Assembly: GCA_024636975.1 (NCBI GenBank)
Contig: JAGXGA010000032.1
Location: 62,001-126,000, forward strand
Origin: Mariniphaga sp.
Lineage (GTDB): Bacteria; Bacteroidota; Bacteroidia; Bacteroidales; Prolixibacteraceae
DNA length: 64,000 nt
Direction: 5' to 3'
Both the position numbers and the translations under genes were made by a program. The notes under the pieces are model-generated. The model saw nothing but the letters and a program-made list of their open reading frames with translations. It did not search any database and was not told the DNA's origin. This document shows positions 1 to 64,000 of this stretch, one piece after another (position 1 is the stretch's first letter; each line of letters starts with the position of its first letter).

Positions 1-9
1 ATTGAAACA

Positions 10-339
10 ATGAACAAAATAATATTTATACTGCTCATCCCAATATTCATGATTTCATGTGGGAACCAGCGCCACTTGATTAAGTCGTATTCAGGCAAGC
101 CCATATCAGCTCTTACCAAAGAATATGGGAACCCGACCACAATAATTGAAAAGGAGAATGATTCCATATATATTTATGAAAAAGAAGAAGACCTGCAGGC
201 GACTGAAATCAGCCAGGGAAAACTTACTCTCGATCCTATATATACCCCTCCGGTAACAAAAATTAACCGTTTTTACTTTACTATCCGAAATGGAGTAATT
301 ACAGATGCACGATCAGAGGAAGAATATGAACGGGAATAA
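10..339 (+). CDS. Small lipoprotein, possibly BamE/SmpA-like
   Basis: This 109-residue protein begins with a hydrophobic signal ending in a lipobox (FMISC, Cys17), so it should be lipidated and held in the cell envelope. The mature part is short and has a pattern of the kind seen in BamE/SmpA-type domains: a GNP turn near residue 41, a YIYEKEE strand, and a C-terminal stretch FYFTIRNGVITDAR in which an aromatic strand is followed by NG. That resemblance is only to the general BamE-like pattern and is not a firm family assignment. It sits alone upstream of the tRNA-Leu gene, with no operon partner inside the window. The function is unknown. Confidence 0.6.
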   Translation: MNKIIFILLIPIFMISCGNQRHLIKSYSGKPISALTKEYGNPTTIIEKENDSIYIYEKEEDLQATEISQGKLTLDPIYTPPVTKINRFYFTIRNGVITDARSEEEYERE

Positions 340-382
340 GCAACAAATTTTCATAAATCAAATAGAGTTTAAACTTTTTTTT

Positions 383-390
383 TACTTTTG
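383..390 (+). promoter_or_regulatory. -7 promoter element upstream of tRNA-Leu
   Basis: TACTTTTG matches the Bacteroidota -7 consensus TAnnTTTG exactly and is followed by CA after a T-rich run, as is common in stable-RNA promoters of this phylum. It would start transcription near 397, about 70 bases before the tRNA. No clear TTTG -33 box is seen at the expected distance. Confidence 0.5.
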
Positions 391-466
391 CACTCGCAAT
401 TTTAGAAAAACGTTTCTTAAGTGAACTGAACTATTTTTTGAAATTGCTAAAGTTCTATAATTTACT

Positions 467-550
467 GCCCAGATGGTGAAATTGGTAGACACGCCAGCTT
501 GAGGGGCTGGTGCCGGTAACGGTGTGCAAGTTCGAGTCTTGTTCTGGGCA
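467..550 (+). tRNA. tRNA-Leu (anticodon GAG)
   Basis: The acceptor arms GCCCAGA (467-473) and TCTGGGC (543-549) pair perfectly, with discriminator A550. The anticodon stem CCAGC/GCTGG encloses the loop TTGAGGG, giving anticodon GAG, which reads CUU/CUC leucine codons. A long variable arm (class II tRNA, as expected for Leu) and a T loop containing GTTCGAGTC are present. The 3' CCA is not encoded. Confidence 0.95.
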
Positions 551-564
551 CAATTTTTAAAAAG

Positions 565-590
565 AAACCGGTTGATAACCGGTTTTTTTA
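565..590 (+). terminator. Intrinsic terminator after tRNA-Leu
   Basis: The 8-bp stem AACCGGTT/AACCGGTT (566-573 with 577-584) closes a three-base loop and is followed by a run of T. The reverse strand also has a T-rich tail (TTTCTTTTT), so it could end the leftward fucosidase transcript as well. Confidence 0.85.
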
Positions 591-657
591 TTACAGTTTG
601 TTAAAAATATAATGCTGAGTATTGGGTATTCACCAGATCGTAATTCGTGAATGTTTA

Positions 658-2211
658 TTATTCCAATTCAATTTTAAAGACCACTGCCATTTCATCATCA
701 GGAGTGCCCTGAATTTTCAGCTTTAAACCTTGATCGATGAGCTCATAATCAACAATTTTATCTGAATCGAGTAACGATACACTTTTTATATCACGTGCAT
801 ACTTCCATTCACTTTCCACAAAAGATCCAAGCAAAATTTCTGTATTATTTTCAGGTTGGCCTAAAAGTGTGGCATAAATAACATCTCCTTTTGTAGTATA
901 CCTCACATCAGCCGAAGAGTATTTAATTTTAAGAAATTCCTCGTGATTACTGAAATGACCTTCGGGTTGCCTGGTTGGACCTTCACCATAAGTGTACCAC
1001 GGACGAGTCTCATAAATCGATTCTCCGTACCTGTCAAGCCATTCCCCTATCTTTAACAATACATTCTTCTGGTCTTCAGGTATAGTACCATTGGCCATAG
1101 GTGAGATATTAAGCAACAACACCCCATTTTTACTGACAATGTCGATCAATACATGCAATACATCAGATGCAGGTTTAATTTGCAGGTTTTGGGTATAACT
1201 CCAGCTGCCGGTACTAACCGTTTCATCGGTCATCCACACTTTCTCATCAATATTATCTTTCCTTGATTTCTCTAAATCATCCACACTAACATCCAGCGGC
1301 AGATCGTCTTGTTTTCTAACAATAACTACCTCCCTGTTCCACTTTTCCGCTTCATTAAGATAGTAGGCACAATATTTCTGACGGTACGATTCAGGGATTT
1401 CATCAAGCCATGAATCAAACCACATGATATCGGGCTGGTATTTATCTATTACTTCTTTCAGTTTTCCAAACCACACTTCTTCAAGCCATTTATCTTCCGG
1501 TATATTTCCATACAGATAATTCAGTTCCGGATCATCTTCTGCGGGCGACATCCCTTCAAACAAAGGATAGTGACTCTTTTCAAAAGCCCACCACATATTT
1601 TCCCTGCTTTTCTTTATTTCTTCCTGCTCTTTACCCTTATACCGCTGTAAATTTCTTGCATGATGAAAAGTGGTAATGAGTTTCATACCTTTCCCCTTTA
1701 TTGATTTTCCCAGCTCACCTGTAATATCTTTTTGAGGACCTTTGTTGCCTGCATTCCATGGCGTAACATCGCTTGCCCACATCGAAAAGCCATCGTGGTG
1801 TTCAGCTACAGGACCAGCAAAACGTGCACCTGCCTTATAAAAAAGATCAGCCCATTCTTCAGCATTAAATTTTTCTGCTTTAAACATCGGAACAAAATCG
1901 TGGTAACCAAACTCGGCTGGTGTTCCATATTTCTCCACATGATGGTTGTATTCACTGCTTCCTTTAAAATGCATATTCCTCGGGTACCATTCCGTGTTAA
2001 ATGCGGGAACAGAATATACCCCCCAATGAAAATAAATTCCCAGTTTGGCATCCTGAAACCAGTCGGGCTGCTCATTGTGATTTGCCAGCGATTCCCACGT
2101 CTCATCATATACAGGTGACTTTTTATTTTCATTTGCTGTCTTATTCGCTTGTGTGCTGCATCCGGCAGCAAAAATATAAAGCAGCAAAACACTAATTATT
2201 CCAGCTTTCAT
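658..2211 (-). CDS. Alpha-L-fucosidase, GH29 family, lipoprotein
   Basis: This retaining glycosidase is predicted to remove alpha-linked L-fucose from glycans outside the cytoplasm. A signal peptide ends in lipobox AAGC (Cys18). GH29 hallmarks follow: FHWGVYSVP near residues 61-69, the active-site pair in EHHDGFSMW (137-145), and PDIMWFDSW (260-268), where Asp266 is in the position of the GH29 nucleophile. The remainder is the usual C-terminal beta-sandwich. At 517 aa the length is normal for the family. It is the last gene of a leftward run after an NDP-sugar epimerase and a cytidylyltransferase fusion, with an 82-bp gap to the fusion gene. Pairing a fucosidase with GDP-sugar genes suggests fucose-type sugars are both harvested and used here, but substrate specificity cannot be read from the sequence. 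Confidence 0.93.
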   Translation of the reverse strand: MKAGIISVLLLYIFAAGCSTQANKTANENKKSPVYDETWESLANHNEQPDWFQDAKLGIYFHWGVYSVPAFNTEWYPRNMHFKGSSEYNHHVEKYGTPAEFGYHDFVPMFKAEKFNAEEWADLFYKAGARFAGPVAEHHDGFSMWASDVTPWNAGNKGPQKDITGELGKSIKGKGMKLITTFHHARNLQRYKGKEQEEIKKSRENMWWAFEKSHYPLFEGMSPAEDDPELNYLYGNIPEDKWLEEVWFGKLKEVIDKYQPDIMWFDSWLDEIPESYRQKYCAYYLNEAEKWNREVVIVRKQDDLPLDVSVDDLEKSRKDNIDEKVWMTDETVSTGSWSYTQNLQIKPASDVLHVLIDIVSKNGVLLLNISPMANGTIPEDQKNVLLKIGEWLDRYGESIYETRPWYTYGEGPTRQPEGHFSNHEEFLKIKYSSADVRYTTKGDVIYATLLGQPENNTEILLGSFVESEWKYARDIKSVSLLDSDKIVDYELIDQGLKLKIQGTPDDEMAVVFKIELE

Positions 2212-2293
2212 ATTATATATTTTTTATTGGTTTTTACTTTTAAATTGGGTGGTATCGAATACCCTGTACATTCCAATGTAAACCCAATTAAAA

Positions 2294-3430
2294 TTAACAC
2301 CTCACCCTTATTTTTAAAGTTCTTTCCACCTCTTCTTCCGATGGGAATATTACATATCCGCCACCACTGCCCGAAGTAATGGCTCCCGGATAATTTGGAA
2401 AATAACTGGTTTCCATCTCCTCCATCACCCAGTCGGGAACAGTGAAGGGCAACAAATCACGCCATGCAAGAAACGATTCCTTCATCGCCTTACCCAGCAA
2501 AATTACATCCTTCTTCAGAATAGCCTCAAAGCAATTTACTCCTGAATCCCCTAATCGCTTTATAAATCTGGCATTCAGGTTTTTTTTCAGCAGCGGGTTA
2601 TATCCTTCAGGCCGGGGCATCAAAGGTGCAAAATGCAACACTTTGGAAAGCCATTCACAGATATCGGCCTGGGTTGTAGTTTCTATTTTTTCAGGCCAGA
2701 AGGAACCGTTGTAATCAAGTCGTGAAATACCAGGTATTAGTAAGCCGAGATGATCCTGTGAACCGGAAATGTATGCTGAACCTGGAGGATTCTCAGCACC
2801 AAAAAGGAGTTGTGCATTGCGCTGAGGGTTGCCGGCAGGAAGTTCATTCCCCCAAAGTTCAATTCCTACATTACGTGAGCTGGTTGCCATACCCGAACGA
2901 TCATTAAATTCGATTTCGGGAAATACCTGTGCCACGACTACCGAACCTGGATGAACTGCCGACACCCAGGGCTGATCCATCCACCCTCCTGCCAAACATA
3001 CCCGATATGGGAATTGCATTTCTTTTTTAAATGAAGAACTCGAACGTGCAGGTAAACCTTCTTCGGGAATACGTTCCAGTACCACAAACTCTACACCATG
3101 CTCTTCACAAAGTTGCTTCTTTTCCGGAGTATATCCATCTGAATTTACCACAAAAACATCGGGTTTAAGAACTTTCATGTCAGGTTCAAAATCCAGCATT
3201 CCAAACCCCGTGGCGACATATGCCTTTTCGACATATCTCACTGCCTCAACCATGTACTTTCTTTCCTCCTGCGAAAAATAGGGCGCTTTGCCCTTCAATT
3301 GCCTTATGTTCTGATCCTGTCCAACATAAACATGCAATTTGCCGTATTGAGCAGCTGTTTTAAAAAATGCTATGTGGCCTGCGTGCAATAAATCATAACA
3401 TCCACTGACCATGACTGTTTTATTTCCCAT
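2294..3430 (-). CDS. Cytidylyltransferase-like/GHMP-kinase-like fusion (copy 1)
   Basis: The N-terminal ~135 residues form a cytidylyltransferase-family nucleotidyltransferase: VSGCYDLLHAGH with HAGH at 16-19 (family HxGH), and a second motif LPARSSSS (127-134) in place of the usual RTxGISTT. The remaining ~240 residues resemble a diverged GHMP sugar kinase. YRVCLAGGWMDQPWVS (142-157) matches the GHMP N-terminal strand, SGMATSSRN (179-187) lies where the ATP loop GLGSSSA would be, and GSGGGYVIF near the end matches the C-terminal glycine motif. The interval between the first two GHMP motifs is only about 35 residues, roughly half the usual distance, so kinase activity is uncertain. It lies between a GDP-mannose 3,5-epimerase-like gene and a fucosidase. 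A paralogue lies at 21985-23139 between gmd and fcl. A role in activating a sugar 1-phosphate is inference. Confidence 0.75.
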   Translation of the reverse strand: MGNKTVMVSGCYDLLHAGHIAFFKTAAQYGKLHVYVGQDQNIRQLKGKAPYFSQEERKYMVEAVRYVEKAYVATGFGMLDFEPDMKVLKPDVFVVNSDGYTPEKKQLCEEHGVEFVVLERIPEEGLPARSSSSFKKEMQFPYRVCLAGGWMDQPWVSAVHPGSVVVAQVFPEIEFNDRSGMATSSRNVGIELWGNELPAGNPQRNAQLLFGAENPPGSAYISGSQDHLGLLIPGISRLDYNGSFWPEKIETTTQADICEWLSKVLHFAPLMPRPEGYNPLLKKNLNARFIKRLGDSGVNCFEAILKKDVILLGKAMKESFLAWRDLLPFTVPDWVMEEMETSYFPNYPGAITSGSGGGYVIFPSEEEVERTLKIRVRC

Positions 3431-3527
3431 ACTTCAACTACTATCAAATCCTTCCTGCAAGTTCCGGGAAAAGGCCTCCCGAAAACCTGCTTCATTTTCA
3501 GAATGAAGGATTTTCTGTAAACTAAAA

Positions 3528-4502
3528 TTAATTCCTGTCTTTTATCATCTGTTCCTTAATCCAGTCATAAGTTTTTTTCATACCGTCTTTAAGCGGGTAG
3601 GATGGTGCCCAGTTTAAATACTCCCGAATAAGTGTATTTTCGCTGTTCCTGCCACGAACTCCCTTTGGAGCATTCAAATCATAAGTACGTTTCAGTTTTA
3701 TATCTGCAATGTCTTCAACAATATTAACCAGTTGATTAATTGAAACCATTTCGTCGCTGCCCAGGTTAATAGGCTCCGCAATGTTGCTTTCCATTATTTT
3801 CAAAATGCCTTCCACACATTCGTCTATATACATAAATGAACGTGTTTGTTCGCCATCACCCCAAATTACGATTTCATCCCTGTCATTCAACTCTGCTTCA
3901 AGCACTTTACGGCACATGGCTGCAGGAGCCTTCTCCCGTCCTCCGTCATAAGTACCAAATGGGCCATATACATTATGAAAGCGGGCAATCCTTGCAGTAA
4001 TCCCATAATCCTCCATAAAATGACGGCACATCCTCTCAGAAAAAAGCTTTTCCCATCCATAGCCATCTTCTGCCAGGGCAGGATATGCATCCGATTCCTT
4101 CAAACCGGGATTATTGGGATCGGTTTGCTTATCTCCATTGTAAACACAAGCTGAAGAAGCATAAAAGAACCGGGTGACACCTAAATCCCGCGAAGCCATC
4201 AGTAAGTGCGTATTAATTAAAACACTCAGCATACATTCTGCTTTATGGTTTTCAATAAATCCCATACCTCCCATATCAGCCGCCAGATTGTATACCTCGT
4301 TAAAACCGTTTACAGCCGTATAGCAATTTTCATTAATATTCAGATCCAGAACCAGATTATCGCAATCATCATGTACCTGGTACCATTCAGTCAGTGGCTT
4401 CTTATCAACAGCACGTACATAGTGCCCCATATCAGCTAACTTTCGTGACAGATGACCGCCAATAAATCCACCGGCCCCCGCTACCATAATTCGTTTTTTC
4501 AT
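3528..4502 (-). CDS. GDP-mannose 3,5-epimerase-like extended SDR
   Basis: This NAD-dependent epimerase closely resembles plant GDP-mannose 3,5-epimerase, which converts GDP-D-mannose to GDP-L-galactose and GDP-L-gulose. The Rossmann motif GAGGFIGG is at 9-16, followed by AADMGGMGFI, RFFYASSACVY (111-121), YGWEK with Tyr148/Lys152, GPFGTYDGGREKAPAA, and TRSFMYIDECVEGI. Cys119 and Lys191 correspond to the plant acid/base pair Cys145/Lys217: the spacing of 72 residues, and of 29 from the Cys to the catalytic Tyr, is the same in both. At 324 aa it is a little shorter than the plant enzyme. It is the first gene of the leftward run and is followed after 97 bp by the nucleotidyltransferase fusion. 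The product sugar could be L-galactose or another GDP-hexose for a surface glycan. Confidence 0.85.
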   Translation of the reverse strand: MKKRIMVAGAGGFIGGHLSRKLADMGHYVRAVDKKPLTEWYQVHDDCDNLVLDLNINENCYTAVNGFNEVYNLAADMGGMGFIENHKAECMLSVLINTHLLMASRDLGVTRFFYASSACVYNGDKQTDPNNPGLKESDAYPALAEDGYGWEKLFSERMCRHFMEDYGITARIARFHNVYGPFGTYDGGREKAPAAMCRKVLEAELNDRDEIVIWGDGEQTRSFMYIDECVEGILKIMESNIAEPINLGSDEMVSINQLVNIVEDIADIKLKRTYDLNAPKGVRGRNSENTLIREYLNWAPSYPLKDGMKKTYDWIKEQMIKDRN

Positions 4503-4531
4503 TGTTTTGCTTATTTGTTTTACTTCTATGT

Positions 4532-4562
4532 CAAAGATTAGCTATATTTTCGACTTTTGCAA
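4532..4562 (-). promoter_or_regulatory. Candidate promoter for the leftward epimerase-fucosidase run
   Basis: On the minus strand TTGC (4562-4559) is followed after 18 bases by TAATCTTTG (4540-4532). This is one base longer than the Bacteroidota -7 element but in the right position, about 30 bases upstream of the ATG at 4502. Confidence 0.35.
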
Positions 4563-4989
4563 TTTACTTTATAAGTGAAATATAATGCAAAGGATATCAC
4601 AAAGTTTTGCAGAATATAAACATGCTGAAAAACATCAATAAATGTACTCCGTCAAAACCTTTCCACCAAAGTCCATCGTTCATACCACATAATTCTTCTA
4701 TGTGAATTTTTGAAGGAACAAAATATCTTTTAAAAATATCTGTAAAACTTTAACAAATATTTTTTTTTAAAAGGATTGCTTGTTATTCAGTTTTTGATTA
4801 ACTTACAAATAATTGATAGTGAGCCATTAAATTGATTTTTTTAAACCTCCTGTTATCAGGGGTACTACGGAAGTTTTCGAACATTTAATATGAAAATCAA
4901 ATTGAATGTGGATTGAAGGGACGGAGCAGCAGGCTTTGATTTTTATGGACAATTGCTCTCCAATCCTTTTGTAACACACAAAAAAAGTC
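4563..4989. other. Gene-free divergent spacer
   Basis: This AT-rich spacer separates the leftward epimerase run from the rightward membrane-protein trio. No open frame with coding character, tRNA or clear hairpin was seen. It must hold the promoter of the 4990 gene, but no convincing -33/-7 pair was found. Confidence 0.4.
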
Positions 4990-6561
4990 ATGCTGGAGAA
5001 CCTTACCAAATTAATTGCCCATTTCTTTGGGATAATAGCAGGGTCGCTCTCTGGTATAGGGGCTATTTTAATGGCTATGGGCTACCTGGCCGAGCGAAGT
5101 CATTTAAAAATGCTGGGATTTACAAACATCCCTGTAGATTTAAATCAATACCTATACACCGGCGCTAATTTAATTGCTTTTTTACCCGGCATTATCATTT
5201 TACAAAGTATTTCCTTACTATTTGAACCGCTTACCCTTACCGTTTTGTTCATAATTTTACTGGCGCGATTATCTTTGCGTATCCATTCGGTCAAAACTTC
5301 ATGGAATAAAATTTCAATCCGCAGTGAGAGGTTTATAGCTACTTTCAGAAATTTCCTGTTAATAACTTTTGTTTTTATACAGATGCTTTCCCTAAATTGG
5401 ATGGTAAAAGCAGTTTTAGTTGATAACCTGCTTTTTTCTGAAATTAATGCATCAATCTCAGAGGATTTCAACTTTATTGCGACTAATACTGAAAACCTCA
5501 AACAACTTATTTTAACCAGAAGCGAAAAATTGCCCCTTTACTTTACACAGCTCTTCCTGATTACTTTATTTATAGGATTAGCAATACAGTATGTTGTTTC
5601 TGTAAAAAAAGAAAAACAAATTGTCCTTACTTTTCAGATGAAATTTTGGTTTACCATTAACTTTTTACTTTTCGCCACACATGTAATCCTGATTCCCTGC
5701 AACTATGGTGTACTATTGTTAAACAATACTTATCAGGAAGTTAAGGTTCAGTTCAATACAATGGAGCAAAAGGAGGTGTTGCATGAAGTATTTGATGATT
5801 CCGGCAATGAAAACCACCTGCCCGTGGCGGTACAAATTATACGTGATCAGAAGCTGGAAAAGTTCGGCTCTCCTTTTATGTACCCGTTAGAAGCTTCACC
5901 CAGAGTTTTTACCGATCCCGACGGACAAAAGCTGAATTATTCTGCAACTTCCGGTAATCCGGAAATAGCCAAAGCTGGAATCGACAAAAACATTCTTATG
6001 GTTAGTCCGCTTCAAACAGGAGAAACGCAAATTACAGTGAAGGCCGAAGACAACAAAGGAGAGAAGGATTCGGTAAGATTTACAGTACATGTTGAAGAAG
6101 AAATTGATACTTGGGGGGCTGAAGTGACCGATTCAATTCCTCCGGCAACTTTGGTAGCAGGAGACCGACCTTTTATACGTGATTTAACGGCCGGGCCGGA
6201 AGTATTCCGTTTACTTGACCCGGAACCGGTGCAGCTTTCTTTTCGGGCCACTTCCGGTTCACCCGAAATTGCCGCAGTAAATATGAATGATAACATTCTT
6301 GAGGTGCACCCGGTTTCAAGAGGTAAAACCAAAATCACGGTTTTGGCAAACGATGGATACGGCCGTCAGTTTGTCTGCGCATTTGATTTTACAGTGTTGG
6401 ACAAAAATCTAAGCTGGCCGGAAGACAACCGTCTGTTGCTTATTTATCAATCCAACGATATATTTTACCTCTATTCAACATTGGAGAAACGTATCTGGTA
6501 TGTTCGTTCAGATGATATCGAATCAATGGTCTATTACGGGCTTACCACAATATTTAAATGA
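4990..6561 (+). CDS. Polytopic membrane protein with two cadherin-like repeats
   Basis: The N-terminal half (about residues 10-245) contains around six hydrophobic segments. The C-terminal ~270 residues are soluble and hold two similar repeats: DPDGQKLNYSATSGNPEIA (about 309-327) and DPEPVQLSFRATSGSPEIA (about 413-431). Each is followed by an ILxVxPxxxGxTxITVxAxD strand pair, the pattern of dystroglycan/cadherin-type (CADG-like) Ig-fold repeats. Such domains usually face the periplasm and bind proteins or sugars. I do not recognise the membrane part. It heads a three-gene run with a FecR-like protein (31-bp gap) and a fibronectin-repeat lipoprotein, suggesting a shared envelope assembly. The start is the first ATG of the frame; no ribosome-binding signal confirms it. 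Confidence 0.65.
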   Translation: MLENLTKLIAHFFGIIAGSLSGIGAILMAMGYLAERSHLKMLGFTNIPVDLNQYLYTGANLIAFLPGIIILQSISLLFEPLTLTVLFIILLARLSLRIHSVKTSWNKISIRSERFIATFRNFLLITFVFIQMLSLNWMVKAVLVDNLLFSEINASISEDFNFIATNTENLKQLILTRSEKLPLYFTQLFLITLFIGLAIQYVVSVKKEKQIVLTFQMKFWFTINFLLFATHVILIPCNYGVLLLNNTYQEVKVQFNTMEQKEVLHEVFDDSGNENHLPVAVQIIRDQKLEKFGSPFMYPLEASPRVFTDPDGQKLNYSATSGNPEIAKAGIDKNILMVSPLQTGETQITVKAEDNKGEKDSVRFTVHVEEEIDTWGAEVTDSIPPATLVAGDRPFIRDLTAGPEVFRLLDPEPVQLSFRATSGSPEIAAVNMNDNILEVHPVSRGKTKITVLANDGYGRQFVCAFDFTVLDKNLSWPEDNRLLLIYQSNDIFYLYSTLEKRIWYVRSDDIESMVYYGLTTIFK

Positions 6562-6592
6562 ATTGTGAAACTTTAAAACAGGAGTACATCAC

Positions 6593-7423
6593 ATGAAAAC
6601 ACACATTACCATCCGGAATTTAGTCGCCTGTGTTTTGTTTGCTCTGATTCCAAATTTGCTGTATGCACAGGAAGGGGTTGCTAAAATCAATAAAATCGCA
6701 ACAGTCTCGGAAGGAGTAATAAGCGAGATGAAAAATGAAACGTCCCTCGCCCGGCTTAAGAGAAGCAATCAAAAGAACTGGCTAAATGTAAAAAGAAAAG
6801 ATGAGCTGTTTTTTAATGATAACCTCGAATTGAAAGAAAATATCCGTTTGAGAATTCAAGTGAAGAATCAACTCCAGGAGGGCAACCTCGTTTTTATTCC
6901 TCATCCTGATTTGAAGGAGCCGGGATTGTATGAAGTCAAAAAAGCTCAGGATGGCGATAATCTCGTTGCCATTGAAATTCAGCAGGGCAGTGCTATTTTT
7001 TCAGTAATGCAAAACAAGATTAATACAACAACGCAGGGCTTGCAAAGCATTGTTGAATCGGGAAGTACTACGCGTGCAATATTTCATGTTCGCCCCGACA
7101 GTTCAGGTGAAATTTACCTTCAACAGGGAAGGCTTCTTTTTCCTGACGACCCCACAGCAAACCGTCTAAATCCAGGCGAGGCAGCTTATTTCCGCAATGG
7201 GAGAATAACAAAAATATTTGTTCCGGCAGTTGGATTGGCAACTGAATACCAGGATTTTATTAAGCTAAATAACTCCAAAATCTGGAAGCCTCCTTTATTG
7301 AAGCGACCGTTATTCTGGATAGGGGCTACAGTCGTTGGAACCGGAATAGCTTTATTGATTGCCAACCCTGGGGAAAGCAACCAGGTTACCGGAAATTTAA
7401 ATATTAATTGGGGCCCGAATTAA
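6593..7423 (+). CDS. FecR-like periplasmic protein with C-terminal membrane anchor
   Basis: A signal peptide (first ~25 residues, ending LLYAQ) is followed by a mainly beta region. Features such as VKRKDELFFNDNLELKENIRLR, IQQGSAIFSV, and VESGSTTRAIFHVRPDSSGEIYLQQGRLLF match the FecR-type pattern of a threshold step followed by a sugar- or ligand-independent beta-roll. LNPGEAAYF resembles the usual L.pGe motif. Near the C-terminus, LFWIGATVVGTGIALLIA (about 242-259) is a single membrane segment, leaving a short tail. No sigma factor gene lies nearby, so this is not a classical FecI/FecR pair and a structural role is more likely. It sits 31 bp after the cadherin-repeat membrane protein and 17 bp before the lipoprotein start, so the three are probably co-transcribed. 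Confidence 0.6.
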   Translation: MKTHITIRNLVACVLFALIPNLLYAQEGVAKINKIATVSEGVISEMKNETSLARLKRSNQKNWLNVKRKDELFFNDNLELKENIRLRIQVKNQLQEGNLVFIPHPDLKEPGLYEVKKAQDGDNLVAIEIQQGSAIFSVMQNKINTTTQGLQSIVESGSTTRAIFHVRPDSSGEIYLQQGRLLFPDDPTANRLNPGEAAYFRNGRITKIFVPAVGLATEYQDFIKLNNSKIWKPPLLKRPLFWIGATVVGTGIALLIANPGESNQVTGNLNINWGPN

Positions 7424-7440
7424 TACATAAATCAGAGGCT

Positions 7441-9282
7441 ATGAAAACAAAATGCTTAAACAGAATAGGTTTGATTGCAGGGATTGTTCTTGTTTGTTAC
7501 GGGTTGCAAATATCCTGCACATCAGACCAGCCGTTTGACAAAATTGCAAAGGTGACTATTCAAATTCCATTGCCGGAAACAGATAACCTTAAAAGTACCA
7601 AATCCATTTCCGCTGTTGCTGGCGTAACTGTTACAGTAACTACCGGGGATGAAATCCTTGCCGAAGAAGAATTATCCGTTTCGGGAAACACCGCGAGCGG
7701 TACAGTTGTAATTTCTCCTGGCGAAAACATAACTTTTACTGTGGAAGCAAGAGACGAAGAGGATATCGTTCAGTGGCAGGGTTCAACAACTCTCGATGTT
7801 GTGGATGATTTTGCCGTAGATTTAGTATTGGAGCCCATCCTGCCCATGGCCACCGTTTTACAGGCTTCGAAAGCAGAGAATTCAGTAAATCTTTCCTGGA
7901 CACAAAGTTCCGATAATGATTTCGGACGGTACGAATTGCATCGATCTGCATCAGAAAATGATTTAGGTGATAATCTCTATTCAACGACTGCAATAGATGA
8001 AACACAATTCAACGATACTCTGATAGTTGAAGGGCAAAGCTTTTTCTATACGCTGATAGTATTTGACACCGAAGATTTCAGTGCCAGCAGTAACGTGGCT
8101 CAGGTTGATTTGCCCATCATTTATCCAATGCCAATTTCTTTATTTTTAATTTCGAATGACAGTAACCGGGTGAGACTTTCCTGGACACAAAATACAGACA
8201 ACGACTTTGCCGGTTATGAATTGCAACGGTCACTTTCAGAAGGTGAACCGGGTGCAGTTATATTTTCATCTTCCATTGCAACCGACACCTTGTTTGAAGA
8301 CATACGGGTAGAAGAAGGAATAAGTTATTTCTATACCTGTCTGGCAACCGATACTGCAGGAAATAGTACAAGCAGTAATCAAATTCAGGTACGTATGCCC
8401 ATAATTAACCCTACGCCCAGTATTCTGGAAGCTGCCTACAATGATATGATTTACCTTTCCTGGGCTGAAAATCCCGATCCTGATTTCGCATCGTATGAAT
8501 TGTATCGCTCGCGAACCGGGGATGATCCATGGGAAAATATTCATTCAACATCAGATATTACGGAAACTGATTTTATAGATGAGACAGCTATGGCAGGCAA
8601 TACTTATTATTACAAGGTTATTGTATTTGACACCGACGGATTAAGCGCAGAAAGCAATGTTGTTCAAATTGAGGTGCCCGGCACTCCTCCAACGCCGGTT
8701 TATCTGGAGGGATTTGCCGAAGGTGATTATTCATATCTTTACTGGGAAGAGAGTATCGATAAAGATTTCGAAAGGTATGATGTATACAGGTCACAAACAA
8801 AAAACCTTTGGGGACAAAGAGTTTATACATTTCATGAAGTTTCTGATACCTATTTTTTTGATGAAGAGGCAAGGGAAGGAAATACATATTATTACAGAGT
8901 GATTGTTTACGATACTGAGAAACTTTATTCAGAAAGCAATGTAGTAGAGGTAATATTAAACCCCTACCCTCCCAATCCGGTCAAATTGGCAGGGGCTTAC
9001 CAAATGGTCGACAGTGTTATGATGATTCAGCTTTCATGGTCTGAAAATAACGACTGGGATTTTGATTATTATGAATTGTATCGTTCAGACAAGGATAATG
9101 ATATTGGTATAAGCATCTTTTCAACCTATGATAATACCATTACTTATTATGAGGATACAGATATAGGATTCAACAGTACCTTTTATTATACCCTTGTGGT
9201 TTACGATAAGAGTGGACTAAGCACAAACAGTAATGTTGTGCAGGTTTCCACACTTTATTTTAATTACAGTGTAGAGCCCTGA
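7441..9282 (+). CDS. Lipoprotein with five fibronectin type III repeats
   Basis: The start at 7441 gives a clean lipoprotein signal (MKTKCLNRIGL... LQISC). The in-frame ATG at 7408 would overlap the upstream gene and place 11 extra residues before the signal, so it was not chosen. After a ~120-residue beta-rich domain come five tandem repeats of about 95 residues. Each has LSW(T/A)..., a D(F)xxYELxRS strand, an FYT/YYYxVIVFDT strand and SxSNVVQ at the end, typical of FN3 domains. Mature length is about 590 residues. The protein is likely an envelope or surface scaffold or adhesin and is the last gene of the trio. Repeats 3 and 4 are most alike, consistent with internal duplication. The ligand is unknown. 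Confidence 0.75.
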   Translation: MKTKCLNRIGLIAGIVLVCYGLQISCTSDQPFDKIAKVTIQIPLPETDNLKSTKSISAVAGVTVTVTTGDEILAEEELSVSGNTASGTVVISPGENITFTVEARDEEDIVQWQGSTTLDVVDDFAVDLVLEPILPMATVLQASKAENSVNLSWTQSSDNDFGRYELHRSASENDLGDNLYSTTAIDETQFNDTLIVEGQSFFYTLIVFDTEDFSASSNVAQVDLPIIYPMPISLFLISNDSNRVRLSWTQNTDNDFAGYELQRSLSEGEPGAVIFSSSIATDTLFEDIRVEEGISYFYTCLATDTAGNSTSSNQIQVRMPIINPTPSILEAAYNDMIYLSWAENPDPDFASYELYRSRTGDDPWENIHSTSDITETDFIDETAMAGNTYYYKVIVFDTDGLSAESNVVQIEVPGTPPTPVYLEGFAEGDYSYLYWEESIDKDFERYDVYRSQTKNLWGQRVYTFHEVSDTYFFDEEAREGNTYYYRVIVYDTEKLYSESNVVEVILNPYPPNPVKLAGAYQMVDSVMMIQLSWSENNDWDFDYYELYRSDKDNDIGISIFSTYDNTITYYEDTDIGFNSTFYYTLVVYDKSGLSTNSNVVQVSTLYFNYSVEP

Positions 9283-9472
9283 CTTCGGTCACACATCCAA
9301 TGCATCAGAAGGGTCAGGAAGCTGCTCCGCCTGTTTATTAAATTAATTGAAAATAATGAATCATTTAATCATAGTATTGTTTTGGCTGGCTAACATATAG
9401 CCAGGAATTTATCGGTAATAACAAGTACTGGTGGAAGTTATCAGAAATCATAGAATTGATGATTGGTCATCT

Positions 9473-10540
9473 CTATTTTGATTCTTTAAAAATGTTACTT
9501 TCAATCATTGCCTGAAAGGAATCTTCCATGGTCTCTTTCATCGACCTGAAAGTAATTCCCAGTTCTCTTTTAATTTTTGAATTGTCAGCTTTCCATTCAA
9601 TATTTACATTATTCCGAATAAATTTTCGTGTAAGTGTTTTATTTAATAAAGGCCCGATAATAAGAATCAACCATTTAGGAACAGCTGACTTGGGGATAGG
9701 ATATTTATCGCCAAATTTTGGAATCAGTACCTGAGCCATATCATAGAAATTTGTGCTTTGAGCCACTGTTATATACCGTCCATTTGCATCCGGCTTAAAC
9801 CCTGCTTCAAAATGAGCATCTGCCACATCCCTGACATCAACCAGGCCAATACCCAGTTTGGGTGCCCCACGCTTAAAGGTACCATCACCCATTTGTTTTA
9901 AAATTCTGAAACTTTCCGATGTTGTAGCCTGTGGATTCAAAGGAGGCCCCATTACCAACGCCGGATTAATTGTAACCAAATCCCATTGTGACTGACTTCC
10001 TGCTATTTCCCATGCTTTCATTTCCGCCAGGGTCTTTGAATGGGAATACGGCTGATAATCGATTGAGGCCGTTGTATTCCAGATATCCTCTGTTAACATA
10101 CCTTTTGGTGCCTCATGACATTCAATGGCATCAGTATAAATGGCAGCACAACTGCTGGTTACCACAACTCTTTTAACCGATGGCGTTTTCTTTGCTGTAA
10201 GCAAAACATTCCCGGTTCCTTTTACTGCAGGCTCAATTAAATCTCTTTGAGGATCTGCAACTACGGTAATAAACGGAGAAGCAGTGTGAAATACCAGTTC
10301 ACATCCTTTCATTGCTTCAGCATAGGAACCTTCCTCCAGTAAATCCGATTTAAAGTACCGGATGATTCCCGGCGATTTCTGAGCCAATTCATCAAGGTGC
10401 GCCACTTTGTCTTTTTGTGGATTGCGAACAGCTGCATGAACAGTCAACCCTTCTTCCAAAAGCCTTTTCACCAGCCAGCTTGCAACATACCCGGTTGCTC
10501 CTGTAACTAAAACTGGTTTTGTTTTATCAATTTGTGTCAT
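9473..10540 (-). CDS. NAD(P)-dependent extended SDR, dihydroflavonol-reductase-like
   Basis: This 355-residue protein is an extended short-chain dehydrogenase/reductase. PVLVTGATGYVASWLVKRLL gives the GxxGxxA nucleotide motif (about 14-20), DL follows near 65, HTAS is the active-site region strand, TSSCAAIY carries the catalytic Ser, and YSHSK provides Tyr-xxx-Lys. The region around NPALVMGPPL matches the dihydroflavonol-4-reductase/cinnamoyl-CoA reductase-like branch, whose bacterial members reduce aldehydes or ketones of unknown identity. It is a single gene, convergent with the FN3 lipoprotein and separated from the Fic gene by 177 bp. The substrate is not predictable. Confidence 0.85.
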   Translation of the reverse strand: MTQIDKTKPVLVTGATGYVASWLVKRLLEEGLTVHAAVRNPQKDKVAHLDELAQKSPGIIRYFKSDLLEEGSYAEAMKGCELVFHTASPFITVVADPQRDLIEPAVKGTGNVLLTAKKTPSVKRVVVTSSCAAIYTDAIECHEAPKGMLTEDIWNTTASIDYQPYSHSKTLAEMKAWEIAGSQSQWDLVTINPALVMGPPLNPQATTSESFRILKQMGDGTFKRGAPKLGIGLVDVRDVADAHFEAGFKPDANGRYITVAQSTNFYDMAQVLIPKFGDKYPIPKSAVPKWLILIIGPLLNKTLTRKFIRNNVNIEWKADNSKIKRELGITFRSMKETMEDSFQAMIESNIFKESK

Positions 10541-10717
10541 TCTTTTGTTGATTAATGTTTATTTTTCTGCAATTTATGAAATTTACTCATACAACTTAAA
10601 GCCAGCTTTTAATCATGAATTATTTAATATGATTGAGATTTTACAGAATATGAATATTTCACCTTAAAACGTGAATAATTAAATACAAATTTAAAGCTAA
10701 TGCTATGCAAAGGTTTT

Positions 10718-11512
10718 CTAAAAAATCAGATGAAACCCTTTATCCTTACTCCTAAACTTATCAATCTCGGCTTTATAAAGCTTGACCTGTTGACTGCAAA
10801 TAAAATCTCTGAATATAGAAATTTCCTCCAATTCTTCTGTTTTGTTTAAAGCATCAATATAATCTGCCCTATCTTCGGTGAAGATTTTAATAAGAGGCTC
10901 TTGCTTATACATTTGTATGTAATTCATCATTAATCTTGAAGTTCTCCCATTTCCATCGCCAAATGGATGGATATTAACCAAATTATAATGAATATCTGCA
11001 GATAGTTTTAAAATTTCATTCCCTGAAACGTTATCTATTCTTTGGTTAACATTATCAACAAGATTAACCAGTAAATCTTCAACTTTTGTAAAATCCGGAA
11101 AATATTTCTTGTCTACATACACTTGAGCTTTTCGCAAATCTCCGGCCGAGGTATCAAAAGTCCCTGAAATCGTATTGACCATGCCCCCGGTATTTTTCAT
11201 TACCAATCCGGCAACTTTTTTTATTAAATCAATACTAATCTTTTTTTTCTGTTTTGAAATCTCTTTAAGAAATAAGAAGGCTGAATAATGGTCTTTAACC
11301 ATCAAATGATCTGTCAAAGGTTTTCCTTTGGCAGTAAGATTATTTTCAAGTAATAGTCTGGTATCATTTTCTGTTAGCGAACAGCCTTCAATCTTAGTAG
11401 AATTATACACAATCGAAATCATTGAAAACTTTTCATAATCAATAGCCTCCGACAATCTAAGTTCAAGAAATTCTTTTCTTAATATTTCTAATTCCTGCCA
11501 CATATAACACAA
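10718..11512 (-). CDS. Fic family protein with N-terminal inhibitory motif
   Basis: The Fic core HPFGDGNGRTSR (182-193) matches the catalytic consensus HxFx(D/E)GNGRxxR. Fic enzymes transfer AMP or other nucleotide groups from NTPs to protein hydroxyls. Near the N-terminus STKIEG (38-43) fits the inhibitory-helix motif (S/T)xxxE(G/N), in which Glu42 blocks productive ATP binding. With the motif N-terminal in the same chain, this is a class II Fic protein, so no separate antitoxin gene is expected and none is seen. A second in-frame ATG at 11503 (MWQELE) is an equally plausible start. The gene is flanked by unrelated SDR genes, and its target is unknown. Confidence 0.88.
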   Translation of the reverse strand: MCYMWQELEILRKEFLELRLSEAIDYEKFSMISIVYNSTKIEGCSLTENDTRLLLENNLTAKGKPLTDHLMVKDHYSAFLFLKEISKQKKKISIDLIKKVAGLVMKNTGGMVNTISGTFDTSAGDLRKAQVYVDKKYFPDFTKVEDLLVNLVDNVNQRIDNVSGNEILKLSADIHYNLVNIHPFGDGNGRTSRLMMNYIQMYKQEPLIKIFTEDRADYIDALNKTEELEEISIFRDFICSQQVKLYKAEIDKFRSKDKGFHLIF

Positions 11513-11756
11513 ATATAATTTAAAATTTACGGAAGGCTCCTAACTCATCATAACATTTTACACAAGGTTCTGGGGCATGGGGTTTTCTATCTTAATTATG
11601 TCCATCTTGCTTAATTAGCAGGCCGGAAGGGTATTAAATGCTTAAATTAATTTTGCCGGCCTGCAACCAATCTCCCCGGCCATTCATGCAGCAATACCAG
11701 AAAACTTTTCCCGGCGTGTGACTGTTCCTTTAAACAGTCAAATTATTGGTAATTAA

Positions 11757-13175
11757 ATGAAAATACTTCTTACAGGTACAACCGGATACATTGGCCAACG
11801 TCTGCTTCCTTCCCTGCTCGAAGCAGGGCATGAGGTGGTGTGTTGTGTACGTGATAAAAAACGTTTCGATGTTTCACGGGTTGCAGGACAAAAGGCAGTA
11901 GCAATTGAAGTGGATTTCCTAAAAAAGGAAACAATGGAGAATATCCCGGCGGATATTGATGCAGCGTATTACCTCATCCATTCCATGTCAGCTGCAATCG
12001 ACACGTTCGATGAACTGGAGGCCATGTCGGCCATCAATTTTAAAAATCGCATAGGACAAACCAGGGCAAAACAGGTGATTTACCTGGGCGGCATTGCAAA
12101 TTCAGAAGAACTGTCGAAACACCTGGAATCGAGAAAACATGTGGAGGAAATACTGGGCTCGGCAAATTACAGGCTGACAACCTTAAGAGCGGGTATAATT
12201 GTCGGTTCAGGCAGCGCGTCATTCGAAATCATCCGTGATCTGGTGGAAAAACTGCCTGTGATGATTGCCCCCAGATGGTTAAAAACCCGTTCGCAGCCCC
12301 TTTCCATACGCAATGTAATTGAATGCCTGACCGGGGTTTTGCTACGTGAGGAAACTTACGACAACACATACGATATTGGCGGCCCTGAGATTCTTACCTA
12401 CAAGCAAATGCTGCTGCAGTATGCAAAAGTACGTGGACTGAAGCGCAGGATCATCGATGTACCACTTTTGACCCCCCGGTTATCGTCATACTGGCTCTAT
12501 TTTGTCACGTCAACCTCATACAATCTTGCTGTAAACTTAGTAAACAGCATGAAAGTAGAGGTAATTGCCGAAAAAAATGATCTGCACCGGCTGTTGGGTA
12601 TCGAACTTATAACCTACGAACAGGCAGTCAGGAATGCACTTAACCGGATCGACAGGCAGGAAGTTCATTCCAGGTGGACCGATGCAGGTTCGGGCAGGTT
12701 GCTTGATAAAGGGATTTCCGCTCTTTCCGAAGTTCCTGCTTATGGTGTATTTAAAGATGTAAAGGTTAGGCCGGTTACGGATGAGAACATTACTATTGAG
12801 AATTTTCTTTCGATTGGGGGCAACAGAGGCTGGTATTATGCCGATTGGCTGTGGGGTCTGCGGGGATTTGCCGATAAGTTGTTTGGCGGAGTTGGCCTGC
12901 GCAGGGGCAGGAAGAGCGAAATTAACATTAATGCAGGCGAATCGCTCGATTTCTGGCGCGTGTTATATGCCAGCAAGCAGGAAAAGCACCTGCTTCTTTA
13001 TGCCGAAATGAAGCTCCCGGGCGAGGCCTGGCTTGAATTTAAAATAAACGACGGGAAACTTTACCAGACAGCCACTTTCAGGCCACTGGGCTTACCAGGC
13101 AGGATATACTGGTTTTTGATGCTGCCCTTCCATGCATTTATATTTAATGGAATGATTAAAAATATAGCCCGATAA
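11757..13175 (+). CDS. SDR family NAD(P)-binding oxidoreductase with DUF2867-like tail
   Basis: Residues 1 to about 290 form an atypical SDR: ILLTGTTGYIGQRLLPSL (TGxxGxxG), AYYLIHSM, VIYLGGI, LRAGIIVGSGSASFE and YDIGGPEILTY. The C-terminal ~170 residues (WYYADWLWGLRGFADKLFGGVGLRRGR ... then a pattern of paired Trp/Leu strands ending PGRIYWFLMLPFHAFIFNGM) look like the DUF2867 lipid-binding-like domain often fused to this SDR type. Related proteins are annotated as NAD(P)H-binding or DUF2867-containing SDRs without a proven reaction. The gene is monocistronic, with 215 bp to the next gene. Confidence 0.8.
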   Translation: MKILLTGTTGYIGQRLLPSLLEAGHEVVCCVRDKKRFDVSRVAGQKAVAIEVDFLKKETMENIPADIDAAYYLIHSMSAAIDTFDELEAMSAINFKNRIGQTRAKQVIYLGGIANSEELSKHLESRKHVEEILGSANYRLTTLRAGIIVGSGSASFEIIRDLVEKLPVMIAPRWLKTRSQPLSIRNVIECLTGVLLREETYDNTYDIGGPEILTYKQMLLQYAKVRGLKRRIIDVPLLTPRLSSYWLYFVTSTSYNLAVNLVNSMKVEVIAEKNDLHRLLGIELITYEQAVRNALNRIDRQEVHSRWTDAGSGRLLDKGISALSEVPAYGVFKDVKVRPVTDENITIENFLSIGGNRGWYYADWLWGLRGFADKLFGGVGLRRGRKSEININAGESLDFWRVLYASKQEKHLLLYAEMKLPGEAWLEFKINDGKLYQTATFRPLGLPGRIYWFLMLPFHAFIFNGMIKNIAR

Positions 13176-13390
13176 AAGCCTGCTAATCATTGGGCATGAA
13201 TGGTATTTCAAAAAAAAGTCTCTATCTGCCAAACCTTTACAACCAGTTACGAACATTTTGTTTGTTCCAAATGTTGACTTTTTGTAAATAAAACCAGTTA
13301 TTCCTTACCCAATCTGCACCTGGGACAAAACCATACGAATGCTTCACAGCATCAATGTAATTTAAGTTATTCATTATTTAGAAAAATAGT

Positions 13391-14377
13391 ATGAGCCCCA
13401 ATAACACACTTTCAAAAAATGGCTATGATTCAGCAAGTCCGGGAGCAATTCCAAAAAAAGGTTGGAAAGATATAATCATGCGGCTAAAGGATCGCATCGG
13501 AGAAGACAACGTTTCAATTGTTGCAGCCGGAGTAGCCTTTTACTTTTTTCTGGCCATGTTTCCGGCCATATCGGCAATTGTTTCAATTTACGGGCTGGTG
13601 GTTGAGCCTGCCGAAGTTGAACAGCAGCTTAAACAGGTAGCCGATGTTTTGCCTGCTGATGCCCATGAGATGATATCGCGCATTTTAACACAAACTGCCG
13701 AAAAATCATCAGAATCATTAAGCTTAAGTCTTATTATAAGCATCCTCTTCAGTTTATGGAGCGCCAACAAGGCTACAACAGCGGTATTCACAGGAGTAAA
13801 CATAGCCTATCATGAATCTGATGACCGGAATTTCTTCAAAAAAATAGGTATTACCCTTCTTTTTACATTGGGTGCTATATTCACCGGGATTATTGCCGTT
13901 GCTTTTGTAATTGCCTTTCCTGCCCTGATCGACAAGCTGGGACTTTCCTCCCTGCTGCAGAACGGGCTTGCACTTCTGCGTTGGGTAATCCTTGCCGGCA
14001 TTGTGTATTTTGCATTTATTTTGCTTTACAGGACAGCACCTCATCGGTCAACGCCTAAAATGAAATGGGTTAACCCGGGCGCCATTTTTGCCACTGTTCT
14101 GTGGATGGGGGGGTCTTTGCTTTTTACCCTTTACATTAATAATTTCACGTCATACGATAAAACATATGGTACTATTGCAGCTGTAGTAATACTGATGCTT
14201 TGGTTTTTCCTGACCGGGTTTATAATTTTGCTTGGGGCTGAACTCAATTCAGAAATTGAACACCAGACCCGTGTGGATACCACTATAGGCGGTGTAAAAC
14301 CCATGGGAGAAAGAGGAGCGCATTTTGCCGATCGTGTGGCAGAGAGCAGCAAAGACAAGGGCAAGAGCAATGGTTAA
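13391..14377 (+). CDS. YihY/BrkB family inner-membrane protein
   Basis: The 328-residue protein has about six membrane segments with the YihY/BrkB pattern. VAAGVAFYFFLAMFPAISAIVSIYGL (about 43-68) is the first, LWSANKATTAVFTGVNIAY is the family signature between helices 2 and 3, and later come a TYGTIAAVVILMLWFFLTGFIILLGAELNSE block. The family is widely distributed and of unknown transport function; the historical ribonuclease BN name is not supported for it. A cytoplasmic tail rich in charged residues ends the protein. It converges on the App1-like pair with a 30-bp gap. Confidence 0.9.
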   Translation: MSPNNTLSKNGYDSASPGAIPKKGWKDIIMRLKDRIGEDNVSIVAAGVAFYFFLAMFPAISAIVSIYGLVVEPAEVEQQLKQVADVLPADAHEMISRILTQTAEKSSESLSLSLIISILFSLWSANKATTAVFTGVNIAYHESDDRNFFKKIGITLLFTLGAIFTGIIAVAFVIAFPALIDKLGLSSLLQNGLALLRWVILAGIVYFAFILLYRTAPHRSTPKMKWVNPGAIFATVLWMGGSLLFTLYINNFTSYDKTYGTIAAVVILMLWFFLTGFIILLGAELNSEIEHQTRVDTTIGGVKPMGERGAHFADRVAESSKDKGKSNG

Positions 14378-14407
14378 TGATGCCTTCAGCTGCAATACCT
14401 GAAGTAA

Positions 14408-15457
14408 TTATATCCATTTCATTTCTGAAGCATGTTCCAATGCTTTTTGGGAATCAGTTAGTATCAAAAAGGGCACATCCATTTTCTTTGCCATTTGCTC
14501 CAGCTCAGTTTTCCGTTTATCGTTATGCACATGCCTGACGTAAATTGCTTTTATCCTGCCCGGAAATTCATTATAGATTTCATAGTAAATTTCAGGGTCT
14601 TTCTGTCCGCTGTCGCCAATGAGTATAAATGACAAGCGGTTAAATACCTTAAGGATTTGGGAGATATACTCTTTCTTGTAGGGGCTCGTGTCCTGCTTCA
14701 ACCACTGCTCCGGACTCAGTCCAAGGTTCCGGAGAAAAAATGGAGCTTTGGGAAGGTTTTGAAGTTCACAAAATTCCACCAGCATGTCGTACAGATTCCA
14801 TGAACTGCCTGATACAAAAAAAAGGGGATTTTTATCTTTTGAGGAAAGTTTGTGATAAAGCATTTCCACACCAGTAAAAGCAGCCCTGTTTCGTGCATTC
14901 TGGGTTAGCATTATTCTGAGTTTTTTTAATGTGTTCATGGCCGATGATTTGATAATGGTGTCGTCAACATCGGAAATAATACCAAAACAATTCTGCTGAT
15001 TGCTGATAAGTACAAAAGCTTTAGCCGTTTTTTCAAACTCAACGTCGTAAGGCATTTCTGTTATCTGAAGCAAGGCTTCATGCCAGCCATCGGTTATTTT
15101 TTTTTCGGAAGGAACGATAAAAACCAACTTGAAGAATCCCTCTTCATTGCTTACCGTCTTTGCAAATATCCCTTCCATTTCGGCTTCAATTGTCACACCT
15201 GGAATTTCATCGCTTTCATACCGCTTCCATATCTTATGAATATTATTCCACAGTGAATTGCTTAGCTCCTGCTCACTATGAATGACATCTTCTTTTTCCA
15301 GAACACGCCCCTCAATAAAAAACTGCTCACCGGTTCCGTAACCACGGTAAGGATAAATAATTACCGGATCGAACAAATTAAGGGCATCTTTTATCTTCAG
15401 CTTTACCTTGTCAATAGAGTTTTCTGCCTTGTGTGTTTTATTTCTGAATAAGGACAT
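14408..15457 (-). CDS. App1-like phosphatase (DUF2183), copy A
   Basis: The catalytic half matches the App1 phosphatidate-phosphatase domain of the HAD superfamily: GIISDVDDTIIKS carries the DxDxT nucleophile motif, FFVSGSSWNLYDMLVEF is the second block, and FILIGDSGQKDPEIY is the acidic C-terminal motif. In yeast App1 this domain dephosphorylates phosphatidic acid, so a lipid phosphatase role is plausible but unproven. The start at 15457 (MSLFRN) gives an N-terminus comparable to the neighbouring paralogue; the longer frame from 15496 would add 13 residues. No signal peptide is evident. It lies 71 bp after its paralogue and they are probably co-transcribed leftward. Confidence 0.85.
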   Translation of the reverse strand: MSLFRNKTHKAENSIDKVKLKIKDALNLFDPVIIYPYRGYGTGEQFFIEGRVLEKEDVIHSEQELSNSLWNNIHKIWKRYESDEIPGVTIEAEMEGIFAKTVSNEEGFFKLVFIVPSEKKITDGWHEALLQITEMPYDVEFEKTAKAFVLISNQQNCFGIISDVDDTIIKSSAMNTLKKLRIMLTQNARNRAAFTGVEMLYHKLSSKDKNPLFFVSGSSWNLYDMLVEFCELQNLPKAPFFLRNLGLSPEQWLKQDTSPYKKEYISQILKVFNRLSFILIGDSGQKDPEIYYEIYNEFPGRIKAIYVRHVHNDKRKTELEQMAKKMDVPFLILTDSQKALEHASEMKWI

Positions 15458-15528
15458 AAATGATAAACAGGAATTCATAAAAAAAAGTTCAACCATATTT
15501 CCAGCACCTGACTAACAGTAATAATTGT

Positions 15529-16659
15529 TTAATTAACGGTTTCATCTGCCTCCTTTTCACCAGTAATGCGATCAACAGTATTGTCGGTAATCCAGCCGCG
15601 GGAAAGCGCATGATGGGCAGCTTCAAGGGTACTTTTCACCAGCAGCAATTCAACACCGTATTTTTGTACCTGATTCGCAATTTTCAGAACTTTTCCATGG
15701 CTTGCAGAGTTCACATCCCGAATGTAGACCATTTTTATCCTGCCCGGAAAATCTTTAATCACCTGCAGATAGATTTCAGCATCGTGCTGACCAGAGTCTC
15801 CTATCAGGATAAATGGAATGCCCGAAATAATTTTAAAAATCCGTTCTACCTGCAACAGCTTATGATCGGTATTACTTCCGGCAATGAGGTATTCCTTAGA
15901 AGGTCCTATATCACGCAACATTAGAGGCCCCTGCGGAATGTCGTGCACCCTCATAAACTCCATCAGAAAATCGTAAAGGTTCCAAGGGGAGCTTGATACA
16001 TAAAAAACAGGATTATTCCCGTTGCCTGTGGATCCTTTTACCAGCGCCTTGTAAAAGGCAACTACTCCCGGGAAGGGAACCCGGGAGTGTGCATTATGAA
16101 AAAATGTAGTTTTAAGCATTTCCCTGACACGTGTGCTGCCGGTAGGCACAATTGTATCGTCGATATCTGAAATGATACCATATTCAGAATCATCAGAGGC
16201 AACATAAACACGGCTAACCGCCTGCACTTTATCACTGTTTTTTACTATTTCATCCTCCAGCGTCAGCAAAATATTCTGCCACGGCATTCTTACCTTAATG
16301 TCATTTCCAATTGATAAATGAAATGTAAAATAGCCTTCTTCATCGGTAACGGTGGTTACCGAAATATTGTCGAAAGCAGCGCTGACTCTGACAAAAGGGA
16401 TTTCCCAGGTCATAAACCTTTTATACATTTTACTGAAGTTTTTCCATTTACTATCCTCCAGTCTGGAGATTCCAATGCCCCTGTCACGCAATACCCTTCC
16501 CGGAAAATAAAGTTCCCGCTTATTACCAAATCCCTGGTAGGGCATTATTATAACCGACCGGATGAGCCCCAACTTCTTCCCCATACGTAGTTTTGCCGCT
16601 GAGAACTTTAATTTGGAAGCATATAAAACGGAAAGCGCCTTTTTTTTTAAATGTAACAT
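15529..16659 (-). CDS. App1-like phosphatase (DUF2183), copy B
   Basis: This tandem paralogue of the downstream gene has the same organisation: an N-terminal beta-rich domain starting at VIIMPYQGFGNKRELYFPGRV, then GIISDIDDTIVPTGSTR (DxDxT), FYVSSSPWNLYDFL, and FILIGDSGQHDAEIYLQVI with PGRIKMVYIRDV. At 376 aa it matches single-domain bacterial App1 proteins. It is transcribed first in the pair. The two copies differ widely outside these motifs, pointing to an old duplication with possible division of substrates. It faces the divergent SLC13 gene across a 280-bp spacer. Confidence 0.85.
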   Translation of the reverse strand: MLHLKKKALSVLYASKLKFSAAKLRMGKKLGLIRSVIIMPYQGFGNKRELYFPGRVLRDRGIGISRLEDSKWKNFSKMYKRFMTWEIPFVRVSAAFDNISVTTVTDEEGYFTFHLSIGNDIKVRMPWQNILLTLEDEIVKNSDKVQAVSRVYVASDDSEYGIISDIDDTIVPTGSTRVREMLKTTFFHNAHSRVPFPGVVAFYKALVKGSTGNGNNPVFYVSSSPWNLYDFLMEFMRVHDIPQGPLMLRDIGPSKEYLIAGSNTDHKLLQVERIFKIISGIPFILIGDSGQHDAEIYLQVIKDFPGRIKMVYIRDVNSASHGKVLKIANQVQKYGVELLLVKSTLEAAHHALSRGWITDNTVDRITGEKEADETVN

Positions 16660-16820
16660 TTAACCTGCTTTTACCTGGCAAACAAATTCAGTTGTAAGTG
16701 ATACAGTTAATGCCAATAAAATGTTTGAACGGAATTTGTATACTGCAGAAGATAATCCCGATCGGAATTCATTCAGTGTAAATTCCCGTCTTAAATTCAA
16801 TACCGATGGAAATTGATTTC

Positions 16821-16828
16821 TATATTTG
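16821..16828 (+). promoter_or_regulatory. -7 promoter element upstream of the SLC13 permease
   Basis: TATATTTG is a perfect TAnnTTTG match. Transcription would start near 16835, leaving a leader of about 105 bases before the ATG at 16940. A -33 box is not convincing. The rest of the 280-bp spacer holds nothing recognisable. Confidence 0.35.
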
Positions 16829-16939
16829 CCTGAATTATTGCATAAAAAAAGTGTGAATTACAGTGGCATTGTGAAGTATAAAAACTACAATAAATACTCA
16901 CTGCTGCATGCACTGTTTCTATTATAAGGGAAGTGGAAA

Positions 16940-18742
16940 ATGACTTTTGAATCGTGGATAGTCCTTGCTGTGCTCGTGTTTATGGCCGTTGCATTCCTGC
17001 TCGAGGCCATGCGCCCGGGGCTTATCCTGCTGAGTGCAGCAGTGGTATTTATGGCAACCGGTATCATTACCGATCAGGAACTGATAGCAGGATTCTCAAA
17101 CAATGGGCTAATAACCATTGCAGTTCTTTTTTTGGTAAACGAAGGTATTAAGCAGTCGGGCCTGATGGCACGACTGGCACAGGCATACCTGCCGCGAAAG
17201 CGAAACAGGATGACCTTTATGCTGCCCAGGGTCATGATACCCGTAGCCTTTTTTTCTGCTTTTTTGAATAACCTTCCCATTGTAGTCAACTTCTCTCCAA
17301 TCCTTATTCGATGGGCTGAGGCAATGCATATTTCATGGAAAAAATTCCTGATTCCACTCTCGTACGCAGCCATCTTCGGCGGGATGTGCACCCTTATCGG
17401 AACCTCTTCCAACCTGGTGGTACATGGCTTGCTGCTTGAAAACGGCGATGAAGGGTTTCATCTATTCGAACTTGGGAAAATAGGATTATTCATTTCTGTT
17501 TTCGGTTTCATTTACATGTCGGTTTTTGGCAACTGGTTGTTACCGGGTGAAAAAATCAAATTAATTACCGACTCCAATAACGGGAAAGATTATTACTACA
17601 ATTTAAAACTCAGTGAAAACAGCCGTCTGGCAGGACTCGAAATCAAAAACAAGCGAATAGCAGGATTGGCAGGACTCGAGGTTCATTCCATTGCAAGGAA
17701 CAATAAAATATTGTATCCGGAAAAATCAAATCTTCGGCTGTACCGTGACGATGATATACTGGTAACGGGTAGTTCACAACGGCTCAATTACATTTTATCA
17801 CACAAGAATGTAAAGCTAAAAGGAATGGAGTATCTCAGGCACGAAAATCCTGAAAATTTAAAGCAGTATGAGGTAGTGCTTTCGCCAAGGTTTCCATGGC
17901 TGGGGCAAACAGTTACCGAGTTCAGTTTCTTCGAACAATTCAACGCTGTGGTAATGGCCATTCACCGAAATGGAGAACGCATTACAGAAAATCTTTCGAA
18001 CCTGAAATTAAAAGTGGGCGACAATGTTGTGCTGCTGGCTACAGAAGAATTTCACAATACCTGGGAATCATCGCAGATGTTTTACCTGGTTAACTACGTA
18101 AGTGCCTTCCATCGCGATAAAGGCACCCGCGTAAAATGGACGGCATTAATAATCCTGCTTACAATGGTAGCAGCCATTATTATCAATGAACTTGTTTCGT
18201 ATGGCTATGGCATGAGACTCAACATATTTATTTATGTATCGTTTGCAGCATTGCTGTTGATATGGCTGCGCATTTTGCCACAGCAAAACTACACAAAGGC
18301 AGTCAGCTGGGATATGATAATAGCCATTGCATCGGCCTTTGCAATAAGCAAAGCCATCCAGAATTCAGGCGTAGCCAATCTGTTGGCTGCCGATGCCATT
18401 AGTATTGTACGTTCAATCGGACCAGCCGGTGTGCTGGCCATTATCTGGATAATTACCTCCATACTGACCGAGATCATTACCAACAATGCAGCAGTAGCAC
18501 TGGTCTTCCCCATTGCAGCGATGGCGGCACAACTGCTGGGGGTCGATTCGAGGCCGTTCTTTGTTGCCATTGCCATTGCGGGAGCCTCCAGCTTCATGAC
18601 CGCACGAGGCTACCGCGCCAACCTGGTAATAAAAGCTGTTGGAAAATATAATAATTATGATTTTCTGCGAATTGGAGCACCCATGCAAATAATAGCTTTT
18701 ATTCTGAGCGTATTATTGATTCCCTTTTTCTGGGAATTTTAA
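16940..18742 (+). CDS. SLC13/DASS family anion permease with two TrkA-C domains
   Basis: The protein has an N-terminal membrane half (about residues 1-205), two soluble RCK_C/TrkA-C regulatory domains (about 210-390: ENSRLAGLEIKNKRIAGLAGLE and the SPRFPWLGQTVTEFSFFEQF segment) and a C-terminal membrane half. The paired ion/substrate motifs of the family are visible: LIGTSSNLVVHGLL in the first half and TEIITNNAAVALVFPIAA in the second. Members import sulfate, dicarboxylates or other anions with sodium; the RCK_C insertion is typical of sulfate/unknown-anion bacterial members. At 600 aa it is full length. It stands alone and nothing nearby names the substrate. Confidence 0.9.
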   Translation: MTFESWIVLAVLVFMAVAFLLEAMRPGLILLSAAVVFMATGIITDQELIAGFSNNGLITIAVLFLVNEGIKQSGLMARLAQAYLPRKRNRMTFMLPRVMIPVAFFSAFLNNLPIVVNFSPILIRWAEAMHISWKKFLIPLSYAAIFGGMCTLIGTSSNLVVHGLLLENGDEGFHLFELGKIGLFISVFGFIYMSVFGNWLLPGEKIKLITDSNNGKDYYYNLKLSENSRLAGLEIKNKRIAGLAGLEVHSIARNNKILYPEKSNLRLYRDDDILVTGSSQRLNYILSHKNVKLKGMEYLRHENPENLKQYEVVLSPRFPWLGQTVTEFSFFEQFNAVVMAIHRNGERITENLSNLKLKVGDNVVLLATEEFHNTWESSQMFYLVNYVSAFHRDKGTRVKWTALIILLTMVAAIIINELVSYGYGMRLNIFIYVSFAALLLIWLRILPQQNYTKAVSWDMIIAIASAFAISKAIQNSGVANLLAADAISIVRSIGPAGVLAIIWIITSILTEIITNNAAVALVFPIAAMAAQLLGVDSRPFFVAIAIAGASSFMTARGYRANLVIKAVGKYNNYDFLRIGAPMQIIAFILSVLLIPFFWEF

Positions 18743-18872
18743 ACAATGTTTCTCATTCCGGATTAAACACCTATAATGTTACGTTAAAAAAACTGACTTT
18801 AAATCAGCATTTTAAACCAAAACATTCTTTTATTAAGAAAAATTAAAAATTACTAAAAAAGATACTTTACAA

Positions 18873-18904
18873 TTTGGGAAGGTAAATTTTTTCTTATAGT
18901 TTCG
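18873..18904 (+). promoter_or_regulatory. Candidate promoter for the WecA-like transferase
   Basis: TTTG (18873-18876) and TAGTTTCG (18897-18904, one mismatch to TAnnTTTG) are separated by 20 bases. The ATG follows 40 bases downstream. Confidence 0.5.
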
Positions 18905-18944
18905 CCACCTGTTTAAACCTATATTAAATTAAAATTCAACTTAA

Positions 18945-20135
18945 ATGTTACTCACTGACCTTTTGCATGTAATCCTGGCCTCAACAATGGGATTTCTTAT
19001 GACCATAGCTGCCATACCTCCAATTTTAAAAGTAGCACGTGAAAAACATTTGTTCGATACCCCAAATGAGCGGAAACTTCATACTCAGGCTATCCCTCCG
19101 CTCGGAGGCATTGCTATTTTTATTGCATTTGTTTTAAGTGTCATTTTTTCCTCCCACGGACTCAGTTTTTACCCGATAAGATACATTATTGCTGCCATTC
19201 TGCTGATGTTTTTCATTGGCCTTAAGGACGATCTGATAATAATTTCGGCCTGGAAAAAATTTGCTGTTCAGGCTGTTTCAGTTTTATTATTGCTTATTCT
19301 GGGAAATGTAGAAATTACAAATTTACATGGTTTGGCAGGCATTTATGAAATCCATCCGATGATTGGATTTCCGCTTACCTTATTTATTATGATTGCCATA
19401 ATCAATGCCTTTAATCTTATTGATGGCATTGACGGGCTTGCTTCGGGCCTGGCAATGGTGGCCTCCTTTGGATTAGGATCATGGTTCTACATGGCAGGAT
19501 ACCTTCAATATGCTATCATATCATTCTCACTTACAGGCAGCCTTGCAGGATTCTTTCTTTTTAATGTTTTCGGAAACACCAATAAGCTGTTTATGGGTGA
19601 CACCGGTTCACTTGTAGTTGGTATGATACTGGCCATCCTGGTTGTAAGGTTCAATGAACTAAACATCCACAAAACCTCTCTTTATGCCATTGGTGCCGCT
19701 CCCTCAGTATCATTTGCCATAGTTATGTTACCATTGATTGATACACTTAGGGTAATGACCTTAAGAATTTTTTCGGGCAGGTCACCATTTTCTCCCGATA
19801 AAAATCACATCCATCACCGCCTTCTCGAATTGTTCCCCAATCATCTGACAGTAACACTTATAATGGTTTCTTCAAATCTGGTAATCATTGCACTTGCATT
19901 ACTTTTAAACAATCAGTTAAAAAGTGTCTCCTTTCAATTTCTAATAATATTCACTCTCAGCCTGTTTATGTCTTTTGTGCCCTCTCTGGTATTAAAGTGG
20001 CGTAAACTTCCCGGCCGGAACGACGTTAGCTTTTCAAATCAGATGGATTTTTTAATTACTAATGAAAATCTAAATATCCAGAAGTTAAATATAAATAATG
20101 TTGCAGTAAAAGAAAGTTATCTTGAAAAAAATTGA
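18945..20135 (+). CDS. Undecaprenyl-phosphate sugar-1-phosphate transferase, WecA/TagO/MraY family
   Basis: This polytopic enzyme is expected to move a (N-acetyl)hexosamine-1-phosphate from a UDP-sugar to undecaprenyl phosphate at the inner membrane, starting a cell-surface glycan. Family motifs are all present: ERKLHTQAIPPLGGIAIF near 47-64, FFIGLKDD (Asp-Asp pair), NAFNLIDGIDGLASGLAM, FMGDTGSLVVGM, and the HIHHRLLE histidine block. About ten membrane helices fit the 396-aa length. The nucleotide-sugar genes for GDP-fucose follow after a 525-bp gap, consistent with a surface glycan function. UDP-GlcNAc is the most likely donor by homology, not by direct evidence. Confidence 0.88.
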   Translation: MLLTDLLHVILASTMGFLMTIAAIPPILKVAREKHLFDTPNERKLHTQAIPPLGGIAIFIAFVLSVIFSSHGLSFYPIRYIIAAILLMFFIGLKDDLIIISAWKKFAVQAVSVLLLLILGNVEITNLHGLAGIYEIHPMIGFPLTLFIMIAIINAFNLIDGIDGLASGLAMVASFGLGSWFYMAGYLQYAIISFSLTGSLAGFFLFNVFGNTNKLFMGDTGSLVVGMILAILVVRFNELNIHKTSLYAIGAAPSVSFAIVMLPLIDTLRVMTLRIFSGRSPFSPDKNHIHHRLLELFPNHLTVTLIMVSSNLVIIALALLLNNQLKSVSFQFLIIFTLSLFMSFVPSLVLKWRKLPGRNDVSFSNQMDFLITNENLNIQKLNINNVAVKESYLEKN

Positions 20136-20182
20136 TTCAGTATTATAACCGCTCACAAAAAGTAATAATTAATAAATGCCAA

Positions 20183-20200
20183 CACTTGAAAAAGTGCTTT
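20183..20200 (+). terminator. Weak hairpin after the WecA-like gene
   Basis: CACTT (20183-20187) pairs with AAGTG (20192-20196) over a GAAA loop and is followed by CTTT. The stem is short and the T run poor, so termination here is uncertain. Confidence 0.3.
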
Positions 20201-20600
20201 AAATGATTATTATAAATCTTTTATAATGAAGATCTTATTTTCTATCAGCAAAATTTGTAATTTTTATAGCTGCATCGTGCAGTGCCCTTTTTCATGAAGT
20301 CACTTATCTAAATAACATTCATATCAGGCATTCATATAAGCTTTCTATTTGATTTTTCCAATGAGAACAAAAAGATAAATACTAAGCAAAAAGTTAAAAA
20401 GTTGATTAAGTGATAAAATAAGAATGAATACCAATGGCAGGTTAAAGCCAATCCTCCATTATTCCCCCTCTTGAATCAGAAGGAATTTAGATCAAAGCCT
20501 AAAAATTCTTATATTTATTTTCAATTTTGAAAAAAATATTAGTCACGCTTTACAATAGATGTTTTTGAACTTTAAGTACAATTCAATGTTCTATTTAACA
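20201..20600. other. Gene-free spacer upstream of gmd
   Basis: This AT-rich stretch has no open frame with coding character, tRNA or strong hairpin. It separates the transferase from the GDP-fucose genes, which therefore probably have their own promoter. Confidence 0.4.
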
Positions 20601-20632
20601 TTCGTTTTATTCACGTTTAATTTTTAACTTTA
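20601..20632 (+). promoter_or_regulatory. Candidate promoter for gmd
   Basis: TTCG (20601-20604) and TAACTTTA (20625-20632) are spaced by 20 bases, each one base from the Bacteroidota -33 and -7 consensus. The ATG of gmd lies 28 bases downstream. Confidence 0.35.
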
Positions 20633-20660
20633 CAGTAATTTATATAAAAATCAATTCACT

Positions 20661-21839
20661 ATGCATAAAACCGCATTACTGACAGGAGTCACGGGACAAG
20701 ACGGGGCTTACCTGGCTGAATATCTTATCAAAAAAGGTTATACTGTTCACGGTATAAAGCGTCGTGCTTCAATGTTCAATACCAATCGGATTGACCACCT
20801 TTACCAGGATCCTCATGAAACCGATCGTAACCTCATCCTTCATTACGGCGATCTTACCGACTCAATGAACCTGACACGCATTATACAGGAAGTTCAGCCC
20901 GATGAAATATATAATCTGGCTGCAATGAGCCATGTAATGGTAAGTTTCGACACACCTGAGTATACCGCCAATGCCGATGGCATTGGCACCTTGCGTATAC
21001 TTGAAGCTGTGCGGCTTCTTGGTTTAACTAAAAAAACCCGTGTCTACCAGGCATCGACTTCCGAATTGTATGGGCTGGTCCAGGAAGTTCCACAGTCGGA
21101 AAAAACACCTTTTTATCCGCGCTCACCCTATGGAGTGGCTAAACTTTACGGTTACTGGATTACCGTAAACTACCGCGAAGCCTACGGACTTCATGCAAGC
21201 AACGGGATCCTGTTCAATCATGAATCACCCATCAGGGGCGAAACATTTGTAACCCGTAAAATTACAATTGCCCTTGCACGAATTGCCCTTGGCATGCAAC
21301 AAACACTTTTTCTGGGTAACCTTTCCTCACAACGCGACTGGGGACATGCCAAGGATTACATCCGCGCAATGTACCTCATACTGCAGCAGGATCAGCCTGA
21401 TGATTACGTTATCGCAACAGGCATTACCACCACAATCAGGAAATTTATAAAACTGGCTGCTGCTGAAACAGGCCTTGAAATTACATTTACAGGAGAAGGA
21501 ATCAATGAAAAGGGATACCTTACTGCAATTGATGAAAAGAAATTTATTGAGAAAGCCGGAGAAGAGTATCTTGAAAGCATTAAATCTAGGATTAGCACTT
21601 CGGTTTCCACACCCGATGAAGAAAAAACAATTATTGCCGTTGACCCTGCTTACTTCCGCCCTACCGAAGTAGAATTGCTTATAGGAGATAGTACAAAAGC
21701 ACGCACAAAACTGGGATGGGAACCTAAATATGACCTGCAGGCGTTAATTGCTGATATGATAAAATCAGATATTAATCTTATTAAAAAAGACAGGTACCTC
21801 AATGAGGGTGGCTACCGGACACTCAATTATTTTGAATAA
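20661..21839 (+). CDS. gmd: GDP-mannose 4,6-dehydratase
   Basis: This enzyme converts GDP-D-mannose to GDP-4-keto-6-deoxy-D-mannose, the first committed step to GDP-L-fucose. The N-terminus carries [28 protein letters not shown], the diagnostic Gmd start with GxxGxxG; then [50 protein letters not shown] (Tyr-xxx-Lys), [18 protein letters not shown], and [10 protein letters not shown] follow in order. The 392-aa length is slightly above the usual ~370. Downstream lie a structured spacer, the cytidylyltransferase/GHMP fusion and fcl, which finishes GDP-L-fucose synthesis. Confidence 0.96.
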
Positions 21840-21875
21840 AAAGTATAAACCTTATTTGAAACCAGGAAAGTGAAG

Positions 21876-21963
21876 AACAGGAGCAACCTGAAGGAAAAAT
21901 GGAGAAAAAGCCCGGAAATAATTTTTCCTGTGGCTTCCTGCAGAAGTTTTCTCCTGTTTTTTA
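21876..21963 (+). terminator. Large structured hairpin/terminator between gmd and the fusion gene
   Basis: AACAGGAG (21876-21883) pairs with CTCCTGTT (21951-21958), followed by a T run. Inside, AGGAAAAAT (21892-21900) pairs with ATTTTTCCT (21921-21929). It could be a terminator or partial terminator setting the ratio of gmd to the downstream genes. Confidence 0.5.
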
Positions 21964-21984
21964 TTTCCTGATTAAAACAATGCC

Positions 21985-23139
21985 ATGACCAAAAAAGTAT
22001 TTGTTTCGGGCTGTTATGATCTGCTTCATAGCGGACATATAGCCTTTTTCAGGGAAGCCTCCAACTATGGCGATCTTTATGTAGGTATTGGCTCCGATAA
22101 TACCATAAATGAATTAAAAGGCCGCCCTACTGTTAACAGCGAACAGGAACGCTTATATATGGTAAGGGCAGTAAGGTATGTCAAAGATGCCTTTGTTAAT
22201 TCGGGGGGCGGAATAATGGATTTTGAACAGGATTTGCGTAATCTTCAGCCAGATGTATTTGTTGTGAATGAAGATGGCTATTCTCCATCAAAACTGGCAT
22301 TATGCAAAGAAATGGGCATTGAGCTGAAGGTATTGGAACGAATACCTGATGCAGGTCTTCCTGCACGTTCAACTACCGCCATCCGTTCTTCGGGTGTGTG
22401 TATGCTGCCATACCGGATTGATCTGGCAGGAACATGGATTGACCAGCCTTATGTTTCAAAATTCTGGCCGGGATGGGCAATCACTGTTTCCCTGGAGCCC
22501 ATCGTAGAATATAACGAAAGGTGTGGTATGAGCACCTCCACGCGTAACGCAGCAAAAAAAATATGGCCTCATACCCTCCCCCTTGGCAAGCCGGAAAAAC
22601 TGGCAGAAATGCTGTTTAAGTTTGAAAATGATCCCGGTGCTGAGATCGTATCAGGTGCACAGGATGCAATTGGAATATGTATGCCCGGACTGGTGCGTCA
22701 TTATTACGATAAGGCATACTGGCCACTTAAAATTGAGTCGGTCCATGACAATGATGTCCTCGACTGGCTGGAACAGCATCTTAATATGGTTATGCTTTGG
22801 CCACGTCCGCAAGGTTTGGACTTGTTGGGGAACACCAACATCAATAAAGCTAATGTACAAAAACTTGCTGATGCAGCAGAACGCGCCTGGAATGCTATTC
22901 TGAAAAAAGACCTGCATGAATTTGCAACTGCATTTATTGATTCGTTTAAAGCACAAACTACAATGTTCCCTGCTATGCTGAATAACGAAATAGAAAAAGT
23001 AATTGTCAGTTATAAAAATGAAGCCCTGGCATGGAAGCTTGCAGGAGCAGGCGGTGGAGGTTATCTTATTCTCCTGGCAGAGAAACCTGTCAGGGGGGCT
23101 ATGAGAATCAAAATAAGAAGAAAAGATTCGGGCATATAA
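21985..23139 (+). CDS. Cytidylyltransferase-like/GHMP-kinase-like fusion (copy 2)
   Basis: This paralogue of the protein at 2294-3430 has the same domain order. The N-terminal nucleotidyltransferase part has VSGCYDLLHSGH (HSGH at 15-18), YMVRAVRYV and LPARSTTAI, the counterpart of the RTxGISTT motif. The C-terminal part resembles a shortened GHMP kinase: LPYRIDLAGTWIDQPYVS, CGMSTSTRNAAKKIW at the ATP-loop position, and KLAGAGGGGYLILLA near the end, which is closer to the canonical kinase C-terminal motif than in copy 1. It lies between gmd and fcl, so it is associated with GDP-sugar metabolism, yet neither known step from GDP-mannose to GDP-fucose needs it. An alternative is sugar-phosphate activation for a separate branch. 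The exact reaction is unknown. Confidence 0.75.
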   Translation: MTKKVFVSGCYDLLHSGHIAFFREASNYGDLYVGIGSDNTINELKGRPTVNSEQERLYMVRAVRYVKDAFVNSGGGIMDFEQDLRNLQPDVFVVNEDGYSPSKLALCKEMGIELKVLERIPDAGLPARSTTAIRSSGVCMLPYRIDLAGTWIDQPYVSKFWPGWAITVSLEPIVEYNERCGMSTSTRNAAKKIWPHTLPLGKPEKLAEMLFKFENDPGAEIVSGAQDAIGICMPGLVRHYYDKAYWPLKIESVHDNDVLDWLEQHLNMVMLWPRPQGLDLLGNTNINKANVQKLADAAERAWNAILKKDLHEFATAFIDSFKAQTTMFPAMLNNEIEKVIVSYKNEALAWKLAGAGGGGYLILLAEKPVRGAMRIKIRRKDSGI

Positions 23140-23219
23140 AATATTATATCTGCCTGTTTCAGCAACAATTTATTCCGGTGGGTGCAAACAAATATACAAA
23201 TCAATTGTAATAGAATTAA

Positions 23220-24350
23220 ATGGAAAAGAATAGTAAAATATACGTAGCAGGGCACCAGGGACTGGTTGGGTCAGCTATATGGAAAAATCTTCAGGGTAAA
23301 GGGTATACCAATCTTAAGGGTAAATCGCTGAATGAATTAAATCTGCTCGATCAAACTGCAACAGATCAGTTTTTTGAGCAGGAGAAACCGGAATACGTTT
23401 TCCTGGCAGCAGCCAAAGTGGGAGGAATTGTTGCCAACAATACCTACCGCGGAGAGTTTATTTATGAAAATCTTACCATACAGAACAATATAATCCATAA
23501 TGCATGGAAGCATGGGGTAAAGAAGCTTTTGTTTCTTGGCAGCACATGCATCTATCCAAAGCAGGCGCCTCAGCCAATGAAAGAAAACTTCCTGCTTACT
23601 TCTCCATTGGAATACACAAATGAGCCGTATGCCATTGCAAAGATAGCAGGCATCAAAATGTGTGAAAGTTATAACCTGCAGTATGGAACCAATTTCATTG
23701 CGGTTATGCCTACAAATCTTTATGGCCCAAATGATAATTTCGATCTTGAAAAATCGCATGTATTGCCTGCACTAATCCGGAAGATTCATCTTGGCAAATG
23801 CCTAAAGGAAGACAACTGGAGCGCCATCAGAAAAGATTTAAACAGCCGCCCTATTGAAAATATCGGTGGGAACAATGAAAAAGTAGAGATTGTACAGGTA
23901 TTGAAAAAGTACGGAATATTTCCCGCCAAAGAGGATGAGGACGTGACTATTGAAATTTGGGGCACAGGAAAACCACAGCGTGAATTCCTTTGGAGCGAAG
24001 AAATGGCCGATGCCTGCGTTTATCTGATGGAAAACACCAATTTTAAAGATATCCTTGCGGCTATGCAGGAAAATTCGAAAGAGGAAATAAAAGAAATCAG
24101 AAATGCGCACATAAATATTGGAACAGGAAAAGATATCTCAATAAAAAACCTGGCCAAACTGATTTCTAAAACCATTGGGTTCGAAGGAGAATTGGATTTC
24201 AATGAAGATAAACCCGATGGAACAATGCGCAAGCTTACCGATGTCACCAAATTGCATGAACTGGGATGGCACCACCAGATAGAAATTGAAGAAGGTGTAC
24301 AAAAACTGTATGACTGGTATATAGGGCAACAGGAAAACCAGCAGCAATAA
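23220..24350 (+). CDS. fcl: GDP-L-fucose synthase
   Basis: This bifunctional 3,5-epimerase/4-reductase converts GDP-4-keto-6-deoxy-mannose to GDP-L-fucose with NADPH. Diagnostic motifs are IYVAGHQGLVGSAI (7-20), FLAAAKVGGIVANN (61-74), FLGSTCIYP (105-113), and Tyr137/Lys141 in YAIAK, followed by MPTNLYGPNDNFD and REFLWSEEMADACVYLME. At 376 aa it is about 55 residues longer than the E. coli enzyme. The extra length sits around residues 198-245 (KCLKEDNWSAIRKD ... YGIFPAKEDED), which resembles the longer form common in Bacteroidota. It lies 80 bp after the fusion gene in the GDP-fucose block. Confidence 0.95.
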   Translation: MEKNSKIYVAGHQGLVGSAIWKNLQGKGYTNLKGKSLNELNLLDQTATDQFFEQEKPEYVFLAAAKVGGIVANNTYRGEFIYENLTIQNNIIHNAWKHGVKKLLFLGSTCIYPKQAPQPMKENFLLTSPLEYTNEPYAIAKIAGIKMCESYNLQYGTNFIAVMPTNLYGPNDNFDLEKSHVLPALIRKIHLGKCLKEDNWSAIRKDLNSRPIENIGGNNEKVEIVQVLKKYGIFPAKEDEDVTIEIWGTGKPQREFLWSEEMADACVYLMENTNFKDILAAMQENSKEEIKEIRNAHINIGTGKDISIKNLAKLISKTIGFEGELDFNEDKPDGTMRKLTDVTKLHELGWHHQIEIEEGVQKLYDWYIGQQENQQQ

Positions 24351-24447
24351 TACAGGTTGAGAATAAATCAAAAAAAACAGTCACAACTTACATGTACTGA
24401 CGGTAGTTTTTATTGGCATCCTCTGTTAACAAAAAATACATAAACCC

Positions 24448-25200
24448 ATGGAACAACAGGAGCACCGGCTTATCATATTTTCAGGTCCTTCATGTGTAGG
24501 AAAAAGTCCTTTGGCTAAAGCATTTGCCCGGTTCTTTCCTGAACAGCATGCTATAATGCAGTCGCTGGTGTTGTATAACAGCCGCTCTCCCCGACCAGGT
24601 GAAACCAATGGAGTGGATTATCATTTCCGCTCCAGGCATGAAATAGAGAAATTGAAGGAGCAGGATCGGTATGCAGTGATGGAGGTAAGGGGCGATCTGC
24701 AGGCGCTTGATCTGGACGAACTTTCCGGTAACCTGAAAAAAGGCAACGTACTGTTTGAAGGCAATCCTTTTGTGGGAAGGCTTTTACAAACCCATCCCGC
24801 CCTTGAAGGAATCAACAGGTTAAGCATTTTTATGTCGCCACTCTCAAAAGAAGAAATCCTGTTCCTGAAATCGGCAAATCCTTCTGTTGCTTTGCCTGAT
24901 TTCATAACCGACGTAATGCGCAGGAAGCTGCTTCGCCGTACCCATAAACAAAAAGGTGAGCTGTCATTAAAAGATCTTGAGAATATAGAAAAAAGAGCCT
25001 CAAGCGCCTATGCTGAATTGCAGGATGCCCATCATTTTAAGTATATCCTTCCAAACCACGACGGAGAAGACAGCGAGAACTGGGATGCCTTCTATTATCC
25101 TGTTGGCGATGCACGTAAGGCCCTTCTTTCATTTGCTGCCATTCTGAAGGATGAAACACCTGATTATACAGAATCCTGGGGAAAAGATCTTTTGAAGTAA
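24448..25200 (+). CDS. Guanylate-kinase-like protein
   Basis: The N-terminal half is guanylate-kinase-like: FSGPSCVGKSPLAKAF holds a Walker A loop (13-20, GxxxxGKS), and YNSRSPRPGETNGVDYHF corresponds to the GMP-binding segment of Gmk. The match then weakens, and the 250-residue length exceeds the usual ~190-205 of Gmk, with a C-terminal extension (HHFKYILPNHDGEDSENWDAFYYPVG ...). It is therefore better called a paralogue than the housekeeping gmk. Its place after gmd and fcl suggests a role in guanine-nucleotide or GDP-sugar supply, but that is inference. It could also act on another nucleotide or a phosphorylated sugar. Confidence 0.7.
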   Translation: MEQQEHRLIIFSGPSCVGKSPLAKAFARFFPEQHAIMQSLVLYNSRSPRPGETNGVDYHFRSRHEIEKLKEQDRYAVMEVRGDLQALDLDELSGNLKKGNVLFEGNPFVGRLLQTHPALEGINRLSIFMSPLSKEEILFLKSANPSVALPDFITDVMRRKLLRRTHKQKGELSLKDLENIEKRASSAYAELQDAHHFKYILPNHDGEDSENWDAFYYPVGDARKALLSFAAILKDETPDYTESWGKDLLK

Positions 25201-25276
25201 TGATTATAAAGTCATACTATCAGTTTTCCAATTTCCCCCACCTCCAGTTTAACACTGTAATCATTAATCAATTCGC

Positions 25277-25333
25277 CAATTTATCATTTTAACAATCTGA
25301 CATGTGACAATTTATCAATATAACAATTTATCA
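25277..25333. repeat. Three short direct repeats
   Basis: CAATTTATCA occurs at 25277-25286, 25308-25317 and 25324-25333 in the spacer between the converging guanylate-kinase-like and GH3 genes. The last copy supplies the GH3 stop codon. The meaning is unknown. Confidence 0.6.
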
Positions 25334-27658
25334 CTCCTGTTTATATTTCTTCACCCGATCATCATTTATCACACCTTTCCAGTTTAAACCATAGGCAAAG
25401 TCATAAGTATTTCCATCGGAATCGGTATAGGGAATCATGTCATGAGGTGTATCCTCATATTGCTCATCAACCGTCTGCATGGTGGCAGGCATCTGGAAAG
25501 GCAATAAGCCGGTTGGTTCAGCCGCACCTGAAACAATATCCATAAGCGCCTGGTCCTGAACCCCAAAATGCACCAGCACAGCATCGGCATTTTTTTCTAC
25601 CTCAGACATCACCATTGGATTGGAAACGTTAATTACAACGATTACAGGTTTATTCTCCATTTGCTTACGGCATAGCTGAACCGATTTTAAATCACCTGAA
25701 TTAGCTGTTATGCCGGTCTTTCCTTTGTAGGAACGGTTGGTAAATCCCTCGAATGGGCTTCCACCGGCCAGGCTTGTTTCACGGGCATGTGTTGCCACAT
25801 ATGATTCATATTGCAGGTTGATCGGCACATACCCGTTACCTCCGGCTTCCGCATCTTCCACAGAATAGCCGGTTCCTCCCCGGGGGCTGTCGATAAACAC
25901 AATTGCAGCATCAGCCTTCTGAGGTTCATCTACCCACTCAAAATAATTATTGACGATTTTTTTGCTGGCAGCCTCTTCCCAACGTTCAGGTGTTTCCTGT
26001 CCGAACCAGTTGCGGCTTGCAGGGTAATGTTTCTGAGGAACATATACTTTTAACCTGCTTTGAAGCGGCAACACCTCCTTATTATTTTTAAGCATTACTA
26101 CCGAACGCAGTTGTGCCTCGTACCCGGCTTTCATGAAATCAGGATTACCCACCAGTTTTTCCGATATAGCCACATCAAGATAGGGATTTTCGAATAAGCC
26201 TGTTCTGAAGATATTCCTGAGCAACCGCACTGCCGATTTCTCAAAACGCCGGCGCATGAATTCCTCGCCGTGCTCTTTTACGCCCATCTGATACGCTTCA
26301 ATTACCGGCCCCATTTCATTGTTGCCTCCAAACTGATCCATTCCTGCCATTATGGCTTTATAATGCCTTTCAGCCAATGTAAGTTCCTCTACACCCCATG
26401 GTTTTCCCCGGAACTCATGTACATTAACGGCATCACCTGTTATCATCCAATCGGTGCACAACACTCCATCGTATCCGTATTTCCCCCGCAGTAAATCTTC
26501 AATTATATATTTACTAAATGCATTTCCGACATTTTCGCCGTATACTGAATCCAGATTCCAGGAAATGGTATAGTAAGGCATAACTGCCGAAGCCTCGCCG
26601 GTAGGGCCATTTAATTCAAAGGCCCCATCAATAAATGGTTTTAAATGATCACTAAGCCGGCCGCCGGGATAAACGGCATAGGCACCGTACCCAAAATGGC
26701 CGTCGCGGCCTCCTTCCTCCGGTCCCCCGCCCGGCCAGTGCTTCACCATGGCATTTACACTATGGTATCCCCAACCACCGTCAATATGCATCTCATTTTC
26801 CGAGGTCTGAAAACCATCGACATAAGCACGGGCAAGGTCGGCAGCAAGCAAAGGATCTTCCCCCATTGTACCGTTAAAACGGCTCCAACGTGGCTCAGTT
26901 GCCAGATCGATCTGCGGTGAAAGTGCCGTTGTAATTCCAAGCGCCCTGTATTCTTTTGAAGCAATGTCGCCAAACTGTTTCATCAGCTCAGGATCGAAAC
27001 TGGCAGCTATTCCCAATGAACCCGGCCAACGCGAGATGTCGCCTCCCGCACCAGCATTGTACTCAGCATCGGAGTCGCTTCCATGACGCGGGTCGGAACT
27101 GGTGTTGCATGGAATTCCCAGCCCCAGGCTTTCTGCCAGAGCCTGCATGTTGTTGTTCCACTGTGCTGCAACTGCGGGCGATTCAACCGATGTCACCAGT
27201 ACATGCCGCAGATTATCTTCTGTCAGAAACTGGATTTGCTGATCGGTTAAATCAGCCGAATGGGCTCCGCTTTCATCCAGTGTTTTTCCGCTGTATGTTC
27301 CCCCTCCAAAACCTCTACTGCTGCCTGCGGGCACCGACTGATGCCCGCTGTATAACATAAGCCCGGCAATTTGTTCAATGGTCATTACTGAAGCCAGATC
27401 TTTAGCTCTGATATCCACAGGTTTCCGCCAGTCTTCATATACATCCAGTTGACCGTTTTTATTCAGATCTTTAAAGGCATACCCACCCTTTTCAATTAAT
27501 GAAATTCCTGACCCTGACGCATAGCCTAATGTATGTCCGTCTTCATTATGCACAAGGTTAAATCCATTCTTCTGCTCTTCGGTCCATTTTGCAGCGCATC
27601 CGCAAAGTGTAACAATTAAGGAAAGCAGCACCAACTTATAAACAATATAATTCTTCAT
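25331..27658 (-). CDS. GH3 family beta-glycosidase, lipoprotein
   Basis: This GH3 enzyme should hydrolyse beta-linked glucosides, xylosides or similar. The ATG at 27658 gives a lipoprotein signal (MKNYIVYKLVLLSLIVTLCGC); an upstream ATG at 27682 would add eight residues before it. An EF-hand-like calcium loop DLNKNGQLDVYED is near residue 65, as in many Bacteroidota GH3 proteins. KHWPGGGPEEGGRD and GVLCTDWM are GH3 motifs, the latter with the catalytic Asp. The C-terminal half has the alpha/beta-sandwich signatures, ending with FAYGLNWKG. At 775 aa it is full length. It is divergent from the Nudix-type regulator across a 229-bp spacer with a palindrome, suggesting it is a regulated target. 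Confidence 0.9.
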   Translation of the reverse strand: MKNYIVYKLVLLSLIVTLCGCAAKWTEEQKNGFNLVHNEDGHTLGYASGSGISLIEKGGYAFKDLNKNGQLDVYEDWRKPVDIRAKDLASVMTIEQIAGLMLYSGHQSVPAGSSRGFGGGTYSGKTLDESGAHSADLTDQQIQFLTEDNLRHVLVTSVESPAVAAQWNNNMQALAESLGLGIPCNTSSDPRHGSDSDAEYNAGAGGDISRWPGSLGIAASFDPELMKQFGDIASKEYRALGITTALSPQIDLATEPRWSRFNGTMGEDPLLAADLARAYVDGFQTSENEMHIDGGWGYHSVNAMVKHWPGGGPEEGGRDGHFGYGAYAVYPGGRLSDHLKPFIDGAFELNGPTGEASAVMPYYTISWNLDSVYGENVGNAFSKYIIEDLLRGKYGYDGVLCTDWMITGDAVNVHEFRGKPWGVEELTLAERHYKAIMAGMDQFGGNNEMGPVIEAYQMGVKEHGEEFMRRRFEKSAVRLLRNIFRTGLFENPYLDVAISEKLVGNPDFMKAGYEAQLRSVVMLKNNKEVLPLQSRLKVYVPQKHYPASRNWFGQETPERWEEAASKKIVNNYFEWVDEPQKADAAIVFIDSPRGGTGYSVEDAEAGGNGYVPINLQYESYVATHARETSLAGGSPFEGFTNRSYKGKTGITANSGDLKSVQLCRKQMENKPVIVVINVSNPMVMSEVEKNADAVLVHFGVQDQALMDIVSGAAEPTGLLPFQMPATMQTVDEQYEDTPHDMIPYTDSDGNTYDFAYGLNWKGVINDDRVKKYKQE

Positions 27659-27762
27659 TTCCGGTAGATATTTAAACAACAATCCTTCTTATTTTCATTT
27701 TTGTTTCGGCCCATATACAACCTTTCCTGCCCTATTGAAATAAATTTGTTTCATACTATGAT

Positions 27763-27829
27763 TTAGACTGATGCACAAAATCTTTTAACATGCGTCAGTT
27801 TGACACAATATTAGTTTTTTGCAGTCTAA
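27763..27829. promoter_or_regulatory. Nested inverted repeats, candidate operator
   Basis: TTAGACTG (27763-27770) is mirrored by CAGTCTAA (27822-27829). Almost exactly between them lies an imperfect palindrome TGCGTCA-GTT-TGACACA (27791-27807), whose half-sites read TGYGTCA. The two symmetry centres differ by only about three bases. This sits in the divergent spacer between GH3 and a Nudix-type regulator, so it is a natural candidate for the regulator's binding site. Confidence 0.5.
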
Positions 27830-27887
27830 TAATCAAATAAAACAGCAGATTTTGTTTTCTTTGCAACGAATAACAACAAAAAATACA

Positions 27888-28631
27888 ATGGCTGATTTTA
27901 TGAAGGAAGGTTTTCTGAATCATATATCGCTCGATTGTGTGATTTTTGGCTTTCACAATAATCAGCTGAAGGTTCTGTTGCTGCAAATGAAGTACAGCAA
28001 AGAATGGGCATTACCAGGAGGATTTGTTAAAGAAACCGAGTCTATGGAGGAAGCCGCCGCACGTACCTTAGAGGAGCGCACCGGGTTGAGAGAGATTTTC
28101 CTGCAGCAATTTCATGTTTTCAGTGAACCCAAACGCTCAAAAATCAATCATGCAGTAAAAGATCTCAAAAATTCAGGGGCAGGCCCTGATGAAAAATGGT
28201 TTAATCAGCGATTCATATCTGTGGGTTTTTATGCACTGGTCGATTTCGAAAAAGCTACCCCAATGCACGACTTCTTTTCTGAAAAATGCGAATGGAAAGC
28301 ACTGGAAGAAATTGATCGCCTGATGATGGATCATAACCAAATCCTTGACAAGGCGCTTGAAACTCTGCGGCTTCAGCTGAGTTACCTGCCTATTGGCTAC
28401 AACCTGCTGCCCGAAAAATTCACAATGCCCGAATTACAAAAATTATATGAAACCTTGCTTGGAAGAAAACTCGACCGCCGTAATTTTCAGCGTAAAATCC
28501 TGTCGTGGAAGATACTCAACAAACTGGAGGAGCAGAAAAAGGGGGGGGCATATAAAGCACCCTTCCTGTATGAATTTAATCTCGAAAACTACAATACAGC
28601 ATTAAAGGAAGGATTAAGCGACCCCATGTAA
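27888..28631 (+). CDS. Nudix-type transcriptional regulator with winged helix
   Basis: The N-terminal Nudix fold (about residues 10-150) has an altered Nudix box. The pattern starts G45-xxxxx-E51 and continues R59 T L E E63 R T G L, so two of the metal-binding glutamates of REUxEExGU are replaced (Thr60, Arg64). Loss of catalytic residues is typical of Nudix regulators such as NrtR, and of the Bacteroidota arabinose regulator AraR. The C-terminal ~80 residues (LPEKFTMPELQKLYETLLGRKLDRRNFQRKIL ...) match the winged-helix DNA-binding part. The start at 27888 (MADFMKEG) is preferred over an upstream TTG at 27819. A sugar or sugar phosphate is the likely effector, and the divergent GH3 gene a likely target. 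Confidence 0.85.
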   Translation: MADFMKEGFLNHISLDCVIFGFHNNQLKVLLLQMKYSKEWALPGGFVKETESMEEAAARTLEERTGLREIFLQQFHVFSEPKRSKINHAVKDLKNSGAGPDEKWFNQRFISVGFYALVDFEKATPMHDFFSEKCEWKALEEIDRLMMDHNQILDKALETLRLQLSYLPIGYNLLPEKFTMPELQKLYETLLGRKLDRRNFQRKILSWKILNKLEEQKKGGAYKAPFLYEFNLENYNTALKEGLSDPM

Positions 28632-28723
28632 CAGCAGGAGGTTGCTTTGTAAAAAACAACACTACCCTTTTGGACAGTGCTGCTGTAAAATGTTTTTAAG
28701 GGTAATAATTTACAACGAAGCAA

Positions 28724-30397
28724 TTAAAGCATTTTACGACCTTCTCCATCCGGATCGTTTTTAACCTCACATACATCATTTAAAACCATTGTTTCGCCAT
28801 TTTCCGTTGTATAAGCCGGCCATTGTGGCAATCCCTCAGCATTTGGATTGCCGGTGTGCATAAATTGCAGCAAGGCATCCGACATTTTTTCAGAAAGAGC
28901 TCGCGGTCTTGCTCCTCCGCCAGTATGCGTGAGCATAACATCGGTATTGTAAAACCAGAAGCAGATATCGAGGCAATGGAAAGCTCTCATCCGGTTGTTG
29001 AACAATGGTGGTTGCCAGCCAAACCAGGCAACATAAACCGGAGCCTGCTGCCCTGATTTAATATCGGCAGTCTCAACAACACCTTTGCGGTTACTGCTAA
29101 TGAGTGTCATCAGTTCTATCGGTTTTGCATCAGGAAAGGCCTTTTCATATGCCTCGTAAACTTCCGGAGCCTTATCACCCAAACCTCCGCGAAATCCGGC
29201 CCGCTCTTTCAGCATGGACACAGCCTCTTCTTTTGAGATGTTTTCAAGCTGCGGATTATTTCTTGCCATCGACCATTCGTGAAAAGTGCTGCAAATAAGC
29301 ATGGGAACATCAGATGATAAATCATCGTTGAAAAATTTTGCCCTGGGAAGGTTGATTCCATCAGCCACAGGCGAGAACCCGCCCCGCATACCGGCAGCGC
29401 CCAGTTCAGCCGATGCTTTGCGTGCAGCTGCATTTGCAATATGAATGTACTCCTCCCACGGCATTTCCTGAAGCTTATCTATTTCACCGGTGTTTAAACC
29501 TGCTTCCTTCAATATGTATTCACCCAGCTTCTGCGAATATTTCTGGTTTGCAGCCTCAGTTGTTGACCCGCTAAGCGGAACCATTTTATGAAACAATCCT
29601 TTGGCACGTGGCATGGCACCCAGCACACAAACCTTGGCACCCCCACCCGACTGTCCCATGATGGTAACATTGCCGGGATCGCCACCAAAATTCGAAATGT
29701 TGTCGCGTACCCATTCCAGGGCAGCAACCATATCGAGAGCGCCCACATTGCCCGAATCCTTATATTTTTCACCCCCTACGCCTGAAAGATCAGAAAAGCC
29801 AATGGGCCCTAACCTGTGGTTGATTGAAACAAACACTACATCGCCTTTGCGGCTCAGATTCTCACCCAGGTAACCGTCCTGCTCAATCCCGTTTCCGTTG
29901 GTATAACCACCGCCATGGAGCCATACCATCACCGGCCGTTTTTTATCGTTACCAATGGCAGGTGTCCATACATTTAACCTCAGGCAATCCTCACTGACAT
30001 CATCGTAATTCCAGTGATCGACAAAAGAAGCCCATGCGTTGCCGTACCGGTTATCCATAATTTGCGGAGCTGTGTTCCCCCACCATACAGCAGGCAATAC
30101 ATCCTGCCAGGGCTCAGGTGGCTGTGGCGGCATGAAGCGGTTGCCCCCACCTGTTGGCGCACCATAAGGAATTCCCCTAAACTGAAAAATATCGCGCAAA
30201 ATTAATCCCTGCACTTTACCATACTTTGTTTCAGCTATGGCAATGTCATCGCCAACAAACAGCACCTGGCTGCCTGTTTCCACTTCATTATCTGCTGCTG
30301 CAGAACTGCATGACACTGCCGGGAAGGCAGAAGCCAGTCCTATTCCTGCGGTTCCCGCACCAAGCGTCTGAAAAAAATTCCTTCGGTTTGATTTCAT
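28724..30397 (-). CDS. Carboxylesterase type B with Tat-type signal
   Basis: The ATG at 30397 starts MKSNRRNFFQTLGAG, a twin-arginine-type signal, so the protein is probably exported folded; Cys30 in VSCSS is a possible lipid site. The alpha/beta-hydrolase body has HGGGYTNGNG (161-170, oxyanion hole) and GQSGGG (248-253) with Ser250 as nucleophile, a variant of the usual GESAGG. A carboxylesterase role on acyl esters is expected. At 557 residues the length is normal. It is transcribed leftward after the CE1-type esterase (128-bp gap), so the two esterases and GH3 may act on one acylated polysaccharide. The longer frame from 30430 lacks support. Confidence 0.88.
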   Translation of the reverse strand: MKSNRRNFFQTLGAGTAGIGLASAFPAVSCSSAAADNEVETGSQVLFVGDDIAIAETKYGKVQGLILRDIFQFRGIPYGAPTGGGNRFMPPQPPEPWQDVLPAVWWGNTAPQIMDNRYGNAWASFVDHWNYDDVSEDCLRLNVWTPAIGNDKKRPVMVWLHGGGYTNGNGIEQDGYLGENLSRKGDVVFVSINHRLGPIGFSDLSGVGGEKYKDSGNVGALDMVAALEWVRDNISNFGGDPGNVTIMGQSGGGAKVCVLGAMPRAKGLFHKMVPLSGSTTEAANQKYSQKLGEYILKEAGLNTGEIDKLQEMPWEEYIHIANAAARKASAELGAAGMRGGFSPVADGINLPRAKFFNDDLSSDVPMLICSTFHEWSMARNNPQLENISKEEAVSMLKERAGFRGGLGDKAPEVYEAYEKAFPDAKPIELMTLISSNRKGVVETADIKSGQQAPVYVAWFGWQPPLFNNRMRAFHCLDICFWFYNTDVMLTHTGGGARPRALSEKMSDALLQFMHTGNPNAEGLPQWPAYTTENGETMVLNDVCEVKNDPDGEGRKML

Positions 30398-30524
30398 ATG
30401 ATTAAAATTATTGAATTTCAATAGTACCATATGCCTGCCTGTTGCGGCAGACAGGGAATTCGCATGAGCGGCTTTATCTGTGAAGGTTGATATGACAAAT
30501 AACTCATGCTCATTTCATAAGAAT

Positions 30525-31694
30525 TTAATTAAAAAGTAGTGGCACAAATTCAGAAAGGTAAACCCGCCAGTTGCGCCAGACATGGCCCCCCTCACTTTCG
30601 CGGTAAACATACTCCATTCCCAGGTTATCAAGCTTTTCACGGTATTGTACTCCTGAATCGTAAAGAAAATCGGTCTTTCCCATTCCAATCCAGTAAAGCT
30701 CATATCCGTTTTCCATCTGCTGCTTTAAGGTACCGTCGATATCCCTATACACCTCATGCGAAACATTCTGGTTGGGTAAAATGGCAGCAGAAAACAGCCC
30801 TATGTAATCAAATGTATTGGGATAATACCTTGAAATGTGCAGCGCATGAAAACCTCCCATTGAAAGGCCTGCAATGGCGCGATTGGCTTTTTCTGCCTTC
30901 ACGCGGTAATTATCTTCCACAAATTTCATGATATCAGGAAAAGATGCTTCATAATTCCCGTCCATGGTATTGGGAACCATAAACTGCGGTTTGTAAAAGC
31001 CCCTGATTCCTTCTCCCGGAGCTGCCGACTGAGATACATTTCCGTTTGGCATAACCACAATCATGGGTTTGGCTTTTCCCTGTGCAATCAAATTATCCAT
31101 AATCTGGGCCGTACGGCCAAGGGTAATCCATGCTTCCTCATCGCCGCCTGCTCCATGAAGCAGATAAAGCACAGGATATTTTTCGGTATTGGATTCATAA
31201 CCGGGAGGAGTATAAATAGTTATGCGCCTGTCTTTGTCAAGGGTTGGTGAATTGTACCAGCGGCGGGTAACCGAACCATGTGGCACCTGGTTCACCTTGT
31301 AAAGATCGGCATGTTGTCCGCCAACAATTAATATATTCATAACGGAGGCCACATCACGTACGATAAATGGATTGGCCGGATCGGTTGTGCGGAATCCATC
31401 GATCAAAAAAAAGTAGGTGTACAGTTCCGGCTCCAGTGGCTCAGTTGTAAAGCTCCAGACCCCCTTTTCATTTTTTTCCATTGCAACCGTACCCGGTGTC
31501 CATCCTTCAGCAGGCATCCACTCCCCCGATAGCTTAACTTCTCCGGCATTGGGAGCATGTACACTAAAGGTAACCGAATTATCTTCATGTATTCGGGGAG
31601 ATGTGATTTCCTGGCCTCCCCATAACGATTGCTGGGCATGTACTTGCATTGAAAAAATTATCAGGGTTAAAAATGAAAACAAATTTCTGTTCAT
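30525..31694 (-). CDS. CE1-type esterase with N-terminal E-set/CBM48-like domain
   Basis: A signal peptide (about 1-20) leads to an immunoglobulin-like E-set domain (about 25-125: VTFSVHAPNAGEVKLSGEW ... YTYFFLIDGFRTTDPANP). Then comes an esterase D/feruloyl-esterase-type hydrolase with LLHGAGGDEEAW (178-189), GLSMGG (276-281, Ser278 nucleophile) and a C-terminal EGGHVWRNW His. This arrangement is common in Bacteroidota xylan-active CE1 enzymes, which remove ferulate or acetate from hemicellulose. The signal peptide points to the periplasm. Together with GH3 and the carboxylesterase it forms a small hydrolase set, although there is no SusCD pair in this part. Confidence 0.88.
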   Translation of the reverse strand: MNRNLFSFLTLIIFSMQVHAQQSLWGGQEITSPRIHEDNSVTFSVHAPNAGEVKLSGEWMPAEGWTPGTVAMEKNEKGVWSFTTEPLEPELYTYFFLIDGFRTTDPANPFIVRDVASVMNILIVGGQHADLYKVNQVPHGSVTRRWYNSPTLDKDRRITIYTPPGYESNTEKYPVLYLLHGAGGDEEAWITLGRTAQIMDNLIAQGKAKPMIVVMPNGNVSQSAAPGEGIRGFYKPQFMVPNTMDGNYEASFPDIMKFVEDNYRVKAEKANRAIAGLSMGGFHALHISRYYPNTFDYIGLFSAAILPNQNVSHEVYRDIDGTLKQQMENGYELYWIGMGKTDFLYDSGVQYREKLDNLGMEYVYRESEGGHVWRNWRVYLSEFVPLLFN

Positions 31695-31830
31695 AAGATT
31701 TCTTATAAATTATTTGGTAACAAATATGAAAATACTCTTTACGAAAGTAAACAATTAAGAAAATAAAAAAAAATATTTGTGTTAAAATGACACAATAACC
31801 TCAAATTATGCAGTACAAGCTTTTACGATA

Positions 31831-31862
31831 AAAACAAAAACGGCCGGTTTTTCAACCAGCCG
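31831..31862 (-). terminator. Intrinsic terminator of the DUF3078-type gene
   Basis: Read leftward, CGGCTGGTT pairs with AACCGGCCG over a GAAA-type loop (one mismatch) and is followed by TTTTTG and more T. It lies about 30 bases after the stop codon at 31891. Confidence 0.75.
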
Positions 31863-31890
31863 CATGTTTTTATAATAAGTGTAGAATGTT

Positions 31891-33885
31891 TTATTTCCTG
31901 CGGGTACGGGTCACCTGCTTATTTATTTTATAGGCAAAACCAATTGTGAAAAACTCTTTCAACTGCATCTTTGGTTTTTCTCCAATTTTAATACCGTTAG
32001 CATCCTCAACCGGGAATAAGACATTCTCATCGTATATTATATGAATCAGCAAGCGCATGTTGATATGATCGGTTAACTGCATTACAACCAGATTTTCCCA
32101 GTTAATATCCAGGTTGCCAATAGGCTGAATGTAGTTAATAAACATTTTGTACTTCGTTTCATAAGTGATTTCAGGAGTAAGTTTTTTCCTGAAAAAAATG
32201 TCGGTATTTAAACCAGGCTCCCATGCGCTTTTCTTTCCTGCATCAACACCAAATCTAGTCTGATCAATTTTAACTGTATCGCTCACATACACATTTTTTG
32301 CCGTAAATGGAGAAAGCAGTAATGAGAAATCGTTGTTCGGCTTGTAATCGAGCCCTAATTTAAAGAATGTGCGGGCCGGCGACATAAAAGCAGATATTGG
32401 TTCCGGATGTAATGATTTAGGATACCTGTATCCATTGAAAAACTGGGTTTCGAAGTTAGCTTCTGCACTGTAGTACCATTTTTTAAAAGCGCTCACACCA
32501 AACCTTGTTGTTACTTCAAACTTGTCGTCGTTTTTCTGTAATTCGGCTCCTTCACCCCCCGGCCTGATGTAACCGTTACGTATTTCCGCGGAGTTCTCCC
32601 ATTTCACTTTGCTATCCTGGCGTGAGTAATTCGCATAGCCTTTAAGAACAATCTGAAGCGACAGGGAACTTTGTCCCCCCTTTTTCCAGTTTTCCAAATA
32701 GGTTTGCGTAAAACCTATATTACCATCACCTCCAATGCGCCACGGTGTAAGCACCTGGTATTTTTCACGGATTCCGGTAAGACCCGACATTCTTTGGGTA
32801 AAGGTACTGAAATCGAAATCCTTGGTTTCCTGTGCCCTGAACCGGTTGAATCGCACCCCGTCATCGATCCTGAACTGCATCGAACGTTTACCTGTGCTGC
32901 TAATCATCATACGCAGGGAGTCATTTTGCTCATTTTTCAGCCAAACCCTTGAGTAGTATGGATTGTTTGACTGGAGCAGAATAGACGATTCCTCACCTAA
33001 AAGATTTGACATTGTTATTCTGGTAGTATCAATGAAATCGGCATACTTAACAAGTTCTCCCAGGATCAATGCAATGGAATCATTTACCACAGCAATCATC
33101 GTATCGTTATATTGCCGCAGCACCTGAAAGTTATTAACCATGACTGAATCGGTCAGCCTGCGCCTGATCTGTTCACGCTCCTGCTCAAACATCTGACGGC
33201 GGTAGTTTTCAATCAACTCAGCACGATAAGCATTTAATATTGAATCGTTATAGGCTACTCTTTTCTGCTCAATCAGGATAGTACGAATACTGTCGAGGCG
33301 AAGAAAGCGCCTGAAGTCACCAGGCGACTGCATCAGGGAATCAGGAATTACATCCGGAAGCTGAAGGCTGTCTGGAAATTCGTAAATCCTTCTTTCAAAC
33401 AATACCTTGCCCTGCCCGGGGGGAATTATCCCCGCCTTTTCTTCAAGGTTTGATACCAGGCTCACCGGAACTGACAGTTCACTTTCAAAATACTTTTTTC
33501 TTAATCGTTCACTTACCTTATCCATCCGCCGACGAACTTCAAAGGATGGGTAATAACCCGGAACACTTAAGCTATCGGCTACATGTTCAGGCAACCGGTA
33601 AACATACCGGTATGCGTCATTTTCCAGCTTATCGTCAATTACCATCCGGATTGAGTCGAATGGCTGCTTTTCAATAAAATGAATTAATCCGCGCACCGAA
33701 CGGCTTGTTTCAGGATGGGTAACATGCCAGAGGCTGTCTTTTTCAAAATACCTTTTTAGAAAATCAAGGCTGAATTCCAGCGCATACCTGTGTTCATCCT
33801 GTTCATCAGTTTGTGCTATTAATAAATTGGAGGTAAATAATAAAGATAGGAGCAAAATAAAAATTTTACCTTTTCCTGAACGCAT
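31891..33885 (-). CDS. DUF3078-type envelope protein with charged N-terminal region
   Basis: The protein has a signal peptide (about 1-25, ending LIAQ). An alpha-helical, Arg/Glu-rich region (about 95-290) follows, including a likely coiled coil around ENYRRQMFEQEREQIRRRLTDS. The C-terminal half (about 360-664) has the alternating beta pattern of an outer-membrane or periplasmic beta structure. Motifs such as WKKGGQSSLSLQIVLKGYANYSR and KWENSAEIRNGYIRPGGE, with paired Trp and Asn residues, resemble DUF3078. It is longer than typical DUF3078 proteins because of the N-terminal region. It is a single gene with its own promoter and terminator. No function is known for the family. Confidence 0.65.
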   Translation of the reverse strand: MRSGKGKIFILLLSLLFTSNLLIAQTDEQDEHRYALEFSLDFLKRYFEKDSLWHVTHPETSRSVRGLIHFIEKQPFDSIRMVIDDKLENDAYRYVYRLPEHVADSLSVPGYYPSFEVRRRMDKVSERLRKKYFESELSVPVSLVSNLEEKAGIIPPGQGKVLFERRIYEFPDSLQLPDVIPDSLMQSPGDFRRFLRLDSIRTILIEQKRVAYNDSILNAYRAELIENYRRQMFEQEREQIRRRLTDSVMVNNFQVLRQYNDTMIAVVNDSIALILGELVKYADFIDTTRITMSNLLGEESSILLQSNNPYYSRVWLKNEQNDSLRMMISSTGKRSMQFRIDDGVRFNRFRAQETKDFDFSTFTQRMSGLTGIREKYQVLTPWRIGGDGNIGFTQTYLENWKKGGQSSLSLQIVLKGYANYSRQDSKVKWENSAEIRNGYIRPGGEGAELQKNDDKFEVTTRFGVSAFKKWYYSAEANFETQFFNGYRYPKSLHPEPISAFMSPARTFFKLGLDYKPNNDFSLLLSPFTAKNVYVSDTVKIDQTRFGVDAGKKSAWEPGLNTDIFFRKKLTPEITYETKYKMFINYIQPIGNLDINWENLVVMQLTDHINMRLLIHIIYDENVLFPVEDANGIKIGEKPKMQLKEFFTIGFAYKINKQVTRTRRK

Positions 33886-33918
33886 AGTTTAATGTTTTTA
33901 CAGCTTTTTTTCAAAACG

Positions 33919-33950
33919 CAAAAATAGTGTTTATGTTATTCTATTTTGAA
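33919..33950 (-). promoter_or_regulatory. Promoter of the DUF3078-type gene
   Basis: On the minus strand TTCA (33950-33947) and a perfect -7 box TATTTTTG (33926-33919) are spaced by 20 bases. The start codon at 33885 lies about 33 bases downstream of the -7 box. Confidence 0.5.
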
Positions 33951-34027
33951 AAAATTAATTCAAATGCAGAATAAACCCCGCCATGTTACTCAAACATTAA
34001 AAAGGCAGGAAAATAATGTGAAGTGTA

Positions 34028-34059
34028 TTTCATAAGTATAAGTCAGAATCTTAGTTTTG
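34028..34059 (+). promoter_or_regulatory. Promoter of the HD-domain gene
   Basis: TTTC (34028-34031) and a perfect TAGTTTTG -7 box (34052-34059) are spaced by 20 bases. The ATG at 34080 follows 20 bases later, giving a leader of only about 14 bases. Confidence 0.5.
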
Positions 34060-34079
34060 CATAAAAAAGTGAAAGCATT

Positions 34080-34631
34080 ATGATTCGTGAACAAGCAATC
34101 GACATGCTGAATGAGAACATTCAGTCGGAAAATATGCGCAGGCACTGCTATGCCTCTGAAGCAGTAATGAAGGCTCTGGCCCGGAGGCTTGATGAAAATG
34201 AAGAAGAATGGGGACTGGCAGGTTTGCTTCACGATATTGACGTGGAAATAACCAATGCCGATCCGGAGACCCATGGTCCATACGCCGAAAAAATGCTTTC
34301 CGGAAAGGTACCGGATGAAGTTATTGATGCCATTGTTATGCACAATGAAATGGCCACAGGAAAGGAACGTACCACAAAATTTCAGCATGCCCTGGCTGCC
34401 GGGGAAACCATTACAGGCCTGATAACTGCTACAGCCCTGGTTTATCCCGATAAAAAAATCACTTCGGTTAAAACCAAATCCATTACCAAACGCATGAAGG
34501 AAAAAGCATTTGCAGCCTCAGTAAACCGCGAAACCATTCTCGAATGTGAACGAATAGGAATTCCCCTTAATGAATTTGCTGAACTGGCGCTGAATGCAAT
34601 GAAAAAAATTGACAAGGATTTGGGATTGTAA
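34080..34631 (+). CDS. HD-domain phosphohydrolase-like protein
   Basis: This 183-residue protein carries an HD-type metal-binding arrangement: MRRHCYASEAVMKALARR (His22), LAGLLHDIDVE (His51-Asp52), ETHGPYAEKML (His65) and IVMHNE (His88). These fit the HDIG-type small proteins that act on nucleotides or are of unknown substrate. There is no signal peptide and no fused sensor, so it is likely cytoplasmic. The later ITGLITATALVYPDKKITSVKTKSI region is common in a bacterial subgroup annotated simply as HD-domain protein. It is a single gene; the long gene-free region follows. Confidence 0.85.
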   Translation: MIREQAIDMLNENIQSENMRRHCYASEAVMKALARRLDENEEEWGLAGLLHDIDVEITNADPETHGPYAEKMLSGKVPDEVIDAIVMHNEMATGKERTTKFQHALAAGETITGLITATALVYPDKKITSVKTKSITKRMKEKAFAASVNRETILECERIGIPLNEFAELALNAMKKIDKDLGL

Positions 34632-34823
34632 ACACTTTTTACAACCATCTTCAGAAGAAATTACTCTTTTAAAAATTCATGCAATATTGCCTTTAGATAA
34701 GGCCAGTTGCTGCAATAGCTGAATATCTCCTTGTGAGCATTATTGCTTATTCTCCTTCGAAAATAAAACTATTGATGAACAAGGTAAAACCTACTATATA
34801 GCTCAAATAAGGGTGTTTTTTTC

Positions 34824-34870
34824 TGCGGCGCAAATGTTATATATATTGTCATGATACTTGTTGCGCCGCA
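34824..34870. repeat. Perfect 10-bp GC-rich inverted repeat
   Basis: TGCGGCGCAA (34824-34833) is exactly complementary to TTGCGCCGCA (34861-34870), with an AT-rich 27-base interior. The arms stand out in an AT-rich spacer. No T run follows on either strand, so it is not an ordinary terminator. Confidence 0.7.
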
Positions 34871-34891
34871 CATAGACTTCCCCACGAAGCC

Positions 34892-34933
34892 GTCATTGCG
34901 CTCCCGATGTATTCCATCGGGAAAAGCAATCTC
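34892..34933. repeat. REP-like intergenic palindromic element
   Basis: GTCATTGCG (34892-34900) and GCAATCTC (34926-34933) frame a hairpin TCCCGATG-TATTC-CATCGGGA (34902-34922), with ATTGC/GCAAT pairing outside it. The framing words recall dispersed intergenic elements known from many bacterial genomes. Only one copy is in the window, so its repeat status is inferred. Confidence 0.5.
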
Positions 34934-35093
34934 ACGATATCGCGCAGCTGCCTTCAATTGAAAAGATTAAAGTTATTCTTTTTGATATTCGGTTATATTC
35001 CGAAGGGAGACTTAGGATTCTGTTTCTTTTCGTAGTGAAAGGATAATTACTGGATTGAACCAAAAAACATCCTACATACCTTCCCCTGACTAA

Positions 35094-35203
35094 ATTCAAT
35101 GTTAACTCAATACAAACTCAATATTAACTCAATGTAAATTCAATTATAATTGAATTTACATTGAGTTATAACTGAATTAATATTGAGTCTATACTGAATT
35201 TGC
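35094..35203. repeat. Ten 11-bp units in exact phase, inverted about a central 44-bp palindrome
   Basis: Ten consecutive 11-base units start at 35094, 35105, 35116, 35127, 35138, 35149, 35160, 35171, 35182 and 35193 with no slip. Units 1-5 begin A(T/C)TCAAT and units 6-10 begin A(T/C)TGA(A/G)T, which is largely the reverse complement. The middle (35125-35168) is a perfect 44-base palindrome. The array lies about 370 bases upstream of susC. Confidence 0.9.
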
Positions 35204-35571
35204 CATGGCCGAGAACGGGATTATTTATTGGTTAAAACAGAACATTCCACATATCTGCAACAATGGACTTCTGAACAGGAGGTTAAATACTTAAAGTGAA
35301 GTATATACTATTTGAATCTGCCTGTTACTTAAAAATCTGGATCTTTTAAAGTTCAAAAAACATTTTGTAAAATGATTTGCATATTAACATTTTTTAGTAA
35401 ATTCGTATCGATTCCATTAAATCTGAAATATTAAATGAACTAAATAAAATTTCCCATTATTTCATTTACACATCCTCGTATTTTTCTTTCAGATTTATTG
35501 TGATACTTTTTAGAATGAAAACTATTTATAATAAATAATTCTAATTGTTTAATGTGCTAAACCAGTATTGT
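35204..35571. other. Gene-free leader region upstream of susC
   Basis: This AT-rich stretch of about 370 bases has no coding frame, tRNA or strong hairpin. A weak -7-like TACTTTTT at 35504-35511 is the only promoter-like element near the susC start. The adjacent 34632-34823 stretch likewise shows nothing recognisable. Confidence 0.35.
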
Positions 35572-38500
35572 ATGGAACAAAAAATGAAAGGTTTGCTGTC
35601 CCTTCTCTTCCGACAGCTAAAAAAAATCCTGCGCACAACAGTAACATTAATTTTGTTGTTGGCGCTAGCGAGTATTACCTGGGCAAACGCAGACCCGGTG
35701 CCTTCCGAACAACAAAGAACCATTAGCGGAACAGTAGTCGACGAAGAAGGGCTACCCCTTCCGGGTGTTTCAGTTGTGGTTCAGGGTACAACCGTAGGAG
35801 TTGTGACTGATATTGACGGTAACTATGCCCTTGAGGTGCCACCGGATGCGAGGATACTTGTATACTCGTTTGTAGGGATGAGACGACAGGAAATCAATAT
35901 TGGAAACAGGTCCAACATTGATGTAACGCTTGAAACTGAAGCAATCGGGCTGGAAGAGGTAATCGCCGTTGGTTATGCCTCTCAGAAAAAGGCGAACATT
36001 GTGGGTTCAGTAACTTCGGTAAGCGGAGAAAAGATTGAGTCGATTCCATCGGCAGATGTTACCAACGCCATTTCAGGCCGTTTGCCGGGTTCTGTTGTTA
36101 TACAGGAAAGTGGTGAGCCAGGACAAAACTCAGCTACCATTCTAGTACGCGGACGTACAACATTGGGCGACCGTGGTGATAATCCTGAGCTAACTGCTCC
36201 TTTGGTTGTTGTCGATGGAATTCCCGGACGTTCGTTAGGAGATATTGACCCGGTTGACATCGAAAGCATTTCAGTTTTGAAAGATGCGTCAGCAGCCATT
36301 TATGGTTCGCAGGCTGCAAACGGTGTTATTCTTGTTACTACCAAACGGGGGACTATCGGCAAACCTCGTATGAACTACCAGTTCTACCAGGGATTTATGC
36401 AACCAACTCTTCTCCCAAAAGCACTTAGTGCAGGTGATTATGCTACCATGTTGAGTGAATACCAGGATTACGAAGGCAAATCACGTACCTATTCTGACGA
36501 AGATATTGCCCTTTTCTACAGTGGTCGTGACCCGTGGGAACATCCTAACAGCGACTGGATGGGTGACCTTGTGGCTAACTGGACTACTACAAGCAAGCAT
36601 AACTTCACCATCGACGGTGGTACTGCAAATGGTATGAACTATTTTGTTTCAATGGGTTATAAGAACGAAGAAGCCATTTACGCACAGGAATCGACCAACT
36701 ACCAGCAGTACAACATGAGGGCAAAAATCAATTTACCTGTAAATGACTGGTTGACTGCCGGTATTGATTATGCAGGTTTTATCAATAAGAAAAAATATCC
36801 TGTAAAAAGTGCAGGTGCCATCTACGGTCAGGCAACCCGCCTTGTACCCACCCAGTGGTCATTCTGGCCGTCAGGCGAACCTGGGCCGGATATCGAGTAT
36901 GGTGACAACCCGGTTGTAACTTCTACTTTTGAAGGCGGTTCTGATGATCAGACTACTTATAAAAATCAGCTGACATTCAGTGCTACTATTGAGCCACCAA
37001 TGATCAAAGGCCTCTCATTTTCAGGTCAGTACACATACGATGTTGATAATTTCTACCGTAAGCAGTTCCGTAAACCATGGATACTCTATTTCCCGAAATG
37101 GGATACAGCAGTACGTAACTCAGAAGGTTTCATCACCAGCATGGAATTAACACCAACTCCGCGTGGATATTCTGCACCCGAGCTGGCAGAAGATTACAGT
37201 CGTTCAATTCGTCAATTGAGTCTTATCAGTGCTAACTACAATCGTCAGTTTGGCGACCACTCTATCGGGTTATACGGAGGTTATGAACAACTGACCGACG
37301 ATGGCAACTGGTTTGGCGGTTTCCGTAAATATTATATCTCCGATGTAGTTCAAACACTGGACGCCGGAGCCGATGCCGAGAAAAACAACTGGGGCTCCAT
37401 GCGGATTTATGCACGTAAATCGTTGATCGGACGTTTCAATTACAGCTACAAGGGCAAATACCTTGCTGAAATCGTATTCCGACGTGACGGTTCTTTGAAA
37501 TTCCCGCCTGACAACCGCTGGGGTAACTTTCCCGGATTCCTGGCTGGATGGAGAATATCAGAAGAGGCATTCTGGCAGGAAAATCTTGGTTTCATCAACT
37601 ACTTTAAGTTAAGGGCATCCTACGGAAAAATGGGTATGGATCCGGGAAATCCATTCCAGTACATCAATAAATATCAGCTTTCGAGTGGGATGACGTTGGG
37701 TACAGGAAAAGTAGTTGAAACCATTGTGCAGCAGGCTGGCATAGCCAATCCATTCATTACCTGGGAAAAACAAACCACCTATAACGTAGGTTTTGATTCA
37801 CAATGGTTTGGAAACCTGATATCTTTGAATACAGAATTTTTCTACAGCAAACGTTCCGACATTCTTGCTCCGAGAGACGCTTCAGTTCCCGGATTTACAG
37901 GTCTGGCGCTTCCCGATGAAAACATCGCCGAAGTAGATAACCGCGGGTTTGAAATTGAAGCCGGATTCCATAAAGAAGTGAATAATGATTTTCGTTACGA
38001 CATTTCCGGCAACATTGCCTATAACCACAACGAAGTTGTATTTATGGACGAACCCGAAAGGGCCGTACCATGGCAACGTCGCACCGGACATCCTTTCGGC
38101 GCAGAGTTACTCTACGATGCAATAGGAATTTTCAAAGATCAGGCAGAAGTAGATGCACTACCAAGCTGGTCGGGGGCAAAACCGGGTGATGTTGTTTTCA
38201 GAGATGTAAGTGGCGATGGAGTTATCAACAGTGATGATCGCATTCTGCTTGACAAAACCGATGCACCTGAAATTTTCTACGGAATCAGCTTCGACTTAGA
38301 ATACCGTAACTGGAACCTTTCAGTTCTGGCACAGGGGCAAGGTTCTTATTACCGCATGAATATTGCTGACGGACGTCGCGGTGAAGCCGGCAATTACATG
38401 CAGTGGGAATTTGACAACCGCTGGACACCGGAAAATACGAATACCGATGTGGCAAGAGCTTATAACCGCAGTGACTTATACTGGCATTTTGAGGTAAATA

Positions 38501-38739
38501 ACAGTACCTATTATTTTGACAACATGGCTTACGCCCGTTTGAAAAATGCAGTTCTGACGTATACTCTTCCAAGTGAATTGGTTGCTCCAATTGGGTTAAG
38601 TAGGGCCAGTGTCTATTTTGCAGGAAACAACCTTTTTCTGATTTATGCAGCGCAGAAGAACTTTGATCCGGAAATCGGAGCTCCTTTGACTTATCCTGCA
38701 ATTAGAACTTTAGCACTTGGTGTAAGAGTAACATTTTAA
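35572..38739 (+). CDS. SusC/RagA-type TonB-dependent outer-membrane transporter
   Basis: This 1055-residue protein forms the outer-membrane barrel that imports oligosaccharides with its SusD partner. After a signal segment (about 13-42) comes a carboxypeptidase-like regulatory domain (RTISGTVVDEEGLPLPGVSVVV ... about 51-125). The TonB-dependent plug follows with LVVVDGIPG, DIESISVLKDASAAIYGSQAANGVILVTTK, the SusC signature. The rest is beta-barrel ending in a short strand with a terminal Phe (GVRVTF). The start at 35572 (MEQKMKGL) or 35584 is more likely than 35545. SusD follows 30 bp downstream. The glycan imported is not evident from this protein. Confidence 0.95.
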   Translation: MEQKMKGLLSLLFRQLKKILRTTVTLILLLALASITWANADPVPSEQQRTISGTVVDEEGLPLPGVSVVVQGTTVGVVTDIDGNYALEVPPDARILVYSFVGMRRQEINIGNRSNIDVTLETEAIGLEEVIAVGYASQKKANIVGSVTSVSGEKIESIPSADVTNAISGRLPGSVVIQESGEPGQNSATILVRGRTTLGDRGDNPELTAPLVVVDGIPGRSLGDIDPVDIESISVLKDASAAIYGSQAANGVILVTTKRGTIGKPRMNYQFYQGFMQPTLLPKALSAGDYATMLSEYQDYEGKSRTYSDEDIALFYSGRDPWEHPNSDWMGDLVANWTTTSKHNFTIDGGTANGMNYFVSMGYKNEEAIYAQESTNYQQYNMRAKINLPVNDWLTAGIDYAGFINKKKYPVKSAGAIYGQATRLVPTQWSFWPSGEPGPDIEYGDNPVVTSTFEGGSDDQTTYKNQLTFSATIEPPMIKGLSFSGQYTYDVDNFYRKQFRKPWILYFPKWDTAVRNSEGFITSMELTPTPRGYSAPELAEDYSRSIRQLSLISANYNRQFGDHSIGLYGGYEQLTDDGNWFGGFRKYYISDVVQTLDAGADAEKNNWGSMRIYARKSLIGRFNYSYKGKYLAEIVFRRDGSLKFPPDNRWGNFPGFLAGWRISEEAFWQENLGFINYFKLRASYGKMGMDPGNPFQYINKYQLSSGMTLGTGKVVETIVQQAGIANPFITWEKQTTYNVGFDSQWFGNLISLNTEFFYSKRSDILAPRDASVPGFTGLALPDENIAEVDNRGFEIEAGFHKEVNNDFRYDISGNIAYNHNEVVFMDEPERAVPWQRRTGHPFGAELLYDAIGIFKDQAEVDALPSWSGAKPGDVVFRDVSGDGVINSDDRILLDKTDAPEIFYGISFDLEYRNWNLSVLAQGQGSYYRMNIADGRRGEAGNYMQWEFDNRWTPENTNTDVARAYNRSDLYWHFEVNNSTYYFDNMAYARLKNAVLTYTLPSELVAPIGLSRASVYFAGNNLFLIYAAQKNFDPEIGAPLTYPAIRTLALGVRVTF

Positions 38740-38769
38740 TGATTTAGTGAATTTTGAAAATTACGATAT

Positions 38770-40728
38770 ATGAAAAAAATATTAGGATATTCGATGATTA
38801 TGTTGGTACTAATGATAGTATCCAACTCATGTGAGGATGTTCTCGAACAGAAGGCTGTCGATTCTTTCAACGAAGAAACAGTGTTCGCAGACATTAACCT
38901 TACTGAAGCCTATTTGGGTGAATGCTACGATTACATCGGAGGCCAGGGAGGCTGGTGGAACAGAAACAACTCCGGTACGCTTGGTTTGCGTGAAGATTTA
39001 CTTGCCGCCGGAACCGATGAAATGCTGGGCATCCACCGTCCGAGTGAATATACCAACATTAAGGGAACAATGAGCCCCGACCAGTTGGGACACTTTGGAA
39101 ACCCACGTTTCGACTGGATACGCTGGGAACCCATGTATTCAAACATTAAAAACGTGAACGTGTTACTGGCAAATATTGACGAAGTGCCAGTAGCAAATGA
39201 CGACGAAGCTGCGTGGATTGAAAGAATGAAGGGCGAAGCCTATTTTATCAGGGCATTTGACTATACCAACCTTATGCGTTCTTATGGAGGTCTTGTGCTT
39301 GTTTCCGAACCTTATGAACTGGGAGAAGACTTTTTGTCGGCAACCCGTTCAAGTCTGGATGAAACGCTGGATTTTATCATTTCTGATGTTGATCAGGCCA
39401 TCCAGCTTCTTCCAATGAAAGATGACATTGAACAGGGACGGGCCACAAGAGGAGCAGCAGCTGCACTAAAATCGCGTCTGTTAAGCTGGAGTACAGGTGA
39501 ACTGATGCACGGAGCTTATTCTACTGATCCGCTGGTTTCTTTCCAGTCACATACGCGCGAATCGTTGCTGCAACAAGCAAAAGCAACGGCAAAAGCTATT
39601 ATGGATGGAACATACGGGAAATATGCCTTAACCGGTTCAACTGACGATCCTCCATCGCTACTGACCGAAGAAGACGTAATGGCATATTCAGATAACTTCT
39701 TCAACATTTTCACACAAACCGGTGAGTGGAACGATGAAGTAATATGGGGAGTTCAACACAACCAGGCCGATGGAAACCGCATCCGGCAGAACCAGTGGTG
39801 GGGTCCGAACGGATACCATAGCTGGGGGAACAACAATCCGCTGGAACCGGTAGTGCGTAAATTTGAAATGGCTGACGGAACGCCATTCGACTGGGATAAA
39901 TACAACCCGGGCGATGAAAACTTCCGGGTTGCATCCAGTGAAGAACTGGCAGCCGACCCGGAAAGGAATCCTTACGTGGGGAGGGAACCACGTTTTTATG
40001 CTACAATTTTGTATGACGGCTCTCAGTGGCAACCACGCCCGAGTGATGCCGCCGGTATCGACCCGACAGGTCTTGTACAAACCGGTTATTTCCTGAATAC
40101 CAGCTACTCTGATTATGCCGGAATGGATCAGGAGACATTCAGAACACGTATAGATGCTTATATCAATGCATCTACTGAAGATTACACGGCAGGACTGGAT
40201 ACCCGCCAGGGGCTGATTGAAGCCTGGAACGGAACCAAAAACGGATACTACGTGAAAAAATACCAGGAAATTGATATTGTCGGTCAGTACTTTCAAAACC
40301 GCAATACCTGGATTGAGTTACGCTATGCCGAAGTTATTATGGATTATGCAGAGGCTTGTATCGAGCTGGGTGATGTGGAAGAAGGCATCGATGCGCTTAA
40401 CATGATCCGCAACCGTGCCGGATTACCCGACCGTGTTGCAGCCGATCAGGCGCAGGCCAGGGAATGGTACCGCCATGAACGCCAGATTGAATTCTTTGGC
40501 GAAGGCGACCGTTATTACATGATGCGTAAATGGATGATTGCTGAAGATGTAATTACTGATGTACACCCAATGAGAATTTATCATTTTGATGATGGAAGCA
40601 TTTGGTATTACGATGAAATTACAAGTGTTGATGCAAGACAATTCAATCAGAATGCTTACTGGCAGCCTATTTCGCGAAATGAAATGAATAAGGCGCCACA
40701 ATTGACAAACAATCCCGGTTACAATTAA
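38770..40728 (+). CDS. SusD/RagB-type glycan-binding lipoprotein
   Basis: A lipoprotein signal (MLVLMIVSNSC, Cys near 21) places it on the outer-membrane surface, where it acts as the lid and glycan-binding partner of the SusC barrel. The TPR-like SusD fold is indicated by AEAYFIRAFDYTNLMRSYGGLVLV, DEAAWIERMKGEAYF, the RGAAAALKSRLLSW helix, and the late ELRYAEVIMDYAEACIELGDVEEGIDALNMIRNRAGLPD helices with EWYRHERQIEFFGEGDRYYMMRKW. At 652 aa it is at the long end of the family. It is followed by a strong terminator. Confidence 0.93.
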   Translation: MKKILGYSMIMLVLMIVSNSCEDVLEQKAVDSFNEETVFADINLTEAYLGECYDYIGGQGGWWNRNNSGTLGLREDLLAAGTDEMLGIHRPSEYTNIKGTMSPDQLGHFGNPRFDWIRWEPMYSNIKNVNVLLANIDEVPVANDDEAAWIERMKGEAYFIRAFDYTNLMRSYGGLVLVSEPYELGEDFLSATRSSLDETLDFIISDVDQAIQLLPMKDDIEQGRATRGAAAALKSRLLSWSTGELMHGAYSTDPLVSFQSHTRESLLQQAKATAKAIMDGTYGKYALTGSTDDPPSLLTEEDVMAYSDNFFNIFTQTGEWNDEVIWGVQHNQADGNRIRQNQWWGPNGYHSWGNNNPLEPVVRKFEMADGTPFDWDKYNPGDENFRVASSEELAADPERNPYVGREPRFYATILYDGSQWQPRPSDAAGIDPTGLVQTGYFLNTSYSDYAGMDQETFRTRIDAYINASTEDYTAGLDTRQGLIEAWNGTKNGYYVKKYQEIDIVGQYFQNRNTWIELRYAEVIMDYAEACIELGDVEEGIDALNMIRNRAGLPDRVAADQAQAREWYRHERQIEFFGEGDRYYMMRKWMIAEDVITDVHPMRIYHFDDGSIWYYDEITSVDARQFNQNAYWQPISRNEMNKAPQLTNNPGYN

Positions 40729-40751
40729 TATTAGGTTTTGTTAGAAGGATG

Positions 40752-40781
40752 AAGACCGGCTCAATTTGGGCCGGTCTTTTT
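40752..40781 (+). terminator. Intrinsic terminator after susD-like gene
   Basis: AGACCGGC (40753-40760) pairs with GCCGGTCT (40770-40777) and is followed by TTTTT. It separates the SusCD unit from the MFS gene 50 bases downstream. Confidence 0.9.
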
Positions 40782-40833
40782 CAAATAACCTAAAACATAA
40801 AGTATAAACAACAATAAGAACTAAAAAAAGGTG

Positions 40834-42054
40834 ATGGCAAAATTCAAACTTTCTGTAATGATGCTCCTTCAATACATGATGTATGCAGTGTGGTGGGTTC
40901 CACTTGCAGCATACCTTACCAACCTGGAAGTGGGGAGCACCCAAAAAGCACTTATCCTGAGCTCTATGGCCATAGGTTGCATGGCATCACCCCTGGTGGG
41001 TATGCTTGCCGACCGGTTTTGGCCGGCACAAAAAGTGCTGGCAGGTTTGAATTTAATTCATGGAATTATGCTGATATGGGCAGGCACGACTAATAATCCT
41101 GATGTTTTATTTTTAAGCCTTTTACTGGCGATGCTGGCCTATATGCCATCCTGGAGTCTTACCAGTGCAATTGCTATGGCTCACCTGCCATCTGAAGAAT
41201 TTCCAAAAATAAGGGTATTTGGCTCCATTGGGTGGGTCGCATCAGGCATTTTCAGCTTTATCTTTATCCGGTTTCTGAATATAAATTTCGATGGGACAAA
41301 CGTTCCATTCTATTGTGGTGCAGGTGTAAGTCTGTTTGCCGTGTACTTCAATCTTACGCTGCCTGACACCCCTCCGCTGTCCAAAGGTCACAAAGCTGCC
41401 CTTATTGATGCTTTTGGCTTTAGATCAGTTCAACTGATGAAAGACCGGAATTTCTTTATTTTCATTGTGCTGTCTTTCCTGTCGATGATCCCGTTTGCCA
41501 TGTATTATTCTTACTTTTCAGAGTTCCTTCTTTACATCAATATCCAGTACATATCCATAACAATTAACTGGGGAGTTCTTGCCGAAATGGGATTTCTCCT
41601 GCTGGTTCCGCCAGCTATAAAAAAATTCGGATTGAGAAGAACCATGGCTTTAGGGTTGATTGCTTTAATTATCCGATATTCCTCCTTTTACCTGGGTGGT
41701 ACAATAAACCAGCCCTGGATGTATTATATTGGTATTTTGATTCATGGCTTAATTTTTGGATTCTTTTATGTTGGCGGCCAGATATACATTGATAAAAAAG
41801 CTCCCAAACAGCTAAAATCACAAGCCCAGGGTTTTATATTCCTGGTAACCTTTGGTGCCGGATTACTGGTCGGTAACTTTTTTTCAGCCCGGCTAATCGA
41901 CTATTACACGACAGCCGACGGCTACAATTGGGAGGCAATCTGGATGGTTACCACGTTGCTCTCAGCAGGATTGCTGCTAATTTTTGTGCTTCTGTTTAAA
42001 CCAGAAAAGGAATATCAAAAAGCAGCTTCTTTTTCCACCGCGGCTGGAGAGTAA
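40834..42054 (+). CDS. MFS transporter, nucleoside/sugar porter-like
   Basis: Twelve membrane helices are predicted over 406 residues. The beginning KFKLSVMMLLQYMMYAVWWVPLAAYL and the loop GCMASPLVGMLADRFWPAQKVLAGLNLIHG resemble the nucleoside-H+ symporter (NHS/NupG-like) branch of the major facilitator superfamily. Later IRVFGSIGWVASGI and APKQLKSQAQGFIFLVTFGAGLLVGN are also typical of that branch, which in Bacteroidota includes sugar porters in utilisation loci. A GTG at 40831 directly precedes the chosen ATG. It follows the SusCD pair but is behind a terminator, so it may depend on readthrough or its own promoter. Confidence 0.85.
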   Translation: MAKFKLSVMMLLQYMMYAVWWVPLAAYLTNLEVGSTQKALILSSMAIGCMASPLVGMLADRFWPAQKVLAGLNLIHGIMLIWAGTTNNPDVLFLSLLLAMLAYMPSWSLTSAIAMAHLPSEEFPKIRVFGSIGWVASGIFSFIFIRFLNINFDGTNVPFYCGAGVSLFAVYFNLTLPDTPPLSKGHKAALIDAFGFRSVQLMKDRNFFIFIVLSFLSMIPFAMYYSYFSEFLLYINIQYISITINWGVLAEMGFLLLVPPAIKKFGLRRTMALGLIALIIRYSSFYLGGTINQPWMYYIGILIHGLIFGFFYVGGQIYIDKKAPKQLKSQAQGFIFLVTFGAGLLVGNFFSARLIDYYTTADGYNWEAIWMVTTLLSAGLLLIFVLLFKPEKEYQKAASFSTAAGE

Positions 42055-42085
42055 TAGGAAGCAAGCAAAAAAGGTTCTTCTCGAT

Positions 42086-42105
42086 ACTTAAAAAAAAATT
42101 TAAGT
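42086..42105. terminator. Weak bidirectional hairpin between converging genes
   Basis: ACTTAAA (42086-42092) pairs with TTTAAGT (42099-42105), flanked by A- and T-rich runs. The stem is weak and contains only AT-rich pairs. Confidence 0.3.
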
Positions 42106-42109
42106 TATT

Positions 42110-43885
42110 TCAATTAAAAAATAAATAATACCAAAATGTATCGGCAAAATTTTGATGCAGTGCACGCTGTGCCTGCAACCGACTGGAATTATTCTGTTGA
42201 AATACCTGATAGTATTGGTTAAAACGATGTTCCGTTTCTTTGCTGGAATCCAAATATTCCAGGTCAGGAAAGTCGCCCATCCGTAACATCTTATATCCTG
42301 ATACCGCTTCATCAATATGCTTTGGCAAACGGGCATATTCGGCTTTTTCAAGTAACGGAAGATTTTTAACAACTCCTTCTATATCCTTGTTTAACAGCAA
42401 CAGAGCGAACTTATATTCAATGGCAAAAACATTGGTTGAATCTGAAGCAAGAATATAATCGATGTTGGCTGCCGGCTCATCAGAGAGTACAAAAAAATCA
42501 TTTATGGGCCTGTATTGCTTCGCCAGTCCCAGCTCAGGATGTGCATCTACCGCAACATCATTATATAAAAGCAGACGAAAAGCATTGGCCTCTTTACGAT
42601 AAAAAAAAGACTGTTCTAGAATATGGATATACTTTTCAGCGACTTTGTAGTTTCCGTTTATTAATTCAGTCTTTATGAGCATTTTTAATCCTTCTGGAGT
42701 ATATCCACGCATCACCATATATTCATAGGCCCACCGGTTTGCTTCGTTTACCATACCAAGTGAATAATAAAATTGACCACCTCTTCGAAGCACCTCCCCT
42801 ATGTTTTCCCATTTCAGAAAAAGTGTGCTTCCGTCAGGACTTTGTGGAAAATCAAAAAGTCGTCCGGTCAGCTGCCCTGTTTTTGCAAGAGCTATGTTGT
42901 TATGAAAAAGAGTGAGTTTATTGGTCGACGGAGCGGTTGAATTAAACGCAATTAGTTCATCGTATTTTTCTTCATAAAATAACTTTTCGGTGTAAAAATA
43001 ATGGCTGTTCTTTTTATCATGTCGAAAAACAAGTGCTACTACCAGAACCAGAACAACAACCAGGGGAGGGATTTGCTTCAGGATGGGTATTTCATTCATC
43101 CTGTTAAAAGGATAAATACCATTCATCTTATACAACAGCGGCAGCAAAACGACAAGTGCTGACAACAGAAAGAATTCCCATGTCTGCATTCCTGTATTAA
43201 ATGAAGAATAAGGAAATTGCATTAAACTTTTTGTTGTTGCATAAAACAGATACTCATTCGAAATATAAAAAGCAAATGATGCCCAGAAAAAAATGGATCC
43301 CAAATGAATCCAACGTTCCTTTCCCTTGCTGGAAATCAAATAAAACGCGTACATCAGTAAAAACAGCCATGCAAATCCACCGGTAAGGAAATACCATAAA
43401 GGAAAAAATACAACATTCAACCATTTCCACTTGCTTTTGTACAAACGAATGGCTGCATAAAAAATCCCCAGTTGCAATAAAATCCCCAGTGAGTTAACCG
43501 GTAAAAACTGGTAATGGGTATGTAAAAAAACAAATCCAGCCCCTAAGAGAAACGAAACAAAAAGAGAGCTGCTGCCTGCAATTGTTCTTCCTGCCAATAC
43601 TGAAATCCGAACAATAAGCAGCATTATGAATGCAAGCAGGAAAGCACCTAAATTTTCAATATAATAAAGAGCTATAAAAAGTTTTCCTAAATAATCAAGA
43701 AATCCACCCGGCTGTTTCAGATGTTCCCCCAGGTATGCAAAAGAAACCAAAAATAAACTGGATTTTTCCTGATAGAAAAAGATGTAGTTTGCAATCCAAC
43801 TGAAATAAATGAATGAAATCAGAAAGAACAACAGGTAAAGTAACCCAATGGATAGTTTCTTCATTTTATTGTTGGTATTTTGCAT
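42110..43885 (-). CDS. DUF6057-like polytopic membrane protein
   Basis: The N-terminal ~310 residues carry about ten hydrophobic segments, with motifs such as SFIYFSWIANYIFFYQEKSSLF, LHTHYQFLPVNSLGILLQLGIFY and the YFLTGGFAWLFLLMYAFYLISS helix. The C-terminal ~280 residues are soluble, alpha-helical and TPR-like (ANRWAYEYMVMRGYTPEGLKML ...). This layout resembles Bacteroidota DUF6057 proteins. The start at 43885 (MQNTNNK) lies just after the stop of the upstream gene; a start at 43864 (MKKLSI) is possible, and the frame's earliest start at 43942 would overlap the neighbour. It follows the haem-motif propeller lipoprotein by 10 bp and is almost certainly in its operon. Function unknown. Confidence 0.65.
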   Translation of the reverse strand: MQNTNNKMKKLSIGLLYLLFFLISFIYFSWIANYIFFYQEKSSLFLVSFAYLGEHLKQPGGFLDYLGKLFIALYYIENLGAFLLAFIMLLIVRISVLAGRTIAGSSSLFVSFLLGAGFVFLHTHYQFLPVNSLGILLQLGIFYAAIRLYKSKWKWLNVVFFPLWYFLTGGFAWLFLLMYAFYLISSKGKERWIHLGSIFFWASFAFYISNEYLFYATTKSLMQFPYSSFNTGMQTWEFFLLSALVVLLPLLYKMNGIYPFNRMNEIPILKQIPPLVVVLVLVVALVFRHDKKNSHYFYTEKLFYEEKYDELIAFNSTAPSTNKLTLFHNNIALAKTGQLTGRLFDFPQSPDGSTLFLKWENIGEVLRRGGQFYYSLGMVNEANRWAYEYMVMRGYTPEGLKMLIKTELINGNYKVAEKYIHILEQSFFYRKEANAFRLLLYNDVAVDAHPELGLAKQYRPINDFFVLSDEPAANIDYILASDSTNVFAIEYKFALLLLNKDIEGVVKNLPLLEKAEYARLPKHIDEAVSGYKMLRMGDFPDLEYLDSSKETEHRFNQYYQVFQQNNSSRLQAQRALHQNFADTFWYYLFFN

Positions 43886-43895
43886 CGTTAACAAA

Positions 43896-45362
43896 TTATT
43901 GTTGTGCCCAATTAACTTGTACGGGTTTGCTTTTGGCAGCATTTTTCAATTGACCCGGAGTGAATGAAACTGCAGCCGTAGCAAATTCGGGAATATTAAA
44001 TGTTTTTATAAAGCGACTGTAAAAGAGTGGATCTTTTTGCGGCAAAACAAAAGGTTTCCCCATTTCTCCGTTTCTAGCAACATAAGCCATATAAGGCCTG
44101 GCAGAAAGCCCGTCACCTCGTTTACTGCTAAACAACAGCCACCTTCCGCTGGAAGACCAGGAATGATAACTTTCGGTAAATTCGCTATTAACAGGTATGG
44201 CTTTAACGGTTAAATCAGAAAGATTAATTGCATAGAGATCTGCCTCTTTATGCCATATAGGAAAACAACCATAATCATGCATTGTAAAAACCAGTGTTTT
44301 TCCATCGGGCGCTATTCGTGGAAACGAAACGCTTTTGTTTTGTAACGAAGCCTCAAAAACCGTATCAACTTTACCAAAAGCCCTGTTTACAGAATCAAAG
44401 GAAATCCGGCACAAATCATAATGAATGGCGCGGTAATCGTATCCCTCTTCAATCTGCCTCGCCCTGCAGAAATAAAGCATTCTGCCATCGGGAGACCATT
44501 CCGGATAAGTATCCATGTACAGATGTTTAAGATCAACCGGAATATCCATTATTTCATTCTTTTCCCGGTCATAAAGCACAAGAGAGGAGTTTAAGTCTGA
44601 GACTTCAATTTTTTTTAAAGCAGAGGCATGGAACTGCTGCACCACTTTATTTGATGAAAATGCAACATACCTCCCTGAAGGATGCCAACGCGGATAGACC
44701 GCACCATTCTCCATTTCATCCGTTTTCAGGTTAACTTTTTCCAACTTGCCATTTTTCTGAAAATAAGTTCCACCAAGCGAACCTCTTACATGAAAAAGAA
44801 AATCTGTATTATTTTGGGCATTGAAGGAATGACAATTTACACAATTCTGTTCCAGCACGTTATTTTCGACTACTGTTCGCTCCTTAAAACTTTCAAGATG
44901 ACGTTGCACAATAGAAATTTCAGTCCAGCTTTCATATCCTGGATACAATAGGCGATAGTATAAAAAAGCATCAATTGAGTCAGGTGAAACAAACTGGGTA
45001 AACTTAGAAAACCGAAACCACTTTCCTTCTTCTTTGGAATAAATTGTATAAGTTAATGTGTCGTTTTTATTCTGAATTAACAATTTCTTCCATTTTTTTA
45101 AAGGAAAACGAATTACTCCATCATTCGAGGTAACATTTACAGGAGTACCCTTTTTTCCCACTACTTCTATATAAAATTGATTCCCTTTCTCCACAATAAA
45201 GAAATTCATAGGAGCAATATTTAACGGAAGTGATATATCGGCATAGTCCGGTTGTAATTCTGGCAGGCGTTTATAATCCTGCAGATTTGCATCAGGTTTT
45301 GTTTTGCAGGAATATACCAGAAGAATCAGGATAAGTAAATATTGAAGATGGTTTAGGTTCAT
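43896..45362 (-). CDS. Lipoprotein with c-type haem motif and PD40/TolB-like beta-propeller
   Basis: A lipobox ends at Cys19 (LLVYSC). A single CxxCH haem-attachment motif, CVNCH (174-178), lies in VLEQNCVNCHSFNAQ, the classic cytochrome c pattern. After it come four WD40-like PD40 strands (YPRWHPSGRYVAFSS, YPEWSPDGRMLYF, FPRIAPDGKTLVFTMHD, YHSWSSSGRWLLFSS), which form a TolB-like propeller. The ATG at 45362 was chosen over an upstream TTG at 45380 because a perfect promoter element covers the TTG. It heads a two-gene leftward unit with the DUF6057-like membrane protein. A role in envelope redox chemistry or sensing is inference. Confidence 0.8.
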   Translation of the reverse strand: MNLNHLQYLLILILLVYSCKTKPDANLQDYKRLPELQPDYADISLPLNIAPMNFFIVEKGNQFYIEVVGKKGTPVNVTSNDGVIRFPLKKWKKLLIQNKNDTLTYTIYSKEEGKWFRFSKFTQFVSPDSIDAFLYYRLLYPGYESWTEISIVQRHLESFKERTVVENNVLEQNCVNCHSFNAQNNTDFLFHVRGSLGGTYFQKNGKLEKVNLKTDEMENGAVYPRWHPSGRYVAFSSNKVVQQFHASALKKIEVSDLNSSLVLYDREKNEIMDIPVDLKHLYMDTYPEWSPDGRMLYFCRARQIEEGYDYRAIHYDLCRISFDSVNRAFGKVDTVFEASLQNKSVSFPRIAPDGKTLVFTMHDYGCFPIWHKEADLYAINLSDLTVKAIPVNSEFTESYHSWSSSGRWLLFSSKRGDGLSARPYMAYVARNGEMGKPFVLPQKDPLFYSRFIKTFNIPEFATAAVSFTPGQLKNAAKSKPVQVNWAQQ

Positions 45363-45377
45363 TTTTTCTATTTTACT

Positions 45378-45385
45378 CAAAAATA
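45378..45385 (-). promoter_or_regulatory. -7 element for the haem-propeller operon
   Basis: On the minus strand TATTTTTG is a perfect -7 match. Transcription would begin near 45371, about nine bases before the ATG at 45362. The -33 region is not clear. Confidence 0.4.
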
Positions 45386-45490
45386 TAAAATATACTTTTA
45401 AAAGCAGGAAATATTAAAATCATTTTAATATAAAAAATTACCTTAAACTTTAAATTTATCAGAAAAAAGTGAAATTTACTTTCAATTCAT

Positions 45491-45520
45491 TTTGATTTAT
45501 AAATATAGTTTTTACATTTG
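45491..45520 (+). promoter_or_regulatory. Promoter of the ilv operon
   Basis: TTTG (45491-45494) and a perfect TACATTTG (45513-45520) are spaced by 18 bases. Transcription would start near 45527, about 20 bases ahead of the leader peptide. Confidence 0.65.
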
Positions 45521-45545
45521 CCTCTATAAATGAGTTTTTAAGAAA

Positions 45546-45617
45546 TGAAATTATTTGCTACATATATTATTCTAGTCGTCCTCGTGGTCATTTCCAGTAT
45601 TACCGGGGAAGGATAGA
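45546..45617 (+). CDS. ilv leader peptide (23 aa)
   Basis: This short open frame encodes a 23-residue peptide. Residues 8-16 are IILVVLVVI and Ile19 follows, so ten of the twelve residues 8-19 are Ile, Leu or Val, the products of the pathway encoded downstream. ATT, GTC, CTC, GTG and CTA codons supply the control run. It stops at TAG (45615-45617), about 30 bases before the terminator hairpin. Ribosome stalling at these codons when charged Ile/Leu/Val tRNAs are scarce would be the sensing step. The mechanism is inferred from the well-known enterobacterial ilv and leu leaders. Confidence 0.85.
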
Positions 45618-45676
45618 ATTATATGTAATTAAAAAATACGTACTGGCCTTTCCCGAAAACGGGGAAGGCTTTTTTA
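45605..45676 (+). promoter_or_regulatory. ilv attenuator: Three-segment transcription attenuator of the ilv operon
   Basis: Segment A, CGGGGAAGG (45605-45613), lies in the last leader codons. Segment B, GCCTTTCCCG (45647-45656), can pair with A, or with segment C, CGGGGAAGGC (45661-45670), over an AAAA loop. B:C is followed by TTTTTT (45671-45676) and forms a 10-bp terminator with one G-T pair. A repeats the first nine bases of C exactly, so A:B and B:C are mutually exclusive. A ribosome finishing the leader covers A and allows termination; one stalled earlier at the I/L/V codons leaves A free to sequester B. Confidence 0.85.
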
Positions 45677-45707
45677 ATAAAAAAACAGCAAAAAAAGAGT
45701 TAAAAGT

Positions 45708-47540
45708 ATGCAAATTCCATTACGAAGCAACACTACTACCCAGGGCCGCAGAATGGCCGGCGCCCGAAGCCTTTGGCGGGCCAACGGTATGAAAGAGGAA
45801 CATTTTGGGCGGCCTGTAATTGCCGTTGTAAACTCATTTACCCAGTTTGTTCCCGGCCATGCCCACCTGCACACCATCGGGCAATATATTAAAAGCCTTA
45901 TCGAAAAAGAAGGGTATTTTGGCGCAGAATTTAATACAATTGCCATCGACGACGGCATTGCAATGGGGCACGATGGTATGCTGTACTCGCTTCCTTCGCG
46001 CGATGTTATAGCCGACAGTGTTGAATACATGTGCAACGGACATAAGGTGGATGCAATGATTTGCATATCGAACTGTGATAAAATAACGCCCGGCATGCTG
46101 ATGGCTGCCATGCGTCTTAATATTCCCGCCGTATTTGTTTCAGGCGGACCAATGGAAGCCGGTGAAATTGGAAATAAACATTACGACCTGGTAGATGCAA
46201 TGGTTATGGCTGCCGATCAGTCGGTTTCCGATCAGGAACTTGAAACCATTGAACAGAATGCATGCCCCACTTGCGGTTCATGCTCCGGAATGTTTACCGC
46301 CAATTCAATGAACTGTCTTGCCGAAGCTATCGGCCTGGCATTGCCTGGCAACGGAACCATTGTTGCCACACATGCTAACCGTAAAAAGCTTTTTGAAGAA
46401 GGAGTGGAAAAAATTCTTTCTGCTACCAAAAAATATTATTTTGAAGGCGACGAATCGGTATTGCCACGAAATATTGCCAACCGGGATGCATTTTTAAATG
46501 CCATGAAACTGGATATTGCCATGGGTGGTTCAACAAATACTGTGTTGCACCTGCTGGCCATTGCTCATGAAGCAGGAGTGGAATTCACAATGAATGACAT
46601 CGACCGGCTTTCAAAAATTACTCCGAATCTCTGTAAAGTAGCACCCAGCTCACATTACCATGTTCAGGATGTGAACCGTGCAGGAGGAATTCTTTCAATA
46701 ATGGCTGAACTCGACAGGGCAGGTCTTATGGAAACCTCGGTGAACCGCATTGATGGCCGCACGCTTAAAGAAGCCATTAAAGCCTATGATATCACACAGC
46801 CCTCCCTTTCGGCCGATGCCATGCAACGCTATCTTTCTTCACCCGGAGATGGAAAAAGAAACCTGGTACTGGCATCGCAGGAAAACTATTATCCGGAACT
46901 GGACACCGACCGGGAAAAAGGATGCATACGTAATATGGAAAATGCTTACAACAAAGAAGGCGGTCTGGCTGTTCTTTACGGCAACATTGCTGAAAAAGGA
47001 TGCATAGTAAAAACTGCCGGAGTGGATACCTCAGTATTTAAATTTACAGGTACTGCTAAAGTGTTCGATTCGCAAGATGATGCCGTTAACGGAATTATAG
47101 GCGACAAGGTGCAAAAAGGTGATATAGTGATTATCCGTTACGAAGGGCCAAAAGGCGGGCCGGGAATGCAGGAGATGCTCTACCCCACTTCCTATATCAA
47201 ATCGATGCAGCTCGATAAATACTGCGCATTGATAACTGATGGACGTTTTTCAGGTGGAACATCAGGATTGTCGATAGGACATGTTTCTCCTGAAGCGGCT
47301 GCCGGTGGGGCCATAGGATTGATTAAGGAAAATGATGTTATTGAAATTGATATTGCAAGCCGCTCAATCAATCTGAAGATTTCAGATGAGGAACTTACAG
47401 CACGAAGAATGCTGGAGGAAGCAAAAGGCAATGCCGCCTTTACACCGGCTGAACGGAAAAGAGAAGTTTCAAAAGCGCTGAAAGCATATGCAAGTTTGGT
47501 TTCATCAGCCGATATGGGCGCCGTTCGTTTAATTGATTAA
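45708..47540 (+). CDS. ilvD: Dihydroxy-acid dehydratase
   Basis: This Fe-S enzyme dehydrates 2,3-dihydroxy-isovalerate and -methylvalerate to the 2-keto acids of valine and isoleucine. IlvD motifs are clear: [39 protein letters not shown] with cluster-type cysteines, [18 protein letters not shown], and [14 protein letters not shown] with [25 protein letters not shown]. At 610 aa it has the usual length. It is the first gene of the operon behind the leader-peptide attenuator, with a 30-bp gap after the terminator's T run, and is followed by ilvB after 36 bp. Confidence 0.97.
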
Positions 47541-47576
47541 AAATATTAAGTAGAAATTATTATAAAATCTTGAGAT

Positions 47577-49274
47577 ATGACAAAGAAGAAAATTACTGGT
47601 TCACAAGCCGTTATTCTTTCCTTGCTGGAAGAAGGAGTTGATACCATATTCGGATATCCGGGAGGGGCAATCATGCCCATTTACGATGCATTGTATGACC
47701 ACGATAAGAATGTGAAACATATTCTGACCCGTCATGAGCAGGGCGCAGTGCATGCCGCCGAAGGTTATGCCAGGGTTACCGGCAAGGCAGGCGTCTGTTT
47801 TGCCACTTCGGGCCCCGGAGCTACAAATTTAATAACCGGTATTGCCGATGCTATGATTGATTCAACTCCACTGGTGTGTATAACCGGCCAGGTGGCCTCA
47901 CCCCTTTTGGGAACCGATGCCTTCCAGGAATCGGATGTGCTGGGTATCTCAATGCCAATAACCAAATGGAGTTACCAGATTACTTCACCTGAAGAAATCC
48001 CTGAAGCCATTGCTCAGGCATTTTATATTGCACAGACAGGCCGTCCCGGGCCCGTATTGCTCGACATTACCAAGGATGCTCAGTTTGGCGAACTTGACTT
48101 TGAGTACAAGAAATGTCGTAAAATAAGAAGTTACGTGCCGGAGCCTCCCATCGATCCGTTCAAGGTAAAGGAAGCTGCTGATATTATAGATGCAGCTAAA
48201 AAACCACTGATCCTGTTCGGGCAGGGAGTGATCCTCAGCCGTGCCGAAGAAGCACTGAAGGCATTTGTTGAGAAAACAGGCATTCCTGCTGCATGGACTC
48301 TGCTTGGTCTTTCTGCTCTGCCTACCGACCACCCTCTTAATGTTGGGATGCTTGGTATGCATGGAAATTATGGCCCCAACCTGTTAACCAACCAAGCCGA
48401 TGTGATTATAGCCGTAGGGATGCGGTTCGACGACAGGGTTACGGGAAAGGCAGGAACTTATGCAACAAATGCAAAAGTGATTCACCTGGAAATCGATCCA
48501 TCGGAAATTAATAAAATTATTAAAGCCGATGTGGCCGTTTTGGGTAATGCCAACAAAACCTTAAAAATGCTGACCGACAACGTTAAGCCCAACCAACACG
48601 AAGAATGGGTTGAAGAATTCAGGGAGTGCTACCGGATTGAAGATGAAAAAATTATTCATAACGAAGTTTTTCCTGAAAAACCCGGACTTACCATGGGGGA
48701 AGTTATCCGTATTGCAGGAGATAAAACCAATCATGAATCCATTCTGGTAACCGATGTAGGCCAGCACCAGATGGTTGCTTCGCGTTATTTCAAATTCAGG
48801 CATCCCCGCAGCAACGTCACTTCCGGCGGACTCGGAACAATGGGATTTGGCCTTCCTGCCAGTATGGGCGCTCAACTTGGCGCTCCCGACCGTACGGTAA
48901 TTGCGGTTATTGGTGATGGCGGTTTCCAGATGACCATCCAGGAGTTGGGAACCATAGTACAAAACAAATTGCCGGTAAAAATCATTATACTTAACAATAA
49001 TTTTCTTGGAATGGTACGCCAGTGGCAGCAGCTGTTTTTCGAAAAAAGATATTCATTCACCGAATTGCAAAATCCTGATTTCATTGCCATCGGCAAAGGA
49101 TTTGGAATTGCAGGGCATAAAGTTGAAGCGCGTGAAGACCTTGAAAGCGGAATACAAAGAATGATCGACCACCAGGGGCCTTACCTGCTTGAAGTGGTTA
49201 TCGAGAAAGAAGATAATGTATTTCCAATGATACCTACCGGAGCTTCTGTATCTGACATAATGCTGGAACCCTAA
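47577..49274 (+). CDS. ilvB: Acetolactate synthase, large subunit
   Basis: The catalytic ThDP- and FAD-dependent subunit condenses pyruvate with pyruvate or 2-ketobutyrate. The N-terminal GVDTIFGYPGGAIMPIYDAL and LTRHEQGAVHAAEGYAR (with the ThDP-activating Glu) are followed by CFATSGPGATNLITGIADAM. The C-terminal ThDP motif GDGGFQMTIQELGTI ... ILNNNFLGMVRQWQ is complete. At 565 aa the length is normal. It is followed after 54 bp by the regulatory subunit. Confidence 0.97.
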   Translation: MTKKKITGSQAVILSLLEEGVDTIFGYPGGAIMPIYDALYDHDKNVKHILTRHEQGAVHAAEGYARVTGKAGVCFATSGPGATNLITGIADAMIDSTPLVCITGQVASPLLGTDAFQESDVLGISMPITKWSYQITSPEEIPEAIAQAFYIAQTGRPGPVLLDITKDAQFGELDFEYKKCRKIRSYVPEPPIDPFKVKEAADIIDAAKKPLILFGQGVILSRAEEALKAFVEKTGIPAAWTLLGLSALPTDHPLNVGMLGMHGNYGPNLLTNQADVIIAVGMRFDDRVTGKAGTYATNAKVIHLEIDPSEINKIIKADVAVLGNANKTLKMLTDNVKPNQHEEWVEEFRECYRIEDEKIIHNEVFPEKPGLTMGEVIRIAGDKTNHESILVTDVGQHQMVASRYFKFRHPRSNVTSGGLGTMGFGLPASMGAQLGAPDRTVIAVIGDGGFQMTIQELGTIVQNKLPVKIIILNNNFLGMVRQWQQLFFEKRYSFTELQNPDFIAIGKGFGIAGHKVEAREDLESGIQRMIDHQGPYLLEVVIEKEDNVFPMIPTGASVSDIMLEP

Positions 49275-49328
49275 CTGCCGGTAATTTTCAGTTAATTTGA
49301 TTAAAATTAAAAATTAAAATATAAAGTA

Positions 49329-49871
49329 ATGAAAAGGGAATATATAATATCGGTTTACTCCGAAAACCACATCGGATTACTCACGCGCATTACAATCGTT
49401 TTTACCCGAAGGAAAGTAAACATCGAAAGCCTGACCGTGTCAGAATCTGCTATTCATGGAGTTTATAAGTTCACAATTGTCATAAAATCGACCGAAGAGC
49501 AGGTAATAAAAATTGTTGGGCAGATAGAAAAAATAATTGATGTCCTGAAAGCATTCTATCACACCAACGAAGAAATGATATACCAGGAAATTGCTTTATA
49601 TAAAGTACCAACGGAAGCGCTTTATGAAAGCGATACCATTGAAAAGGTTGTCAGAGATTCAGGAGCCCGCATTCTTGAGATAACACGGGAGTACACAGTG
49701 ATTGAAAAAACAGGTCATAAACAAGAAACCCAGGCATTGTTTGAAGAATTAAACAAAGCGAAGGTTATGCAGTTTATACGTTCAGGACGCGTAGCGCTTA
49801 CACGGGATCCGATTGAACGGCTTTCCGAATTCCTGAAGGAACGGGATGCGCTTCTTGAAAGCCTTGATTAG
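49329..49871 (+). CDS. ilvN: Acetolactate synthase, small regulatory subunit
   Basis: An N-terminal ACT domain (YIISVYSENHIGLLTRITIVFTRRKVNIESLTVSES, about 4-39) binds the feedback inhibitor, usually valine. It is followed by the second ACT-like half typical of IlvN/IlvH (about 85-165; IALYKVPTEALYESDTIEKVVRDSGARILE). The length of 180 aa is close to the ~165-175 usual for IlvH-type subunits, with some extra C-terminal residues. It directly follows ilvB and precedes ilvC by 113 bp. Calling it ilvN rather than ilvH is a naming choice. Confidence 0.92.
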   Translation: MKREYIISVYSENHIGLLTRITIVFTRRKVNIESLTVSESAIHGVYKFTIVIKSTEEQVIKIVGQIEKIIDVLKAFYHTNEEMIYQEIALYKVPTEALYESDTIEKVVRDSGARILEITREYTVIEKTGHKQETQALFEELNKAKVMQFIRSGRVALTRDPIERLSEFLKERDALLESLD

Positions 49872-49928
49872 GGTTGATAGCAAAGCACTTTACTATTCAT
49901 TATTGAACCTGGTCTGAATAAAAAGTAA

Positions 49929-49936
49929 TAAATTTG
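49929..49936 (+). promoter_or_regulatory. Possible internal promoter before ilvC
   Basis: TAAATTTG is a perfect -7 element within the 113-bp ilvN-ilvC spacer, 48 bases before the ilvC ATG. The -33 match (TTG at 49903-49905) is spaced slightly too far (23 bases). Confidence 0.35.
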
Positions 49937-49984
49937 TAAACTATCCTCAGAATTATTAAGTATTTAAAACAATAACAATTAACT

Positions 49985-51031
49985 ATGGCACAAATTAACT
50001 TTGGCGGAGAAACCGAAAAAGTAGTTCTCCGCGAAGAATTTTCAGTAGAAAAAGCACGCGAAGTATTAAAAAATGAAATCATAGCCATTATAGGTTATGG
50101 AGTACAGGGACCTGCCCAGGCCCTAAACATGAAAGACAACGGGTTTAAAGTTATCATCGGTCAGGCGCCGGAATTCAAGGAAGACTGGGACAAGGCAATC
50201 CGCGATGGATTTGTACCCGGAGAAACACTCTTTCCTGTTGAGGAAGCAGCCCGTTTGGGTACTGTTGTTCAGTACCTGGTATCGGATGCTGCCCAACGCC
50301 TTATATGGCCTAAATTAGAACCATGTCTTAAAGAAGGAGATGCCCTTTATTTTTCACATGGGTTTTCAATCACCTACAAGGAGCAAACCGGAGTAATCCC
50401 TCCTGATTTTGTGGATGTTATTCTCGTAGCTCCCAAAGGATCGGGCGCAAGTGTACGTACCAATTTTCTGGCCGGAAACGGTATCAACTCCAGCTATGCA
50501 GTGTTCCAGGATTATACCGGTAAAGCCGAAGAACGTGCCATTGCCCTTGGTATAGCAATCGGCTCGGGATACCTCTTCCCAACCACATTTGAAAACGAAG
50601 TATATTCCGATTTAACCGGAGAACGTGGTGTGTTGATGGGTGCACTTGCAGGAATTATTGAAGCTCAGTACAAAGTGCTGCGCGATAATGGTCACAGCCC
50701 GTCGGAAGCATTCAACGAAACAGTTGAAGAGCTTACCCAAAGCCTCATCCGCCTGGTCGACCAAAACGGTATGGACTGGATGTATGCCAACTGCAGCGCA
50801 ACCGCCCAGCGCGGTGCCCTCGACTGGCGTCATAAATTCCGTGAGGCTACACTGCCTGTATTCAACGAATTATATGAAAGTGTAAAATCGGGTGCAGAAA
50901 CCAAACGGGTTCTGGATTCCACTTCAAGCGCCGATTATAAAACAAGTTTGAATGCCGAACTCAAAGAAATGAGGGAATCCGAACTCTGGCAGGCCGGCGC
51001 AGCTGTCAGAAAGCTGAGACCTGGGAAATAG
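49985..51031 (+). CDS. ilvC: Ketol-acid reductoisomerase
   Basis: This NAD(P)H- and Mg2+-dependent enzyme converts acetolactate-type acids to dihydroxy acids, the substrate step before IlvD. GYGVQGPAQALNMKDNGFKVIIG is the Rossmann nucleotide-binding motif (about 38-60), and DVILVAPKGSGASVRTNFLAGNGINSSYAV and PTTFENEVYSDLTGERGVLMGALAGIIEAQYKVLRDNGHSPSEAFNETVEE hold the metal-binding Asp/Glu region. The 348-aa length fits the single-repeat class I form. It is the last gene of the operon, ending at a clear terminator. The gene order D-B-N-C matches other Bacteroidota. Confidence 0.97.
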   Translation: MAQINFGGETEKVVLREEFSVEKAREVLKNEIIAIIGYGVQGPAQALNMKDNGFKVIIGQAPEFKEDWDKAIRDGFVPGETLFPVEEAARLGTVVQYLVSDAAQRLIWPKLEPCLKEGDALYFSHGFSITYKEQTGVIPPDFVDVILVAPKGSGASVRTNFLAGNGINSSYAVFQDYTGKAEERAIALGIAIGSGYLFPTTFENEVYSDLTGERGVLMGALAGIIEAQYKVLRDNGHSPSEAFNETVEELTQSLIRLVDQNGMDWMYANCSATAQRGALDWRHKFREATLPVFNELYESVKSGAETKRVLDSTSSADYKTSLNAELKEMRESELWQAGAAVRKLRPGK

Positions 51032-51055
51032 GCTAAGCATATCTGAATTCAACTT

Positions 51056-51091
51056 AAAAGGAGGAAAATTATATAATTTTCCTCCTTTTTT
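51056..51091 (+). terminator. Intrinsic terminator after ilvC
   Basis: A long palindromic stem AAAAGGAGGAAAATTATATAATTTTCCTCC-type pairing (51056-51086) is followed by T residues. It lies 25 bases after the ilvC stop and closes the operon. Confidence 0.9.
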
Positions 51092-51338
51092 GTTATATGT
51101 CTAACACACCTCAGATCGCAAAGGAATATGAATATCATCTGGCATTTTATAATGATTCATCTGGTATTCATCCCCACCAATTTTATTATATTATGTTGCT
51201 GAATATTTCAGGGCTGCCAGTTATGAGCCTAAAAAGACAACAAACAACATTTGTAAAATATTTTTGTAACTTTATAAATGACCCAATCAAATTCATGAAA
51301 GATTGATGGGAAACTTCGCAATATGCAAAGCTTTTCTC

Positions 51339-51369
51339 ATTGGGTTAGAATATGATTGTGTTATTTTTA
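51339..51369 (+). promoter_or_regulatory. Candidate promoter of the GH92 locus
   Basis: ATTG (51339-51342) and TATTTTTA (51362-51369) are spaced by 19 bases, each near the Bacteroidota consensus. The chosen ATG at 51407 follows about 37 bases later. The rest of 51092-51338 holds nothing convincing. Confidence 0.4.
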
Positions 51370-51406
51370 GGATGGTATGTTGATTATTGAAAATATAAGC
51401 TCTAAG

Positions 51407-53674
51407 ATGAAAACTGTTAAGAAACTGATCTGTAATAAAAGTTTTGTTATTCTGGTAACAATTGCTTGTTTCTATTCCGCAAGTGCTCAGATCGAACCTA
51501 CCCGGTATGTAGATCCCAACATAGGTGGCATCGCGCCTATATTAACAACTAAAAATCCAACAGTTCATAGACCCAACAGTATGGTTCGTGTGTTTCCGGT
51601 TACTGAACCGGGATTAAACGACCGCTATCTGTCGGATAATATATATGGTTTTGCATTCAATATGCCGGCATACCGGATGGGACATGTAACAGAACTTATG
51701 CCTTATCATGGAAAAATTCCGGCAGACAGAGAAAAAACAGCTGCTTTTTATGATCATGATCTGGAAGAAGTGTACCCCTGGTATCATAAAGTACTTCTGG
51801 AGGAACCTGATATTGTGGCAGAGTGGACGACAACAGAACGTACTGTTTTATACAGGTTCAGTTTTTCAGAAAAAGATTCAAATCATGTTATATTCAGAAC
51901 CCGCGGCAATAGTCATTTAGAAACAAGTCCCAAAATAATACAAGGATGGGAAGAGTTTCAGAATACCCGTCAGTACTTTTTCGCTGAACTAAGCACACCT
52001 GGAAAAGTAGATACTCCGGAATTATCAGGAAAAGACCTTGCTGTTTTCTATAGTTTCGAAAATATAGATACTCCCATAGAATGCAGGATCGGAATCTCGT
52101 TTATCAGTCAGGAGCAGGCCCAAAAAAATTTGACTTCAGAAATAGCTTCAAAATCTTTTGAAGACATAAAACAGGAAAGTTATCAAATATGGAAAGATGC
52201 ACTTGGTAAAATAAAAGTTGAAGGAGGAACAGAAAGGCAAAAGAGAATTTTTTATACCTGCCTTTACCGGTCATATGAGCGGATGATAAACATATCGGAA
52301 AAAGGCAAATATTTTAGCGGATACGACCGTAGAGTACATGAATCGGATTCCAGACCGTTTTATGTGGATGACTGGTTGTGGGATACCTTCAGGAGTCTGC
52401 ACCCATTGGGACTAATACTCCAGCCGGATAAGGAAGCAGATATGATTCAGTCCTACCTAAGAATGTATGAACAGGAGGGATGGATGCCAGGTTTCCCTCA
52501 GTTTTACGGAGACTTTCCGGCAATGATCGGTTTTCATTCTGCAGCACTTATTTGGGATGCTTATCAGAAAGGCGTTCGTGATTTTGACGTGCTAAAAGCA
52601 TATGAAGGCTTAAAAAAGAATGCGATGGAAGGAACCATGCTTCCATGGAGAACAGGCCCTATGAATAGTCTCGACTCTTTTTACCATGCAAACGGCTGGT
52701 ACCCGGCATTGGAGGAAGGAGAAGAGGAAACAATGCCTCAGGTAGATTCATTTGAAAAGAGACAGGCAGTGGCTTTAACATTGGAACACAGTTACGACGA
52801 CTGGTGCCTGGCGCAATTCGCAAAAGCTTTAGGCAAGAAGGAAGACTATAAGTATTTTATTGACAGATCACAAAATTACCGTAATGTATATAATTCGGAA
52901 ACAGGATTTATGAGCCCTAAAAAAGCCAATGGAGAATGGGTGCCTGATTTCGATCCCCAACTATCGGGTGGCATTGGCAGCCGGATGTATTTTGCAGAAA
53001 ACAACTCCTGGATATGGACATTCAATGTGATGCATGACATTGATGGCCTTATTGAATTAATGGGAGGCAATGCAGCTTTTACCAATCGGTTAGACCGACT
53101 GTTCAATCAACCAACAACGATTGCCAAATGGCAATTTATGGGCCAGTTCCCTGATGCTTCCGGATTACATGGAATGTTTCCGGCAGGAAATGAACCTGCA
53201 TTTCATGTTCCTTATTTGTACAATTATGCGGGGAAACCATGGAGGACACAATACCGGATCCGGCAAATACTGGACCTATGGTTCGATGATTCTCCTATGG
53301 GTTTATCGGGTGATGAAGATGGCGGAGCCATGTGCGCATGGTATGTTTTATCGGCAATGGGTTTTTATCCGGTTACTCCCGGAACAGGCACCTACTCAAT
53401 AGGAAGCCCGCTTTTTGAAAAAGTAGAAATCAGTCTGCCTGAAGGTAATACATTTATAGTTGAAGCTAAAAACAATTCCAAACGAAACAAATACATCCAG
53501 TCAGCTGAACTTAACGGGCAAGTCATAAACCGTCCGTGGTTAACACATGATGAAATTATGACCGGAGGTGTCCTTAAAATGGAAATGGGAGAACGCGTAA
53601 ATAAAAACTGGGGGACTGACTTCAACTGGTATGAGGAAGAATTAGTAAGAAAAGGAATAGTGGAAAAGAATTAA
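51407..53674 (+). CDS. GH92 family glycosidase (alpha-mannosidase), copy 1
   Basis: GH92 enzymes are calcium-dependent inverting exo-alpha-mannosidases. The ATG at 51407 starts a clean signal peptide (MKTVKKLICNKSFVILV ... SAQ), predicted periplasmic. Family features include RYVDPNIGGIAP near the N-terminus, FYVDDWLWDTFRSLHPL, EGWMPGFPQFYGDFPAM, SWIWTFNVMHDIDGLIELMGG, and GLSGDEDGGAMCAWYVLSAMGFYPVTPG with the conserved Asp pair region (variant GxM-C-AW). The N-terminal part is the most divergent of the four. The longer frame start at 51377 lacks support. It leads the run of four GH92 genes. Confidence 0.93.
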   Translation: MKTVKKLICNKSFVILVTIACFYSASAQIEPTRYVDPNIGGIAPILTTKNPTVHRPNSMVRVFPVTEPGLNDRYLSDNIYGFAFNMPAYRMGHVTELMPYHGKIPADREKTAAFYDHDLEEVYPWYHKVLLEEPDIVAEWTTTERTVLYRFSFSEKDSNHVIFRTRGNSHLETSPKIIQGWEEFQNTRQYFFAELSTPGKVDTPELSGKDLAVFYSFENIDTPIECRIGISFISQEQAQKNLTSEIASKSFEDIKQESYQIWKDALGKIKVEGGTERQKRIFYTCLYRSYERMINISEKGKYFSGYDRRVHESDSRPFYVDDWLWDTFRSLHPLGLILQPDKEADMIQSYLRMYEQEGWMPGFPQFYGDFPAMIGFHSAALIWDAYQKGVRDFDVLKAYEGLKKNAMEGTMLPWRTGPMNSLDSFYHANGWYPALEEGEEETMPQVDSFEKRQAVALTLEHSYDDWCLAQFAKALGKKEDYKYFIDRSQNYRNVYNSETGFMSPKKANGEWVPDFDPQLSGGIGSRMYFAENNSWIWTFNVMHDIDGLIELMGGNAAFTNRLDRLFNQPTTIAKWQFMGQFPDASGLHGMFPAGNEPAFHVPYLYNYAGKPWRTQYRIRQILDLWFDDSPMGLSGDEDGGAMCAWYVLSAMGFYPVTPGTGTYSIGSPLFEKVEISLPEGNTFIVEAKNNSKRNKYIQSAELNGQVINRPWLTHDEIMTGGVLKMEMGERVNKNWGTDFNWYEEELVRKGIVEKN

Positions 53675-53770
53675 AAACAACTCAGGCATAAATAGTATTT
53701 TTGGATCTCCGTGGATATTGAAAGGATTTCCCGGTGAGATTAGTAAATTCAATTTACAAAACATCATACA

Positions 53771-56089
53771 ATGAAAAATATGAAGAAAATTATTTTGGTA
53801 TCGCTAATCATTGGATCGTTTGTGTTCAAGAGTATAGCACAAGAAAATAAAAACATTGAAAATCCTCCTGCCGACTGGGTGTCGTATGTAAATCCATTAA
53901 TGGGAACCGATAGCGAATTTAAGCTTTCAAATGGCAATACGTACCCTGCTATCGCACGCCCCTGGGGAATGAACTTCTGGACACCCCAAACCGCAAAAAT
54001 GGGAGACGGCTGGATATACGCATATGATGCTTATAAAATACAAGGGTTTAAACAAACTCATCAGCCCAGCCCCTGGGTTAATGACTATGGACAGTTTTCA
54101 TTGTTCCCGTTAACCGGACAGTTAAAAATTACTGGCGAGGAACGAGCCAGCTGGTTTTCACATAAAGCCGAGACAGTAAATCCACATTATTATAAAGTTT
54201 ACCTGGCCGATTATGATGTGGTAACCGAAATTACTCCTACCGCACGTGCTGCCATGTTCCGTTTTACTTTTCCCAAAAACGACAGCTCCTATATACTGAT
54301 TGATGCTTTTGACGATGGCTCATACATTAAAGTATTACAGTCAGAAAATAAAATTGTGGGATATACCACAAAAAACAGCGGAGGTGTACCTGATAATTTC
54401 AAAAACCATTTTGTAATTGTTTTTGACAAACCATTTACTTCTGCCAACGTGTGGAGCACTGATCGCTTGGTGGAAGATGCTACAGAACTTCAGGATAACC
54501 ATGTGGGTGCAGCCCTCAGATTCAAAACTGTAAAAGGAGAGCAAATACATGCCAAAGTTGCTTCATCCTTTATTAGTCCGGAGCAAGCCGAACGGAACCT
54601 GATGGAACTGGAAAATGATACGTTTGATGAAATAAAATCCGAAGGAAAGGAAATCTGGAATCAGGAACTATCACGTATACAAGTTGAAGGAGGAACTGAT
54701 GACCAGATAGAAACTTTCTATTCCTGCCTTTACCGCGTATTGCTTTTCCCAAGGAAGTTTTTTGAATTTGATGCCGATGGGAACATGGTTCATTACAGTC
54801 CGTACAATGGTGAAATTTTACCTGGCTATATGTATACCGATAACGGATTCTGGGATACATTCAGGGCTGTTTTCCCTTTTTTCAACTTAATGTATCCTTC
54901 GCTTAATGAGAACATTCAGGCAGGACTGGTAAATACTTACAATGAAAGCGGATGGCTTCCAGAGTGGGCAAGCCCCGGGCACAGGAACATTATGATCGGT
55001 TCAAATTCGGCAACGATTGTAGCTGATGCGTGGCTTAAAGGATTAAGGGGATACGATATAGAAACCTTATGGGAAGCAGTCCTGAAGAATTCACAAAATG
55101 AAGGCCCGATGCATTCTGTTGGCCGCTACGGAGTTGATTATTATAACAATCTGGGTTATGTTCCATATAATGTGGGTGTAAATGAAAATGCTGCGAGAAC
55201 CCTGGAATATGCCTTTGCCGACTTCTGCATCTATCAGCTTGGCAAGGCATTGGGGAAACCCGAAGAGGAAATAGAAGTGTTTGCCCAACGTGCAATGAAT
55301 TATAAAAATCTATTCGATGAAGAAAGTAATCTCATGCGGGGGAAAAATAAAGACGGAAGCTTTCAGTCACCATTTAGTCCTTTCAAATGGGGTGATGCAT
55401 TTACAGAAGGAAATGCATGGCACTATACATGGTCGGTATTCCATGACATACAAGGCTTAATTGATTTAATGGGCGGTAAGGAAGAATTTTTAACAATGCT
55501 GGATTCAGTATTCGTGGTGCCACCTGTTTTTGATGAATCCTATTACGGCTTCGTAATTCATGAAATCAGGGAAATGCAAATCGTAAACATGGGAAATTAC
55601 GCACATGGCAATCAACCTATACAGCATATGATTTACCTGTACAATTATGCCGGACAGCCCTGGAAAGCCCAATACTGGCTAAGGGAAGTAATGGACAAAT
55701 TATATTCACCGGAGGCTGATGGATACAGTGGTGATGAAGATAACGGACAAACCTCGGCCTGGTATGTTTTCAGCGCCATGGGATTCTATCCTGTAACTCC
55801 TGCTGTTGATGAATATGTAATCGGAGCTCCTCTGTTTAAAAAAATTACACTTCGATTGGAAAACGGAAATACAGTTGAAATTGAAGCTCCCCAAAATGGT
55901 CCTGGTAATCGATATATTCAGGGAATAACCTTTAATGGTGAAAAATACGATAAGAACTACTTTAAATATTCTGAACTGATGAAAGGAGCAAAAATCAAAT
56001 TCGAAATGGGAAATACTCCTGATAAGGATCGTGGTACACAGGAATCCTCCTTCCCTTATTCATTTTCCAGTGAGTCAACCAAAAATTAA
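53771..56089 (+). CDS. GH92 family glycosidase (alpha-mannosidase), copy 2
   Basis: A signal peptide (about 1-24, ending SIAQ) is followed by a full GH92 protein of 772 aa. VSYVNPLMGTDSEFKLSNGNTYPAIARPWGMNFWTPQT is the N-terminal family signature; later come NGFWDTFRAVFPFFNL, EGNAWHYTWSVFHDIQGLIDLMGG (acid/base Glu region), and GYSGDEDNGQTSAWYVFSAMGFYPVTPAVDEYVIGAPLFKKI. The beginning resembles the common alpha-1,2-mannosidase-type members, but linkage preference is not certain. It lies 96 bp after copy 1 and 33 bp before copy 3. Confidence 0.95.
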   Translation: MKNMKKIILVSLIIGSFVFKSIAQENKNIENPPADWVSYVNPLMGTDSEFKLSNGNTYPAIARPWGMNFWTPQTAKMGDGWIYAYDAYKIQGFKQTHQPSPWVNDYGQFSLFPLTGQLKITGEERASWFSHKAETVNPHYYKVYLADYDVVTEITPTARAAMFRFTFPKNDSSYILIDAFDDGSYIKVLQSENKIVGYTTKNSGGVPDNFKNHFVIVFDKPFTSANVWSTDRLVEDATELQDNHVGAALRFKTVKGEQIHAKVASSFISPEQAERNLMELENDTFDEIKSEGKEIWNQELSRIQVEGGTDDQIETFYSCLYRVLLFPRKFFEFDADGNMVHYSPYNGEILPGYMYTDNGFWDTFRAVFPFFNLMYPSLNENIQAGLVNTYNESGWLPEWASPGHRNIMIGSNSATIVADAWLKGLRGYDIETLWEAVLKNSQNEGPMHSVGRYGVDYYNNLGYVPYNVGVNENAARTLEYAFADFCIYQLGKALGKPEEEIEVFAQRAMNYKNLFDEESNLMRGKNKDGSFQSPFSPFKWGDAFTEGNAWHYTWSVFHDIQGLIDLMGGKEEFLTMLDSVFVVPPVFDESYYGFVIHEIREMQIVNMGNYAHGNQPIQHMIYLYNYAGQPWKAQYWLREVMDKLYSPEADGYSGDEDNGQTSAWYVFSAMGFYPVTPAVDEYVIGAPLFKKITLRLENGNTVEIEAPQNGPGNRYIQGITFNGEKYDKNYFKYSELMKGAKIKFEMGNTPDKDRGTQESSFPYSFSSESTKN

Positions 56090-56122
56090 TCTTGCCAAAT
56101 AAGGCATAACCTGAAGAAAGCA

Positions 56123-59100
56123 ATGAAAAAAAGAAATACAATCGCTTACAGGTTACTATTTATCATCATACTGACTACATTATTAAGTCATGCTGAACCA
56201 CAAACGGTATGGCAGATTGGTCAGGCAGATAACAGTGCCGGTGAGTTTGCCCTGGCACCGAATGAGTATGAAGGTTTTTTGGGAAAAGATTTCGGATGGG
56301 AAGACCAGTATTTTTTAATTGGAAAATCCAATTCAGGAAACGACTGGCCTTATGTCCTGCCCGGGCCGTCGGATCAATGGGGCGGCACATCCGGAACAGC
56401 GGGATGGCGTTCTCATTCCCTTAATATATTGTTCAGAATGGAGGTGGTTCCGGATGAAGGAGAATGGTTTCTATTGGTTGACCTGGCGGATTATAACAGA
56501 AACAAACCCCCTCTTTTAAAAATAACCATCAACGGAAAGCAATGGAAGGAGCACCTTCCTGAAGGCACTGGCAAGGATTTGCCACAGGAGGATTCCACCG
56601 GATCTTTTGGCTATCAGATTAAAATTCCCTTTCAGTCGCAACTTATACATAAAGGAGGAAACGAAATAAACCTTACTATTCTTCAAGGTTCCTGGCTGAT
56701 GTTCGACCAGGTTCGATTGGAAGGACCTGACGATGCAGTTGTTGGCGAAAACAATCAAATTTTTATCCGTAAAGTTTCTCCGGCAGCGTATGAAATAAAA
56801 GACCGTAAAAAACAACATCAACCACTGTTGGTAGATGTGGAGCATCTGCAGGGTACACCCAAACTGGAAGTATTTCTTGATGGCAATCTAATTTTTTCAG
56901 AAACGGTTGAAACAGGAAGGTATATTCTTGAAGCCCCCATGCCGGCCGTTTCCGCTCAGAAGGAAAGTACCTATGAAATAAAAGCTGACGGTGCAATTCT
57001 TAAAAGAGGTAAGATACAACGTTCTTCACAGGAATTAATTACCCCCGCTGATTATGTGGATACTAAAATGGGAACGGCTCATTCGCGCTGGATGATTGCA
57101 CCAGGCCCCTGGATGCCATTCAGTATGGTAAAACTGAGTCCCGATAATCAAAACAGCGGGTGGCAAGCAGGTTATGACCCTATCTTTGAAACCATAGGAG
57201 GATTCAGTCATATTCATGAATGGACAATGGCAGGCTTACTTTTGATGCCAACAAATGGCCCCCTTATCACTAATGTGGGCGATGAAAATAAACCGGATAA
57301 AGGATACCGCTCCCGTTTAAATACAGAAACAGAAGAAGCTCTTGTTGGGTATTATAAGGCGGAACTTACCGACTACAATATTCTTGCAGAACTCACATCA
57401 ACTACCCGCTGTGGGTTTCAACGTTATACTTTTCCAAAAAACAAAAAGGATTCACGTATTCTTGTTGATCTCCAGATCCCAGCTGAATACAGATACAACC
57501 TGATTGAGGTTCAGATTAAAAAAGTGAGCGATAACCGGGTTGAAGGTTTTAGCAGCCAGATTTCTCCAGATACATGGTCGGGAGGTGTGTCACAGGAATA
57601 CATAGTGCATTTTGTAATTGAATTTGATCAGCCCATTCGTGACTTCGGTTTCTGGACTGAAGATGGGTTACTGGAAGGTATCAACATTCTGCAAAAAGAA
57701 AACCCAAAAGATGCGGGTGCATGGTTTTCATTTGATACCGAAAACAACCAGGTAGTGCAAGTCCGCACCGGAATCTCCTACGTGAGTATTGCAAATGCGG
57801 CAGAAAACCTTAAAACAGAGATAAGCGATCCCTTTGGCTGGGATTTCGGGGCGGTACGGCAATACAATGTCGACACCTGGAACAAGCTTCTTCAGAGGGT
57901 AAAGATTACAACAAACGACCAACGTGAAAAAAGAAGATTTTACACCAATATGTACCGGGCGCTTTGTAGCAGGAATATTTTCAGTGATGTGGATGGAAGA
58001 TGGGTGGATGCCGATGAAAAAATAAGGCAGCTCGATGATCCGGAATCCCCTGCCCTGGGATGCGATGCGTTCTGGAACACATTCTGGAACCTGAACCAGT
58101 TCTGGAACCTGGTAACCCCCGAATGGAGTAACCGATGGGTAAATTCACAGCTGGCTATGTACCGCGCCGGCGGCTGGCTTGCCAAAGGACCTGCCGCCAT
58201 GGAATATATACCGGTAATGGTTGCCGAACATGAAATCCCCCTTATTGTTGGAGCATACCAGATGGGCATCAGGGATTTTGATGCTGAACTTGCTTTTGAA
58301 GCCGTAAAAAAAATGCAGACGACTCCTGGACAAAAAGTGGGAGGAGGATTTGCAGGCAATCGCGACCTGGTGCCTTATCTGCAATATAAATATGTGCCTC
58401 ATGATAAAGGCAGGTTTTCAAATACACTTGAATATGCATTTGACGACTGGACTGTATCTCAATTTGCCAAAACACTGGGAAAAGAAACCGAATATAATGA
58501 TTTTATAAAAAGAGGAAGTTATTGGAAAAATGCAATTGATAAAGAAACTGGTTATGCCCGTATGAAAGATTCTAAAGGTGAGTGGTTACCTGATTTTGAC
58601 CCTTATCATTCAGGCAGCAACCATCAATATGTAGAAGGGAATGCCTGGCAACTTACCTTTTTTGTCCCCCAGGACGTACCTGCTCTGTCCGAATTTATCG
58701 GAAAAGATCGCTTTATTGAACGCCTGGACTGGGGATTCAACGAGAGTTACAAATGGCGGTTTAATGCACCAAACGACCAGTACTGGGATTACCCAGTTAT
58801 TCAAGGGAACCAGCAATCAATGCATTTCGCTTTCCTTTTTAATTGGGTAAACCGGCCATGGCTCACCCAAAAATGGAGCAGGGCAATTATCGATCGCTAT
58901 TACGGGCATGGCCTTGCAAACGCTTATTTGGGAGATGAAGATCAGGGGCAGATGAGCGCATGGTTTGTTATGGCTTCAATGGGTTTGTTTCAAACTGACG
59001 GAGGTTGTCGTACTGAACCTGTCTATGAAATTGCAAGCCCCTTATTTCCTAAAATTGAAATTACCCTTGCCGGATTGTACGGACGGGGTGATACATTCAT

Positions 59101-59266
59101 AATTGAAGCTAAAAACTCTTCAAGACTTAATAAATATATACAATCAGCTACATTGAATGGAACCGCTCTGAACGACTTTAAATTTCCGGCCGGTGAATTG
59201 CTTAAAGGAGGAAAGCTGGAGCTAATTATGGGACCTGAACCAAACAGGAATTGGGGAATCCAATAA
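56123..59266 (+). CDS. GH92 glycosidase with N-terminal carbohydrate-binding-like region, copy 3
   Basis: At 1047 aa this is about 270 residues longer than the other copies. After a signal peptide (about 1-26) the extra region (about 27-300) begins VWQIGQADNSAGEFALAPN and contains GWRSHSLNILF and LLVDLADYNRN. These beta-sandwich patterns are like CBM-type modules found on Bacteroidota lyases and glycosidases. A second beta segment follows. The GH92 part starts near residue 309 (YVDTKMGTAHSRWMIAPGP) and keeps VEGNAWQLTFFVPQDVPALSEFIG and LGDEDQGQMSAWFVMASMGLFQTDGG. The ROK kinase follows after 12 bp. The extra module may anchor the enzyme to its glycan. Confidence 0.92.
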   Translation: MKKRNTIAYRLLFIIILTTLLSHAEPQTVWQIGQADNSAGEFALAPNEYEGFLGKDFGWEDQYFLIGKSNSGNDWPYVLPGPSDQWGGTSGTAGWRSHSLNILFRMEVVPDEGEWFLLVDLADYNRNKPPLLKITINGKQWKEHLPEGTGKDLPQEDSTGSFGYQIKIPFQSQLIHKGGNEINLTILQGSWLMFDQVRLEGPDDAVVGENNQIFIRKVSPAAYEIKDRKKQHQPLLVDVEHLQGTPKLEVFLDGNLIFSETVETGRYILEAPMPAVSAQKESTYEIKADGAILKRGKIQRSSQELITPADYVDTKMGTAHSRWMIAPGPWMPFSMVKLSPDNQNSGWQAGYDPIFETIGGFSHIHEWTMAGLLLMPTNGPLITNVGDENKPDKGYRSRLNTETEEALVGYYKAELTDYNILAELTSTTRCGFQRYTFPKNKKDSRILVDLQIPAEYRYNLIEVQIKKVSDNRVEGFSSQISPDTWSGGVSQEYIVHFVIEFDQPIRDFGFWTEDGLLEGINILQKENPKDAGAWFSFDTENNQVVQVRTGISYVSIANAAENLKTEISDPFGWDFGAVRQYNVDTWNKLLQRVKITTNDQREKRRFYTNMYRALCSRNIFSDVDGRWVDADEKIRQLDDPESPALGCDAFWNTFWNLNQFWNLVTPEWSNRWVNSQLAMYRAGGWLAKGPAAMEYIPVMVAEHEIPLIVGAYQMGIRDFDAELAFEAVKKMQTTPGQKVGGGFAGNRDLVPYLQYKYVPHDKGRFSNTLEYAFDDWTVSQFAKTLGKETEYNDFIKRGSYWKNAIDKETGYARMKDSKGEWLPDFDPYHSGSNHQYVEGNAWQLTFFVPQDVPALSEFIGKDRFIERLDWGFNESYKWRFNAPNDQYWDYPVIQGNQQSMHFAFLFNWVNRPWLTQKWSRAIIDRYYGHGLANAYLGDEDQGQMSAWFVMASMGLFQTDGGCRTEPVYEIASPLFPKIEITLAGLYGRGDTFIIEAKNSSRLNKYIQSATLNGTALNDFKFPAGELLKGGKLELIMGPEPNRNWGIQ

Positions 59267-59278
59267 TTTAAATGAAGA

Positions 59279-60199
59279 ATGAAAAAACTTGCATTAGGTG
59301 CCGATGTTGGAGGAAGCCATGTCACCTGCCAGCTCCTTAATCTTGATTCCAGGAATCCAGTTGATACTGCCAGATGCAGGGTGCCGGTTAACAGCAAGGC
59401 TTCAGGGGAAGAAATACTGGAAAAGTGGGTATGTGCTTTACGGACTGCTGCCGGCAAAATTCCTGTATCTTCACTGACAGGAATTGGTTTTGCAATGCCG
59501 GGACCTTTTGATTACCCCGGAGGAACTGCCTGGTTCAGTGGAGTCGATAAATTTGATAATCTTTATGGGATCAATATACGTGAAGAAATTCAAAAAAGAC
59601 TTGACCTGCCCGATAAATTTCCAATAAGGTTTTTTAATGATGCAGCCTGCTTTGCCATAGGAGAAGCGTGGCTGGGGGATGCTGCAAAATACGAAAGAGT
59701 TATTGCTGTTACTATAGGAACAGGTTTCGGAACGACCTTTATAAAGAATGGAATTCCTCAGGCAGGAACAGAAGGAATTCCGGAAGATGGATTCCTCTAT
59801 CACATACCTTTTGGACATTCAATAGCCGATGATTATTTTTCTACCCGGTGGTTTCTGAAAACATATGAAGAAAAGACCGGCAGGCATATCAAAAATGTAA
59901 AGAATATGTATGAAGAGGCATATGCGGATCAGGCAGTTGAAGCAATTTTTAAAAACTTCGGTACCAACCTGGGGAACTTTCTGTGGCCCTGGCTAAAAAA
60001 ATTCAAAGCCGGATGTATGGTGCTGGGAGGAAATATTTCGAAAAGCTATCCGCTGTTTAAACATGAAATGGAAAGAATATGGAAAGAATATGATGTGGAA
60101 CCGGTGGTATACCTTTCAAAGATGGATGAAGATGCAGCACTGATTGGAAGTGCCAGGTTATGCGACGACAATTTTTATTCAAGGTTAATCAAATCCTGA
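59279..60199 (+). CDS. ROK-family sugar kinase lacking the zinc motif
   Basis: ALGADVGGSHVTCQLL (5-20) is the ROK/hexokinase ATP-binding start, and GIGFAMPGPFDYPGGTAW, FFNDAACFAIGEAWLGDA (sugar-binding Asn-Asp) and VIAVTIGTGFGTTFIKNG continue the fold. The usual ROK zinc-binding segment CxCGxxGCxE after this is absent; the corresponding stretch reads GHSIADDYFSTRWF with His but no cysteine. Members phosphorylate glucose, mannose or N-acetyl sugars. In a GH92 locus, phosphorylation of released mannose is the natural expectation, but glucose is also possible. It lies 12 bp after GH92 copy 3 and 10 bp before the transporter, so it is co-transcribed. Confidence 0.88.
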   Translation: MKKLALGADVGGSHVTCQLLNLDSRNPVDTARCRVPVNSKASGEEILEKWVCALRTAAGKIPVSSLTGIGFAMPGPFDYPGGTAWFSGVDKFDNLYGINIREEIQKRLDLPDKFPIRFFNDAACFAIGEAWLGDAAKYERVIAVTIGTGFGTTFIKNGIPQAGTEGIPEDGFLYHIPFGHSIADDYFSTRWFLKTYEEKTGRHIKNVKNMYEEAYADQAVEAIFKNFGTNLGNFLWPWLKKFKAGCMVLGGNISKSYPLFKHEMERIWKEYDVEPVVYLSKMDEDAALIGSARLCDDNFYSRLIKS

Positions 60200-60209
60200 A
60201 TTCACTACA

Positions 60210-61364
60210 ATGAATACAAGAAATATAAGCTATTCTTTTATAGCCCCGGTGCTGCTCACTTTTTTTGTAATGAGTGCAGCCGATTTGGTGGGAATTGGAG
60301 TTGATAACGTAAAAGCTGATTTCGGTCTTAACAATACACTTTCGCAGCTCATTCCCCTGGCTGTATTTGCCTGGTTTTTTCTGCTGTCGGTACCTACAGG
60401 TATCTTACAGGACAGGATTGGCAAACGTAATATGCTGAATATTGGAATTCTGCTGACTGCAGCAGGACTTTTTCTTCCATTCATCATCTATTCATTTTTG
60501 ACAATTATGATAGGCTTTGCTCTTCTGGGGATTGGTAATACAATCATTCAGGTATCGGCAAATCCTTTACTCATTGATGTGGCACCACGCGAAAGAGCCT
60601 CCAGTTTTTTAAGCTTTTCACAATTTGTAAAATCAGCAGGGTCAATGGTTGCTCCTTACCTGACAACCTTTTTTGCCATTCGTTTTGGCGACTGGAAAAT
60701 GATCTTTCTCACCTTTGGTATAGTTTCCCTAATATCGGCAGGTTGGCTTCATTTTACAAAAATAACTGAATCATTAGCCAGCGAAACAAAAGCCACTATA
60801 TCATCCTGCCTGAAATTATTGAGAGTAAATTACATTGCCCTGATGGTTTTGGGTATATTTGCTATGGTAGGAATCGATGTGGGAATCAATGCCACTTCAG
60901 GACAATTCCTATTGGTAAAAATGGAAATGGCCAGTGAAGCTGCACAACAAGGCCGGAGCTTATATTTCTTTGGAAAATTGCTGGGTACCTTTTTGGGTGC
61001 ATTATTGCTAGTGCGGATTTCCCCAACCGGTTTCTTATTAGGCTCTGCCATTGCAACCCTGTCGACAACACTTATATTTATCTTTGCTCCCACTCCGATG
61101 GCAGCATTGGCGTTGATGTTTTTAATCGGGCTATCTGCCTCGAACATCTTCCCGCTAATATTTACCTTAACTGTAAAGCAATATCCCGACAGGGCCAATG
61201 AAATCTCGGGACTTATGATAATGGCCGTTTCGGGTGGGGCGTTTATACCTCCAATAGTGGGAGCTTTAACTGATTTATTTAATATCACAACAGGAATGTA
61301 TGTTTTTGTAGTTTGCGCTTTATATTTGTTGTTCGTATCAGTTTATTCACGTAAAAAATCATAA
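60210..61364 (+). CDS. MFS sugar porter (FHS-type)
   Basis: This 384-residue protein has about twelve helices. Its start SYSFIAPVLLTFFVMSAADLVGIGVDNVKADFGLNNTLSQLIPLAVFAWFF and LSVPTGILQDRIGKRNMLNIG resemble the fucose/glucose/galactose-H+ symporter branch, and VSANPLLIDVAPRERASSFLSFSQFVKSAGSMVAPYL is the conserved central loop. It probably carries the freed monosaccharide, mannose being likely here, across the inner membrane. It lies between the sugar kinase and GH92 copy 4, whose ATG begins directly after its stop codon (61364/61365), a sign of translational coupling. Confidence 0.9.
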   Translation: MNTRNISYSFIAPVLLTFFVMSAADLVGIGVDNVKADFGLNNTLSQLIPLAVFAWFFLLSVPTGILQDRIGKRNMLNIGILLTAAGLFLPFIIYSFLTIMIGFALLGIGNTIIQVSANPLLIDVAPRERASSFLSFSQFVKSAGSMVAPYLTTFFAIRFGDWKMIFLTFGIVSLISAGWLHFTKITESLASETKATISSCLKLLRVNYIALMVLGIFAMVGIDVGINATSGQFLLVKMEMASEAAQQGRSLYFFGKLLGTFLGALLLVRISPTGFLLGSAIATLSTTLIFIFAPTPMAALALMFLIGLSASNIFPLIFTLTVKQYPDRANEISGLMIMAVSGGAFIPPIVGALTDLFNITTGMYVFVVCALYLLFVSVYSRKKS

Positions 61365-63740
61365 ATGAAACGATTCGAACTGCTCGTCCTGAGTCTGACA
61401 ATGTTATTCTCCTGCATGCAGAAACCTCTGCCCCAAAAAGAATTCAATGCAGTTCAGTATGTCGATCCTCAAATAGGGTCAGTACATGGCCGATGGTTTT
61501 TTTATACACCGGCAGCGTTGCCTTTTGGCATGGCAAAACTGGCCCCCCATACCAATGGCTATGAAAGTATTGGAAGCTGGCTTCCCGGCGGATATGATGA
61601 CCGCCATACATCAATTGAAGGATTTGGCCATTTCCATGAATTCCAGATTGGAGGGGTTGTAGTGATGCCTGCTACAGGTAGCCTTAAAACCATACCTGGA
61701 ACCCTTCAGGATCCAGATGAAGGCTACCGGTCACGCTTTGACAAAAAAGACGAACATTCGGAGCCAGGCTACTATTCAGTACTGTTGAAAGATTACAATA
61801 TAAAAGCAGAGCTTACCGCTACCGACCGTGTTGGATATCACCGGTACACATTTCCAAAGTCAAATGAATCCAGGCTGATATTCGATTTAGGCCATAAACA
61901 AGGAGAAAGCAGCGATGTAGAGAATGCATACGCTCAACTGGTAAACCAACATGAAATTGAAGGATACGTTGAAACCTATCCGGAGTATGCTAAATTTTGT
62001 GATCCGGGAAACTATGTAAAAATGTTTTTTGTTGCCAGGTTGGGAAAAACGCCCAATGCAGTCGGAACCTTTGTCGATGAAGTCACACACCCTGGTGCAT
62101 CTACTACACAGGGAGTCAGGAACGGCATTTACATTACCTATCAAACGGAAGAAAATGAAGTAGTTGAAATGCAGGTTGGTCTTTCCTACACCAGCATCGA
62201 AAATGCCCGGCTTAACCTTCAAAAAGAAAGCACAGGAAAAACTTTTGATCAGGTAAGATCATCTGCCACAAAGCGATGGAACGAAATGCTTGGTCGTATA
62301 GAAATTGAAGATGAAAGCGAAGAAAATAAAATAAAGTTCTATACAGGTCTTTACCATGCATTACTGGGCCGTGGAATTGCAAGTGATGTCAACGGCCAAT
62401 ATAAATTAAACGGAACCGGGATTGGTCAAATTCCGCTGGATGAGAAGGGAAATCCACTATACAATCACATTAATACTGACGGTATGTGGGGCGGATTTTG
62501 GAATCTGAGTCAGCTATGGGCCATGGCTTATCCTGATTACTTCAGCCAGTATCTGCAATCAAACATCGATTTCTACAAGGAAACCGGCTGGCTGCATGAT
62601 GGCGTAGCTGCGGGAGTTTATACAAATGGTGTACAAACAAATTTCCAGGGATTACTTATTGCATCGGCTTATAACTGCGGTATAAGAAATTTTGACTGGG
62701 AAACAGGATACCAGGCTGCCGTTAAAAATGAATTAAATTACAGTGGCAGACATCTTGGGAACGGAAAATACGATTTACATTATTTCGTCAGACAAGGTTA
62801 CGTACCTTACCAGGATACAGTCATTTCAAACGGTTGGAAGTTTAACTTCGGAGCATCACATTCACTTGAATATGCCTTCAGTTCATATGCAGTGGCACAA
62901 ATGGCAAAAAAACTTGGAAAAGAAGCTGATTACAATAAGCTGATGAAGCAGGCAAATTTCTGGAATAATTTATTTGATAGTGAAACAAAATTCATCAGGC
63001 CAAAACTTCCGGATGGAGAATTCATTGAAGCGTTTGATCCGATGAAACCATGGGATGGTTTTCAGGAAGGCAATGCCTACCAGTTTACGTGGTTTATACC
63101 GCACGATGTGGCAGGCCTGATTGGAAAAATGGGAAAAAATCTTTTTAACAGCCGTCTTGAAGAAACTTTTGAAGAAAGCCGTAAATCATTGTTTGGCGGT
63201 GGAAAAGAAATCGACAGCTTTTCAGGCGTACAAATGTTATACAACCATGGAAACCAGCCCTGTTTGCACCAATCATGGCTTTTTAACTACTCAGGAAAAC
63301 CATGGCTCACCCAGAAATGGACACGAACCATTTGTAATGAATTTTATGGAACCGAACCACTGCATGGTTATGGCTTCGGACAGGATGAGGATCAGGGACA
63401 GCTGGGGGCGTGGTATGTAATGGCAGCTCTCGGCCTGTTTGATGCACAAGGTCACGCAGCGGCAAATCCCACCTTCCAGTTTGGTAGTCCGATGTTCGAT
63501 AAAATTACCATTCAGCTTTCGAAGAAAGTAGGTCATACGCTTATTATAGAAACAAAAAACAACGGTCCTGAAAGTATTTATATACAAGATCTGATATTTA
63601 ACAACCAACCTGTTGAAAATTGCTGGATTGAAAGGGAAAAACTGATGCAGGGAGGAATCCTGTCGTTTGAAATGGGTAATACACCTAATGAATCATGGGG
63701 AATAAACACTCCGCCACCTTCAATGAGTATAAATAATTGA
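61365..63740 (+). CDS. GH92 glycosidase (alpha-mannosidase), lipoprotein, copy 4
   Basis: Unlike the other three, this copy has a lipoprotein signal (LLVLSLTMLFSC, Cys about 17), so it may be displayed on a membrane surface. The GH92 body shows VQYVDPQIGSVHGRWFFYTPAALPFGMAKLAPH, GGFWNLSQLWAMAYPDY, QEGNAYQFTWFIPHDVAGLIGKMG and GFGQDEDQGQLGAWYVMAALGLFDAQG. It resembles copy 3 more than copies 1 and 2 at its start. It is 791 aa, full length. Its different location could let it act before the periplasmic enzymes. It is followed by the truncated last gene after 11 bp. Confidence 0.94.
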   Translation: MKRFELLVLSLTMLFSCMQKPLPQKEFNAVQYVDPQIGSVHGRWFFYTPAALPFGMAKLAPHTNGYESIGSWLPGGYDDRHTSIEGFGHFHEFQIGGVVVMPATGSLKTIPGTLQDPDEGYRSRFDKKDEHSEPGYYSVLLKDYNIKAELTATDRVGYHRYTFPKSNESRLIFDLGHKQGESSDVENAYAQLVNQHEIEGYVETYPEYAKFCDPGNYVKMFFVARLGKTPNAVGTFVDEVTHPGASTTQGVRNGIYITYQTEENEVVEMQVGLSYTSIENARLNLQKESTGKTFDQVRSSATKRWNEMLGRIEIEDESEENKIKFYTGLYHALLGRGIASDVNGQYKLNGTGIGQIPLDEKGNPLYNHINTDGMWGGFWNLSQLWAMAYPDYFSQYLQSNIDFYKETGWLHDGVAAGVYTNGVQTNFQGLLIASAYNCGIRNFDWETGYQAAVKNELNYSGRHLGNGKYDLHYFVRQGYVPYQDTVISNGWKFNFGASHSLEYAFSSYAVAQMAKKLGKEADYNKLMKQANFWNNLFDSETKFIRPKLPDGEFIEAFDPMKPWDGFQEGNAYQFTWFIPHDVAGLIGKMGKNLFNSRLEETFEESRKSLFGGGKEIDSFSGVQMLYNHGNQPCLHQSWLFNYSGKPWLTQKWTRTICNEFYGTEPLHGYGFGQDEDQGQLGAWYVMAALGLFDAQGHAAANPTFQFGSPMFDKITIQLSKKVGHTLIIETKNNGPESIYIQDLIFNNQPVENCWIEREKLMQGGILSFEMGNTPNESWGINTPPPSMSINN

Positions 63741-63751
63741 TAAATTATAAA

Positions 63752-64000
63752 ATGAAACAGCTGATTTACATTTCAATCATCCTTGGCCTGGGGGCATGTA
63801 TCCCTGGAAACGTAACAAATGAAGAAATGAGAAACAACATTCAATCGAACGAATATTTTGATTTTGTAAAAGTGAAGGCAATTGAAGTGGTACAAACGGG
63901 CTTCAATGCAGGTGATGGTTACGGTGAAGTGTGGATCAGGGACTACAACACTTTCATTGAACTATCAGCTGAGGTTTTTGACCCGGAAGTACTGCAGGAG
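63752..64000 (+). CDS. Partial lipoprotein, glycoside-hydrolase-like, cut by the window edge
   Basis: The frame starts at ATG 63752 and is open to the last base of the window, so the 3' part is missing. It has a lipoprotein signal (MKQLIYISIILGLGAC). The available 83 residues end with GDGYGEVWIRDYNTFIELSAEV, a pattern reminiscent of (alpha/alpha)6-barrel glycosidases with a WxRD element, such as GH63- or GH125-like enzymes. In a GH92 locus a second mannosidase or debranching-type enzyme would fit. The family cannot be fixed from this fragment. Confidence 0.5.
   Translation, partial: MKQLIYISIILGLGACIPGNVTNEEMRNNIQSNEYFDFVKVKAIEVVQTGFNAGDGYGEVWIRDYNTFIELSAEVFDPEVLQE

Follow-up and report, generated by a model that had tools for sequence, protein, structure and literature searches.

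How is the branched-chain amino acid operon of this Mariniphaga genome controlled? In the window, that is, the whole stretch of 64,000 nucleotides analysed here, with all features described below on its plus strand, we identified ilvD, encoding dihydroxy-acid dehydratase (45708..47540; NCBIfam TIGR00110, 783.9 bits), ilvB and ilvN/H, encoding the large and small subunits of acetolactate synthase (47577..49274, TIGR00118, and 49329..49871, TIGR00119), and ilvC, encoding ketol-acid reductoisomerase (49985..51031, TIGR00465), each above the cut-off of its family. The first-pass annotation had placed a leader-peptide attenuator responding to isoleucine, leucine and valine (I/L/V) upstream of these genes, and this assignment is supported by a conserved reading frame and covarying RNA pairing, along with the spacing between the codons and the antiterminator and the operon context: ilvD-ilvB-ilvN-ilvC encodes the synthesis of the very amino acids that the leader would sense. 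We predict, with a probability of roughly 0.93, that the region is a classical four-segment, ribosome-dependent transcription attenuator of ilvDBNC. Enterobacterial leader-peptide attenuators, such as those of trp, ilvGMEDA and leu, combine regulatory codons with a 1:2 protector, a 2:3 antiterminator and a 3:4 terminator.

The leader open reading frame (45545..45616; MKLFATYIILVVLVVISSITGEG, then stop) is recognized from its sequence, its conservation and the pattern of gaps in an alignment of relatives. It comprises 23 codons, with the start codon at 45545-45547 and the stop codon at 45614-45616, and ten of the 12 residues from 8 to 19 are I, L or V, exactly as first described; the annotated features are real, although most of their positions had been given one base too high (the frame, for example, starts at 45545). 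Codons 8-16 (ATT ATT CTA GTC GTC CTC GTG GTC ATT; 45566..45592) are the Ile/Leu/Val regulatory codons, marked by an enrichment of rare codons. When the upstream region (408 nt) was dinucleotide-shuffled 3000 times, an ATG frame in which I/L/V codons made up 10 or more of 12 arose only twice. Further upstream, a candidate -33 element, TTTG (45491..45494), and a candidate -7 element, TACATTTG, of the form TAnnTTTG (45513..45520), resemble the Bacteroidota promoter consensus. Of the 65 loci whose sequence reaches far enough, 52 have a TAnnTTTG motif within the 75 nt that precede the leader start. Elsewhere in the genome, a 57-base BLAST match to the promoter region (L002) was set aside as AT-rich intergenic DNA with, by eye, no I/L/V leader.

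The stop codon is followed, after 28 nt (close to the 30 or so bases first estimated), by a predicted intrinsic terminator at 45645-45675, which sits before the first gene. It consists of segment 3, the 5' arm (45645..45655), a loop (45656-45659), segment 4, the 3' arm (45660..45670), and a run of six T (45670..45675), with 11 pairs, seven of them G-C and two G-U. The end of the leader frame carries a copy of the terminator 3' arm, CGGGGAAGG, which had been reported as a nine-base repeat at 45605-45613 and in fact lies at 45604-45612. This strand, A, forms the first half of segment 2 and can pair with segment 3, so that the ilvD leader contains a predicted antiterminator that shares arm 3 with the terminator and is mutually exclusive with it. 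When the stretch 45527-45644 was shuffled 2000 times, a contiguous nine-base partner for arm 3 (G-U allowed) arose four times, and a duplex of equally low energy five times. Given the rarity of both the I/L/V run and the arm-3 partner in shuffled sequence, together with their conservation in relatives, a chance origin is unlikely.

To assess this conservation, we collected the best 80 of 185 ilvD loci, a sample hence biased to near relatives, and used a script requiring a leader with at least six I/L/V codons in 12 and a terminator inside the 400 nt upstream (less at contig ends). The script passed 68 of the 80 loci, and we count 66 after leaving out L074, which looks genuine with a longer linker, and L076, which looks spurious. 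Among the other 14 loci, the upstream region of four (L035, L050, L061 and L069) is cut by a contig end, two (L070 and L074) look genuine by eye, and the eight titled outside Bacteroidota (L060, L064, L066, L075, L076, L077, L079 and L081) show no attenuator upstream. Thus, every Bacteroidota-titled locus with an uncut upstream region has an attenuator, by script or by eye. Near the leader stop, A and arm 3 form at least eight contiguous pairs in 55 of the 66 relatives and five to seven in the remaining 11, which include the L037-L041 group. As an aside, the IlvD proteins of L066, L076, L077 and L079, which belong to Desulfopila, Desulfosediminicola and a Desulfobulbaceae MAG, are 69-70% identical to that of the window, with no attenuator seen upstream of their genes, which would fit transfer of the gene without its switch.

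A wider sample placed the attenuator across the order: among 119 of its genomes, IlvD was found at E 1e-200 in 46, leaving 44 upstream regions once the window's own genome and G223, whose contig starts at ilvD, were removed. With at least seven I/L/V codons in 12 and a terminator required and no threshold on A:3 pairing, 30 of the 44 regions passed, two of them (L149 and L154) with A:3 matches of only six bases, and six more were recognized by eye (L143-L147 and L160), which brings the count to 36 of 44; no clear attenuator was seen in the other eight (seven with none, and L169, ambiguous by eye). A search of 118 genomes of the phylum at E 1e-150 recovered IlvD in the window's own genome only. 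In a sample of 60 genomes of the class at E 1e-40, 12 genomes outside the order matched, with pieces 30-52% identical that are probably paralogues in part. As a rough control, 12 regions from 11 of these 12 genomes (G302 left aside) were run through the script, and one passed (L180, which looks spurious). Another of these class-level genomes has, at L178, what looks by eye like a genuine case: the leader MLLWVINNVIIVLVGLIPHP, then GAATGGCT and a hairpin with GGCCATTC, a possible attenuator outside the order. Finally, a covariance model built from the alignment described below was run on 40 genomes, including the window's own and probably others that contribute rows to that alignment; among the matches listed, 26 of the 33 genomes with IlvD have one immediately upstream of ilvD.

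For the pairing and translation analyses, we aligned 24 sequences of the window's clade, rather than all 67 loci, with MAFFT, which is codon-blind (alignment A1). The leader frame, the I/L/V run and the alternative pairing were what the first-pass annotation had proposed to look for in relatives, and frame and pairing are both conserved, with the pairings covarying; all counts of covariation overstate the number of independent events, the sequences being related. In the terminator helix, 99.6% of cells are paired and 11 cells are changed on both sides, values that none of 500 shuffles reached, while the number of pairs changed on both sides was equalled in 42 of 500. Standard pairs fill 96.7% of the cells of the A:3 helix, and 21 cells show changes on both sides (no shuffle of 500 matched either value); three of its pairs show such changes (reached by 36 of 500). 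In 63 of 65 distinct loci, the A:3 duplex formed by the locus's own strands is lower in energy than the average over swapped partners; for the median locus, 10% of dinucleotide shuffles do as well.

Beyond these two helices, the alignment and the folds point to a protector hairpin, missed by the first-pass annotation, made of an outer and an inner helix. The outer strand of segment 1 (45559..45574, leader codons 5-10) pairs with the second half of segment 2 (45614..45627), that is, with the bases from the stop codon onward. This helix is present in the minimum free energy (MFE) fold of the window sequence (z = -4.07) and reappears in other lineages with quite different sequence. In the alignment, 70.8% of its cells are paired (83.6% in its first half and just 52.9% in its second), eight of its 12 pairs are changed on both sides (as high in one of 500 shuffles), and 21 cells carry such changes (none of 500). 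In only 50 of 65 loci does the own 1:2 duplex lie under the average for swapped partners, and for the median locus 20% of dinucleotide shuffles do as well. The inner strand of segment 1 (codons 15-17; 45587..45594), for which the alignment fold and covariation give weaker support, can pair with A: 94.6% of cells are paired, and none of 500 shuffles has as many cells (eight) changed on both sides, but its two pairs changed on both sides were reached by 126 of 500 shuffles, which makes it the weakest of the helices. Sliding the inner helix by two columns gives three such pairs and six cells, versus two and eight unshifted. The MFE fold of the window departs from the family consensus in its inner pairing, which is shifted so that A pairs with neighbouring codons; either way, A lies inside the hairpin. 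At one position followed through segment 1, A, arm 3 and arm 4, the bases are T/A/T/A in 10 sequences, C/G/C/G in seven, T/G/C/G in four and T/A/T/G in three, and are thus fully in step in 17 of 24. RNAalifold by itself found the terminator and the inner helix but not the outer one, a failure that variable gaps in the linker may explain.

These observations bear on the design of the switch. The first-pass annotation had described a compact three-segment device, unlike the four-segment enterobacterial version, in which arm 4 is the only competitor of A for arm 3, the outcome is left to the ribosome, and there is no protector. A:3 and 3:4 are the best-paired helices, and support for the protector is weak in its inner helix and in half of its outer one; both points speak for such a device. 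However, the outer helix has compensatory changes in eight of its 12 pairs, is seen again, with different sequence, in other lineages, is part of the MFE fold, and has a similar counterpart in the MFE fold of the leuA leader discussed below; we consequently dropped the three-segment model, which we regard as very unlikely. The protector hairpin, with an outer helix that covaries (one half of it weak) and a weaker inner helix that sequesters A, argues for the classical four-segment logic.

The leader frame is probably translated, judging from its pattern of substitution. In the alignment, all 29 gaps within the leader have length 3, most of them representing single events shared by many rows (about six events, counted by eye), versus seven of 69 in the linker. 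Entropy per codon position is 0.65, 0.18 and 0.95 bits across the 24 sequences, the second position being the best conserved. Read in the true frame, these sequences contain 205 I/L/V codons among 214 and no stops; the other two frames contain 1 of 238 and 42 of 214, with stops. Codon choice is also skewed: in the 67 leaders, compared with 36 long open reading frames of the window, GTC makes up 57.8% versus 8.3% of Val codons, and CTC and CTA 24.5% versus 6.5% and 21.1% versus 4.5% of their family, respectively. Since GTC takes part in the inner helix, pairing constraints may account for part of this enrichment.

Such a signature is hard to reconcile with the notion that the short frame is untranslated and that the region is a constitutive terminator or an RNA binding a metabolite or protein. 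The strong predicted terminator would suit that notion, yet frame-preserving gaps, conservation by codon position and a high I/L/V content confined to the true frame would be unexpected, as would an I/L/V run whose end tracks A at about one ribosome footprint; moreover, at the gathering threshold, no Rfam family other than a tRNA was found in the window. We consider this explanation extremely unlikely. The hydrophobic character of the leader peptide, with a hydrophobic stretch of about 12 residues, might instead suggest a gene for a small membrane or secreted peptide that happens to lie before ilvD. Against this stand the recurrence of the leader before ilvD and, as a second type, before leuA, the RNA arms that vary largely in step, and a bias that concerns codons and not residues alone, so that we assign this scenario a negligible probability.

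Over 60 distinct leaders, the distance from the last I/L/V codon of the run to the start of A has a median of 14 nt (IQR 12-17, range 4-39), and the position of the run end follows that of A (Spearman 0.65, with relatedness ignored). By comparison, a ribosome covers about 12 nt downstream, according to one report (PMC4833913). The stop codon is less regular: A ends at or before its first base in 31 of 66 relatives and starts within four bases before it, or later, in 35 of 66. Hence, the idea that the antiterminator is folded into the leader's coding sequence holds for the window, where A overlaps the end of the frame, but does not generalize. In many relatives, the A strand holds a TGA (TGAGAAAGG; the same place in the window is 45604-45616), which some use as their leader stop, whereas others in the window's clade read it in another frame as ...SEKG; this differing use implies that the stop codon and the A strand have drifted past each other.

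We modelled stalling by hiding the bases covered by a ribosome, assumed to extend 12 nt past the codon, with codons 6-24 tried in turn. With the ribosome at codons 6-16, the stretch up to arm 3 folds at -16.0 to -20.3 kcal/mol, and at codon 17 or later at -5.8 kcal/mol or weaker. In this computation, stalls as far as codon 16, where the run ends, leave A exposed, whereas a ribosome at codon 17 or beyond hides it, the exact codon depending on the footprint; thus, under the assumed footprint, a ribosome stalled on the regulatory codons would free A and one terminating at the stop codon would cover it. Once arm 4 is present, forcing A:3 gives a fold no better than the full MFE, which is equally low or up to 3.5 kcal/mol lower; the switch must therefore be kinetic.

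On this basis, we infer termination, stalling and regulation by the supply of isoleucine, leucine and valine, as follows. When charged Ile, Leu and Val tRNAs are ample, the leading ribosome would reach the stop codon and cover A, upon which the 3:4 terminator would form and RNA polymerase would stop at the T-run. A ribosome stalled on codons 8-16 would cover segment 1 and open the protector hairpin, leaving A free to pair with segment 3 ahead of the synthesis of segment 4; the terminator would be blocked and the operon read. If the leader is not translated, the 1:2 protector hairpin would hold A, and the terminator would form.

The same design appears to be used more than once. Twelve of the secondary matches to the covariance model, fetched among those listed, comprise 10 upstream of a leuA-like gene, one Trp leader (L124, with a WWW motif) and one without a leader (L122). 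For two of the ten leuA-like genes, 150-residue pieces compared with NCBIfam had 2-isopropylmalate synthase as the best family, with scores below the whole-protein cut-off because only a piece of the protein was given; the remaining eight have a similar N-terminus by eye. One of the two compared with NCBIfam is in the window's own genome, where a second predicted attenuator precedes a leuA-like gene (L120:1519-1658, contig C36 of genome G000), with the leader MNNLNNTSILSLIIGIILLIQKK, arms GAGAATGG and CCATTCTC, and a fold z of -6.92. The leuA leader contains Ile and Leu without Val, and a similar one occurs at nine other fetched loci. In addition, tandem I/L/V units were found before ilvD at three of 67 loci by script (L028, L034 and L057) and by eye at L033, where the script had picked the upstream unit of the pair, and at L125-L127, with L126 identical in sequence to L028. 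The arms of tandem units differ by one base (CCATTCTC, then CCTTTCTC), and because the difference is this small, cross-pairing between units is possible. The script detected no second unit in the window. Taken across the order, we tentatively propose, at slightly less than even odds, a set of branched-chain leader attenuators before ilvD and leuA, in some lineages paired in tandem before ilvD, in which the run is held one footprint from A while the stop codon drifts, so that a spacing ruler, rather than the stop codon, would be what is selected. Two stall signals would be multiplied or combined where units stand in tandem.

The ilvD leader resembles the enterobacterial attenuators in its regulatory codons, its 1:2, 2:3 and 3:4 helices and an operon for the sensed amino acids. 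It differs in that ilvD comes first in the operon, the antiterminator strand lies on or adjoins the leader stop codon, the host belongs to Bacteroidota, and the window matches no Rfam leader family at threshold. Scanned in full at the gathering threshold, the window yielded only a tRNA, with no T-box, riboswitch or enterobacterial leader family, and 16 related loci yielded nothing at threshold except Bacteroid-trp in L124. A relaxed scan of 45400-45800 gave sub-threshold candidates only, which were rejected (Phe_leader at 15.5 of 55 bits and ncr1575 at 34.4 of 60).

Within Bacteroidota, one of the closest described systems is the trp leader of the Rfam family Bacteroid-trp (RF01692; PMC2864571). 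It is likewise a leader-peptide attenuator, but with Trp codons and a different sequence. L124 fits it at 56.1 bits; the other 15 scanned loci have no match, nor does the window, at the gathering threshold or in 45400-45800 at E up to 10, and the ilv leader has no Trp. In another lineage of the phylum, Flavobacterium psychrophilum, transcriptome data are reported to give strong clues that leader-peptide attenuators precede amino-acid operons (PMC9723704), and a map of B. thetaiotaomicron mentions, in long 5' untranslated regions, short frames reminiscent of leader peptides (PMC7366714). According to a 2010 survey of premature terminators, leader-peptide systems had been known only from Proteobacteria and Actinobacteria until the survey added a case in Firmicutes; Bacteroidetes are not named in its account (PMC2965389). 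Branched-chain attenuators of ilv operons outside enterobacteria, in other phyla, include a leucine-rich one of Staphylococcus aureus (PMC5794164) and that of Corynebacterium glutamicum ilvBNC (PMC11857589). For an ilv or leu attenuator in Bacteroidota, we found no Rfam family and no report among the open-access titles and beginnings of abstracts that were listed. The initial remark that such attenuators are little described in Bacteroidota is thus a fair one, although not in an absolute sense, given Bacteroid-trp and the F. psychrophilum work.

To conclude, the predicted mechanism is the textbook one, with its ilv and leu cases seen widely in an order in which attenuation is little described. 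The interest of this clean case, which is more complete than the first-pass annotation had it, lies in that breadth, the ruler and the tandem units. If the prediction is correct, these attenuators would provide a defined amino-acid sensor for branched-chain synthesis, absent from Rfam, in the gut and environmental Bacteroidota of this order, and their natural diversity would be wide enough for testing the ribosome-position rule of attenuation. It would also mean that the coupling of transcription to translation in these bacteria is tight enough to support classical attenuation.
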